The notes below the pieces were generated by a model. The model searched no databases. It saw nothing but the letters and a program-made list of their open reading frames with translations, and was not told where the DNA came from. Source: Patescibacteria group bacterium (GTDB lineage: Bacteria; Patescibacteriota; Patescibacteriia; Patescibacteriales; JAQTRU01). From it: 34,868 bases of DNA. Positions within the stretch are counted from its first letter, which is position 1. The number at the start of each line of letters is the position of its first letter. Location: positions 1 to 34,868 of the forward strand of contig JAQTSG010000008.1 in NCBI GenBank assembly GCA_028711415.1, given 5' to 3'. Positions 1-34,868 of this stretch are shown in pieces. A program made the translations under genes and the position numbers.

Positions 1-1
1 C

Positions 2-2395
2 AATATGTCCTTTATTCTGATATTGTTAGTTATCTCCTTCGCCACGATTTTACGGGTGGAAAGTTACAGTTTAAAAACTATACTGCCGAAACTATTAATA
101 ATGGCTATTTTGATAAATTTTTCTAAAACTATTTTTGGGCTTTTAATAGATTTTTCCCAGGTAATAATGCTTACTTTTGCCAATTCTTTTAAAGAAGGCG
201 GCGGCTGGTTTATTAATATGTTCAGAATAGACGCTTGGAGCGAGGTGTCAAAGATATCAGCTGCACAGGATGCGAAAAATTGGGGGGCTGATACTTGGGG
301 CACGGCTTTAGCGGTTATAGCCGGAGTTATCGCCGCCATTATTACTTTGGTTATCGTAGCCGCGGTGCTGGCGGTTTTAGTGATGAGGATAGTTATGCTT
401 TGGATATACACGATTCTTTCCCCCCTGGTCTTTTTAGGATTTGCCTTCCCTCCCTTGCAAAAATACACTGGCCAAATTTGGGAAGATTTTACCAAGCAAT
501 TAGTAATTGGTCCGGTTTTGGCTTTTTTCCTTTGGTTATCCCTTACGACTGCGAGCGATAGTTCCTCGGCATTGTATGGCTTAGCAGCCACTAATAGCGA
601 TGATCAGCTTTGTGTTGGCATTGGCGCCTTTTTCTGCGAGAAAAATTTACAGAGTTTTATTATTGTTATCGGCCTTGTATTGGGCGGTTTGATGGTATCC
701 CAGCAAATGGGCGGATTTATAGCCAAAGCGGCCGGCAGCGGGACAAAATTAGCTACCGGAGGCCTTAAATTCGGTGGAGACTGGGCCGGCCGAAAATTCG
801 CTTTATTTAAAGGGTTTGAATATGGCAAGCCGGATGAAGAAACCGGCGAAACAAAAAGAATTTTCAGGGGATTTGAAGTAAGGCCATGGAAAATTTATGC
901 GGGAGTAAAAGAGTCGTTGAAGGATAAAGCGGCGGACGAAGAAGCAGACGCGGAGGCAAAAGCGGGGGCGGAGTTGCGCGAAGGCAGATTATTGGGCGCG
1001 CTCGGAGCGTCAAGGGATTTTACGGAAGCCGCGGCGCATGGATTTTTATATAATAAGGCTTGGCGGCCGGGCGAGAAGGGAGTTATATCTTCAACCATAA
1101 GAGCGAAGCAAGCGGGTAAAAAAATAAAAGAATTGGAAAAAGAAAAGAGAGCGGCCGAAAGAGAATGGGATGATGACCCCGACAACACAGCAAAAATGGA
1201 TAAAGTAGAAGAGATCAACAAAAAAATTGCTACAGTTAAAAAGGAAAATGAAAAATATAAAGCGCCTTATACTTTTTATGCCGACGCGAAAAGAATGGAA
1301 ATAATAAATGACCAGGCGAAAAAGCTGGGCGATAATGATAATGAGGAGGATCTGGTGGAAAAATTCAATGACGCTATCAGGCAGGGGCAGAAGAATTTAG
1401 CCAGCGCGATAGTTTTACACGCGGCTAAAGTGGGCCATAGCAATGAAGTGTTGGAAATGATAAAGGTGAAAGAGGATGTTATAAATGATAAAGGCAAAAC
1501 TGTTAGCAGTAAGGATAAGGGGGATACTTTTACCGCTGATAATGCCGGCTTAAAAGGCATGTTTAACCAATATTTTATTAAAGAATTGGGCATGAATAGG
1601 CAAGAGGCGTTAGCCATACAAAGTCAGTTTAGCGTTTTAGCTAAAAAGGCCAATCATTATAATCTTTCCGAAAGCGTCGGAACCAAAAATGGGCTTTTAG
1701 TTCAGCGGGATGACGCGACCCAAATGGCCCGGGCGGTTGGCGAGATGATGAAAGTGGATGTTGAGCGATTATTAAGGCAGTTTAACCGGCTGGGCCATGG
1801 CGGAGAAATACAGTATAATATCGGAGGTGAGGATAAAAGACTGTCTGATTTTAACCAGCAGGCCGAATCAGCTTTTTTTAAGCTAGCCGCTTCCTGGCAT
1901 CAGGAAGTAATTGACAGGCAAAGGTTTAATATGAATTACGCGCAAAATCTTTATAATACTTATAAGGTTGAGCGAGAAATTGAGGGAGTAGCCGGCTATG
2001 AACCGAACAAAGATCTTAAAGAAGCAATCACTGGTCCTTTTAAAAGTATCTTAACATCCGTAAAAGATTCAGGAAATATAGATGAAAAATATATTGATAA
2101 GACCGGAGAAGAAAATACTTATGGGCAGTTAGCTTTAGAAACCCTTAGATACGGCCAAAAAAAATATGAGGCGGCAGTATATTCTGACTATCAGGCGAGG
2201 ATAGCGCAGGAAAAAAATAAAGACAAGAAAAAAATGTTGGAGGCCGAGCTTGAAAAAGAAAAAGCAATTGGCAAGGCTCTTGAAGAGGAGATTACTAAAC
2301 AATTAGAAGCTATTCCAGAGTATGTGGCGGCTCTAAAAAAGAGGAATAAGAATCCGAAAATGACAAAGGAAAAAGTGGATGATTATCCAGGTTAA
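2..2395 (+). CDS. VirB6/TrbL-like T4SS membrane protein with long cytoplasmic tail, 5' truncated
   Basis: The frame is open to the left edge and the first Met (position 5) lies within a hydrophobic segment, so the true N-terminus is outside the window. From that Met, membrane segments appear at about residues 1-16, 28-60, 98-148, 165-182 and 216-235, the polytopic arrangement of VirB6/TrbL-type channel subunits of type IV secretion systems. After residue 250 comes about 550 residues of charged, soluble, partly coiled-coil sequence rich in Lys, Glu and Ala. Giant VirB6-like proteins with such tails are common near virB4 in CPR genomes; virB4 lies about 10 kb downstream here. The role is inferred from topology and context; no catalytic motif is visible. 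Confidence 0.72.
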   Translation, partial: NMSFILILLVISFATILRVESYSLKTILPKLLIMAILINFSKTIFGLLIDFSQVIMLTFANSFKEGGGWFINMFRIDAWSEVSKISAAQDAKNWGADTWGTALAVIAGVIAAIITLVIVAAVLAVLVMRIVMLWIYTILSPLVFLGFAFPPLQKYTGQIWEDFTKQLVIGPVLAFFLWLSLTTASDSSSALYGLAATNSDDQLCVGIGAFFCEKNLQSFIIVIGLVLGGLMVSQQMGGFIAKAAGSGTKLATGGLKFGGDWAGRKFALFKGFEYGKPDEETGETKRIFRGFEVRPWKIYAGVKESLKDKAADEEADAEAKAGAELREGRLLGALGASRDFTEAAAHGFLYNKAWRPGEKGVISSTIRAKQAGKKIKELEKEKRAAEREWDDDPDNTAKMDKVEEINKKIATVKKENEKYKAPYTFYADAKRMEIINDQAKKLGDNDNEEDLVEKFNDAIRQGQKNLASAIVLHAAKVGHSNEVLEMIKVKEDVINDKGKTVSSKDKGDTFTADNAGLKGMFNQYFIKELGMNRQEALAIQSQFSVLAKKANHYNLSESVGTKNGLLVQRDDATQMARAVGEMMKVDVERLLRQFNRLGHGGEIQYNIGGEDKRLSDFNQQAESAFFKLAASWHQEVIDRQRFNMNYAQNLYNTYKVEREIEGVAGYEPNKDLKEAITGPFKSILTSVKDSGNIDEKYIDKTGEENTYGQLALETLRYGQKKYEAAVYSDYQARIAQEKNKDKKKMLEAELEKEKAIGKALEEEITKQLEAIPEYVAALKKRNKNPKMTKEKVDDYPG

Positions 2396-2444
2396 TTTAA
2401 AAAAGTGGTTTAGAGTTTTATTGTATTCATAGAATTTTATATTT

Positions 2445-3332
2445 ATGCTGATCAGCGAAGCGCAATTAAATGATAAGAATTTTTTTAAAGAGATTGAAGA
2501 AAAATCCCGGGATTTTATTGATTATGACCAATTTCGCGAAGCTTATGACTTAGCGAAATTATTAGAGCAATCCCTTGACCAGGCGAAAGATTTTAAAGAC
2601 AGAAATTATGAATTATATCATTTATACGAGGACATAATTATAAAAATGAAATGGGTTGGCCTGCCGATTATGACGGAAAATATGGCGGAAGACTATTTCC
2701 AAAATCATTTGGCAAAGATTTTTAAGATTTCTTGGTATACTTTTGATAATTTATGGCGCAAACTGGAAGCGATTTTATTAAGCATAATGGTTTTTAGCGA
2801 GAGGGACAAATTTAAAAAGAGGTTAGCGCAGGCCCTGCTTAATAACCAGGAGAAAATAACCAGTAATAAGATAATCACTAATAACCAGGAAAAACAGCCG
2901 ACGATTGCTAATTGGATGCAGGATTATATTAGCAATTTAGGCACCGGCAAAATAAACAAATTAGCCAGGACGCAATATTTAATTAATGGCAAGAACATAA
3001 AAAATTTAACCGAAGAAGAAAGGAAAAAAATAAAGACTCTTTTTGATTTATATGAAAAATTGAAATTATCTTCGCTTACTCTAGAAGGTGTTGAGGAAGA
3101 AATACCCGTGGATGACCCCGGGCATGAAGGCGTAATTAAAGGAGGGGTTTTTGAACCCTATAAAGAGCCGAAGACATTAAGGCCCGTGGCAGAAAAACCG
3201 GAATCCCCTAAAGGCGGTTTAGACGAGACGGTTGAGTTGCAAAAAATGCTTGCCCAATACCCGGCCGGAAGTTTAGAGAGAAAAGCAGTGGAGGAAGAGT
3301 TGAGGAAACTGGAATTAGGAAATAAAAAATAA
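2445..3332 (+). CDS. Uncharacterised soluble protein next to the T4SS channel gene
   Basis: A 295-residue protein without signal peptide or membrane segment, not recognised. Residues 1-135 look mostly helical. Residues 195-215 form a charged helix, 220-260 are Pro/Gly/Glu-rich and probably disordered, and the last 25 residues are again a short charged helix. It follows the VirB6-like gene by 49 nt on the same strand with no terminator between, so co-transcription and a role as a cytoplasmic partner of the secretion apparatus are plausible but inferred. No clear Shine-Dalgarno precedes the ATG. Confidence 0.6.
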   Translation: MLISEAQLNDKNFFKEIEEKSRDFIDYDQFREAYDLAKLLEQSLDQAKDFKDRNYELYHLYEDIIIKMKWVGLPIMTENMAEDYFQNHLAKIFKISWYTFDNLWRKLEAILLSIMVFSERDKFKKRLAQALLNNQEKITSNKIITNNQEKQPTIANWMQDYISNLGTGKINKLARTQYLINGKNIKNLTEEERKKIKTLFDLYEKLKLSSLTLEGVEEEIPVDDPGHEGVIKGGVFEPYKEPKTLRPVAEKPESPKGGLDETVELQKMLAQYPAGSLERKAVEEELRKLELGNKK

Positions 3333-3343
3333 AAGTAATTTCT

Positions 3344-3816
3344 AATTTCTAATTCACCTAATTTCTAATAAAATGCCAAATAGCAAAGGTTCTGTAAAGT
3401 ATGATTTAGAAGAGAGAACGGCAAGATTTGGTGAAAATATTATTGAGTTTGCCAGAAAGTTATTAAAAGATGATATTACCAAGCGCATTATTCCGCAATT
3501 AGTGGGAGCCGGGACGGCAATTGGCTCTAATTACTGTGAAGCCGATTGCGCCGAAAGCAATAAAGACTTTATCCATAAAATGGCGATTGCGAATAAAGAA
3601 GCAAAAGAAGCTAAACATTTTTTGAGAATGTCGGCTAAAGCTTGCCCTGAATTATCTCCTGAAGCGCGGATACTTTGGAAAGAGGCGCATGAGCTTAATT
3701 TAATATTTACGACTATTATAAAGAACGCAAAGAATACTGAAAAGAAAAAAATATGAATTAGGAATTTTAGCCTTTTTAATTTTATTAGAAATTAGAAATT
3801 AGGTGAATTAGGAATT
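3344..3816. repeat. 26-nt inverted repeat enclosing an S23 gene
   Basis: The left arm 3344-3369 and right arm 3791-3816 are reverse complements at 25 of 26 positions (core words attagaaattaggtgaatta). The enclosed gene starts 3 nt after the left arm and ends 35 nt before the right arm. Partial copies of the same word lie outside and between the arms (3337-3350, about 3754-3766, 3867-3880). A transcript through the locus could fold into a long stem with the gene in the loop. Confidence 0.8.
3373..3756 (+). CDS. Four-helix bundle protein, S23/23S rRNA intervening-sequence family (copy 1)
   Basis: 127 residues with the helical pattern of the S23/IVS four-helix-bundle family. The signature around residues 43-60 (LVGAGTAIGSNYCEAD) and the following DFIHKMAIANKEAKEAKHF block are typical. 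Family members were first found inside stem-loop intervening sequences of 23S rRNA genes, but most occur elsewhere; their biochemical role is unclear and nucleic acid binding has been suggested. No rRNA is present in this window. The gene interrupts the order T4SS genes / methyl cycle genes and sits inside a 26-nt inverted repeat. There is no Shine-Dalgarno; the ATG lies directly after the left repeat arm. Confidence 0.88.
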   Translation: MPNSKGSVKYDLEERTARFGENIIEFARKLLKDDITKRIIPQLVGAGTAIGSNYCEADCAESNKDFIHKMAIANKEAKEAKHFLRMSAKACPELSPEARILWKEAHELNLIFTTIIKNAKNTEKKKI

Positions 3817-3892
3817 GTATATTTATCTAATTTTTTACTTCTAAATTCTTACTTTATATCATTCCTAATTCGCCATTTAAAGCCGAAAAAAC

Positions 3893-4885
3893 ATGAAAAA
3901 TGATAAAAAGATTTTAGTAAGCGGGTCGCTGGTCTATGACAGAATCATGGATTTTCCCGGAGAATTTAAGGACCATATTTTGCCAGACAAGATTCATATA
4001 TTAAACGTAAGCTTTACTATAAACAAGCTGCGGGAGAGTTTCGGCGGCACGGCCGGCAATATCGCTTATAATCTGTCCTTATTGGGAGAAAAACCGATAA
4101 TTTTAGGAATGGGTGGGGCGGATTTTTTTAAATACGAAAATTGGCTAAAAAAGCAGAAGATAGACGTTTCCAGAATTAAAAAGTCTGAAAAAGAGCTGAC
4201 GGCGAGCGCTTATATTATCACGGATAAAGCGGATAATCAGATTACAGGTTTTTATCCCGGCCCAAGAGATATAGAAAATTGTCGAAGGGTAGTGGCTTTA
4301 ATTAACCCCCCTACCCCCCTTTCGAAGGGGGGCATGATGGGAGATGGCCTGGCTATTATTTCGCCCGACCTAGTTGCCAGAATGCTGGAATATGTTAAAA
4401 TATTCAAGCGATATAAATTTCCCTATATTTTTGATCCCGGGCAGCAGATCACCAGTTTTTCCAAAAAAGAATTAAGGTGGGCCATAACCGGCTCCAGAGT
4501 TTTAATCGGCAATGACTACGAAATTCAACTGATTCTAAAAAAACTGGCCATAAATTTGGCCGGACTGGAAAAGATGACGGAAATACTGGTAATTACCAAG
4601 GGCGCTCGAGGTTCGGAAATTCATAGTGATAGCAAGATCATAAGAATTCCTCCAGCTAAGCCGAAAAATACTTCTGACCCGACCGGAGCCGGCGACGCTT
4701 ACCGGGCCGGGTTAATAAAAGGTTTGGCGGAAGGCTGGCCATTAGAGAAAACCGGGCGGCTAGCCGGTCTGGTGGCGGTCTATACGGTAGAGAAGTATGG
4801 GACGCAAACACACTATTTCAACTGGAAGGAATTGGAGAAGAGATATAAGGAGAACTATAGAGAAAGTTTATATTTTTTTTCTTAA
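3893..4885 (+). CDS. PfkB-family carbohydrate/nucleoside kinase, probable adenosine kinase
   Basis: 330 residues with both PfkB signatures: the glycine-rich GGTAGN block at 51-56 and DPTGAGDA at 262-269, whose last Asp (D268) is the expected catalytic base. The family phosphorylates sugars or nucleosides with ATP. Location directly before ahcY and metK favours adenosine as substrate, converting the adenosine released from S-adenosylhomocysteine to AMP; this is inference from context. Residues about 139-152 (NPPTPLSKGG) are encoded by a GC-rich palindrome at 4314-4332 and look like an in-frame repeat insertion in a loop. No Shine-Dalgarno is evident; AT-rich palindromic spacers flank the gene on both sides. 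Confidence 0.85.
   Translation: MKNDKKILVSGSLVYDRIMDFPGEFKDHILPDKIHILNVSFTINKLRESFGGTAGNIAYNLSLLGEKPIILGMGGADFFKYENWLKKQKIDVSRIKKSEKELTASAYIITDKADNQITGFYPGPRDIENCRRVVALINPPTPLSKGGMMGDGLAIISPDLVARMLEYVKIFKRYKFPYIFDPGQQITSFSKKELRWAITGSRVLIGNDYEIQLILKKLAINLAGLEKMTEILVITKGARGSEIHSDSKIIRIPPAKPKNTSDPTGAGDAYRAGLIKGLAEGWPLEKTGRLAGLVAVYTVEKYGTQTHYFNWKELEKRYKENYRESLYFFS
4314..4332. repeat. GC-rich palindrome inside the PfkB kinase gene
   Basis: C6-TT-tcg-AA-G6 palindrome read in frame as part of the kinase. The same core occurs between comF and its upstream neighbour (30811-30827), and half copies lie at 31813-31840, so it belongs to a dispersed repeat family. Confidence 0.75.
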
Positions 4886-5004
4886 TGAAAAATTTAAAAA
4901 TCAAAATGAAAAATTAAGGTATCCCGCTACGCGGGATGAATTTTTAATTTTAAACTGTCATTTTACATTTTGAGATTTACATTTTAAATTTTATAAGTAA
5001 TAAG
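4886..5004. repeat. AT-rich imperfect palindrome with ATCCCGC hairpin (family with 7588-7700)
   Basis: The spacer holds words of the type aaaatcaaaatgaaaaatt and, opposite them, attttacattttgagattt, so the two halves are imperfectly self-complementary. In the middle is a perfect hairpin, ATCCCGC-tac-GCGGGAT (4921-4937). The right half (about 4955-4993) is largely the reverse complement of 7600-7640, showing that both spacers belong to one dispersed family. No gene or promoter is evident. Confidence 0.65.
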
Positions 5005-5013
5005 ATGATATTT

Positions 5014-6294
5014 ATGAAGTATGATATTAAAAATATAAAGATGTCAGCCGGTGGCAAAAAACGCATAGAGTGGGCGGAAAAAGATATGCCGGTTTTAGGC
5101 AAGGTAAGGGAGGAATTTCTAAACAAAAAACCTTTTGCTGGCAAAAAAATGGCGGCTTGTTTGCATATTACGGCCGAAACCGCTAATTTAGCCAGGACCC
5201 TGAAAGCGGGCGGGGCCGATATTGTTTTATGCGCTTCCAACCCTTTGTCCACGCAGGATGACGTGGCGGCGGCTTTGGTGAATGATTATAAAATTTCAGT
5301 TTTTGCCGTAAAAGGCGAAGACAGAAAAACCTATTATAAGCATTTACGAGCGGCTTTAGCGCATAAGCCGGTTATTACTATGGACGATGGGGCGGATTTA
5401 ATTTCTCTGCTTCATAGCGAATTCAAAAATTGGGCGCCGAGAATTTTAGGCAGTATGGAAGAAACCACGACCGGCGTAATCAGGTTAAAATCTTTGGAAG
5501 AAAGCGGCAAATTAAAAGTGCCGATTATCGCCGTGAACGACGCTCGCACTAAAAATTTATTTGATAACCGTTATGGCACGGGCCAGTCAACCATTGACGG
5601 CATAATTCGGGCAACCGATATTTTGCTTGCTGGTAAAAATGTAGTTTTAGCCGGTTATGGCTGGTGCGGCCGGGGAATGGCGACGCGGGCGCGCGGCATG
5701 GGCGCTAAAGTGATTATTACCGAGGTAGATGAAATTAAGGCCTTAGAAGCGGCTATGGACGGCTTTGCGGTTATGTCTATGAGCCAGGCGGCTAAAATTG
5801 GAGATCTTTTCTGTACCTTAACCGGTGATATAAGAGTAATTAGAAAAGAACATTTTGAAGTTATGAAAGACGGGGCTATCGTCTGCAATTCCGGGCATTT
5901 TGACGTGGAAATTGATATCCCGGCTTTGGCTAAGATGGCCAAAAAAATAAATAAAAATGTAAGAAATTTTGTGGACGAATATGTAATAAAAACTAGAAAC
6001 ACAAAAACACAAAAACACAAAAACATCTATCTTCTAGCACAGGGGAGATTGATAAATTTGGCGGCGGCGGAAGGGCATCCAGCTTCGGTAATGGATATGA
6101 GTTTTTCCACCCAGGCCTTGGCCGCCGCATACGTGGCGGAGAGTAAAAAGAAGCTGGAAAACCGAGTTTATAATGTTCCGGCAGACATTGAAAATCAGGT
6201 GGCTAAACTGAAATTAAAATCAATGGGAATTGAGATAGATAAATTAACGCCGGAGCAGGAAAAATATTTGAAGTCGTGGGAAATCGGCACTTAA
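5014..6294 (+). CDS. ahcY: Adenosylhomocysteinase (S-adenosyl-L-homocysteine hydrolase)
   Basis: Hydrolyses S-adenosylhomocysteine to adenosine and homocysteine with bound NAD+. Recognised by the HITAETANL block, the CASNPLSTQDD substrate segment, the NAD-binding GYGWCGRG loop (residues 214-221 from this start) and EGHPASVMDMSF near the C-terminus. I chose the ATG at 5014 (MKYDIKNI) over 5005 because family members begin MKYDIKD. The protein ends ...YLKSWEIGT, without the KPDHYRY tail of the common bacterial and eukaryotic form, which matches the shorter archaeal/Thermotoga-type enzyme. Residues about 326-339 (RNTKTQKHKN) come from a tandem acacaaaa-type DNA repeat and look like an expanded loop. 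Neighbours are a probable adenosine kinase and metK. Confidence 0.95.
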   Translation: MKYDIKNIKMSAGGKKRIEWAEKDMPVLGKVREEFLNKKPFAGKKMAACLHITAETANLARTLKAGGADIVLCASNPLSTQDDVAAALVNDYKISVFAVKGEDRKTYYKHLRAALAHKPVITMDDGADLISLLHSEFKNWAPRILGSMEETTTGVIRLKSLEESGKLKVPIIAVNDARTKNLFDNRYGTGQSTIDGIIRATDILLAGKNVVLAGYGWCGRGMATRARGMGAKVIITEVDEIKALEAAMDGFAVMSMSQAAKIGDLFCTLTGDIRVIRKEHFEVMKDGAIVCNSGHFDVEIDIPALAKMAKKINKNVRNFVDEYVIKTRNTKTQKHKNIYLLAQGRLINLAAAEGHPASVMDMSFSTQALAAAYVAESKKKLENRVYNVPADIENQVAKLKLKSMGIEIDKLTPEQEKYLKSWEIGT

Positions 6295-6302
6295 ATTAAA
6301 GT

Positions 6303-6392
6303 AAAAAGTTATAAAGTTCATAAAGTTATAAAGTTGCTTAATTTATGGCACTCCGAAAACTTTATGGACTTTATAACTTTATAAACTTTTAA
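6303..6392. repeat. AT-rich imperfect palindrome (family with 9454-9547)
   Basis: The left half is built of aaagttataaagttcataa words and the right half of ttatggactttataacttt words, so the two halves pair over roughly 30 nt around a short centre near 6340-6358. The same family occurs at 9454-9547. It separates ahcY and metK; no promoter or Shine-Dalgarno is recognisable. Confidence 0.7.
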
Positions 6393-6416
6393 CTAATAAT
6401 TTTAATAAACAAGTTT

Positions 6417-7583
6417 ATGAGCGAGAAGAATATTAAGTTAATCACCTCGGAGTCCGTGACCGAGGGCCATCCGGATAAAGTTTGCGACCAAATCAGCGAC
6501 GCGGTTTTAGACGAGATGTTAAAACAAGACCCGGACAGCCATACCGGCATAGAATGCTTCTGCACGACCGGTTTGGTTTTAGTCGGCGGCGAAGCTAAAA
6601 CCAGAGCTTATGTTAATCTGGAAAAAGTTGTCAGAAGAGTTTTGCGGGAGATCGGTTATGATAAGCAGGAATATGGATTTTGCAGCGATGATGTTGGTGT
6701 CATCGCTACTTTGCATGAGCAAAGCCCGGATATTGCTCAAGGCGTTGAAGGTACGGGCGATTATAAAGAACAAGGCGCCGGCGACCAGGGTTTGATGTTC
6801 GGCTATGCCACAAACGAAACTCCGGAATTTATGCCTTTGCCTATAGTGCTGGCTCATAAACTCACAAAAAAATTAGCCCAAGTCAGAAAAGAAGGAGTTT
6901 TGCCTTATTTGCGGCCGGATGGCAAAAGCCAGGTAACTGTGCAATATGAAGACGGGAAAGCTACCAGAATTGAAACCGTGGTAATTGCCGCTCATCACAG
7001 TGAAAAAATAGAAGAAGAAAAATTAAGGGCGGATATAAAAGAAAAAGTAATAAAACCGATCTTAGGCGATTTATTTGATGACAAAACTAAAGTTTTCATA
7101 AACTCCACCGGCCGTTTTGTTTTCGGCGGACCGCCGGCCGATGCCGGTTTAACGGGGAGAAAAATTATCGTTGACACTTATGGCGGGGTCGGGGCTCATG
7201 GCGGCGGGTGCTTTTCCGGTAAATGCCCGACTAAAGTAGACCGTTCCGGCGCTTACATGGCCAGGCACGCGGCGAAAAATATCGTAGCGGCCGGCTTAGC
7301 GGAAAAATGCGAACTCCAGGTGGCCTATTCTATCGGCGTGGCGGAGCCGGTCGGAATTTATGTAAACACTTTCGGCACCAACAAAATTCCGGAAGAAAAA
7401 ATTATTGATTTGATAAAAAAGAATTTTGATTTCCGGCCCAAAGCCATAATTGATTATCTTAATTTAAAGAGGCCAATTTACCAGAAAACCGCGGCTTATG
7501 GACATTTTGGCCGCGATGATAAAGATTTTATCTGGGAGAAAACGGATAAGGCGGAACTGTTAAAGAAAGAAGCGGGATTATAA
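6417..7583 (+). CDS. metK: S-adenosylmethionine synthetase
   Basis: 388 residues, normal length for methionine adenosyltransferase, which forms SAM from methionine and ATP. Seen are the N-terminal [13 protein letters not shown] block (metal-binding Asp at D20), [12 protein letters not shown] near residue 120, [12 protein letters not shown], and KVDRSGAY. Two residues differ from the usual GGGAFSGKDPTKVDRS consensus: this protein has [16 protein letters not shown] (about residues 261-276), a Cys replacing the Asp after the first Lys. The catalytic Lys residues and the Asp of KVDRS are kept. It is the last gene of the kinase-ahcY-metK module. Palindromic spacers on both sides leave it unclear whether the three form one transcript. 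Confidence 0.97.
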
Positions 7584-7587
7584 TAGC

Positions 7588-7700
7588 TAAATTAAAAAAT
7601 CAAATCTCAAAATGTAAAATGACATTTAAAAATGTTAAAATTAATAATTTTATAATTTTACATTGTCATTTTGATTTTTGATTTTTACATTTTGATATCA
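7588..7700. repeat. AT-rich imperfect palindrome (family with 4886-5004)
   Basis: The left half contains caaatctcaaaatgtaaaat and the right half attttacattgtcattttga, giving an imperfect inverted repeat around the TAATTTTATAATT centre near 7645-7660. The left half is near-complementary to the right half of the 4886-5004 spacer. No gene is seen. Confidence 0.65.
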
Positions 7701-7726
7701 TTTGTGGCTCTGATTTATTATCTATT

Positions 7727-8140
7727 ATGGAGAAAGTTATGTGCTTCGGCACCTTTGATAATTTGCATCCCGGTCATTTATCATACTTAAGTCAGGCTAG
7801 GGGATACGGAGACTATTTAATTGTAATTGTGGCTCGTGATGTGAATGTGAAAAAGTTAAAAGGAAAATTTCCGCGCCAGAAGGAAAAATCGCGGTTAGGG
7901 AAGATAAAAAATATAAGTTTTGTTGATAAGGCCGTTTTGGGCCAGCTAAAGGATAAATTTAAAGTAATAAAGAAATTCAGGCCGTCAGTTATTTGTTTAG
8001 GATATGACCAAATGGTTAATATTAATGGACTGAAAAAATTTTTTTCTGGTAAAATTATTAGGTTAAAGCCGTATAAGGAGAATGTCTATAAGTCTTCAAG
8101 GTTATCTAAAATAAATGGAGGGCAAGCGCGGGAAGTCTAA
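7727..8140 (+). CDS. Cytidylyltransferase-like nucleotidyltransferase, probable FMN adenylyltransferase (RibL-like)
   Basis: 137 residues, a single nucleotidyltransferase alpha/beta-phosphodiesterase domain. The GTFDNLHPGH motif (residues 8-17, HxGH type) binds the nucleotide; the usual second signature (ISSTxIR type) is replaced by a KSSRLSK tail. Relatives include glycerol-3-phosphate cytidylyltransferase, RfaE C-terminal domains and archaeal FAD synthetase RibL. The next gene, 18 nt downstream, carries a riboflavin kinase domain, which favours FMN to FAD conversion. The substrate is inferred from this context. No Shine-Dalgarno is visible. Confidence 0.8.
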   Translation: MEKVMCFGTFDNLHPGHLSYLSQARGYGDYLIVIVARDVNVKKLKGKFPRQKEKSRLGKIKNISFVDKAVLGQLKDKFKVIKKFRPSVICLGYDQMVNINGLKKFFSGKIIRLKPYKENVYKSSRLSKINGGQAREV

Positions 8141-8158
8141 TCTTCTCGCCTTTAGTTT

Positions 8159-9433
8159 ATGTTTGGATTTCGTTTAGAAAAGAAGAGTCTTATTGGCGCC
8201 GGAGCTATAATGCTGGCCGCCCTGTTTTGGAGTTTAGATGGAGTTTTTATCAGGCCGAAATTTTATAGTCTGCCGCCGTCTTTAGTGGTTTTTTTGGAGC
8301 ATTTTTTGGGGTTCATAGTTTTAGCTCCTTTTTTAATTTTGGGTTGGTCTAAGGTAAAGCTCCTTAGGAAAAAAGACTGGGGAGCGATTTTTTGGGTAAG
8401 TATTTTTGGCGGATTGCTTGGGACGCTAATGATTACCAAGGCGTTTTTTGCCGCGATTGACGGCGAAGTTACTTTTGCTACTGTCGTGATCTTACAGAAA
8501 CTGCAGCCGGTCTTTGCCCTGATTATGGCGCGTCTGATTTTAGGGGAAAGACTTAGCCGCCGTTTTTATCTCTGGGCCGCTTTCGCCATCGTCGCCGCTT
8601 ATTTTTTGGCTTTTGGCAAAACCGGTTTAAGTTTTGGCCAGTTGAATTTTTCCCACGAGGCCGCCTGGTTTGCGATTCTCGCCGCTTTCGCTTTTGGCTC
8701 TTCCACGGTTTTTGGCAAAAGGATTGTTAACCACCTTGATTTTAAATCCACCACGGCCTTGCGTTTCGGCCTTACAAGTTTACTGGCCTTTTTTCTTATT
8801 TTATCTAACGGAGATTTGTTTAAGATAGGCGAGGTAGGTGGCCTATACTGGAAACTTTTGGCAGTAATAGTTTTTACGAGCGGAGCCGGAGCGATGTTTA
8901 TTTATTATTTTGGCTTAAAAAGAATAACCGCTTCAACCGCGACCATCTGCGAGCTGGCCTGGCCTTTATCCTCGGTTATTTTAGACTATCTACTTAATAA
9001 AAATATTTTAACCAGCGGGCAGATTATTGCCAGCGCAGTTTTGCTTTTATCTTTCTTTATGGTGGTTAAAGAGGGCGGCAAAAAAATTGAATTTGAGGCA
9101 AGGGTCATAAAGGGAATGGGCCGGGGAGAAAAAATCGGCCTGCCGACAATTAATCTTGACCAGGTTAATTTAGACATAGATTACGGAGTTTACTTGGTAG
9201 AGGCGGAAATCGACGGGGTAACCCATAAAGGATTACTGCATTTCGGCCTAAAAGAGACTTTTGGCGAGGCCGCTTCCGCCGAACTGATTATTAGGGAATA
9301 TATTTTGAATATTACCCAAAAAAATGTTAAAATAAAGGTAGGCCACAAAATAAGGGAGATAAGGAAATTTAACAGTCAAAATGAGCTGAAAGAGCAAATT
9401 AATAAGGATCTAGAGGAGTTAATGGACAAATAG
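8159..9433 (+). CDS. EamA/DMT-family transporter fused to a C-terminal riboflavin kinase domain
   Basis: 424 residues. Residues 10-305 form about ten membrane segments in two EamA-like halves (first ends near 155, second 165-305), as in drug/metabolite transporters. Residues 311-424 are a soluble domain with riboflavin kinase features: GRGEKIGLPTINL at 321-333 (the family PTxN nucleotide/metal loop), DYGVY at 341-345, a candidate catalytic Glu at 375 (SAELI) and the IREIRKFNSQNELKEQI tail. The usual NPTF is here KETF. Some EamA-family proteins (RibN, ImpX) are riboflavin importers, so the simplest reading is riboflavin uptake followed by phosphorylation to FMN on the inner face, with the upstream adenylyltransferase making FAD. 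The domain assignments are seen; substrate and coupling are inferred. Confidence 0.85.
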   Translation: MFGFRLEKKSLIGAGAIMLAALFWSLDGVFIRPKFYSLPPSLVVFLEHFLGFIVLAPFLILGWSKVKLLRKKDWGAIFWVSIFGGLLGTLMITKAFFAAIDGEVTFATVVILQKLQPVFALIMARLILGERLSRRFYLWAAFAIVAAYFLAFGKTGLSFGQLNFSHEAAWFAILAAFAFGSSTVFGKRIVNHLDFKSTTALRFGLTSLLAFFLILSNGDLFKIGEVGGLYWKLLAVIVFTSGAGAMFIYYFGLKRITASTATICELAWPLSSVILDYLLNKNILTSGQIIASAVLLLSFFMVVKEGGKKIEFEARVIKGMGRGEKIGLPTINLDQVNLDIDYGVYLVEAEIDGVTHKGLLHFGLKETFGEAASAELIIREYILNITQKNVKIKVGHKIREIRKFNSQNELKEQINKDLEELMDK

Positions 9434-9453
9434 AGTATCAAACGGGTTAGTCG

Positions 9454-9547
9454 AAAGTTTGTAAAGTTATAAAGTTCATAAAGTTATGAAGTTGATTAAC
9501 CCATGATATTCCAAAGACTTTATAAACTTTATAACTTTATTAACTTA
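9454..9547. repeat. AT-rich imperfect palindrome overlapping the 5' end of the next ORF
   Basis: The left half (9454-9498) uses aaagttataaagttcataa words and the right half (9513-9547) ctttataaactttataactt words, pairing around CCATGATATT. It is the same family as 6303-6392. The first ATG of the next ORF lies in the centre, so its first 15-20 residues are repeat-derived. Confidence 0.7.
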
Positions 9548-11098
9548 TTACTCAATAACAAAGTGTTTGATTATCTGCAAAAATTTAATCAGTTGCCTAA
9601 AAATCTGCGGGACAAAGTCTCAACGTCTTTGGTAATGGCGGCGATTGATGAACTGGAGAAGAAATATAATGTAAGTTTGGCATCCCTAGTTATGAGGGTG
9701 ATGATAAAAGAAGTGAGACTGCCTGATTTAGCTGGTTATTTTATAGAAAAAGAGAATTTAGACCCGGGCAAATCGGAAGAGCTGGCGAAAATAATGGCGG
9801 AAAAAATTTTTACTGGCGTTAAAGATTATCTGGGAGCCGAAGCTGGCGGGGGAGAAAAAAAGCCGGAGGCCCTTCGTCAAACTTTCTCCGGCTCCGCCTC
9901 ACTGGCGGATTTGGCGGATAAGCGGGGCGGGGAAGAAAAGCCCGCTAAAGTTGAAGCTAAAAGAGAAGCGACTCCGGCTGTTGAGGGAGCGAGTTTTTTC
10001 TTTTCCTCCGAAGATGAGGAAGAAATAAGAGAATTAACGAAAAAGATAAACGGAGAATTTAAAGTATCTTTAACAGATGAGGAAATTGAGGATAAGTTAA
10101 ATAAAATTATTACCTCTTCCCAGATAAATTTTGGCAGTCAAGAACTTTTAGACCGCTTCCGAAGTATTTTAAAAACTTATTTGCGGGGCATAAGAGACAG
10201 GATTGAAACTAAGCAGACTTTAAAGAAAATTTTTTCCGACGGCGGTTTGGGTTTTGATGATAATTCAGCTGATGAGGTTTTAAAGATTACCGACAGTCTG
10301 GCGGGAGGGAAAGAAATTTCTCTAAGGCCGCCGTTAAAGATAAGATTGCCCGAGGATAGAATGGCCGGCAAAGAAATGGAAGAGAAAACCGGCGCTTTAA
10401 AAAATATTGGAATGCGGGATGTTGATTATAGTTTTTCTTCTTTGGCAGCCCCCAAAGAAAAAAAAGAAGATGTCTCTGGCCCGCCGGTTAATCTGCCAAC
10501 AGAAGAAAAAGTAAGAGAAGAGCCGATAAAATTAGATATAAGCCATGAAATCTCACCTCCGCCTCCCATGGTTATAAAAAAACCGCCGGTCGTTGACAGA
10601 ATAAAAGTGGTTAAGCCCAGCCGTCCGGAAGTAAAAATTCCGGGCAAAGATGATGTTTTTCTAAAAACGCCGGAACCGGAAAAACCGGCAGCAAAGGCGC
10701 CTTCGCGGACGCCCACGCCTATCATAAGCGCGGGTAAGAGAAAAATGGAAGATGTAAAATATATTCCGCCTAAGGTAATGAACCCGATAGATGAATTGCG
10801 GTATATGGATCTAATAAATTTCCGGCGTCTTAGCCCGGAAGCGGAGAAACAGATAGCGAAAATAAGGGAGAAAATAAACCTCTTAGAGGAGGAAAATTAC
10901 AGTCGGCGGATAGAAGGAGTGAGGGGTTGGCGTCAAAGTCCGGTAAATAGACTATATCTTTCCCTTGGCCAGCAAAGCATTAGCGAGAGGAAGCCGGTTG
11001 ATGCTATAATAGAAGAAAGGAAAAATACCGGCCAGGATTATTTAACTTTAGAAGAATTTAAAGCCATAATGGATTTAAACAAAGAATTACGGTTCTAA
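9503..11098 (+). CDS. Uncharacterised protein of the T4SS block with Pro/Lys-rich centre
   Basis: Up to 531 residues, not recognised. Residues 21-115 form a conserved-looking helical domain, residues 120-150 are low complexity (partly encoded by a GC-rich repeat near 9860-9930), 165-270 are helical and charged, 325-425 are Pro/Lys/Glu-rich and probably disordered, and 430-531 are a compact C-terminal domain (RRLSPEAEKQIAKIREKI onward). There is no membrane segment. The ATG at 9503 lies in a palindrome whose translation gives residues 1-20; GTG at 9563 or ATG at 9635 are alternative starts, with GTG favoured because the sequence downstream looks genuine. It lies 281 nt before prgI on the same strand, and a cytoplasmic T4SS accessory role is inferred from position only. 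Confidence 0.6.
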   Translation: MIFQRLYKLYNFINLLLNNKVFDYLQKFNQLPKNLRDKVSTSLVMAAIDELEKKYNVSLASLVMRVMIKEVRLPDLAGYFIEKENLDPGKSEELAKIMAEKIFTGVKDYLGAEAGGGEKKPEALRQTFSGSASLADLADKRGGEEKPAKVEAKREATPAVEGASFFFSSEDEEEIRELTKKINGEFKVSLTDEEIEDKLNKIITSSQINFGSQELLDRFRSILKTYLRGIRDRIETKQTLKKIFSDGGLGFDDNSADEVLKITDSLAGGKEISLRPPLKIRLPEDRMAGKEMEEKTGALKNIGMRDVDYSFSSLAAPKEKKEDVSGPPVNLPTEEKVREEPIKLDISHEISPPPPMVIKKPPVVDRIKVVKPSRPEVKIPGKDDVFLKTPEPEKPAAKAPSRTPTPIISAGKRKMEDVKYIPPKVMNPIDELRYMDLINFRRLSPEAEKQIAKIREKINLLEEENYSRRIEGVRGWRQSPVNRLYLSLGQQSISERKPVDAIIEERKNTGQDYLTLEEFKAIMDLNKELRF

Positions 11099-11157
11099 TC
11101 CTTATCTTTTAATGGTTATGCTATAGGTTTTAATGTTTTTCTTTGAAATGAGTTAAA

Positions 11158-11335
11158 TTTTTAAAATCCAAAGTTCTAAATCCCAATTTCCAACCCGCCT
11201 GCAACGCAAGCTAGCGAGCGGGCAGGTAAAACCCCAAATAAAAAGTACTTCAAGATTATTTTTTGCTGAATTATAATTTTTGGCTTGGGATTTGGAGCTT
11301 TATTGGAAATTTGGACTTGGTCATTGGGATTTTCT
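11158..11335. repeat. AT-rich imperfect palindrome with internal GC-rich hairpin
   Basis: The left words aaatcccaatttccaa (about 11176-11192) and right words ttggaaatttggacttgg (about 11304-11321) are imperfect reverse complements. Inside the left part is a GC-rich inverted repeat, cccgcctgc ... gcgggcagg (about 11194-11226). This fills most of the 281-nt gap before prgI. I see no ORF or clear promoter in it. Confidence 0.6.
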
Positions 11336-11379
11336 ATCTTTTATTTTTAGCAATAATTACTAATTAATTACTAACTAAC

Positions 11380-11844
11380 GTGCAACAATTCACTATTCCT
11401 CAATTCATTGATGTTGAAGATAAAATAATTGGCCCAGTAACGACCAGGCAATTTATAATCCTTTTGGCCGGATTTCTGTTGATGGGTATAAGTTATAAGT
11501 TATTTGATTTTTCTTTATTCCTTACGATTAGCGTCCTTACTCTGCTGATAACCGGAACTTTCTCTTTTGTGAGGATAAACGGCCGGCCCTTTCACTTCTT
11601 TATTCTGAATGTGATCCAGACTTTAAAACGGCCTAAATTGCGGGTGTGGTATAACGAACTTTCTCCACGGGAGAAGGAAGGATACGAGCTGGACGAGAAA
11701 GAAATAATAAAGCAGACTCCTCTGCCCGTCACTAAAATTCAGCCGAATATGTCTCGGTTGGCTGAATTATCTCTGATAGTTGATACGCGGGGGGAGTATA
11801 AGGGGGAAGAAGGGAGAGAGACGGAAATTACGGCCGTTAAATAA
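11380..11844 (+). CDS. PrgI-family (VirB3-like) T4SS membrane protein
   Basis: 154 residues beginning with GTG (MQQFTIPQFIDVEDKIIGPVT). The N-terminal segment is typical of PrgI proteins, which take the place of VirB3 in Gram-positive and CPR type IV secretion systems. Two adjacent membrane segments fill about residues 24-65, followed by a cytoplasmic tail of about 85 residues. It lies 14 nt before the TraC-like gene and close to virB4, the conserved order for this family. No Shine-Dalgarno is seen before the GTG. Confidence 0.85.
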   Translation: MQQFTIPQFIDVEDKIIGPVTTRQFIILLAGFLLMGISYKLFDFSLFLTISVLTLLITGTFSFVRINGRPFHFFILNVIQTLKRPKLRVWYNELSPREKEGYELDEKEIIKQTPLPVTKIQPNMSRLAELSLIVDTRGEYKGEEGRETEITAVK

Positions 11845-11858
11845 ATTTTAGAAAGACT

Positions 11859-12539
11859 ATGGCTAAAAATAAAACAGCTAAAAATAAATCCGTTGTTTCT
11901 TCCCAGAAATATCTTGACATTGCCGAAATAAGGGAAGACACCGTAATTATGCGGGATAATACTTTGCGGGCGGTTTTACTGGTTTCCAGCATTAATTTTG
12001 CTTTAAAAAGTGAAGATGAGCAGGGAGCGATAATTTCTTCTTACGTGAGTTTTTTAAATAACATTGATTTTCCTTTGCAGATCGCGATCCAATCCCGGGA
12101 GCTTGATATCAACGGTTATCTTGAGCAATTAAAGCAGAAGGAAAAAGAGCAGACAAACGAACTTCTTAAAATACAGACAGCTGAATATACCCAGTATATA
12201 GAAGAATTGGTTTCTATGGCGAAAATTATGAATAAGCGTTTTTACGTGGTTGTTCCCTATGACCCGGTATCAGACAAGAAAAAGAATTTCTTTTCCTCCC
12301 TTTTGGAAGTTTTAAAGCCGGCGACTCTGATTAAAATGAAAGAAGAAAGATTTTTAAAATATAAAGTTGAATTGGGCCGGCGGGTAGAGAATGTTATGAG
12401 CAGTTTAGCTTCAACCGGTTTAAACGCCGTTCAGCTTGATACCCAGAGTTTAATTGAACTTTATTATAATACCTATAACCCGAAGACTTCTAAGAATCAA
12501 AGACTGGCTGATGTAAAAAATTTGCGGGTAGCTGAATAA
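11859..12539 (+). CDS. TraC-like domain protein (resembles the N-terminal domain of VirB4/TraC)
   Basis: 226 residues, soluble. The segments IMRDNTLRAVLLVSSINFAL, DEQGAIISSYVSFLNNI and PLQIAIQSRELDINGYL are characteristic of the domain preceding the ATPase core in TraC/VirB4 proteins; a long helix (about 85-130) follows. There is no Walker motif. The ATPase itself is the next gene, 12 nt downstream, so this may be a free-standing N-terminal-domain paralogue or half of a split VirB4. It probably acts at the cytoplasmic face with PrgI and VirB4. Confidence 0.8.
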   Translation: MAKNKTAKNKSVVSSQKYLDIAEIREDTVIMRDNTLRAVLLVSSINFALKSEDEQGAIISSYVSFLNNIDFPLQIAIQSRELDINGYLEQLKQKEKEQTNELLKIQTAEYTQYIEELVSMAKIMNKRFYVVVPYDPVSDKKKNFFSSLLEVLKPATLIKMKEERFLKYKVELGRRVENVMSSLASTGLNAVQLDTQSLIELYYNTYNPKTSKNQRLADVKNLRVAE

Positions 12540-12551
12540 TTTATATGAGAT

Positions 12552-14456
12552 ATGTTCAATTTTAATAAAGGCAAAGAAATAAAGGCGGAAAAGGGGCGGG
12601 AAAGTAAGCCGGCTATTGAAGCTAATCCGAAAGTAGTGAGAGAAATTATTGAGGAGGAAAAGACTTTCCGGCGCGGGGTTTTATCAATAAACGATTTAAT
12701 CGCCCCGGCCAGCATGGAAGTTACTCCCGACTTCTTGCGGATGGGAGAAGCCTATATCCGCACTATCTTTGTTATAAATTATCCGCGGTATATCACGGTT
12801 GGCTGGTTCGCGCCGATTATAAATCTAAATTCCACCTTTGACGTGGCGATGTTTTTCTACCCGGTAAGCAGTTCTTTAATTTTAAAGCAGCTAAAAAATA
12901 AAGTCGGGGCTTTAGAGGCGCAAATTGTTTCTGACGCGGAAAAAGGAGCGGCCAGGGATCCTTTAAGGGAAACAGCTTTAAGGGATATTGAGGCCTTGCG
13001 GGACGCTTTAACCCAGGGCATAGAAAAATTTTTTCAGTTTTCTTTGTATGTGACGATTTATGCTGACAGTAAAGAGGAACTAAACCAGTTGTCGGATAAA
13101 ATTGAAAATATTTTCGGTTCCCGCCTGGTTTATTCCAAAAGAGTTTTTTATCAGGCGGAGCAAGGATTTAATTCAACCCTTCCCTTGGCTAACGATGAGC
13201 TTTACATTACGTTTAACATGAACTCTTCGCCGGTAGCTTCTTCTTTTCCTTTTATTTCCTCGGAATTGACATCTGATAACGGCATTCTTTATGGCATAAA
13301 TAGGCATAATAACAGCTTGATTTTATTTGACCGTTTTAGTTTGCAGAATGCTAATACCGTTGTTTTCGCCACTTCCGGCGCCGGCAAAAGTTATGCCATT
13401 AAACTGGAAGTTCTGCGTTCTCTGATGCTCGGCACAGAGGTAATAATTATTGACCCGGAATATGAATATAAGCATCTATCAGACGCGGTCGGCGGGACTT
13501 ATATCAATATTTCCTTATCCAGCGAAAATAAAATCAACCCTTTTGATTTGCCCCGGGCTATTGGCGGAGATGCCAAGCCGGAAGATATAATCAGAAGCGC
13601 GGTCATTACGCTTAAAGGTTTGGTAAGACTTATGCTGGGGGGCTTGAGCCATGAAGAGGATTCTATTGTTGACCGGGCGCTCCTTGAAACTTACGCCAAG
13701 AAGGACATTACGCCGGAATCAGACCTGGCTAAAATAGAACCGCCGATTATGCAGGATTTTCAGGAAATACTGGACGGAATGGAAGGTGGGGCGGACTTGG
13801 CCCTGCGCCTGCGCAAATATACGGAAGGAACTTTCGCCGGCCTTCTTAATAATTTAACTAACGTGGAGATGAATAACCAACTGGTCTGCTTTTCCGTCCG
13901 TGATTTAGAAGATGAATTAAGGCCGATGGCTATTTATACGATTGTAAATTATATCTGGAATATCGTCCGGTCAGAAACGAAAAAGAGGGTTTTAGTGATT
14001 GATGAGGCCTGGTGGCTGATGCAGCACGAAGATAGCGCTAAATTTATTTTCGCTTTAGTCAAACGTTGCCGCAAATATTATCTTGGCGTCACGACAATTA
14101 CGCAGGATGTTAATGATTTTTTAACCTCCCCTTACGGCCAGGCGATTGTTACCAATTCTTCCCTGCAGCTTCTTTTAAAGCAATCGCCGGCGGCTATTGA
14201 ATTAGTCCAGAAAACCTTTGCTTTAACCGAGGGAGAAAAATATTTACTTCTTGAAGGCGGAGTCGGGGAAGGGATATTCTTCGCCGGCCGCAAGCACGCG
14301 GCTATAAAAGTCGTGGCTTCTTACGCGGAAGATCAGCTTATAACCTCCGACCCCCGCCAACTATTAGAAATTGAGGAAGCTAAAAAGGAGTTTGAAGCCA
14401 GTTTAGAAGGAGGCGAGGGCGGGGAGGAAGCCGGTCCGGAAGAGGCCGGAGTCTAA
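12552..14456 (+). CDS. virB4: VirB4/TraC-family conjugation ATPase
   Basis: 634 residues. Residues 40-230 form the N-terminal VirB4 domain with a helical insert near 130-160. The ATPase core starts near 255, with Walker A SGAGKS around 274-280 and Walker B VLVIDEAWWLM around 480-491, followed by the RRCRKYYLGVTTITQDV-type block (written here KRCRKYY) and the QSPAAIELVQ region typical of VirB4. It powers assembly and substrate transfer of type IV secretion machinery. It follows the TraC-like gene by 12 nt and precedes a 205-aa membrane-anchored protein by 16 nt, clearly one operon. The last 30 residues are Glu/Gly-rich. Confidence 0.95.
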   Translation: MFNFNKGKEIKAEKGRESKPAIEANPKVVREIIEEEKTFRRGVLSINDLIAPASMEVTPDFLRMGEAYIRTIFVINYPRYITVGWFAPIINLNSTFDVAMFFYPVSSSLILKQLKNKVGALEAQIVSDAEKGAARDPLRETALRDIEALRDALTQGIEKFFQFSLYVTIYADSKEELNQLSDKIENIFGSRLVYSKRVFYQAEQGFNSTLPLANDELYITFNMNSSPVASSFPFISSELTSDNGILYGINRHNNSLILFDRFSLQNANTVVFATSGAGKSYAIKLEVLRSLMLGTEVIIIDPEYEYKHLSDAVGGTYINISLSSENKINPFDLPRAIGGDAKPEDIIRSAVITLKGLVRLMLGGLSHEEDSIVDRALLETYAKKDITPESDLAKIEPPIMQDFQEILDGMEGGADLALRLRKYTEGTFAGLLNNLTNVEMNNQLVCFSVRDLEDELRPMAIYTIVNYIWNIVRSETKKRVLVIDEAWWLMQHEDSAKFIFALVKRCRKYYLGVTTITQDVNDFLTSPYGQAIVTNSSLQLLLKQSPAAIELVQKTFALTEGEKYLLLEGGVGEGIFFAGRKHAAIKVVASYAEDQLITSDPRQLLEIEEAKKEFEASLEGGEGGEEAGPEEAGV

Positions 14457-14472
14457 TATTATTTTTAAGTTT

Positions 14473-15090
14473 ATGACAAAGAAACTTTTAAATTTTATTA
14501 TTATTACTATCGCAATAGCCGCTTTAGCCGGAATTATTTATATTATATTTTTCCATGACTTCACCGGAAAGAATCTAATAAGCGGGGAGAAAAAAGTTTC
14601 TTCTCCGTCGGCGGAAACGGAAGGGGAAGGAGTTATAGTCTTATCTAGCGAAAACCAGAAAGATTTATCGGCCGGCGGAGAAGGAATAAGCGAAAGCGAA
14701 ATTGTCCGGGAAAGTTTAAAAAGAATGGCAATTGCTTTCGCGGAAAGGTTCGGCAGTTATTCCAATCATTCAAACTACAGCAATATTTCCGACCTGAAAG
14801 TCTTTATGACCGGCGCTATGCAGGTCTGGGCTGATAGGTTTATAGAAGAAACAAAAGCTGAGCGAGGAACAAGCGATGTTTATTACGGCATTACGACTAA
14901 AGCGATCGCGAGCGAGATAAAAGAAATTGACGAGAGCGCGGGACAGGCGGAAATTTTAGTAAAAGCCCAGAAACGGGAAGCGAGCGGCACTATGGATAAT
15001 ACTGCGGTAACCTATCAGGATATTTTAATATCTTTCGCGAAAGAAAATAGTTTTTGGAAAGTTGATAGGGCTGAATGGCAGGAGAAATAA
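14473..15090 (+). CDS. Single-pass membrane protein of the T4SS operon, possible VirB8/TcpC-like
   Basis: 205 residues: one N-terminal membrane anchor (about 5-27), a Ser/Glu/Gly-rich linker (35-75), and a globular extracytoplasmic domain (75-205). The domain has two helices, then alternating strands ending in SFWKVDRAEW, a pattern reminiscent of NTF2-fold domains as in VirB8/TcpC. It lies 16 nt after virB4 with the same orientation. The fold suggestion comes from secondary-structure impression and context, not a recognised family signature. Confidence 0.65.
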   Translation: MTKKLLNFIIITIAIAALAGIIYIIFFHDFTGKNLISGEKKVSSPSAETEGEGVIVLSSENQKDLSAGGEGISESEIVRESLKRMAIAFAERFGSYSNHSNYSNISDLKVFMTGAMQVWADRFIEETKAERGTSDVYYGITTKAIASEIKEIDESAGQAEILVKAQKREASGTMDNTAVTYQDILISFAKENSFWKVDRAEWQEK

Positions 15091-15108
15091 ACCCGCCTTT
15101 TTATTAAA

Positions 15109-15272
15109 AGGGACTGTCGCCGAATGTGCTTTTGAAGCGAAATTGGCAAAATTTGTGATAAATTTTTCAAATAAATTTTAAGGTTTATATGAAATATAAG
15201 CCGAAAAATTTTTTGGAAAATTTAGCCGAATTTTGAAAATTGCAGCCAAAATGACATTCGGCGACAGTCCCT
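15109..15272. mobile_element. 164-bp MITE-like element with perfect 19-bp terminal inverted repeats
   Basis: The termini agggactgtcgccgaatgt (15109-15127) and its exact reverse complement (15254-15272) enclose 126 bp of AT-rich DNA with no ORF. Size, perfect ends and lack of coding content fit a non-autonomous transposable element. Flanks read ...attaaa and aaaagg..., so any target duplication is short and not certain. No transposase is present in this window. Confidence 0.75.
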
Positions 15273-15276
15273 AAAA

Positions 15277-15308
15277 GGTGTTTCACACTCTATAGGGCGT
15301 GAAACACC
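15277..15308. promoter_or_regulatory. Hairpin whose halves match parS half-sites
   Basis: GGTGTTTCAC (15277-15286) and GTGAAACACC (15299-15308) are perfect reverse complements separated by 12 nt. The inner eight bases of each arm equal the two halves of the classical ParB site TGTTTCACGTGAAACA, but split by the spacer. It may instead be a repeat-family hairpin or leader structure for the DsbA-like gene. Confidence 0.5.
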
Positions 15309-15316
15309 AAAATATT

Positions 15317-16117
15317 ATGTCTTTCCAGAAAAAAGAAACCCCCGTTGGAATTATTCCGAAATTCGTCCCTGCCCGAAAGCAGCGGAGTGCCATTCCTGAC
15401 GGAGTGAAATTTCCCACAAGATTATTTGTAATTGCTGCTTTAGGCAATTTTATTTTATTATTTATCTTTTTTTCCGGCCTGAAGCTGAATCTGGCTAGTT
15501 CTCAAGCTGGCAGTGACGAAGTGGCCGGGATTTATCAGGGTAGCGGGACCGAAGACCCTTTAATAACCAAGGTGCCTGGGCTGGCAGACGTTCTGGATGG
15601 GCCGATTATAAACGGCTCTGACCCGAGTTTAGGGCCGGAGGAAGCGCCGGTCGTTATTACCTATTTCGCCGATTACGAATGCCGCTATTGCCAGAAGCAG
15701 GAAGTAGTGATAAAAAAGGCCGTGGAAAAACATAAAGATAAAATACGGCTGGTCTGGAAAGACTATCCGGAAAGAGATGCCGCCTCCGGTTCTTTCTCCG
15801 CGGCCGTGGCTGGACGTTGCGCGCAGGAACAAGGGCAGTTTTGGCCCTTCCACGACCTGCTTTTTAAAAACAGCGAAGAATTAAGCAAGGATTTATTCAT
15901 TGCTTTAGCCGAAAAACTTAATTTAAGAAAAAGTCTTTTTTCCGGATGTCTTAGAGATAATGAAATAAGCCAGCTGGTAAAGAGTAATATTTTAGAAGCC
16001 GAGGCCCTGGATATAAAAGGCGTGCCGTTTATTTTTATCAATCAGCGGGAAGTTATGGGAGAAGCGACCGAAGAAGACTTAAATAAAATAATTGACATTG
16101 AGTTAGATGAGTTATAA
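15317..16117 (+). CDS. Membrane-anchored DsbA-like thioredoxin-fold protein
   Basis: 266 residues from the ATG at 15317; an upstream in-frame GTG at 15299 lies inside the hairpin and was rejected. A membrane anchor occupies about 35-58, then a linker, then a DSBA/thioredoxin domain from about 95. The redox motif is CRYC at 122-125 following YFADYE, and the cis-proline segment is GVPFIFI near the C-terminus. Such proteins act outside the membrane in forming or exchanging disulfides. Position after the T4SS operon suggests a role in folding surface or secreted proteins, but the MITE and hairpin separate it from that operon. Confidence 0.88.
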   Translation: MSFQKKETPVGIIPKFVPARKQRSAIPDGVKFPTRLFVIAALGNFILLFIFFSGLKLNLASSQAGSDEVAGIYQGSGTEDPLITKVPGLADVLDGPIINGSDPSLGPEEAPVVITYFADYECRYCQKQEVVIKKAVEKHKDKIRLVWKDYPERDAASGSFSAAVAGRCAQEQGQFWPFHDLLFKNSEELSKDLFIALAEKLNLRKSLFSGCLRDNEISQLVKSNILEAEALDIKGVPFIFINQREVMGEATEEDLNKIIDIELDEL

Positions 16118-16170
16118 TACGATTTACGCAGAAATATAATTTTGGTTGATTTTAATTTTTCTACGCATCG

Positions 16171-16265
16171 CAAATTGAAATTAGTAATTTGTAATTAGTA
16201 ATTTGGGGTAAGGCTAAAATCATTATAATAATAGCCAAGTTACCAATTACAAATTTCAAATTGCT
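16171..16265. repeat. AT-rich imperfect palindrome before radA
   Basis: The left half (16171-16207) is built of aaattagtaatttgtaatta words and the right half (16236-16265) of accaattacaaatttcaaat words, giving an imperfect inverted repeat with a centre near 16208-16235. It fills the DsbA-radA gap; no Shine-Dalgarno precedes radA. Confidence 0.65.
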
Positions 16266-16278
16266 ATCATAGATTATT

Positions 16279-17655
16279 ATGTCAGGCAAAACCCAGAACA
16301 TTTACGTTTGCGCGAACTGTGACGCCCAATTTTCCAAATGGAGTGGGCGTTGTTTAGAGTGCGGGGCTTGGGGGACTTTAAAAATGGAAACCAGGAAGCA
16401 GGAGGAGATTGATTCCCGTTTAGGCGGGAAAGCGCGGGAGAAAGAGGTAAGCCAAGCAGAAATTATAAATTTGGAAAAAATAGCGGAAAATGGTTTAAGT
16501 CGGATTAAAACAAATATCTCCGAGCTGGACCGGGTTTTGGGCGGAGGGATCGTGCCCGGTTCCTTAGTGCTTCTTGCCGGCGAACCAGGCATTGGCAAAT
16601 CCACCATTGTGGCGCAATTGGCGGACGCGATTGGCAAAAGCCACGGCGACGTTATTTATCTTAGCGGTGAAGAATCAGCCAGCCAGATTAAAGCGCGGCT
16701 TGTAAGGTTAAACTGCAATTTAGAAAAAATTAAATTCATCAGCGAGACAAACGTGGAAAAGGCCATTGCCGCCATTTCTTCTCTGGCTCCGGCTTTAGTT
16801 GTTGTTGACTCAATTCAGGCCGTTTATTCAACTGAAGTTTTGGCCGAAGCCGGTGGTTTAAACCAAATCAGGGCCAGCGCGGTTAAATTTTTAGAACTGG
16901 CTAAGGAAAATAATATCGCCGTTATTTTAGTCGGCCATATTACTAAAGACGGGCAGATTGCCGGGCCGAAATCTTTAGAGCATATCGTTGACACGGTGAT
17001 TTACCTGGAAACGGAAACCGCCAATAATTACCGGGTGCTGCGGGCGACAAAAAACCGCTTTGGCTCGGTTAATGAATTGGGAATTTTTGAAATGACCGGC
17101 TCGGGGTTTAAAGAGGTTATTAATCCGGGAGCGGTTTTTATTGAAACCAGCGGAGAGAAAATAACCGGGTCGGTTATAAGCTGTATTTTAGAGGGCACAA
17201 GGCCATTTTTAGTGGAAATTCAGGCCTTAGTCACTAAAACCGTCTTCGGCTATCCCCAGCGAAAGTCTTCCGGCTTTGATTTAAACCGGTTGCAAGTGCT
17301 GGCCTCGGTTCTAACCAAGAGAGCTAAAGTTAATCTTGTAAATCAGGATATAATTTTAAACGTTGTCGGTGGTTTTAGAGTTAATGATCCGGGGCTGGAT
17401 TTAGCGGTTTGCCTGGCTATAACTTCAAGTCTTTTAAATCAGGTGATTGACCGGAAAACTTTGGTTTTGGGCGAAGTTGGCTTGGGCGGGGAAGTGCGCA
17501 ATGTTTCAAAACTGGAGCAAAGATTGGCCGAAGCGGAAAAATTGGGCTTTAACCGCGCGCTGGCGCCGGATAGTGAGATAAAGGTAAAAAAATTAGAACT
17601 TGTTAAAATTAAGAATTTGGAAGATATGGTTGGTCAGATAGCGCAGATCGCGTAA
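16279..17655 (+). CDS. radA: DNA repair protein RadA
   Basis: 458 residues, standard length. An N-terminal C4 zinc finger (C11, C14, C25, C28), a RecA-like ATPase with Walker A GEPGIGKS (101-108) and the RadA-specific KNRFG motif near 257-261, and a C-terminal Lon-protease-like domain (from about 290, IVNVVGGFRVNDPG type block). RadA promotes branch migration of recombination intermediates. The next gene is an S23 protein in an inverted repeat, then a base-excision repair glycosylase. Confidence 0.97.
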   Translation: MSGKTQNIYVCANCDAQFSKWSGRCLECGAWGTLKMETRKQEEIDSRLGGKAREKEVSQAEIINLEKIAENGLSRIKTNISELDRVLGGGIVPGSLVLLAGEPGIGKSTIVAQLADAIGKSHGDVIYLSGEESASQIKARLVRLNCNLEKIKFISETNVEKAIAAISSLAPALVVVDSIQAVYSTEVLAEAGGLNQIRASAVKFLELAKENNIAVILVGHITKDGQIAGPKSLEHIVDTVIYLETETANNYRVLRATKNRFGSVNELGIFEMTGSGFKEVINPGAVFIETSGEKITGSVISCILEGTRPFLVEIQALVTKTVFGYPQRKSSGFDLNRLQVLASVLTKRAKVNLVNQDIILNVVGGFRVNDPGLDLAVCLAITSSLLNQVIDRKTLVLGEVGLGGEVRNVSKLEQRLAEAEKLGFNRALAPDSEIKVKKLELVKIKNLEDMVGQIAQIA

Positions 17656-17705
17656 TAATCAATGTGATTCTTAAGATTCTTAGGAATTAAAACTTATCGG
17701 CTAAA

Positions 17706-18132
17706 AAGATTTAAGAATTAAGATTTATGATTTATGGAAGGAGGGAAAATTAAATCTTTTACAGACTTAAAAGTTTGGCAGAAAGGACATGAACTGGCGA
17801 TACAAATTTATCGAGTTACCAAAAATTTCCCCAAAGAAGAAATATATTGCCTAATGAGCCAAATGAGAAGAGCGGCCATTTCCATTACCTCCAATATCGC
17901 TGAAGGTTTCGGCCGGCAAGGATATAAAGAAAAAATTCAATTCTACTATTTAGCCCAGGGTTCATTAATTGAACTAAAAAATCAATTATTACTGGCAAAA
18001 GATATAGGTTATTTAGATAAAAATGACTTTATCATTTTAGCGCAAATTGCTAACGATACTCATAGGCTATTGCAGGGTTTAATAACAGCTTCAAAAGGAT
18101 TCTTAAATCTTACTTCATAAATCTTAAATCTT
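17706..18132. repeat. Inverted repeats flanking S23 copy 2
   Basis: Left 17706-17730 contains aagatttaagaa and ttaagatttatga. Right 18100-18132 contains their exact reverse complements, ttcttaaatctt (18100-18111) and tcataaatcttaa (18115-18127). The right arm overlaps the last codons and stop of the S23 gene. The words differ from those at copies 1 and 3. Confidence 0.7.
17734..18120 (+). CDS. Four-helix bundle protein, S23/IVS family (copy 2)
   Basis: 128 residues, the most canonical of the three copies in this window. FTDLKVWQKGHELAIQIY at 8-25, the MSQMRRAAISITSNIAEGFG segment at 46-65 and the FYYLAQGSLIELKNQL helix match the S23/four-helix-bundle signature. It is inserted between radA and the glycosylase gene. 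An upstream GGAAGGAGGG includes the start codon itself, so it is not a usable Shine-Dalgarno. The function of the family is not established. Confidence 0.92.
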   Translation: MEGGKIKSFTDLKVWQKGHELAIQIYRVTKNFPKEEIYCLMSQMRRAAISITSNIAEGFGRQGYKEKIQFYYLAQGSLIELKNQLLLAKDIGYLDKNDFIILAQIANDTHRLLQGLITASKGFLNLTS

Positions 18133-18140
18133 CGTAAAAT

Positions 18141-18785
18141 ATGAAAATTTTACCTCAAAGTTTTTATAACAGAAATACTTTGCGAGTTGCCCAAGACCTC
18201 TTGGGCTGTTTTTTAGTTATTTTGCCTGACGGCAAAAGCCCCGCTATCCCGCTTAGCGGGAGGGCACATGCGAATTCTGCCAAGCGAATCAGTAAATTTA
18301 AGATTGTGGAAGTAGAAGCTTATAACGGCCCGAATGACTTAGCCAGCCACGCCAGCCAAGGCCGAACAGAAAGAAACAACGTAATGTTTGGCGAGCCCGG
18401 GATAATTTACGTTTATTTCACTTATGGTATGCATTATATGTTAAATATCGTGACGGAAGGGAAAGAATATCCGGCCGCGGTTTTAATCAGGGCCGTGGAG
18501 CTCGTATCGCATAACGCATATCGCATAACGCATAACGTGGAACGTACAGTATATAACACGAACGGACCGGCTAAACTGACGAAAATTTTACGGATTGATA
18601 AACGTTTCAATGGTTTGCCGATTTATCTAAAAAAATACGGCCTTTGGATTGAAAGCCGTGATGAAGAATTAAAAGATTCTCAAATAAAAAAAACCACTCG
18701 CGTCGGAGTGGATTATGCCGGAAGATATAAAAATAAGAAATGGCGGTTTTATATTAAAGGTAATGAGTTTGTTTCTAAAAAATAG
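18141..18785 (+). CDS. 3-methyladenine DNA glycosylase (AAG/MPG family)
   Basis: 214 residues. Excises alkylated purines in base excision repair. Family features are IVEVEAYNGPNDLASHAS (the Glu is the catalytic candidate), RNNVMFGEPGIIYVYFTYGMHYMLNIV, and NTNGPAKLTKIL. Two stretches look repeat-derived: about residues 28-52, where GC-rich palindromic DNA (18236-18300, with TCCCGCTTAGCGGGA) adds roughly 20 residues before IVEVEAY, and about residues 122-142, encoded by a tandem cgcataacgcat-type repeat (18507-18540). Both fall in surface linkers. A bidirectional terminator follows at once. Confidence 0.93.
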   Translation: MKILPQSFYNRNTLRVAQDLLGCFLVILPDGKSPAIPLSGRAHANSAKRISKFKIVEVEAYNGPNDLASHASQGRTERNNVMFGEPGIIYVYFTYGMHYMLNIVTEGKEYPAAVLIRAVELVSHNAYRITHNVERTVYNTNGPAKLTKILRIDKRFNGLPIYLKKYGLWIESRDEELKDSQIKKTTRVGVDYAGRYKNKKWRFYIKGNEFVSKK

Positions 18786-18786
18786 A

Positions 18787-18834
18787 GACCGCAGGCATTT
18801 GTTACCGGTTAACAAACGTTCTGCGGTCTTTTTT
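18787..18834. terminator. Bidirectional rho-independent terminator
   Basis: The stem GACCGCAG (18787-18794) with CTGCGGTC (18821-18828), reinforced by an inner ttgtta/taacaa pairing, is followed by TTTTTT on the plus strand. On the minus strand it is followed by CTATTTTTTA. It separates the glycosylase gene from the convergent 148-aa gene. Confidence 0.9.
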
Positions 18835-18848
18835 GGTTCGTCCCGGGT

Positions 18849-19295
18849 TTAAGCCGGGGTAGAGGTGGCTTCGGGTACTTTCATCCCGAATAGCTTTGCC
18901 ATGTTGATTGTTCCCATACAGTACATTTCATCACTTTCGGGAACAGGAGGAATGAGTTCAAGCACGGCGGCTAATGCTCCGGCCAAATTGAACCTCTGGA
19001 TAGTTTCCGAGTTCGTAATTGGGCATCCGGTTGCCTCCCGGTACTTTTCTGTGAACGTCCTTCTGAGAACGACATGGCCTTTCTTTACGGGGGTCTCATT
19101 CCCGTTTTCGGAGATAACAATCATTACTTCATCCTGATTTTCGAATATTTTTTCGTCCTTCGGAGGTTTGGAAGTCGGTTCAGAAACTGGGGGTTTGTAA
19201 ATAAAATGTCTGCCGCTCAGAGGGCAAACAGCTTCCGACCCGTTCCAGTTGAGAATATGAATTCCATTCAAAAAAAGTTTTTCATCTTGAAGCAT
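18849..19295 (-). CDS. Orphan 148-aa protein with long structured leader
   Basis: 148 residues, soluble, not recognised. It begins MLQDEKLFLNG and has three Cys (near residues 24, 91 and 128), a Pro/Lys-rich stretch at about 34-50, and a helical C-terminal half (RFNLAGALAAVLELI). Unlike most genes here it has a strong Shine-Dalgarno (aagggag, 10 nt before ATG), a near-consensus promoter (TTGACA-17-TATACT at 19535-19563) and a leader of about 230 nt. It therefore looks individually regulated and possibly of separate origin from its neighbours. No function is proposed. Confidence 0.75.
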   Translation of the reverse strand: MLQDEKLFLNGIHILNWNGSEAVCPLSGRHFIYKPPVSEPTSKPPKDEKIFENQDEVMIVISENGNETPVKKGHVVLRRTFTEKYREATGCPITNSETIQRFNLAGALAAVLELIPPVPESDEMYCMGTINMAKLFGMKVPEATSTPA

Positions 19296-19528
19296 GATAA
19301 TACTACTCCCTTCTCTTTCTCCCCCGCGTGAATAGTTCCACCCTCAAAAATAAAGAAGGTGGAAAGGATTAGGCGAATAAATCGCCATTTTATTCACTTT
19401 CCCTAGCTTTAAGGACTCTTTGTATTTCTGCCCTCCTTTCTCAAGAGCCCTTTTCTGTCTCACCCCCATGTGAGTCAGGCCTTTTATTGCGAAAAGATCA
19501 AATATTTCTATTATTTTTTACTTCCTTG
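19296..19528 (-). promoter_or_regulatory. Long branched 5' leader, candidate cis-regulatory RNA
   Basis: On the minus strand, from the predicted start near 19528, there are hairpins CTCAC/GTGAG (19459-19474) and GGGCTCTT/AAGAGTCC (19413-19450, one G-U pair), then a three-way junction. The junction has outer stem GTGAATA/TATTCAC (19391-19397 with 19328-19334), inner hairpin GGCGA-TTTAT-TCGCC (19372-19386) and inner hairpin TTCCACC/GGTGGAA (19336-19364). The Shine-Dalgarno follows directly. It also contains a possible 14-codon ORF (MAIYSPNPFHLLYF) within the junction. Confidence 0.6.
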
Positions 19529-19534
19529 TTTATT

Positions 19535-19563
19535 AGTATAGGGTAAAAATTGGTTTTTGTCAA
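19535..19563 (-). promoter_or_regulatory. Sigma70-type promoter of the 148-aa gene
   Basis: Minus strand TTGACA (19558-19563), 17-nt spacer, TATACT (19535-19540). Confidence 0.85.
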
Positions 19564-19594
19564 TGTTATTAATATAGGGCGGGATTTTAATGGA

Positions 19595-21688
19595 TTATTC
19601 CAGATGAACGTCTTTTTCCCAATCTCCTAATTTTTCCGCCAGTAAAGGATAATTTTTTAAACTCGGGTCTTTATTTATAATTTTTATCGCTTCTGCCTGC
19701 GCCTCTTTCATAAGTTTATAATCAAACAAAGAGGCGATTTTTAATTCCGGAAAGCCCTTTTGGGCCGTGCCGTAAATCTCGCCGGCTCCCCGGAATTTTA
19801 AATCCATTTTTGCCAAAGCAAAGCCGTCTTGGCAGTTTGTCAGGGCTTGCAGACGTTTTACGGTTTTGTTAGATGAATTTTCCGTAAAGAGAAAACAATA
19901 AGATTGGAACTGGCTGCGCCCGACCCGACCGCGGAATTGGTGAAGCTGGGCTAACCCGAAGCGTTCCGCTCCCTCAATCATCATAATTGTGGTATTTGGC
20001 ACGTCCACTCCGACTTCCACGACTGAAGTGGCCACCAGGATTTTTATTTTATTATCAAAAAATTCCCGCATGATTTTTTCTTTTTCGCTTGAACGCATGC
20101 GGCCGTGCAGAATCCCGATTTTTAAATCCGGAAAAATCTGCTTATCTAATTTTTCAAACTCCTGCTTTACGGATTTAACGCCTAATTTATCCGAAGGATC
20201 AATTAAAGGGCAGATAACGAATATTTGCCTCCCCGCGTCTATTTGCTGCCTGATAAAATTATAAGCTTCTTTCCTCTTTTCTTCCGGCACAATTTTAGTT
20301 AAGATCGGTTTTCTTCCTTTCGGCATCTGGTTAACAATAGATAAGTCTAAATCGCCGTAAAGGGCCAAAGCCAGAGAGCGGGGGATAGGCGTAGCGGTCA
20401 TTGTCAGGAGATGGGGAGTAGTTTCTGTCTCTCCGGATTTTTCCATTAAAGTTTTTCTTTGCTCTACCCCGAACCTATGTTGTTCGTCAATAATCGCCAA
20501 GCCGAGATTTTTAAACTCTACCTTTTCTTGAATTAAAGCGTGCGTACCGATGATTATTTGCGAATTATGAATTAGGAATAAGGAATTAGGCGCCTTTTTC
20601 TCATTCCTAATTCCTGCTTCCTGATTCCCCTTCGTATAATTCGCCCTTTTCTCGCTTCCGGTTATTAATCCAATCTTAATCTTAAAATTACTCAATAACT
20701 GGCAAATTGTGCCGTAATGTTGATGGGCTAAAATTTCGGTTGGCGCCATCAGGACTGCCTGATAGCCGTTTAAGGCCGTATTAAGCATGGCGATTAAGGC
20801 CACGATGGTTTTGCCGCTGCCAACGTCACCGGACAAAATCCGGGACATTGGTTTGTCTTTAGCAATGTCTTTTAATATTTCCCAAGCGGCTTTTCTTTGA
20901 GCGTCAGTCAGTTGCCAGGGCAGGGAGCTGACGAATTTTTTTGTGATTTCTTCTAAAAAGGGAATTGATTTGGCTTGGCTTGCCTCCAGCTCCTTTTTTA
21001 TTAGCTGAGACTGGAGCTGGATTAGAAAAAGTTCATTAAAAGCCAGGCGCCTTCGGGCCGTTTCAATTTCGGTTTTTGTTTTTGGGAAATGGATTTTGGC
21101 CATGGCTCTGTCCAGATCCAAAAGGCGAAGACTTTTTTTAGAATCATCAGGCAGCCATTCCGGGATTTGCTTGGCCAGGCCGATAACCTGCTTTATTAAA
21201 AATCTTAGCTGTTTTTGCGTGATACTGGCGGTTAAGTGGTAATTAGGCACGAATCCTTGCGTATGGACGGCTTGTTGGCCGATAATTTTTTCGTAAACAG
21301 GAGATTTCATAATCAGGCCGCTCGTGTCTTCTTCTACTTTTCCGGCCAAGGAAACTTTATCCCCGATGCGTAAATTGCGAGCGATAAACGGCTGGTTAAA
21401 CCAAATTACTTTCAGAGTGTCCGTGTCATCAGCTACTAAAGCTTCGGTGATGGACATTCGCCGGTGGTAGCTTCTTCTATTTTGAATCATTTCAATTTTT
21501 CCAACAACATTGGCGCTGGTTTCCGGGATTAGTTTGTCAATCGGAGTGAGCTGGGTAAAATCATCATAACGGAAAGGAAAATAAAAAAGCAAATCGCGCA
21601 CCGTAGTTATGCCTAATTTATTTAAAGATTTAGCCGTGGTTTTGCCCACGCGGCTGATATTTATTATGTCGGTGTCTAAGGTTAGCAT
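19595..21688 (-). CDS. recG: ATP-dependent DNA helicase RecG
   Basis: 697 residues, standard length. An N-terminal wedge/OB domain (about 55-150) is followed by a superfamily 2 helicase core with Walker A GDVGSGKT (287-294), DEQHRFGVEQR (401-411), TATPIPRSLAL, and the C-terminal GRVGRS and RFRGAGEIYGTAQ-type motifs. RecG remodels stalled forks and branched recombination intermediates. Residues about 351-377 are encoded by an AT-rich palindrome (20566-20630) and form an insertion just before IIIGTHALIQ. Upstream lies an A-rich aacaagaaagcaaaaaaaca word (about 21707-21728) shared with S23 copy 3. Confidence 0.97.
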   Translation of the reverse strand: MLTLDTDIINISRVGKTTAKSLNKLGITTVRDLLFYFPFRYDDFTQLTPIDKLIPETSANVVGKIEMIQNRRSYHRRMSITEALVADDTDTLKVIWFNQPFIARNLRIGDKVSLAGKVEEDTSGLIMKSPVYEKIIGQQAVHTQGFVPNYHLTASITQKQLRFLIKQVIGLAKQIPEWLPDDSKKSLRLLDLDRAMAKIHFPKTKTEIETARRRLAFNELFLIQLQSQLIKKELEASQAKSIPFLEEITKKFVSSLPWQLTDAQRKAAWEILKDIAKDKPMSRILSGDVGSGKTIVALIAMLNTALNGYQAVLMAPTEILAHQHYGTICQLLSNFKIKIGLITGSEKRANYTKGNQEAGIRNEKKAPNSLFLIHNSQIIIGTHALIQEKVEFKNLGLAIIDEQHRFGVEQRKTLMEKSGETETTPHLLTMTATPIPRSLALALYGDLDLSIVNQMPKGRKPILTKIVPEEKRKEAYNFIRQQIDAGRQIFVICPLIDPSDKLGVKSVKQEFEKLDKQIFPDLKIGILHGRMRSSEKEKIMREFFDNKIKILVATSVVEVGVDVPNTTIMMIEGAERFGLAQLHQFRGRVGRSQFQSYCFLFTENSSNKTVKRLQALTNCQDGFALAKMDLKFRGAGEIYGTAQKGFPELKIASLFDYKLMKEAQAEAIKIINKDPSLKNYPLLAEKLGDWEKDVHLE
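20566..20630. repeat. Palindromic repeat inserted in frame in recG
   Basis: aggaattagg (20581-20590) pairs exactly with cctaattcct (20606-20615), and imperfect pairing extends outward on both sides. The words belong to the same family as the inverted repeat around S23 copy 1 (3344-3816). Confidence 0.8.
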
Positions 21689-21802
21689 GAGTATATTTTA
21701 GCATAAAACAAGAAAGCAAAAAAACAAGAGATGATTTAGAATTTCTGTTTGTGGAAAATTCCTTAAGAGTTAAATCTTTCGGTGTCTTTTATAAAAATAT
21801 AA

Positions 21803-21838
21803 ATCCCACTGCAAAGATTTCGAACAATGCAGTGGGAT
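21803..21838 (-). terminator. Rho-independent terminator of the 199-aa gene
   Basis: A perfect 11-bp stem ATCCCACTGCA/TGCAGTGGGAT (21803-21813 with 21828-21838), loop 14 nt, followed on the minus strand by TTATATTTTT. Confidence 0.8.
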
Positions 21839-21853
21839 GTGATATGCCGATTC

Positions 21854-22453
21854 TTATGTCATCGGCAGGATTGCTGGAATGAATGAGCCGTACCCTACAT
21901 TCTTAATCATGCCCAAAGTGAGAAATGTTGCGTAACGTTTTTCAAAGTCTGTTCGCAGCTTTTCTCTCTCTGGATGGTAGGGAGGGAGCTTCAGTTCAGC
22001 GGCTCGAAGGTTTTTCCCCGAATTCTCAAGACACTTCCGAGCGTGGTATTGCAGCCCTTCGCGGTTCAGTGCGGTAATGTCTTCGAGGGATAACCCCATG
22101 TATTTCTGGGCGCAAAGTAGTGCCTCGTAAAACTTCGCGCCGTCATCCAAATGATACATTGCAAATAGGAAAGCAAAGATAGCTACAAACACGCTAACTA
22201 ACGGAGCGATTCCTAGCCTAGCCTTTACTATCTCGCCATCAATCGCAACACCTATGGGCGTCATGAAAAAAAACAACAGGGAAATGATTACGACGGTAAA
22301 CCCCGTGTGTGTCAGAATGGAACGGTATAGGGGATCACTGCCCCAGCCATGTTGCTGGTGCCAGATCTGCCGAAGATTCCGTGGAAGGTTGCCGTCCAAC
22401 CACAGTCTTAGGTTTCCCCTGACCACTAACCCAACCAATTTTTTAAATAACAT
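21854..22453 (-). CDS. Orphan 199-aa protein with two membrane segments
   Basis: 199 residues, not recognised. A cytoplasmic-looking N-terminus rich in Arg, Trp and Gln (1-46) precedes two membrane segments at about 49-72 and 82-102. A soluble helical domain (103-199) follows, with charged segments such as PYHPEREKLRTDFEKRY. A strong Shine-Dalgarno (aaaggaggg, about 2-4 nt from ATG), its own promoter at 22568-22596, a hairpin-bearing leader and a terminator make it a single-gene unit, like the 148-aa gene on the other side of recG. No function is proposed. Confidence 0.78.
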   Translation of the reverse strand: MLFKKLVGLVVRGNLRLWLDGNLPRNLRQIWHQQHGWGSDPLYRSILTHTGFTVVIISLLFFFMTPIGVAIDGEIVKARLGIAPLVSVFVAIFAFLFAMYHLDDGAKFYEALLCAQKYMGLSLEDITALNREGLQYHARKCLENSGKNLRAAELKLPPYHPEREKLRTDFEKRYATFLTLGMIKNVGYGSFIPAILPMT

Positions 22454-22495
22454 ACTCCCTCCTTTGCCTTGTTAGAAATGGAGGCTTCAGGCCCC

Positions 22496-22526
22496 ATCTT
22501 GTCAGAGCTTCAGGCTCTCACAAGAT
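22496..22526 (-). promoter_or_regulatory. Strong hairpin in the leader of the 199-aa gene
   Basis: Minus strand ATCTTGTGAGAGC and GCTCTGACAAGAT pair at 12 of 13 positions around a 5-nt loop. It lies about 42-73 nt before the ATG and between promoter and Shine-Dalgarno. The word gcctgaag recurs just after it. There is no U-tract, so it is not a simple terminator. Confidence 0.65.
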
Positions 22527-22567
22527 ACACATTTCTCTCAACCGCCAGGCTTGCGATTGTAGAGTTA

Positions 22568-22596
22568 AATATATCGTAAAATTAACCAAAAGTCAA
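22568..22596 (-). promoter_or_regulatory. Sigma70-type promoter of the 199-aa gene
   Basis: Minus strand TTGACT (22591-22596), 17-nt spacer, TATATT (22568-22573). The predicted start is near 22561, giving a leader of about 108 nt. Confidence 0.75.
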
Positions 22597-22634
22597 TGAC
22601 CACTGTAACAGGAAAGTGAGTATCGCCAGCCAAT

Positions 22635-22670
22635 AAAAAAACAGCCCCGAGATTTCGGGACTGTTTTTTT
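22635..22670. terminator. Bidirectional terminator downstream of the tRNA-Arg genes
   Basis: The stem AAAAAAACAGcCCCGA / TCGGGaCTGTTTTTTT has one mismatch and a 4-nt loop, with U-tracts possible in both directions. It ends tRNA-Arg transcription on the minus strand. Confidence 0.85.
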
Positions 22671-22684
22671 AGTACTCTCGGCAG

Positions 22685-22702
22685 CCCCGCCATTTGGCGG
22701 GG
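22685..22702. repeat. CCCCGCC hairpin, copy 1
   Basis: CCCCGCC-attt-GGCGGGG. A second copy with loop atcc lies at 22925-22942 between the tRNA-Arg genes, joined directly to a tRNA fragment. Confidence 0.75.
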
Positions 22703-22765
22703 TCTTCGTTTTCCCAGTCATTCGACGGGACAGGCGCTCCGAGAATCTGAATGAAATTTTTCTTT

Positions 22766-22839
22766 GTGCACCCGATAGGAATCGAACCTATATTACAGGA
22801 TCCGCAATCCTGCGTTCTATCCATTGAACTACGGGTGCA
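22766..22839 (-). tRNA. tRNA-Arg (anticodon GCG)
   Basis: A 74-nt cloverleaf on the minus strand: acceptor TGCACCC/GGGTGCA, D-arm AGTTCAATGGATAGAAC, anticodon stem CAGGA/TCCTG with loop TTGCGGA, and T-arm ATAGG-TTCGATT-CCTAT. The anticodon GCG reads CGC and CGU. Most bacteria use ACG modified to ICG for these codons, so GCG is unusual. CCA is not encoded. Confidence 0.92.
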
Positions 22840-22877
22840 TATAATAATTTTTATTTGCAAAAGGCGGTCAGGCGGGT

Positions 22878-22924
22878 CCATTGAACGACGAGAGTTTATA
22901 ATCTAGTGCCCTCAAGAGGATTTG
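22878..22924 (-). pseudogene. tRNA debris: a 3' fragment and a 5' fragment between the tRNA-Arg genes
   Basis: Positions 22906-22924 repeat exactly the 3' end of tRNA-Arg(CCG) (19 nt, also at 23011-23029). Positions 22878-22890 (ccattgaacgacg) resemble the D-arm start of tRNA-Arg(GCG) (22822-22834). The rest of both genes is missing, and a CCCCGCC hairpin abuts the 3' fragment. Confidence 0.65.
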
Positions 22925-23011
22925 CCCCGCCATCCGGCGGGGTTTCGTCGCTTCGCTCCTCAAAACCCATTATATTTTATGTTTTGATGAAAACCCACCT
23001 GCCAAAGCCTG

Positions 23012-23085
23012 TGCCCTCAAGAGGATTTGAACCTCTAATCTTCAGCTCCGGAAGCTGACGCTCTATCCAGTTGAACTATGAGGGC
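23012..23085 (-). tRNA. tRNA-Arg (anticodon CCG)
   Basis: 74 nt on the minus strand: acceptor GCCCTCA/TGAGGGC, D-arm AGTTCAACTGGATAGAGC, anticodon stem TCAGC/GCTGA with loop TTCCGGA, and T-arm AGAGG-TTCAAAT-CCTCT. It reads CGG. CCA is not encoded. Confidence 0.93.
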
Positions 23086-23192
23086 GCTTTTAATCTTTTA
23101 GCATTTCCAAGGAAAAAAAGCAATATAAAAACCCAAAAAGCAGATTGTTTCTCGGGCAATGTTTTAATAAAAATTCAATAAAAAATTTAAAT

Positions 23193-23393
23193 TTATTCCA
23201 CTTTCGGTTCTCCTCCGGTACTGGTTGGCGGGGTTTGTCCTTTTTTTCCGCCGACAAAAGCCCAGATAAAAGCAATAACGGCGAGAATAAGGGCTACGGC
23301 CGCTGTCCAGGTCATGCTGGTGCCCCAATACAGCCAGGCCGCTACAGCCAAGAGAATAACGCCGATGATTAGGAAAACAGTTTTTCCTGCCAT
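23193..23393 (-). CDS. Small two-pass membrane protein (66 aa)
   Basis: Two membrane segments at about 5-24 and 28-48, then a short Gly/Lys/Thr/Pro tail. No known family is recognised. It lies 51 nt downstream of the 163-aa membrane protein on the same strand and upstream of the tRNA-Arg genes, so the two may be co-transcribed. No Shine-Dalgarno is seen. Confidence 0.65.
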   Translation of the reverse strand: MAGKTVFLIIGVILLAVAAWLYWGTSMTWTAAVALILAVIAFIWAFVGGKKGQTPPTSTGGEPKVE

Positions 23394-23444
23394 ACGTTTG
23401 TCTTTTAAATTTTTTAAACTATTATTTTTAAAATTTTTTTGACT

Positions 23445-23936
23445 TTACAGTTTAAATAATTTTCCCAATTCTTCAGAAAGCGGCCGGTCAGTTCTGTCTA
23501 AATCCTCCGGCAAATACTTTAATAATTTTTTTCTGATTAAGAGGGGGTTCATTTTTCCTAAAGGAATGGACAATCTTGGCTTTAAAGAGTTATTAAATTC
23601 AAAGTATAGATTTTTTATTTCCCGCTGTGGTTTGTAGATAATGGAGAAATTTTTAAAGTCATCGTAATCGTGAAATTTTTTGCCCACCATTACCCCTTCT
23701 TCGGTTAAAGAAATTTTTACTAAATCCGGTTCCTGGCCGTCGCGCAAAACGATAACAATGGCCGCGATTATGATAATAACGGCAAAGAGAAAGTTGCCGG
23801 AAAGAAAAGAATAGAGGATAAGGAGAAAGGCAACAATGCTGTAAAAAATGTACCAGCTCCCGCTCTTCTCGTGTTTATCATATTCTGGTACCGGCCAACT
23901 GATATTTTCTGGTTCTTTTTCCTGATTTTTAGGCAT
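23445..23936 (-). CDS. Membrane protein with hydrophobic hairpin and C-terminal soluble domain (163 aa)
   Basis: Residues 1-25 are hydrophilic (ending YDKHEKSGSWYIFYS), two close membrane segments span about 28-64, and residues 70-163 form a beta-rich then helical soluble domain (VKISLTEEGVMVGKKFHDYD onward) resembling bacterial PH-like domains. Proteins with this layout are widespread in CPR but uncharacterised. An extended -10 (TGCTATAAT, minus strand, -10 at 23976-23981) upstream lies back-to-back with the promoter of S23 copy 3. Confidence 0.75.
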   Translation of the reverse strand: MPKNQEKEPENISWPVPEYDKHEKSGSWYIFYSIVAFLLILYSFLSGNFLFAVIIIIAAIVIVLRDGQEPDLVKISLTEEGVMVGKKFHDYDDFKNFSIIYKPQREIKNLYFEFNNSLKPRLSIPLGKMNPLLIRKKLLKYLPEDLDRTDRPLSEELGKLFKL

Positions 23937-23945
23937 ATTCTAAGA

Positions 23946-23974
23946 TTGACAATCTTGATTTTATCTTATATATT
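23946..23974 (+). promoter_or_regulatory. Promoter of S23 copy 3 with dyad overlapping the -35
   Basis: TTGACA (23946-23951), 17-nt spacer, TATATT (23969-23974). The palindrome AAGATTG-a-CAATCTT (23942-23956) overlaps the -35 and looks like an operator. Confidence 0.7.
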
Positions 23975-23990
23975 TATTATAGCACAAATC

Positions 23991-24460
23991 GAGAAAACAA
24001 AAAAGCAAAAAAACAAGAAAGCAATAGGAGGGCAATATGAATGAATATCAGGAAAATTTAAAGAAGAAAATGGACGAATATGCCCATTTTATTTACAGAG
24101 TCTGCAAGGAATTTCCAAAGGATGAGATGTTTGGGGTAGTCTCCCAGATTAGAAGAGCAGCTTTATCAATTATTTTGAATTATATCGAAGGATACGCGAG
24201 AAAAAGGCCTTTGGTGCGGTTAAATTTTTTAGAGACGTCTTACGGTTCCCTGAAAGAGTCTAAATATTTGTTATATTTTTCTTTGGTTGAAAATTATTTA
24301 AGCAGGGAAAACTATAGCATAGGTTTAAAGATAGCCGAAGAAATAGGAGCCATGCTTTGGAAAGAAATAGATAATTTAGAGAAAAGTCAAAAAATATAAA
24401 AGAACAGGAAAACAAAAGGTAGAATGTTTTTAGTTTGTTTTTTTATTTTTTTGTTTTCTT
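23991..24460. repeat. Inverted repeats flanking S23 copy 3
   Basis: Left 23991-24018 (gagaaaacaaaaaagcaaaa onward) and right 24433-24460 are reverse complements at 23 of 28 positions. The left arm begins about 10 nt after the predicted transcription start. The same A-rich word also lies upstream of recG (about 21707-21728). The words are low complexity, so part of the match could be compositional. Confidence 0.6.
24037..24399 (+). CDS. Four-helix bundle protein, S23/IVS family (copy 3)
   Basis: 120 residues. FIYRVCKEFPKDEMFGVVSQ followed by IRRAALSIILNYIEGYARK is the S23/four-helix-bundle signature. It has a good Shine-Dalgarno (aggaggg, 4 nt before ATG) and a near-consensus promoter, so this copy appears actively expressed. 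The sequence is clearly divergent from copies 1 and 2, so it is not a recent duplicate. It lies immediately upstream of the tRNA-Ser cluster, inside an A/T-rich inverted repeat. Confidence 0.9.
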   Translation: MNEYQENLKKKMDEYAHFIYRVCKEFPKDEMFGVVSQIRRAALSIILNYIEGYARKRPLVRLNFLETSYGSLKESKYLLYFSLVENYLSRENYSIGLKIAEEIGAMLWKEIDNLEKSQKI

Positions 24461-24470
24461 GGTTTAAAAT

Positions 24471-24560
24471 GGAGAGGTGGCTGAGCGGCTGAAAGCAGCA
24501 CCCTGCTAAGGTGTTGAGCCTTCACGGGTTCCCAGGGTTCGAATCCCTGCCTCTCCGCCA
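24471..24560 (+). tRNA. tRNA-Ser (anticodon GCU), CCA encoded
   Basis: A class II tRNA: acceptor GGAGAGG/CCTCTCC, D-arm with GAGCGGCTGAAAGC, anticodon stem GCACC/GGTGT with loop CTGCTAA, long variable arm, T-arm AGGG-TTCGAAT-CCCT, discriminator G and genomic CCA. It reads AGC and AGU. Confidence 0.96.
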
Positions 24561-24620
24561 GATTTAAATATTAGGAAGGGTGCCTGAGCGGTTGAAAGGG
24601 ACAGTGAATATTTATAGAGC

Positions 24621-24707
24621 GGAGGGGTACCAAAGCGGTTTAATGGGACAGTCTTGAAAACTGTTGTTCCTTAATGGGGACCGCGAGTTCGAATCTCGCC
24701 CCCTCCG
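24621..24707 (+). tRNA. tRNA-Ser (anticodon UGA), nested in the anticodon loop of another tRNA-Ser
   Basis: A complete class II tRNA: acceptor GGAGGGG/CCCCTCC, anticodon stem ACAGT/ACTGT with loop CTTGAAA, long variable arm, T-arm CGAG-TTCGAAT-CTCG, discriminator G, no CCA. The flanks tatagagc (24613-24620) and gctctata (24707-24714) are exact reverse complements, extending the acceptor stem to about 15 bp. It reads UCA and probably other UCN codons. Confidence 0.92.
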
Positions 24708-24727
24708 CTCTATATGGAGTCTTGTCA

Positions 24728-24771
24728 GCCAGAGGCTTCGTGCCAGAGGCAGACAGGGATCCGCCTCTGGC
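24728..24771. repeat. GC-rich palindromic repeat inside the interrupted tRNA-Ser
   Basis: gccagaggc occurs at 24728-24736 and 24742-24750, and its reverse complement gcctctggc at 24763-24771. It forms the 3' part of the anticodon-loop insertion. Confidence 0.7.
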
Positions 24772-24891
24772 GGAAAAACTGTTGAGCCTTTTTATCGGGT
24801 CGGATGACCCGAAACGGGTTCCCTGGGTTTTTACCCCGTGTTCATCACTGGGGCGAATCCCTGCCCTTCCGCCAATTTTCAAGTTTGAATT

Positions 24892-24922
24892 AAAACAGTA
24901 TTAGCCAAAAATACTGTTTTTT
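24892..24922 (+). terminator. Terminator after the tRNA-Ser cluster
   Basis: A perfect stem AAAACAGTATT/AATACTGTTTT with 7-nt loop followed by TT and GG. Its 3' T-run leads directly into an extended -10 (TGGTATAAT, -10 at 24925-24930) for the next gene. Confidence 0.8.
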
Positions 24923-24937
24923 GGTATAATAAAATAA

Positions 24938-25834
24938 GTGAAATTTAATTATTTCTTTATGGACATAATTATTCCTTTAATAGAACTTAGCACTTATGTT
25001 TTAACGGCTATTATTTTTATTCATGCCTGGAAAAAGAAACCTTATTTTGCTTTTGTAATTTTGGCCGCCACAATTTTCGGTTTTTTGGCGGAATATTCCG
25101 CGGTCAGTAAAATCCCGCCGCCATATAATTATCCTCAGGCTCTTCTGGCTTTACCTGGCCCGGTGCCGCTTAATATCTGCCTGGGCTGGGGAATTATTAT
25201 CTATGCCGCCCTGCAAACAGCCATTCTATTAAAGGTAAAATGGTGGCTAAAGCCGCTGGTCGCGGGGTTTCTAGCGGTGATTATTGATTTCGCTGAAGAC
25301 CCGCCGTATGTCAAAATGGATTTATGGCAATGGACTCCGTCGCATCCGGAAGCTTGGTTTGGCATTCCCTGGAGTAATTACGTGGGCTGGTTTCTCATTG
25401 TTGTTATTTTCCTTTTTATCCTAGAACTTCTTACTCGTTATTTTCCAACCGGCCGTTATCTTTGGCGCGACGGCCTGATCGCTTTTTTCGCCGTTATCCC
25501 TTCTTTTGCTCTTTTTATGGCCGCTATCCTTGGTTATTTCTGGATAATCGGGTTTAAGATTAGCTGGCTTAATGAAGCGCTTTTAACTATGATGATTTTT
25601 ATAATCTGCTCTGTGCCGGTAATTCGCGCTATACCAAAAATGGACAGAGCCAGTAAAATAGATTGGGTAATTTTAGCTGTTCCCTTATATATATTTTTCT
25701 GGGCGCTGGTCGGTTTTTTTACCACCAGACTTTATCTTCAAAGCCAGGCCTTAGTTATGGTCATACCGTTTGTGGTTATCATCGGCTTACTCGGTTATTT
25801 ATGGCCAAGTCTTGATCGGTTATTAAAAAAATAA
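24938..25834 (+). CDS. CruF-like carotenoid biosynthesis membrane protein
   Basis: 298 residues, about eight membrane segments. The block PLNICLGWGIIIYAALQ and the acidic DFAEDPPYVKMDLWQW motif followed by GIPWSNYVGWF match the carotenoid biosynthesis (CruF, carotenoid 1',2'-hydratase) family. Start choice is uncertain: GTG at 24938 lies only 7 nt after an extended -10 and would be leaderless, while ATG at 24959 (MDIIIPLIELS) would have a leader of about 20 nt. The next gene, 21 nt downstream, belongs to a second hydratase family, CrtC/AttH. No phytoene synthase or desaturase is in the window, so the substrate is unknown. Confidence 0.75.
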   Translation: MKFNYFFMDIIIPLIELSTYVLTAIIFIHAWKKKPYFAFVILAATIFGFLAEYSAVSKIPPPYNYPQALLALPGPVPLNICLGWGIIIYAALQTAILLKVKWWLKPLVAGFLAVIIDFAEDPPYVKMDLWQWTPSHPEAWFGIPWSNYVGWFLIVVIFLFILELLTRYFPTGRYLWRDGLIAFFAVIPSFALFMAAILGYFWIIGFKISWLNEALLTMMIFIICSVPVIRAIPKMDRASKIDWVILAVPLYIFFWALVGFFTTRLYLQSQALVMVIPFVVIIGLLGYLWPSLDRLLKK

Positions 25835-25855
25835 TTTAAATAAAGGAGGAAAAAT

Positions 25856-26905
25856 ATGTTTAAAAAAATTTTTAAAAAAGTATTCATTAATTACTGGCTG
25901 CCCTGGCTATTGGTAATTTCCCTGACTGTCTATATGTTGTTTGCGCCGGTTAGGGGAATAATCGGTCCGGTTGAACTTCCGCAGGATGACGCTTTTTTAC
26001 CCGAGGAGGACGTCCAATGGTGGTATTGGACCGGACATTTACAGACTGAAGAAGGAAAAAAATTCGGTTTTGAAACCTGTTTTTTCACCTTTGACACGTT
26101 TTTTGTTTTTAAAGACCAGTTAGTCCAGGCGGCCATTACTGACGTTAGCGATAATTCCTTCCATTTTAAAGAATATGTAAAAACTTTCAGCTTGCCCAAA
26201 GAATTACCCGGTAAATTTGAGTTAAGTTCCGGAAAAGATAATAAAGTAACCGCCAGCGGTTCTAACGGGCAGGATATTCTTCACAGCGAAGTTGACGGTT
26301 ATGTTCTTGATTTAAAACTTGAACCGACTAAATCCGATGTTGTCCATTATGAAGGCGGGCCTCATATTTACCGTTCCGGCGGATTCACTTATTATTACTC
26401 GCGCGTCGGCATGAAAGCTACGGGAACAATCGTCGTTAACGGTCAGACTTATAACGTAACGGGCTCAACCTGGTTTGACCGGCAATACGGAGAGCTTTAT
26501 AAGGCAATTAACAAGGGCTGGCAATGGTTTGCCATTGAATTGGATGATAACCGGCATATCATGCTTTATGATATTAACGGCGCCAAGGACCGCCTTGAAA
26601 GCTATGTGTCTATGACGGATGCCACCGGTAAAACCGAGCATCTCCACCAGAACGATTTTTCCGTCACTGTCCTTGACCATTGGCTAAGCCCGCATACCGG
26701 CATTACTTATCCCAGCGGCTGGAAAATAAATATCAAAGGCGAAGAATGGATTGTTGAACCAATGGTTAAAGACCAGGAACTAAGAGCCCAGCATCATTTC
26801 TGGGTCGGGCCTGATTATTGGGAAGGCGCCTCTGTCGTCAAGACCCCTGACGGCAAGCCCGTTGGCAAGGCTTATGTTGAATTAAACGGGTTTAAGAAAA
26901 AATAA
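25856..26905 (+). CDS. CrtC/AttH-like lipocalin-fold protein (carotenoid 1,2-hydratase family)
   Basis: 349 residues with a membrane anchor or signal at about 13-31. The mature part begins with VQWWYWTGHLQTEEGKKFGF and later has TGSTWFDRQYGE and GWQWFAIELDDNRHIMLYD, signatures of the CrtC/AttH family (two lipocalin-like halves; also called predicted secreted hydrolases). It is predicted to act outside the membrane. A strong Shine-Dalgarno (aaggagg, 6 nt) and 21-nt spacing link it to the CruF-like gene. Hydration of a terpenoid or lipid is the likely chemistry by family; the true substrate is not visible. Confidence 0.82.
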   Translation: MFKKIFKKVFINYWLPWLLVISLTVYMLFAPVRGIIGPVELPQDDAFLPEEDVQWWYWTGHLQTEEGKKFGFETCFFTFDTFFVFKDQLVQAAITDVSDNSFHFKEYVKTFSLPKELPGKFELSSGKDNKVTASGSNGQDILHSEVDGYVLDLKLEPTKSDVVHYEGGPHIYRSGGFTYYYSRVGMKATGTIVVNGQTYNVTGSTWFDRQYGELYKAINKGWQWFAIELDDNRHIMLYDINGAKDRLESYVSMTDATGKTEHLHQNDFSVTVLDHWLSPHTGITYPSGWKINIKGEEWIVEPMVKDQELRAQHHFWVGPDYWEGASVVKTPDGKPVGKAYVELNGFKKK

Positions 26906-26942
26906 ATAAGTCGAATGCCTTGAACTGGGGGAGGGTAGCGAT

Positions 26943-27491
26943 ATGAATTACAAAATAATAAAAATAATAATTTTAATTTTATTTATAACCGCTCTCGCCG
27001 TCTTAACGGTAAAGTTTGTATTTTTAAAAAATATACTTTCATCTGACCAAGGCACAGGAAATAATATCGCGACCTCAACCCCGGAAAAACCAACTTCCTT
27101 AGAATATAGAAATAACCAATATGGCTTTATTTTTACTTTACCAATCAGCTGGACCGGATATACTATTGCCAACGATGTCTGGACCGGATACTCAACCGGC
27201 AACGCTGGCGATCAGAAATATACGGCAGGGCCTTTGTTATCTATCCGGCACCCGCTCTGGACAGAAAAAATCCCCCGGCAGGATATTCCGATAATGGTAT
27301 TTACAATTGGCCAGTGGCAGGATTTGCAAAATGATAAATTTCATATTGGCGCGGCGCCGATCGGGCCGAGCGAATTAGGGCGCAACGCTAAATACGTTTT
27401 TGCCTTGCCAGCCCGTTATAATTTCGCTTTTCCCGTCGGCTATGAGGAGGTTGACCAAGTTATTCAAAGCCATCCTTTGCAGGCTTTTTAG
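26943..27491 (+). CDS. Membrane-anchored extracellular protein, function unknown (182 aa)
   Basis: An N-terminal anchor at about 6-28, a Ser/Thr/Pro linker to about 52, then a domain beginning YRNNQYGFIFTLPISWTGY, a motif frequent in small CPR surface proteins and loosely like PsbP/MOG1 folds. Shine-Dalgarno gggaggg is 8 nt before ATG. It follows the hydratase-like gene by 37 nt and is probably in the same transcript. No catalytic motif is recognised. Confidence 0.7.
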   Translation: MNYKIIKIIILILFITALAVLTVKFVFLKNILSSDQGTGNNIATSTPEKPTSLEYRNNQYGFIFTLPISWTGYTIANDVWTGYSTGNAGDQKYTAGPLLSIRHPLWTEKIPRQDIPIMVFTIGQWQDLQNDKFHIGAAPIGPSELGRNAKYVFALPARYNFAFPVGYEEVDQVIQSHPLQAF

Positions 27492-27533
27492 GGGCTGGAC
27501 AGCCAATAAGCTGGCCTGAAGAAAAATAGTGAT

Positions 27534-27998
27534 ATGCGAGAAATCCAACGAATAATAGTCTCGGCTTTAATTTTCAGCAAAGACGGAAAAATCTTGATGG
27601 GTAAAAAGGACCCGGTCAAAGGGGGCGTATATTCTGATTGCTGGCATATTCCTGGAGGTGGGGTTAATGAGGGAGAAACATTCGAGCAAGCGTTAAAACG
27701 CGAAGTTCGGGAAGAGGTTGGGATTGATATTGCACCGTATCGGATTGTTATTGTTCCTTTTATTGGTTCTGGTATCTCTGAAAAAATGCTTAAAACCGGT
27801 GAGAAAGTTTTATGCAAGATGGAGTTTAATCATTTTGAAGTCTGCTTGGATGATAAAAATGCTGAGGAAATAAAAATACAGCCCGCAGACGATTTTGTAG
27901 AGACGAGATGGTTTGGTCTTGATGAACTGTCAAATGTGAAACAAATTCCGGGGGCAAAAGAGTTCTTCCAAAAAGCGGGTTATATTAAAAAAGATTAA
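27534..27998 (+). CDS. Nudix hydrolase
   Basis: 154 residues. A complete Nudix box at residues 42-64: G42, E48, R56-E57, E60-E61 and G63, in GGVNEGETFEQALKREVREE. The family hydrolyses nucleoside diphosphates linked to another moiety, often for housecleaning. The substrate is not predictable. It lies 42 nt after the preceding gene, with no clear Shine-Dalgarno. Confidence 0.94.
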   Translation: MREIQRIIVSALIFSKDGKILMGKKDPVKGGVYSDCWHIPGGGVNEGETFEQALKREVREEVGIDIAPYRIVIVPFIGSGISEKMLKTGEKVLCKMEFNHFEVCLDDKNAEEIKIQPADDFVETRWFGLDELSNVKQIPGAKEFFQKAGYIKKD

Positions 27999-28137
27999 TT
28001 CGATCCCTATATTTAATTTTAGATACGGCCAAGAGTTTTGAAATGCTTTTATAAAATTAGCTGTTCCGGGCGCTTAACCCGGCTGGCATGCATTATCTTT
28101 CTATTTTAAAATTACCTCTTATTTTACGTTATAATTT

Positions 28138-28203
28138 AATTACAGAGCTACCCGCCTGCCAACGCCTGAAGACGTAGTCAATGGCGGGCAGGACTCTGTA
28201 ATT
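28138..28203. repeat. Nested palindrome (AATTACAGAG outer, CCCGCCTGCC inner)
   Basis: Outer arms aattacagag (28138-28147) and ctctgtaatt (28194-28203) are exact complements. Inside, cccgcctgcc (28151-28160) faces ggcgggcagg (about 28183-28192). The rest of the 263-nt gap 27999-28261 shows no ORF. Confidence 0.7.
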
Positions 28204-28219
28204 AATTATTTTTGCCAAT

Positions 28220-28252
28220 AAAAAAAGAACGTATTTGCTATGTTCTTTTTTT
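28220..28252. terminator. Bidirectional terminator between Nudix and ZIP genes
   Basis: AAAAAAAGAAC/GTTCTTTTTTT, a perfect 11-bp stem with 11-nt loop, lying between convergent genes and giving U-tracts on both strands. Confidence 0.9.
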
Positions 28253-28261
28253 GTATAAAAT

Positions 28262-29014
28262 TTACTCAAATAAAAATTTTAAGATAAGCATAATAGCCAG
28301 GCCGAGAAGAATGGAGATGAGCTGGCTTAAAGACTGCCAGAGGCGGGATTCTTTTTTTAGCTCCGGGATTAAATCAGCCGTGGCAATATAGATAAATCCT
28401 CCGGCCGTAAAAGGGATAATAAAAGCGGAAAAGTTTTCTGTTTGTGGGCCGATTATTAAAGAGACTAAAGCGCCGAAGATAGCTAAGAGGCCGGAAGAAA
28501 AATTAAAAAACAAAGCTTTGCTTCGGGAATAGCCGGCGTGAATTAGAACGCCGAAATCGCCGATTTCCTGCGGGATTTCATGAGCGACAATGGCTAAAGT
28601 GGTAGCCAAACCTAAGGGCGGACTGATTAAAAACGAGCCGGCGATAACCAGGCCGTCAATAAAATTATGCAAACCGTCGCCAATTAAATTCATCGGACCG
28701 AGATGATGAGGGTGCTCGGTTGACGTCGGGATATGGCAATGCCGCCAGCAAACTATTTTTTCCAAGATGAAAAAAACAATAATGCCGCCCAAAACCCAGA
28801 GCCAGACCGAGGGGCTATAATTTTTTTCTTTTACCATTTCCGGCAAGAGATGGATAAAGCTGTCGCCGAGTAAAGTGCCGGCGGAAAGACTAACAAAAAA
28901 TATAGTAATCTTTTTTAGTTTCTCCGGATTTAAAGCCAGGGACAAAGCGCCGATAAAGGATAGGAGAGAAACAATTATAACGCTTAAAAACGTATAAAGG
29001 TAGATTTGGCTCAT
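28262..29014 (-). CDS. ZIP-family divalent metal transporter
   Basis: 250 residues from the Met at 29014 (MSQIYLYTFLSVI); the upstream 84 codons of the open frame are antisense to the next gene and were excluded. About eight membrane segments. Metal-site motifs HNFIDG and HEIPQEIGD in the fourth and fifth segments are diagnostic of ZIP transporters for zinc or iron. A His-rich loop (CWRHCHIPTSTEHPHH) precedes them. The gene is divergent from the KH-S1 gene. Confidence 0.94.
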   Translation of the reverse strand: MSQIYLYTFLSVIIVSLLSFIGALSLALNPEKLKKITIFFVSLSAGTLLGDSFIHLLPEMVKEKNYSPSVWLWVLGGIIVFFILEKIVCWRHCHIPTSTEHPHHLGPMNLIGDGLHNFIDGLVIAGSFLISPPLGLATTLAIVAHEIPQEIGDFGVLIHAGYSRSKALFFNFSSGLLAIFGALVSLIIGPQTENFSAFIIPFTAGGFIYIATADLIPELKKESRLWQSLSQLISILLGLAIMLILKFLFE

Positions 29015-29015
29015 A

Positions 29016-29044
29016 TTGACAAATTTTAGTTTTTTTGTTAGTTT
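29016..29044 (+). promoter_or_regulatory. Probable promoter of the KH-S1 gene
   Basis: TTGACA (29016-29021), 17-nt spacer, TAGTTT (29039-29044, weak -10). It is followed by a leader with hairpin gagaaaaagt/actttttctc (about 29053-29093) just before the Shine-Dalgarno. Confidence 0.6.
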
Positions 29045-29117
29045 AAAAGGGGGAGAAAAAGTCCAATTATTGCTTATAGGCCACTTTTTCTCATGTTTTT
29101 TAGCAAGGAGGCGGGAA

Positions 29118-29729
29118 ATGGGGCGGATTAAGTTGATTTTCAGGAAACTTCTCTCCGGGCTTCTTTGGAAACTTCTTTTTGGCCCGGAAGTTGAAATGGC
29201 GGACATTTTGTCCGGATTAATCAGTTCAGGAGTTGAGATGGTGAAGATTTCTCCTGAACAAATCAAGAAAGTTATCGGCCGGGACGGCGAATCAATTAAC
29301 GCCGTCAGAGAGAAGTGCGGGGTTCAGCTCTTTATAAAAGCTGATGGGACGATCTTCATTTTCAGTGGTGATAATGGCCAAGGCGATATAAAGCTGGCCA
29401 GGAAATGTGTTGAAATTCTCGCCACTGGTCTGAAAATCGGACAGGTTTTTAAAGCAAGAGTTACCCAGGTGTATAAGCAGGGAGCTATGGTGGAAATTTT
29501 TCCGGGGATTCGGGGGATAATAGCTGCCAGCGAGATGGATTCCATATTCGTTCGCCGGATATGGAAAAATGAGGGGGTAGATTTTGTTTGTGAAAATATA
29601 GAGGAGGGCTACGTTGTTGATGTTTTTGTGGGGTCTCTTGATGAACAGGGACGGCCCGGATTGTCCCAAAAATTTCCCCGGGAACCCCGTCCGGAAGATT
29701 TCGTTCTTGCCTTAGCCGCCTCAAGTTAG
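29118..29729 (+). CDS. Free-standing KH-S1 RNA-binding protein resembling the C-terminus of PNPase
   Basis: 203 residues from the ATG at 29118, which has Shine-Dalgarno aaggagg 7 nt upstream; the longer frame from 29016 was rejected. Residues 1-21 are basic and hydrophobic. A KH domain spans about 40-100 with GxxG loop IGRDG at 53-57 (SPEQIKKVIGRDGESINAVR). An S1 domain spans about 105-187 (LKIGQVFKARVTQVYKQGA, ending GLSQKF). This is the order found at the end of polynucleotide phosphorylase, but the RNase PH domains are absent. It probably binds RNA, perhaps in decay or translation control. It is monocistronic with its own promoter, leader hairpin and terminator. Confidence 0.88.
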   Translation: MGRIKLIFRKLLSGLLWKLLFGPEVEMADILSGLISSGVEMVKISPEQIKKVIGRDGESINAVREKCGVQLFIKADGTIFIFSGDNGQGDIKLARKCVEILATGLKIGQVFKARVTQVYKQGAMVEIFPGIRGIIAASEMDSIFVRRIWKNEGVDFVCENIEEGYVVDVFVGSLDEQGRPGLSQKFPREPRPEDFVLALAASS

Positions 29730-29763
29730 GCGCTAGGCAAATGCTCTATAAAGGGTTTTAGTG

Positions 29764-29793
29764 AAAGCTCGGGAAAATTTTCCGAGCTTTTTT
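29764..29793 (+). terminator. Terminator of the KH-S1 gene
   Basis: AAAGCTCGG/CCGAGCTTT stem (29764-29772 with 29782-29790) followed by TTT. Confidence 0.88.
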
Positions 29794-29809
29794 ATACCGG
29801 AAGCCGCTC

Positions 29810-29960
29810 GCCAAATCCGCCAGCCGGCGGATTTGGGCGGATCGGTATATCCCGCCGCTTTTGGCGAATTAAATTTTGAAACAATTTAAAAGGAAGGCGA
29901 AGCCGTTAATTTCTCAAAAGTTTTTGAAGATTAAAGAAGATTTTTTGAAAGCGGCGGGAT
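29810..29960. repeat. Palindromic repeats, including a 112-bp inverted-repeat element
   Basis: First, a GC-rich palindrome, gccaaatccgcca ... tggcggatttgg type, at about 29811-29841. Second, arms atcccgccgcttt (29849-29861) and aaagcggcgggat (29948-29960), exact complements enclosing 86 nt of AT-rich DNA. No gene is seen in this gap. Confidence 0.7.
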
Positions 29961-29995
29961 GTGAAGATTCTTTGGGCGTTAGCCCATTTGCCTCA

Positions 29996-30802
29996 CTATC
30001 CTTTAGCAACGACTAAACCCCAAACCTCACTCGCTCCGGCTTGCTTTAGTATTTTAGCACATTCATTTAGGGTTGAGCCAGTGGTTGTAACATCATCTAC
30101 TATTATAACGCGCCGGTTAGCTAAATCGGCTTTGGTCCAGGCAAAGCAATCTTTAATGTTTTTCTTTCTTTCTTTTTCGCTTAATTTGGCCTGCGGTGTT
30201 CGGTGTTTTACGCGGATTAAGTCGGTTGATAATTCTAAGTTAAAATGAGCGGTAACAGTTTTAGCAATGGCTGAAACCTGATTAAAGCCGCGCCAGCGCT
30301 CTCTTCTCGGATGAAGAGGAACAGGGACCAACAGGCAGTTTTTTAAAGCAAAAATTATTTCGGGCGTCTGCCTGATTTTTTTTATTTTTTCCTCGTCAAG
30401 GCCAGTACCTAAATCAGTCTTACTTATCCGGCCTTTATTTATTAAATTGCGCAAAAAAAGAATCAGAAACTGCCCTAAAATTTCGGCCAAGTCTTTGGCA
30501 AAATGATATTTTAAATTTTTTATTAAAGAAGCGATTATTTTATTTTCATAATTGCCGGCGATCCAGACGCCATCTAAAGCATAAGCTGAGGCGCAATCTT
30601 GGCAAAACTGGCCGAATTCGTTAGGTTTTTTGCAGTTTAAACAGTATTGTTCGTTCTGAAGCGGCAACTGGCGGAAACAATTTTTACATAACCAAACGCC
30701 TTCGGTTCCGCAACCTAAGCATTCAATCGGGAAAATTAAATCTAAAATAGAATCACGCGAAGACAAAACGTGATTTAAAAAACGTTTTTTATCCATATTC
30801 AT
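29996..30802 (-). CDS. comF: ComF-family phosphoribosyltransferase-like protein
   Basis: 268 residues. The N-terminal zinc ribbon region has four CxxC pairs (C28/C31, C39/C42, C54/C57, C67/C70). The C-terminal phosphoribosyltransferase fold has the PRPP loop DDVTTTGST at 236-244 and the preceding VPVPLHPRRERWRGFNQ motif typical of ComF. The family is linked to DNA uptake during competence, in keeping with the nearby pilM region, though its reaction is not established. Start may be Met1 or Met3 (30802 or 30796). A CCCCCTTCGAAAGGGGG-type palindrome lies just upstream. Confidence 0.93.
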   Translation of the reverse strand: MNMDKKRFLNHVLSSRDSILDLIFPIECLGCGTEGVWLCKNCFRQLPLQNEQYCLNCKKPNEFGQFCQDCASAYALDGVWIAGNYENKIIASLIKNLKYHFAKDLAEILGQFLILFLRNLINKGRISKTDLGTGLDEEKIKKIRQTPEIIFALKNCLLVPVPLHPRRERWRGFNQVSAIAKTVTAHFNLELSTDLIRVKHRTPQAKLSEKERKKNIKDCFAWTKADLANRRVIIVDDVTTTGSTLNECAKILKQAGASEVWGLVVAKG

Positions 30803-30846
30803 TTGGATGTCCCCCTTCGAAAGGGGGATAAAGGGGGTTAGATCGC

Positions 30847-31197
30847 TTACTTACTATTCAAAAGAAAAACTATCAGCCCGGCCAAAACTAAAAGCCCTAA
30901 AATAACCAAAATAATAGTTTTCCATTTTTTTTCTTCCGGGGTCATAGTTCCCCAGCATTGCCGGTTTTCTTTCCATTTCTTCTTATTAACCAGGCCGGCT
31001 ATAGCAAACGCCAGACCCATAATGGAAAGGGTGTAATTTTTAAAAGGGAGTCCAAGGGCGAGCCAAATTATGCCCATAATGAAAAAGGCATAATAATCCA
31101 CCGGCCTTTTAGCGCCTTTTTTAAGAAGTAAAGCCAGAATCAGGAATAGGACTAAAAGAATGGCGACAGAAATTAAAATCCAAGGTGCTGTTTCCAT
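30847..31197 (-). CDS. Small membrane protein (116 aa)
   Basis: Membrane segments at about 5-26, 34-50, 55-70 and 90-112; between the last two is a hydrophilic loop with KKKWKENRQCWGTMTPEEKKWK. No known family is recognised. It lies 44 nt upstream of comF on the same strand and may be co-transcribed. No Shine-Dalgarno is visible. Confidence 0.7.
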   Translation of the reverse strand: METAPWILISVAILLVLFLILALLLKKGAKRPVDYYAFFIMGIIWLALGLPFKNYTLSIMGLAFAIAGLVNKKKWKENRQCWGTMTPEEKKWKTIILVILGLLVLAGLIVFLLNSK

Positions 31198-31224
31198 ATA
31201 GTTTATGTTAATTTATTTACAAGT

Positions 31225-31395
31225 TATAATTCGCCTCACAGCAGTCTCCGCCAGGGACTGCTGTTTTGGTCTCGACAAGGAAACTCTAGCCAGCAGTCCT
31301 CTATCCGAGAGACTGCAGGTAGGAGGAACGAGTTATATAAATTTATTTGTTTTGAAAATTCAGGGGAGGCAAGAGCTTGGCCTCCCCTTATTTTG
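31225..31395 (+). other. Structured intergenic region, possible small RNA
   Basis: In the 213-nt gap before the 68-aa gene, the plus strand shows TATAAT (31225-31230), hairpin CAGCAGTC/GACTGCTG (31239-31263), a second related hairpin CAGCAGTC/GACTGCAG (about 31291-31318), and a terminator-like stem AGGGGAGGC/GCCTCCCCT (31362-31388) followed by TATTTT. No convincing -35 is seen. The last hairpin may simply end the minus-strand 68-aa gene. Confidence 0.4.
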
Positions 31396-31410
31396 CTGAC
31401 TTGAAAAGGA

Positions 31411-31617
31411 CTACAATTTTACTACTTCCACTTCACGGCTGTCTGGTATAGTACAGGGCTTGCCGCTACTTATCTCAACGGCGTTGAGATCTGTGCTGTC
31501 ATGGCCGGCATAACTATTCGTGAAAGATAAGGGTTCCTCCAACTTTAAATATAATTCATTAGGAATTCCTTCAATGGAGACTTTCTCTCCCGGCTTTACC
31601 TCTTCCCATTTTTTCAT
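31411..31617 (-). CDS. Small uncharacterised protein (68 aa)
   Basis: The start is set at the second ATG (MKKWEEVKPGEKVSIEGIP) because the aggag Shine-Dalgarno is 8 nt from it and only 2 nt from the first ATG (31623). It is a beta-rich, acidic protein with one Cys (KPCTIPD), no membrane segment, and no recognised family. It lies 30 nt downstream of a 35-aa Cys-containing ORF that also has a strong Shine-Dalgarno; the two look like a small operon. Confidence 0.65.
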   Translation of the reverse strand: MKKWEEVKPGEKVSIEGIPNELYLKLEEPLSFTNSYAGHDSTDLNAVEISSGKPCTIPDSREVEVVKL

Positions 31618-31647
31618 GAGCATTTCTCCTCTTGAAAGAGACTTTTT

Positions 31648-31755
31648 TTAATCGCCAAATGTGCCCGCGTCATTATCCAGCACATAAGGGCAGGCAGCCG
31701 TGCAAAGAGCGCAGGCTTCGGTTCCGGCAAAATGGCAGAGATCATCGTCTTCCAT
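31648..31755 (-). CDS. Tiny four-cysteine protein (35 aa)
   Basis: ATG at 31755 is preceded by Shine-Dalgarno aaggagg about 5 nt upstream. The product has Cys at 7, 15, 18 and 22, with CALCTAACP at 15-23. The spacing CxxCxxxCP equals the last three ligands of a ferredoxin-type cluster motif, and C7 could supply a fourth ligand; zinc binding is equally possible. It is acidic (MEDDD start). No homology can be judged at this length; the evidence is the ribosome site, the Cys spacing and the adjacent small ORF. Confidence 0.55.
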   Translation of the reverse strand: MEDDDLCHFAGTEACALCTAACPYVLDNDAGTFGD

Positions 31756-31776
31756 GGCTTCCTCCTTGGGGCGTAA

Positions 31777-31840
31777 AGGGGTTTAGCCCCTCTTTAAAGG
31801 GGCTAAACCCCTACGAAAGGGGGAGCTACGAAAGGGGGAG
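31777..31840. repeat. 14-bp stem palindrome and tandem 15-bp repeat
   Basis: AGGGGTTTAGCCCC (31777-31790) pairs perfectly with GGGGCTAAACCCCT (31799-31812). It is followed by two copies of ctacgaaagggggag (about 31811-31840). It lies between the beta-propeller gene and the 35-aa ORF and may act as terminator for the former. Confidence 0.75.
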
Positions 31841-31849
31841 CAAAAATTT

Positions 31850-33082
31850 TTATTTTAAATTGATTTTATTTAGTCTTTGCGTGGTTTTATCCGTAAAATA
31901 AAGATAGCGACCGTCGGCTGATATTATTAAATCTGACATATTGTAGTCGCCGTCAGGAATAGCGACTAATTTTTTCAAGCCGGTGGCGGTATCAATTTTA
32001 TAAAGCCGGTCCGGAGTATTGGCCGCGAGTTCCGGGAAGAGCCCGGAGCCGGTTTCTAAGTCGCGGGGAACGGCGCAATAAAGGTCGGTGTCAGAAGCAA
32101 AGGCGCATTTATCCGCCCAGGTTTCCAGGCCCAAGCTTTTTCTGCCGGCTCCAATACTGTCTCCCTGGGCTCCGACCAGCCAAAGCATGGGTTTTAAGTC
32201 ATTATCAGAAGAATAAACGCTATAAAGGAGTTTATCCCCTTCAGGCGACCATTGGGGCTGGAATCCGCGGCCTTCAATAATAGTGGATTTAAAATTTTCC
32301 TCGTTCAAGCCGACGAAGAAAACTTCCTGCCGGTCAAAATCAACGCCTTCCGTGTACATAGCAATAACCTGATTATTGGGCGACCAGGAAGGATAGACAG
32401 TTTCATCTTTTTCTCCGATTTCTTCAATCGCCCTGGTTTTTGAACCATCCTCATTAGTTATGGCCAACCAGCGGTTGTCAGGGTCAAGCCCGACACTTTT
32501 CATTACGATTTGGCTACTGTCTGGGGAAAAATCAAAGTCTTTCCAGTGGGTTGGCAGGGTTATTTGCTTGTTGGTGGAGAAATTATAAAGAATATTGGCG
32601 CCGTCCGGATATTCTAAAATCGCTTTATCTTTATCCGGCGACCATTTTACGCTTTCAACGCTGTGGAAAACTTTGTCGGCCAAGGTCGTTATTTGTCCGT
32701 CTTTGTCTATTTTATAAAATCTGCCGTCTGCCTGGCTGTAATATTGCAGATTAGAACCATCGCCGGCCAAAGTCGCAGCCATAGCTTCCGTCTGGCTAAG
32801 TTCAACTGTCCGGGTGATGCCACCCAAGGCCTTTTCGCTGGCGATTTCTCCTTCTCCGCCTTCAGGCAGAATCCCGGTTTCTCCGGTTGAAACAACTTGG
32901 CCTGGACCGGTTTCAGCAGTCGGTAAGCTGCCTGGCGTAGTGGTGGAAACCGGCTGGGACGGCGCGGGTTCTTCTTCCAGCGTTCGGAAAAAGAAGGTAT
33001 AAAGCAGATAACCTAAAATAAAAACAACCGCCAAAAAAACTATTGCCAATATAATTTTCTTGTATTTAGCGAAAAAATCCAT
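31850..33082 (-). CDS. Membrane-anchored TolB/WD40-like beta-propeller protein
   Basis: 410 residues: N-terminal cytoplasmic MDFFAKYKK, one membrane anchor (about 10-32), a Pro/Thr/Gly-rich linker (35-90), then repeated blades with PD40-like motifs (VKWSPDKDKAIL, FDFSPDSSQIVM, PSWSPNNQVIAM, PQWSPEGDKLLY, LIISADGRYLYF). Such propellers bind proteins or glycans outside the cell. It is divergent from pilM, and proteins of this kind often accompany CPR type IV pilus loci; a pilus-related or envelope role is inferred. Confidence 0.85.
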   Translation of the reverse strand: MDFFAKYKKIILAIVFLAVVFILGYLLYTFFFRTLEEEPAPSQPVSTTTPGSLPTAETGPGQVVSTGETGILPEGGEGEIASEKALGGITRTVELSQTEAMAATLAGDGSNLQYYSQADGRFYKIDKDGQITTLADKVFHSVESVKWSPDKDKAILEYPDGANILYNFSTNKQITLPTHWKDFDFSPDSSQIVMKSVGLDPDNRWLAITNEDGSKTRAIEEIGEKDETVYPSWSPNNQVIAMYTEGVDFDRQEVFFVGLNEENFKSTIIEGRGFQPQWSPEGDKLLYSVYSSDNDLKPMLWLVGAQGDSIGAGRKSLGLETWADKCAFASDTDLYCAVPRDLETGSGLFPELAANTPDRLYKIDTATGLKKLVAIPDGDYNMSDLIISADGRYLYFTDKTTQRLNKINLK

Positions 33083-33162
33083 ATGAAGTTTACTTATTTT
33101 GTTAATTTATTTGTTTATGTTATAATTAACAATGGAGGCGTAATCCTGGAGTGAAGAAAATT

Positions 33163-33191
33163 TTGTCATATTTCTTTTAATATTATATAAT
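33163..33191 (+). promoter_or_regulatory. Promoter upstream of pilM
   Basis: TTGTCA (33163-33168), 17-nt spacer, TATAAT (33186-33191). It gives a leader of about 85 nt that contains an aaggc/gcctt hairpin near 33225-33242. Confidence 0.8.
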
Positions 33192-33284
33192 ATAAATATA
33201 TAAATTCCAAGCGATTAACAAAACCAAGGCTCCCCGCCTTTTAAAGCTGGTGGAGTAATTTAGAAAGTAATATAAAGTAATATT

Positions 33285-34325
33285 ATGAGTTTATTTTCTT
33301 CGGGAAAAAGTTATTTAGGAATTGATATCGGCACCGCCAGCATAAAGGTAGTGGAGTTGGGAAGGGAGGCAAAGGGATTACGGCTGTTAACTTATGGTTT
33401 TACCGAGAATCTGGGGGAAATAGAAAGTAAGGATTGGCAGAGTGACGTTGAATATACTGCTAAGATTATAAATGAGGTTTGCCGGAAGGCGAAGACCGTA
33501 AGCCGGAATGCCGTAGCGGCCCTGCCCACCTTTTCTGTTTTTTCTTCAATTATTAATTTGGCCAATGTTGACCAAAAGGATTTAGCCTCCGCCGTCCATT
33601 GGGAAGCTAAAAAAGTTATTCCCTTGCCTTTAGAGGAAATGGTTTTGGACTGGAAGAAGATAGAGGGCGGGGAAAATAAAGACAAAAATATAAAAATACT
33701 TTTAACCGGCGCGCCAAAGGCTTTAGTAAAAAAATATATAAACATTTTTAAGGAAGCCCAGCTTAGCTTATTAAGTCTGGAAACGGAGACTTTTTCTTTA
33801 ATCAGGTCCCTGTTGGGGAACGATAAATCAACGGTGATTATCGTCGAAGTGGGTATGAGCACAACCGATATTTATATTGTGAGCGAAGGCATCCCCGTGC
33901 TTTCCCGGAGCATAGATGTCGGTGGCTTAGCCATAACTAAAGCGATCAGCAATAATTTAGGCGTGGGCTCGGAAAGAGCCGAGCAATTTAAATATGATTT
34001 AGGCGTGGGCTCATCGGATTCAAGTGAAGATGTTGTGCCAAAGGCGATTACGGAAACAATCAGCCCTATTATTAACGAGATAAAATATCTGCTTAATCTT
34101 TTTGAGAGCAAAGGCAGCGGCAAGGTAGAAAAGCTGATTTTATCCGGCGGATCTTCACTCCTGCCTAACCTCGTAAATTATCTGTCAAAAATTTTAAATA
34201 TAAAGGTAATTATCGGCGACCCGTGGGCCAGGGTTTCTTATCCGGTTGATTTAGAGCCGATTCTTTCTGAATTGGGGCCGAAACTTTCCGTCGCCATCGG
34301 CCTGGCGATGAGAGAAACCAGGTAA
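33285..34325 (+). CDS. pilM: Type IV pilus assembly protein PilM
   Basis: 346 residues with an actin-like ATPase fold. YLGIDIGTASIKVVEL at about 10-25 is the first phosphate loop, VIIVEVGMSTTDIYIV the second, and LILSGGSSLLPNLVNYL the adenosine motif near the C-terminus. PilM is the cytoplasmic platform protein of type IV pili that binds the N-terminus of PilN. The next gene begins 90 nt downstream. CPR pili serve attachment and DNA uptake, in keeping with comF nearby. Confidence 0.95.
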   Translation: MSLFSSGKSYLGIDIGTASIKVVELGREAKGLRLLTYGFTENLGEIESKDWQSDVEYTAKIINEVCRKAKTVSRNAVAALPTFSVFSSIINLANVDQKDLASAVHWEAKKVIPLPLEEMVLDWKKIEGGENKDKNIKILLTGAPKALVKKYINIFKEAQLSLLSLETETFSLIRSLLGNDKSTVIIVEVGMSTTDIYIVSEGIPVLSRSIDVGGLAITKAISNNLGVGSERAEQFKYDLGVGSSDSSEDVVPKAITETISPIINEIKYLLNLFESKGSGKVEKLILSGGSSLLPNLVNYLSKILNIKVIIGDPWARVSYPVDLEPILSELGPKLSVAIGLAMRETR

Positions 34326-34415
34326 TGGTTTAGCGCTGAACGAATATAAGATGATAAAATCTCTAATTATAGTTTATAAACTTTAAAAATTTTTTACTTT
34401 GTTTTAACTTAAAAT

Positions 34416-34868
34416 ATGGATATAGATTTTTTGCCGGATAAAGATAAAAAAAATAAACCTTCCCGCGAACAAAAAGAAGAGGGGAATTTAGGTGAGAAAG
34501 TGGAATGGTCCAGCCCGAAAGAGAAAGAAACTCCGTTGGAATCGCCCGGAGAGAAGAAGGGGATAAAAAATTATTTGCCCGACTTTTTTAACGCTCCGCT
34601 TTTAGGGAGGAAGAAAGAAGAAGCAGGAGCGGCTCATCCGAATAATTTAATTGACAGAAATAAACTAAAGGAATCGCGCAAAGAATTGTTAGAACTTATT
34701 AGCGAGCAGAAAAAGACGGATAATCCGCCGGCCGTTGGCCAGACGGAAAAGGTAAAGGCTCCGCGAGCGCCAAAGAAACGTCCGGAAATATGGCTAAAAG
34801 TAACTAAGCTGTTTAAACCGGTATCTGCTATTTTTGGAAAAAAAGACAAAAAATCAGAGGCGGGCGCC
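34416..34868 (+). CDS. Start of a pilus-locus protein, 3' truncated
   Basis: The ATG at 34416 opens a frame that is still open after 151 codons at the right edge. The visible part (MDIDFLPDKDKKNKPS...) is hydrophilic, rich in Lys, Glu and Pro, and probably disordered, with no membrane segment yet. After pilM the expected gene is pilN, and CPR PilN-like proteins can carry long charged N-terminal extensions, so this may be one. Identity cannot be confirmed within the window. Confidence 0.65.
   Translation, partial: MDIDFLPDKDKKNKPSREQKEEGNLGEKVEWSSPKEKETPLESPGEKKGIKNYLPDFFNAPLLGRKKEEAGAAHPNNLIDRNKLKESRKELLELISEQKKTDNPPAVGQTEKVKAPRAPKKRPEIWLKVTKLFKPVSAIFGKKDKKSEAGA

What the first reader, a model, noticed from the sequence alone, without database searches (positions are those of the whole stretch)
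7727..9433. Riboflavin-to-FAD scavenging unit with a transporter fused to riboflavin kinase
An EamA-type permease (residues 10-305) is joined directly to a riboflavin kinase domain (311-424, GRGEKIGLPTINL), and the preceding gene is a HxGH nucleotidyltransferase suitable for FMN adenylylation. Import coupled to phosphorylation would trap the vitamin as FMN at the membrane. The usual bacterial RibF, which combines kinase and adenylyltransferase, is here broken apart and the kinase moved onto a transporter. I know of no characterised protein with this architecture.
Basis: partly seen in the sequence, partly recalled or inferred. Interest (0 to 1): 0.8.

Follow-up and report, generated by a model that had tools for sequence, protein, structure and literature searches.

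The report
Vitamin B2 importer fused to kinase
A tiny-genome bacterium makes one protein that most likely brings vitamin B2 into the cell and immediately phosphorylates it, and the same pairing of importer and kinase turns up many times across its phylum, which suggests how some of these bacteria obtain flavins.

Summary
Confirmed and extended. ORF 8159-9433 (424 aa) is a 10-helix EamA/DMT permease joined by a linker of a few residues to a complete riboflavin kinase (RFK) domain. It is the only RFK in its genome, which has no RibF adenylyltransferase, lumazine synthase or RibB hit. The fusion occurs in 18 of 78 genomes of its order and in other Patescibacteria; in its order it often occupies the slot after metK that holds ribE-ribH-RFK in relatives.

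The substrate is supported from outside: FMN riboswitches stand directly before homologous unfused permeases at 15 of 71 riboswitch sites read in Fusobacteriaceae, and before permeases next to RFK in 7 Patescibacteria. Of 107 other RFK genes of the phylum, 28 lie beside or are fused to this permease. A second transporter type, the ABC ATPase of RibXY-like operons, is also fused to RFK (3 genomes).

Corrections: RibF was not split here; RFK is free-standing across the phylum, and the neighbour gene resembles archaeal RibL. Transport, direction and catalysis are untested; the window gene has no riboswitch. Verdict: probable riboflavin importer-kinase trapping the vitamin as FMN; a new variant of known parts.

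The parts
8159..9433 (+). EamA-RFK fusion protein, 424 aa
   Evidence: same architecture in 18 of 78 relatives
8159..9073 (+). EamA/DMT permease part, residues 1-305, ten predicted membrane helices, both ends on the positively charged (cytosolic) side
   Evidence: Pfam; model; Foldseek; charge count
9077..9421 (+). riboflavin kinase domain, residues 307-421
   Evidence: PF01687 7.7e-23; PDB match 1mrz 8.9e-10
9143..9154 (+). PTIN motif, residues 329-332 (PTxN of RFKs); T in 19 of 19, N in 18 of 19 fusions
9281..9283 (+). E375, aligned to the conserved Glu of RFKs; 19 of 19
7727..8140 (+). RibL-like nucleotidyltransferase, 137 aa, probable FAD synthase, 18 bases before the fusion
   Evidence: PF01467 3.5e-13; best PDB match 3glv 3.8e-21; co-occurrence with RFK 30 of 32 vs 4 of 46
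7766..7777 (+). HPGH nucleotide-binding motif
   Evidence: alignment
6417..7583 (+). metK, upstream border of the conserved slot
   Evidence: Pfam; synteny
9503..11098 (+). downstream border gene, 531 aa, no Pfam match
   Evidence: synteny

Best explanation
The protein is a riboflavin importer with its own kinase. The EamA/DMT part, of the same family as FMN-riboswitch-controlled permeases of Fusobacteria and other Patescibacteria (probably the ImpX type), lets riboflavin cross the membrane. The RFK domain, held at the cytosolic mouth by a linker of a few residues, phosphorylates it with ATP to FMN, which cannot leave, so uptake is pulled by trapping. The RibL-like enzyme encoded just before it then adds AMP to give FAD. 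Shown: fusion, fold, family, active-site residues, gene context, no match to RibF or to the two rib genes tested. Inferred: substrate, direction, catalysis, FAD synthase role.
For: Domains and active-site residues. Sole RFK of the genome, no FAD_syn, lumazine synthase or RibB match. Among RFK genomes of the order, lumazine synthase in 12 of 14 stand-alone and 1 of 18 fused. Same slot metK-[RibL]-{RibE-RibH-RFK or EamA::RFK}-downstream gene. FMN riboswitch directly before homologous permeases at 15 of 71 sites read in Fusobacteriaceae, permeases 37-44% identical to the window's; in two of these a ribH gene is seen to follow (L142/L181, L190). In Patescibacteria, riboswitch before a permease next to RFK in 7 loci. 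All 29 permease hits in 577 kb around 107 RFK genes are fused to RFK (1) or within 1.5 kb on its strand (28), none farther or opposite. ABC ATPase-RFK fusions in RibXY-like operons with FMN riboswitch. F. nucleatum ImpX and C. aurantiacus RibXY restore riboflavin uptake in an E. coli auxotroph (PMC4418817, passages).
Against: No riboswitch in the window or in 43 sources of which all but one hold fusions. EamA proteins carry many substrates and often export; NCBIfam gives only below-cutoff matches to other transporters. RFK is also fused to 5-FTHF cyclo-ligase, RibE, NUDIX and Wzy_C proteins, so fusion alone is weak evidence. F. nucleatum ImpX itself could not be compared; the paper's primers matched no locus well. 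Nine of 18 fusions (families f3, f8) lie outside the slot. Fisher values ignore relatedness.
Confidence: 0.8

Rival explanations
1. The permease part carries another flavin-related compound (a lumazine, a flavin analogue or breakdown product) and RFK acts on it or on riboflavin released inside.
For: No transport data; relatives with ribE-ribH lack RibB (0 of 78), so intermediates may be traded in this group.
Against: RFK takes riboflavin (family knowledge); FMN riboswitch control of homologues and their place before ribH genes.
Confidence: 0.1
2. The permease is a flavin exporter or overflow valve, and the kinase is merely co-located.
For: Many DMT proteins export; weak NCBIfam match to the exporter YddG.
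Against: Genome lacks lumazine synthase and RibB matches, so there is little to export; closest folds include the choline importer LicB; ImpX imports (PMC4418817).
Confidence: 0.05
3. Compatible with the best explanation but weaker: the fusion is a by-product of tight operons in small genomes; permease and kinase work independently and nothing is gained by joining them.
For: RFK also fused to 5-FTHF cyclo-ligase, NUDIX and Wzy_C; unfused neighbours are commoner in the phylum, 27 genomes versus 1 fused among 107.
Against: EamA-RFK proteins are not one clade in either tree (p 4e-5; p 0.02), so probably two or three fusions, plus ABC-RFK; fusion kept in 18 genomes of five families of the order.
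Confidence: 0.3

Closest known systems
ImpX (FMN-riboswitch riboflavin transporter, Fusobacteria and others; PMC4418817)
   Same: FMN-riboswitch-controlled, usually single-gene transporter in Fusobacteria; the homologues found here fit that description
RibN (DMT riboflavin transporter of Proteobacteria; family assignment recalled)
   Same: DMT-type riboflavin importer
   Different: Proteobacteria only in PMC4418817; unfused; not compared by sequence
RibF, bifunctional RFK/FMN adenylyltransferase
   Same: RFK domain (1mrz, 5a88)
   Different: no FAD_syn domain here nor over cutoff in 78 relatives
RibL, archaeal FAD synthase, and Entamoeba FADS (PMC11423594)
   Same: HxGH nucleotidyltransferase of the CTP_transf_like kind; best PDB match 3glv (archaeal source recalled)
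   Different: lacks the two C-terminal cysteines of archaeal RibL; activity unknown
LicB choline importer with LicA kinase (pairing recalled)
   Same: DMT importer fold, TM-score 0.79 by target length; importer plus kinase logic
   Different: separate genes, other substrate
RibXY ABC riboflavin transporter
   Same: binding-protein and permease types of the ABC-RFK operons, FMN riboswitch
   Different: here the ATPase carries RFK

Membership tests
Riboflavin kinase (PF01687) | domain match over curated cutoff | tested here: met
   81.5 bits vs 19.6
Riboflavin kinase (PF01687) | PTxN and catalytic Glu (roles recalled) | tested here: met
   T330, N332, E375
Riboflavin kinase (PF01687) | ATP:riboflavin phosphotransfer | not testable with these tools
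   needs enzyme assay
FMN-riboswitch DMT riboflavin transporter (ImpX-like) | EamA/DMT 10-helix fold | tested here: met
FMN-riboswitch DMT riboflavin transporter (ImpX-like) | FMN riboswitch control of the gene itself | tested here: not met
   none in window; met in homologues
FMN-riboswitch DMT riboflavin transporter (ImpX-like) | orthology to F. nucleatum ImpX | tested here: inconclusive
FMN-riboswitch DMT riboflavin transporter (ImpX-like) | rescue of a riboflavin auxotroph | not testable with these tools
   bench experiment
RibF | FAD_syn domain (PF06574) | tested here: not met
   0 in own genome; 0 of 78 over cutoff
RibL FAD synthase (gene 7727-8140) | HxGH motif and CTP_transf_like domain | tested here: met
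RibL FAD synthase (gene 7727-8140) | two C-terminal cysteines of archaeal RibL | tested here: not met
   absent; also absent in the active Entamoeba enzyme (PMC11423594 passages)
RibL FAD synthase (gene 7727-8140) | FMN adenylylation | not testable with these tools
   only co-occurrence with RFK, 30 of 32 vs 4 of 46

The most novel reading that the evidence does not exclude
The fused protein works by vectorial phosphorylation: riboflavin bound in the permease is handed directly to the kinase, so that ATP drives uptake and FMN is released inside, a vitamin analogue of sugar group translocation. The same principle was reached separately by the ABC ATPase-RFK fusion.
Probability: 0.2. Interest if true: 0.88.

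Novelty: new variant of a known kind. Interest (0 to 1): 0.74.

Why it matters
A 2015 survey of Parcubacteria found no riboflavin synthesis, kinase, FAD synthetase, transporter or FMN riboswitch, although conserved MurB and TrxB need flavin (PMC4508563, passages). Here, for part of the same phylum, the missing pieces appear: kinase, RibL-like enzyme, transporter and riboswitch, in the tightest form as one polypeptide. This makes flavin supply in these uncultured bacteria testable by a standard E. coli complementation. 271 of 379 genomes still show no RFK match, so the question stays open for most.

Tried and rejected
Assembly artefact: rejected, 18 genomes share the frame. Hidden RibF elsewhere: not found in the held genome. 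RibF split locally: rejected by the tree and by the absence of RibF-type frames in the phylum. Riboswitch at the window gene: looked for with two models, none. Identifying F. nucleatum ImpX by the paper's primers and by a recalled crystal riboswitch sequence: neither gave a match good enough to name a genome. One origin of all EamA-RFK fusions: rejected by AU tests, but one clade within the order is not rejected (p 0.355), and gain versus loss is not resolved. Literature: searches (titles and abstract starts seen) showed no paper on a transporter-RFK fusion; subscription journals are mostly not held. In PMC4418817 the words 'fused' and 'fusion' do not occur.

Rows dropped: one search counts G069 as stand-alone RFK, although its fusion is probably split over two contigs. 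RibL counts use identity of at least 44%, or fragments of at least 50%, and leave out weaker, paralogue-like matches. In one search EamA hits under 60 bits were not counted only where the script filtered them; the lowest hit listed was above 200 bits. Two of 73 Fusobacteriaceae riboswitch sites were not read.

Full report
OBSERVATION. The frame 8159-9433 encodes 424 aa: EamA (PF00892, 1.3e-29) followed by Flavokinase (PF01687, residues 307-421, 7.7e-23). An AlphaFold model from 19 fusions (mean pLDDT 87, pTM 0.88) shows membrane helices ending at residue 305 and the first kinase strand at 310. Foldseek matches the membrane part to DMT proteins (TPT 5y78, 5i20, choline importer LicB 7paf) and the rest to riboflavin kinases (1q9s, 5a8a, 1mrz). 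Taking ten helices, the loops on the side of both ends carry 12-18 K+R and those on the other side 2-6 in all 19 sequences, so by the positive-inside rule the kinase faces the cytosol, where ATP is. T330 and E375 are invariant in 19 of 19, N332 in 18 of 19.

GENOME. The window is contig 30 of a 1.1 Mb, 96.9% complete genome; the closest named records are mostly Candidatus Falkowbacteria. It holds one Flavokinase match, the fusion, and no match to FAD_syn, lumazine synthase or DHBP synthase RibB. Its two congeners agree on these points.

ORDER. Of 78 genomes (own included), 32 have RFK: 18 fused to EamA (ORFs checked by BLAST) and 14 counted as stand-alone. None has FAD_syn over the cutoff. Lumazine synthase occurs in 12 of the 14 and in 1 of the 18. 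The RibL-like gene occurs in 30 of 32 RFK genomes and 4 of 46 others (relatedness not corrected). Synteny is telling: metK - RibE - RibH - RFK - downstream gene in relatives; metK - EamA::RFK - downstream gene in fused ones; the RibL-like gene stands in the same slot in some of each kind, and alone in L089. Twelve of 14 stand-alone RFKs follow RibE-RibH; 8 of 18 fusions have the downstream gene of the slot in the stretch read; nine fusions (families f3, f8) lie elsewhere. So the last synthesis genes and the permease appear as alternatives in front of the same kinase. A surprise against a simple 'synthesis versus import' story: RibB was found in 0 of 78 genomes although the search rang in 14 of 14 control genomes, so the ribE-ribH genomes seem incomplete themselves.

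FAMILY OF THE PERMEASE. A scan of named genomes with the fusion alignment returned 80 loci. Fusions lie in Falkowbacteria, Magasanikbacteria, Komeilibacteria, a Paceibacterota, a Moraniibacteriota, SR1 (read with code 25) and one bin labelled Nanoarchaeota; unfused homologues at 38-61% identity lie in Neomarinimicrobiota, Gracilibacteria, Bacteroidota, Cloacimonadota, Fusobacteriota and others. Rfam searches of 56 loci with unfused homologues (one search also held three fused loci) found FMN riboswitches in L135, L138 and L142, all Fusobacteria and all before the permease; one in L167 lies 4 kb away before another gene and is not counted. In L142 the order is riboswitch - permease - RibH - ribD - RibE - ribBA (ribD and ribBA by eye). 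Searching 61 Fusobacteriaceae genomes gave riboswitches in 58, at 73 sites. I read 71: 15 have the permease homologue as first gene, most others ribH operons. This fits ImpX, which PMC4418817 (passages) describes as FMN-riboswitch-controlled and usually monocistronic, and shows to restore uptake in an E. coli riboflavin auxotroph. I could not compare with the F. nucleatum sequence itself. Genomes with unfused homologues that I tested have RibF's FAD_syn domain (4 of 4: three Fusobacteria, one Neomarinimicrobiota); those with fusions do not (0 of 3), nor does that of L131, an unfused locus with a RibL-like gene.

PHYLUM. In 379 Patescibacteria genomes RFK occurs in 108, mostly as a frame of 115-200 aa. 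I fetched the RFK surroundings of all 107 besides the window's and scored neighbours with profiles: permease fused 1, adjacent within 300 bases 22, within 1500 bases 5; ABC ATPase fused 3; RibE/RibH adjacent or fused 23; Wzy_C protein 8; none of these 45. Of 29 permease hits in these 577 kb, 1 is fused, 28 lie within 1.5 kb on the strand of RFK, none farther or opposite, and the 28 are 29-46% identical to the window permease. A covariance model built from 18 FMN riboswitches found strong hits (52-109 bits) before the permease in 7 of these loci (L280, L287, L291, L293, L295, L346, L348), six of them with a RibL-like gene in the cluster; L348 and L346 are longer stretches of sites that Rfam's own model also reports (L255 107 bits, L264 73 bits), and L255 was in the training set. 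None was found at fused loci.

SECOND KIND OF FUSION. Three genomes of one order (3 of 3 held) carry RFK at the C-terminus of an ABC ATPase, next to an NMT1/THI5-type binding protein and, in the two tested, a BPD_transp_1 permease, as in RibXY (COG0715, COG0600 in PMC4418817). An FMN riboswitch precedes the operon in two (69.6 and 88.2 bits, gathering 66.2), and a weak hit (19 bits, E 0.002) lies 94 bases before the first gene in the third. So kinase-on-transporter arose with two unrelated transporters. Both trees reject a single clade of EamA-RFK proteins (p 4e-5 on 314 permease columns; p 0.02 on 123 RFK columns), pointing to two or three EamA fusions, unless an old fusion was undone repeatedly.

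CAUTION. RFK in this phylum is also fused to 5-FTHF cyclo-ligase, RibE, NUDIX and a Wzy_C protein; fusion alone does not prove function. The argument rests on riboswitches, adjacency and slot exchange taken together. The gene before the window fusion is called RibL-like because of its domain, motif, PDB match and co-occurrence; it lacks the cysteine pair of archaeal RibL, as does the active Entamoeba enzyme (PMC11423594, passages).

MECHANISM AND NOVELTY. Most likely: facilitated or ion-coupled riboflavin entry, phosphorylation at the cytosolic mouth, trapping as FMN, then FAD by the neighbour. Coupling beyond simple trapping is open. The parts are known kinds; the architecture, its recurrence and the flavin salvage cassette in Patescibacteria were not seen in print in my searches (calls listed in Tried and rejected). 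A 2015 study reported none of these functions in the Parcubacteria it examined (PMC4508563, passages); a 2022 study reports riboflavin, FMN and FAD pathways in Gracilibacteria (PMC9166423, passages).

Noticed in passing
78 genomes of the window's order: RibB (DHBP synthase) found in 0 of 78 genomes, although 13 carry lumazine synthase with riboflavin synthase beside it; source of the four-carbon precursor unexplained.
   Followed up: partly
L069, L253, L257, L279, L282, L300, L313, L318: A Wzy_C-type membrane protein lies beside or near RFK in seven genomes and is fused to it in one (L069); perhaps a further flavin-linked membrane protein, perhaps mere synteny.
   Followed up: partly
L067, L070, L071, L091, L092: ABC ATPase fused to riboflavin kinase in RibXY-like operons behind FMN riboswitches.
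   Followed up: yes
L016 / L078 (genome G035): Tandem duplicate of the EamA-RFK fusion; one copy has the kinase motif changed (P to N, N to D), possibly an inactive kinase.
   Followed up: no
L066, L068; L065, L073; L072: RFK fused to 5-formyltetrahydrofolate cyclo-ligase, to riboflavin synthase, and to a NUDIX domain with two adjacent EamA genes.
   Followed up: partly
window 9503-11098: 531-aa protein without Pfam match, conserved downstream of RFK in most slot loci of the order and followed by genes that look PrgI/VirB4-like by eye.
   Followed up: no
L208, L224, L243: FMN riboswitch before a sugar-kinase-like gene in Fusobacteriaceae; compare the carbohydrate kinase under an FMN riboswitch mentioned in PMC4418817.
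   Followed up: no
L101: EamA-RFK fusion on a contig binned as Nanoarchaeota, 58% identical to the window protein; misbinning or transfer.
   Followed up: no

Follow-up and report, generated by a model that had tools for sequence, protein, structure and literature searches.

The DNA analysed computationally here (the window) is a stretch of 34,868 nucleotides, contig C30 of a 1.10-Mb Patescibacteria genome (G000), about half of which was covered in stretches. At 24574-24874 of the forward strand, with tRNA-Ser(GCU) (24471-24560) on one side and an open reading frame (24938-25834) on the other, it contains a split tRNA-Ser gene whose anticodon loop encloses an intact tRNA-Ser(UGA) at 24621-24708. 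This nested arrangement, first proposed in a first-pass annotation, was confirmed as real. The outer gene is of class II, with its halves at 24574-24605 and 24778-24874. The 5' half comprises the acceptor strand GGAAGGG, the D arm and ACAGT; the acceptor forms 7/7 Watson-Crick pairs with CCCTTCC at 24864-24870, the anticodon stem ACAGT/ACTGT is paired at all positions and the D stem at 3/3, while the variable and T stems are weaker (4/5 each). Together with the terminal GCCA, these are the two class II ends that had been annotated.

The anticodon-loop insert spans 24606-24777 and has the annotated length of 172 nt. It begins with a spacer and an arm (24606-24620), followed by the inner gene, which was called by both ARAGORN and Rfam (RF00005, 57.7 bits), and by the other arm with its spacer (24709-24717). 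The flanks TATAGAGC (24613-24620) and GCTCTATA (24707-24714) lengthen the inner acceptor stem by 8 bp, so that the complete arms, 24613-24627 and 24700-24714, are 15 nt long and 100% complementary. The insert ends with AGTCTTG, a palindrome TCAGCCAGAGGC..GCCTCTGGCGG and AAAA (24718-24777), and in the copy of a sister genome of the same genus (G002) this AGTCTTG..AAAA block flanks the inner tRNA on both sides.

Two further palindromic inserts interrupt the 3' half. After the anticodon-stem strand ACTGT and the start of the variable arm (24778-24790), TCGGGTCggatGACCCGA occupies the variable loop (24791-24813); the remaining variable arm and the 5' strand of the T stem follow (24814-24829), then TTTACCCCGTGTTCATCACTGGGG in the T loop (24830-24853) and finally the 3' strand of the T arm, the acceptor CCCTTCC and GCCA (24854-24874). 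The outer tRNA-Val of G002 has a near copy of TTTACCCCGTGTTCATCACTGGGG at the corresponding T-loop position. The variable-loop hairpin, annotated with 6 bp, measures 7 bp (24795-24812), and the T-loop hairpin is present, not with an uninterrupted 7 bp but with 4+3 bp around one bulge (about 24834-24853). All three inserts do lie in loops; taken alone, this placement is weak evidence, as loops and junctions make up about 63% of tRNA boundaries. A chance origin of the outer gene is excluded because its acceptor pairing is perfect and, as described below, nests recur.

To identify the outer isoacceptor, the inserts were removed and the anticodon loop was set to CTTGAAA on the basis of AGTCTTG..AAAA at 24718-24777 and of the G002 copy. 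ARAGORN called the reconstructed gene tRNA-Ser(UGA), from which the outer gene is probably also UGA and not GGA or CGA. The genome has intact genes for all four Ser isoacceptors, GCU and UGA in the window, GGA (in L004) and CGA (in L007) elsewhere, and the outer gene is therefore redundant. The inner gene is the sole UGA serine tRNA detected in the genome. Since ARAGORN and Rfam report only the inner gene at this locus, automatic annotation misses such arrangements. Separately, L004:8532-8600 is a copy of positions 1-69 of tRNA-Ser(GGA), 100% identical over the copied stretch. The T loop of this copy contains a double hairpin, and the copy is followed by both a GIY-YIG gene and the intact tRNA-Ser(GGA).

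The Ser nest does not stand alone; further nests occur in the same genome, in sister genomes and in other Patescibacteria. Inspection by eye found six nests in G000 (Ser-UGA, Ile-UAU, Val-UAC, Met-CAU, Thr-CGU and Pro-GGG), as well as partial forms at Pro-CGG, Tyr, Ser-GGA and others. A strict acceptor-complementarity test was positive for 5/45 intact tRNAs, one of them (Arg-CCG) visibly spurious, compared with 0.35 expected when upstream flanks were matched with downstream flanks of different tRNAs. In the full nests, inner and outer genes have the same isotype and different acceptor stems: outer GCGCTTG/CAAGCGC and inner GCACCAG/CTGGTGC for Ile, GGGCGCA/TGCGCCC and GGGCAAT/ATTGCCC for Val, and GGCTGGG/CCCAGCC and GGCGGCG/CGCCGCC for Met. 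The outer acceptors pair with themselves wherever later change has not disturbed the pairing. The inner tRNAs are the sole called genes of their anticodon, Met being the sole gene of the elongator type.

A second kind of tRNA duplication was also observed. Here the part from the T loop to the 3' end of a tRNA is repeated 80-200 nt downstream of that tRNA's intact gene, and a palindrome or the motif GCACCGAGGAGCTTCGA often precedes the copy (window 22906-22924; L016:4505-4520; L018:989-1004; L023:3106-3122; L104; L119).

The order of events can be read from sister genomes that lack the inserts, where empty sites were found for Met, Val, Phe and Pro-GGG. Met is uninterrupted and of the outer type in both G002 and a second member of the genus, G001, whose working Met gene equals the outer Met of G000 on both sides of the insert; the empty site reads TAGCACT[CA]TAACGC in G001 and the filled site TAGCACT[TTCACCCCG..CGGGGCAAG]TAACGC in G000. 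The Val gene of G001 likewise resembles the outer Val of G000, with CA where the insert sits, and its naive Pro-GGG matches the outer gene of G000 around the break. For Phe, the outer gene of G001 shares its acceptor and T arm with the naive gene of G000, and the inner gene of that G001 nest differs by 1 nt from the naive Phe of G002. These empty sites mark the outer gene as the displaced resident and the inner gene as the newcomer, or replacement. The naive Ser-UGA of G010, from another family of the order, has the outer-type acceptor GGAAGGG/CCCTTCC, in keeping with the same direction for the window locus. Mutational decay as the only process was rejected because the outer halves equal working genes of the sisters. 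Halves also recombine, since acceptors are exchanged between the Ile nests of G000 and G001; in the latter, the two halves of the outer gene are mismatched.

The first-pass annotation considered that the outer gene might still be processed. In such a case the inner tRNA could lie within an intron that is excised before the outer halves are joined. The outer stems are well paired, and pairing of the arms would place the two halves next to each other, much as in archaeal split tRNAs. However, the tRNA splicing endonuclease (PF01974) was absent from G000, G001, G002 and G010, with archaeal controls positive, and no group I or II intron was called by Rfam scans of the window. If the cassette were cut out exactly, the loops of Met and Val would lack 2 nt (CA), and the outer halves of the sisters carry further inserts, are mismatched or are missing, as at the Ser-UGA locus of G001, where only the 5' half of the outer gene is left. 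A functional, spliced outer tRNA is thus very improbable; because of the missing endonuclease, the imprecise ends and the lost or interrupted halves, the outer RNA is probably dead.

The cassettes follow a common plan of arm, tRNA and complementary arm, roughly 110-240 nt in total, with arms that usually begin with CCCC and finish with GGGG. The Ser nest of the window is an older, rearranged example with the tRNA-adjacent arm TATAGAGC/GCTCTATA. In an alignment of 12 arm pairs from other nests, in which spacer letters are arbitrary, 95.8% of cells were standard pairs, with 18 double changes; because the arms come largely from separate insertions, this shows each arm pair to be palindromic rather than one structure kept by selection. 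The insertion sites are the anticodon loop (Ser, Ile, Val, Met, Gly, Arg and Pro) or the 3' end of the D arm or D loop (Thr, Leu, Phe and, in G002, Pro). The Val site CGTTTA^TTCACCC..GGGCAAG^CCGA recurs across Parcubacteria lineages with different, complementary arms, the flanks TTCA and CAAG staying constant while the arms vary. The cassette ends are not clean target-site duplications: in Met and Val, CA is replaced by TTCA..CAAG, Gly has a 4-bp CAAG on both sides and Pro shows neither pattern.

These ends bear on the idea that a nest is the scar of an integrative element or phage that broke a host tRNA gene, brought the cognate tRNA and then lost everything else, equal logic having been proven in mycobacteriophages (PMC10865867). 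Against it, no direct repeat of 7-10 bp was found at the nest junctions, empty and filled Met and Val sites sharing 2 bp (CA), and no gene other than the tRNA was found in the window inserts or in the nests read. The inserts are short at the inspected loci, without a kilobase intermediate. Tyrosine recombinases (about 300-340 aa) number one or two per genome, similarly in G055 and G008, two nest-free genomes of the same order, and no nests were found in viral contigs. We consider this origin improbable. A viral vector for the arms was likewise discarded, the single viral-contig match being a coincidence without a tRNA, and the Thr arm giving no match.

The nested architecture is patchily distributed. 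Within the genus, nests were found in G002 for Ser-UGA, Val-UAC, Thr-UGU, Arg-UCG, Pro-GGG, Val-CAC and Leu-UAG, and in G001 for Ile-UAU and Phe. Other families of the order have them for Ser, Met and Gly (G007), Ser and Thr (G013), Val and Thr (G025), and Val and Leu (G010), with double nests for Thr in G013 and Gly in G007 (loci L077 and L085, respectively). No nests were found in G055 and G008. A half-tRNA test counted tRNAs flanked by cognate halves: 15/44 in G000, 9/45 in G001, 16/43 in G002 and 9/43 in G010, compared with 1/46 in G055 (a single contig) and 0/47 in G008, a few positives with both halves being neighbours that share one relic (two Arg genes of L138). A search of about 85,000 species genomes with the Val nest pattern gave nine loci. 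They lie in Buchanan-, Veblen-, Doudna- and other Parcubacteria, in one record labelled just "bacterium" and in one labelled Methylomirabilis, which is probably mis-binned. Wherever the contig continues, these loci have an intact Val tRNA inside. The exact pattern is sparse, present in 5/111 genomes of the order and 3/380 in a phylum sample. The compared genomes are mostly fragmented assemblies without raw reads, which could favour an assembly or binning artefact as the source of the nests, but independently made assemblies share this architecture while differing in sequence, and the sisters show precise empty sites, making that explanation negligible.

The reading that we favour, and regard as fairly probable, is that the resident tRNA gene is broken by the insertion of a palindrome-bounded cassette, whose cognate tRNA then serves as the substitute. 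This reading builds on the nesting, the cognate inner and outer genes, the paired arms, the empty sites in sisters, the patchy distribution and the decay of the outer halves; from these we infer that the cassette would move as a unit, that viability would select for cognate cargo and that the outer RNA would be dead. The cassette (arm, tRNA, complementary arm) would enter a resident tRNA of the same isotype at the anticodon loop or the 3' end of the D loop and destroy it. The inner gene would become the only source of that tRNA, so that the cassette could not then be lost. Since most tRNA species of G000 have a single gene, only insertions with cognate cargo would survive, and such a viability filter would explain the invariable match of inner and outer genes. 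Repeated rounds of insertion would produce dolls within dolls, and the dead outer halves would later collect palindromes, exchange parts or lose one half.

Templated repair or replication slippage is a less likely explanation of the same loci, although it deserves more weight than the other alternatives. When a tRNA loop is broken or a fork stalls in it, the site would be patched by copying a cognate tRNA, either nearby or incoming, together with its flanks; there would be no mobile cassette, and the arms would be palindromes of the kind common in these genomes. Homology would explain why inner and outer genes are always cognate, and a tandem copy of a tRNA 3' end with its 30-nt flank in G025, the many tRNAs adjoined by just a 5' or 3' half and the swapped acceptors of the Ile nests are consistent with such copying. 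No convincing free cassette of arm, tRNA and arm was found outside tRNA genes, even though some would be expected from a cassette that moves freely under a viability filter; this speaks for either targeting to tRNA genes or a copy mechanism. On the other hand, no local template is evident, since the inner acceptors are unlike both the outer ones and those of other tRNAs in the genome, and paired arms together with constant TTCACCC/GGGCAAG Val ends across lineages would be unexpected from slippage.

Palindromes are also dispersed in G000 without tRNAs. The arm family CCCCGTTAGAAAT is scattered in this way, and CCCCGTTAGAAA has 38 copies in 548 kb, while some arms (GCACCAAA and the Thr arm) are rare. 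Copies of the family CCCCGTTAGAAAT...ATTTCTAACGGGG (L001:1390-1522, L002:180-283, L013:4873-5025 and others) often bound 30-130 nt of differing sequence and sometimes enclose more palindromes. Plain palindromes inside tRNA relics have recurrent sites at 9/10, 12/13, 21/22 and the T loop. The suggestion of the first-pass annotation that palindromes preferentially enter hairpin loops found no support for these plain hairpins, as 25/44 insertions lie in loops or junctions against a background of 63%; the tRNA-carrying cassettes, unlike them, do occupy the anticodon loop or the 3' end of the D loop.

Regarding the machinery, four nest-bearing genomes have 8, 10, 7 and 5 stand-alone GIY-YIG genes, and 11/30 of these lie less than 500 nt from a tRNA, compared with 1.2 expected (p about 1e-8). 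No stand-alone GIY-YIG gene was found in nest-free G055 and G008, where just a long UvrC-like frame matches, and Y1 transposases are also absent from both. Small GIY-YIG genes a few dozen nt from tRNAs were seen at G000:C12:8651-8860 (L004), G000:C62:4292-4495, G001:C3:100256-100471, G001:C1:84783-84980, G002:C55:1667-1882 and G010:C10:22523-22723. G000 has three Y1_Tnp (RAYT-like) genes (L071, L072 and L073), with nearby near-perfect palindromes (GTAGGGACAGG.. and TAGGGGTCCAACCCCC..) that differ from the tRNA-associated ones. A RAYT as the enzyme of the arms was discarded, since the palindromes flanking the Y1_Tnp genes do not match the arms. The tRNA-adjacent GIY-YIG nucleases and the Y1 transposases are possible candidates and a lead only, their correlation with nests covering nine genomes and being confounded with genome size. 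The window also encodes three similar small proteins (3373-3756, 17734-18120 and 24037-24399) with an SQIRRAALSI-like motif, which by eye we take to be of the four-helix-bundle type of 23S rRNA intervening sequences.

The newness suggested here concerns the nested architecture and the putative cassette, the mechanism being less certain than the architecture. The first-pass annotation knew of no described case of a tRNA within the anticodon loop of another tRNA, and the open-access literature likewise yielded no description of nested or interrupted bacterial tRNA genes, nor a matching one of palindromes in Patescibacteria or of GIY-YIG genes with tRNA genes. That the nests represent a new minimal mobile element, with an essential tRNA as its sole cargo, persisting by breaking the gene it replaces and leaving traces across Patescibacteria, is a tentative proposal to which we give slightly less than an even chance. 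If the cassette moves in this way, it would be among the smallest selfish elements conceivable, holding its place by being essential, and it would explain both tRNA genes with foreign acceptors replacing residents and scattered tRNA halves in reduced genomes.

On the tests made, the nests appear to belong to none of the known systems compared. Rickettsia palindromic elements and REP/RAYT-type repeats are dispersed palindromes, also found inside genes. The nests are alike in that palindromes with the ends of the element are dispersed (CCCCGTTAGAAA), but here the palindrome encloses a complete tRNA of the interrupted kind, and no cognate Y1 transposase flanked by the same palindrome was found. 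Archaeal split, permuted and intron-bearing tRNAs share the geometry, an anticodon-loop interruption with complementary flanking sequence; here, in contrast, the insert is a tRNA gene, and BHB-type splicing lacks both its endonuclease and a removal that restores the tRNA. The core structure of self-splicing group I or II introns did not appear in the window with Rfam. A homing endonuclease element would require a nuclease that cuts the empty site; the observation bearing on this is the clustering of stand-alone GIY-YIG genes near tRNA genes. Insertions are frequent in rRNA genes of CPR bacteria, many at stem-loops and some with GIY-YIG nucleases; many are group I or II introns or carry open reading frames, and tRNA is not mentioned (PMC11270868). 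The bacterial group and the frequent interruption of structured RNA genes are the same, with rRNA genes interrupted there and tRNA genes here. The closest logic is that of tRNA-dependent lysogeny in mycobacteriophages, in which a whole phage integrates with a tyrosine integrase and a core of about 10 bp (Guerrero-Bustamante and Hatfull 2024, PMC10865867). The nests have neither such a core duplicated at their junctions nor an integrase of their own; with about 110-240 nt, they carry only the tRNA gene, enter the anticodon or D loop and are nested repeatedly.
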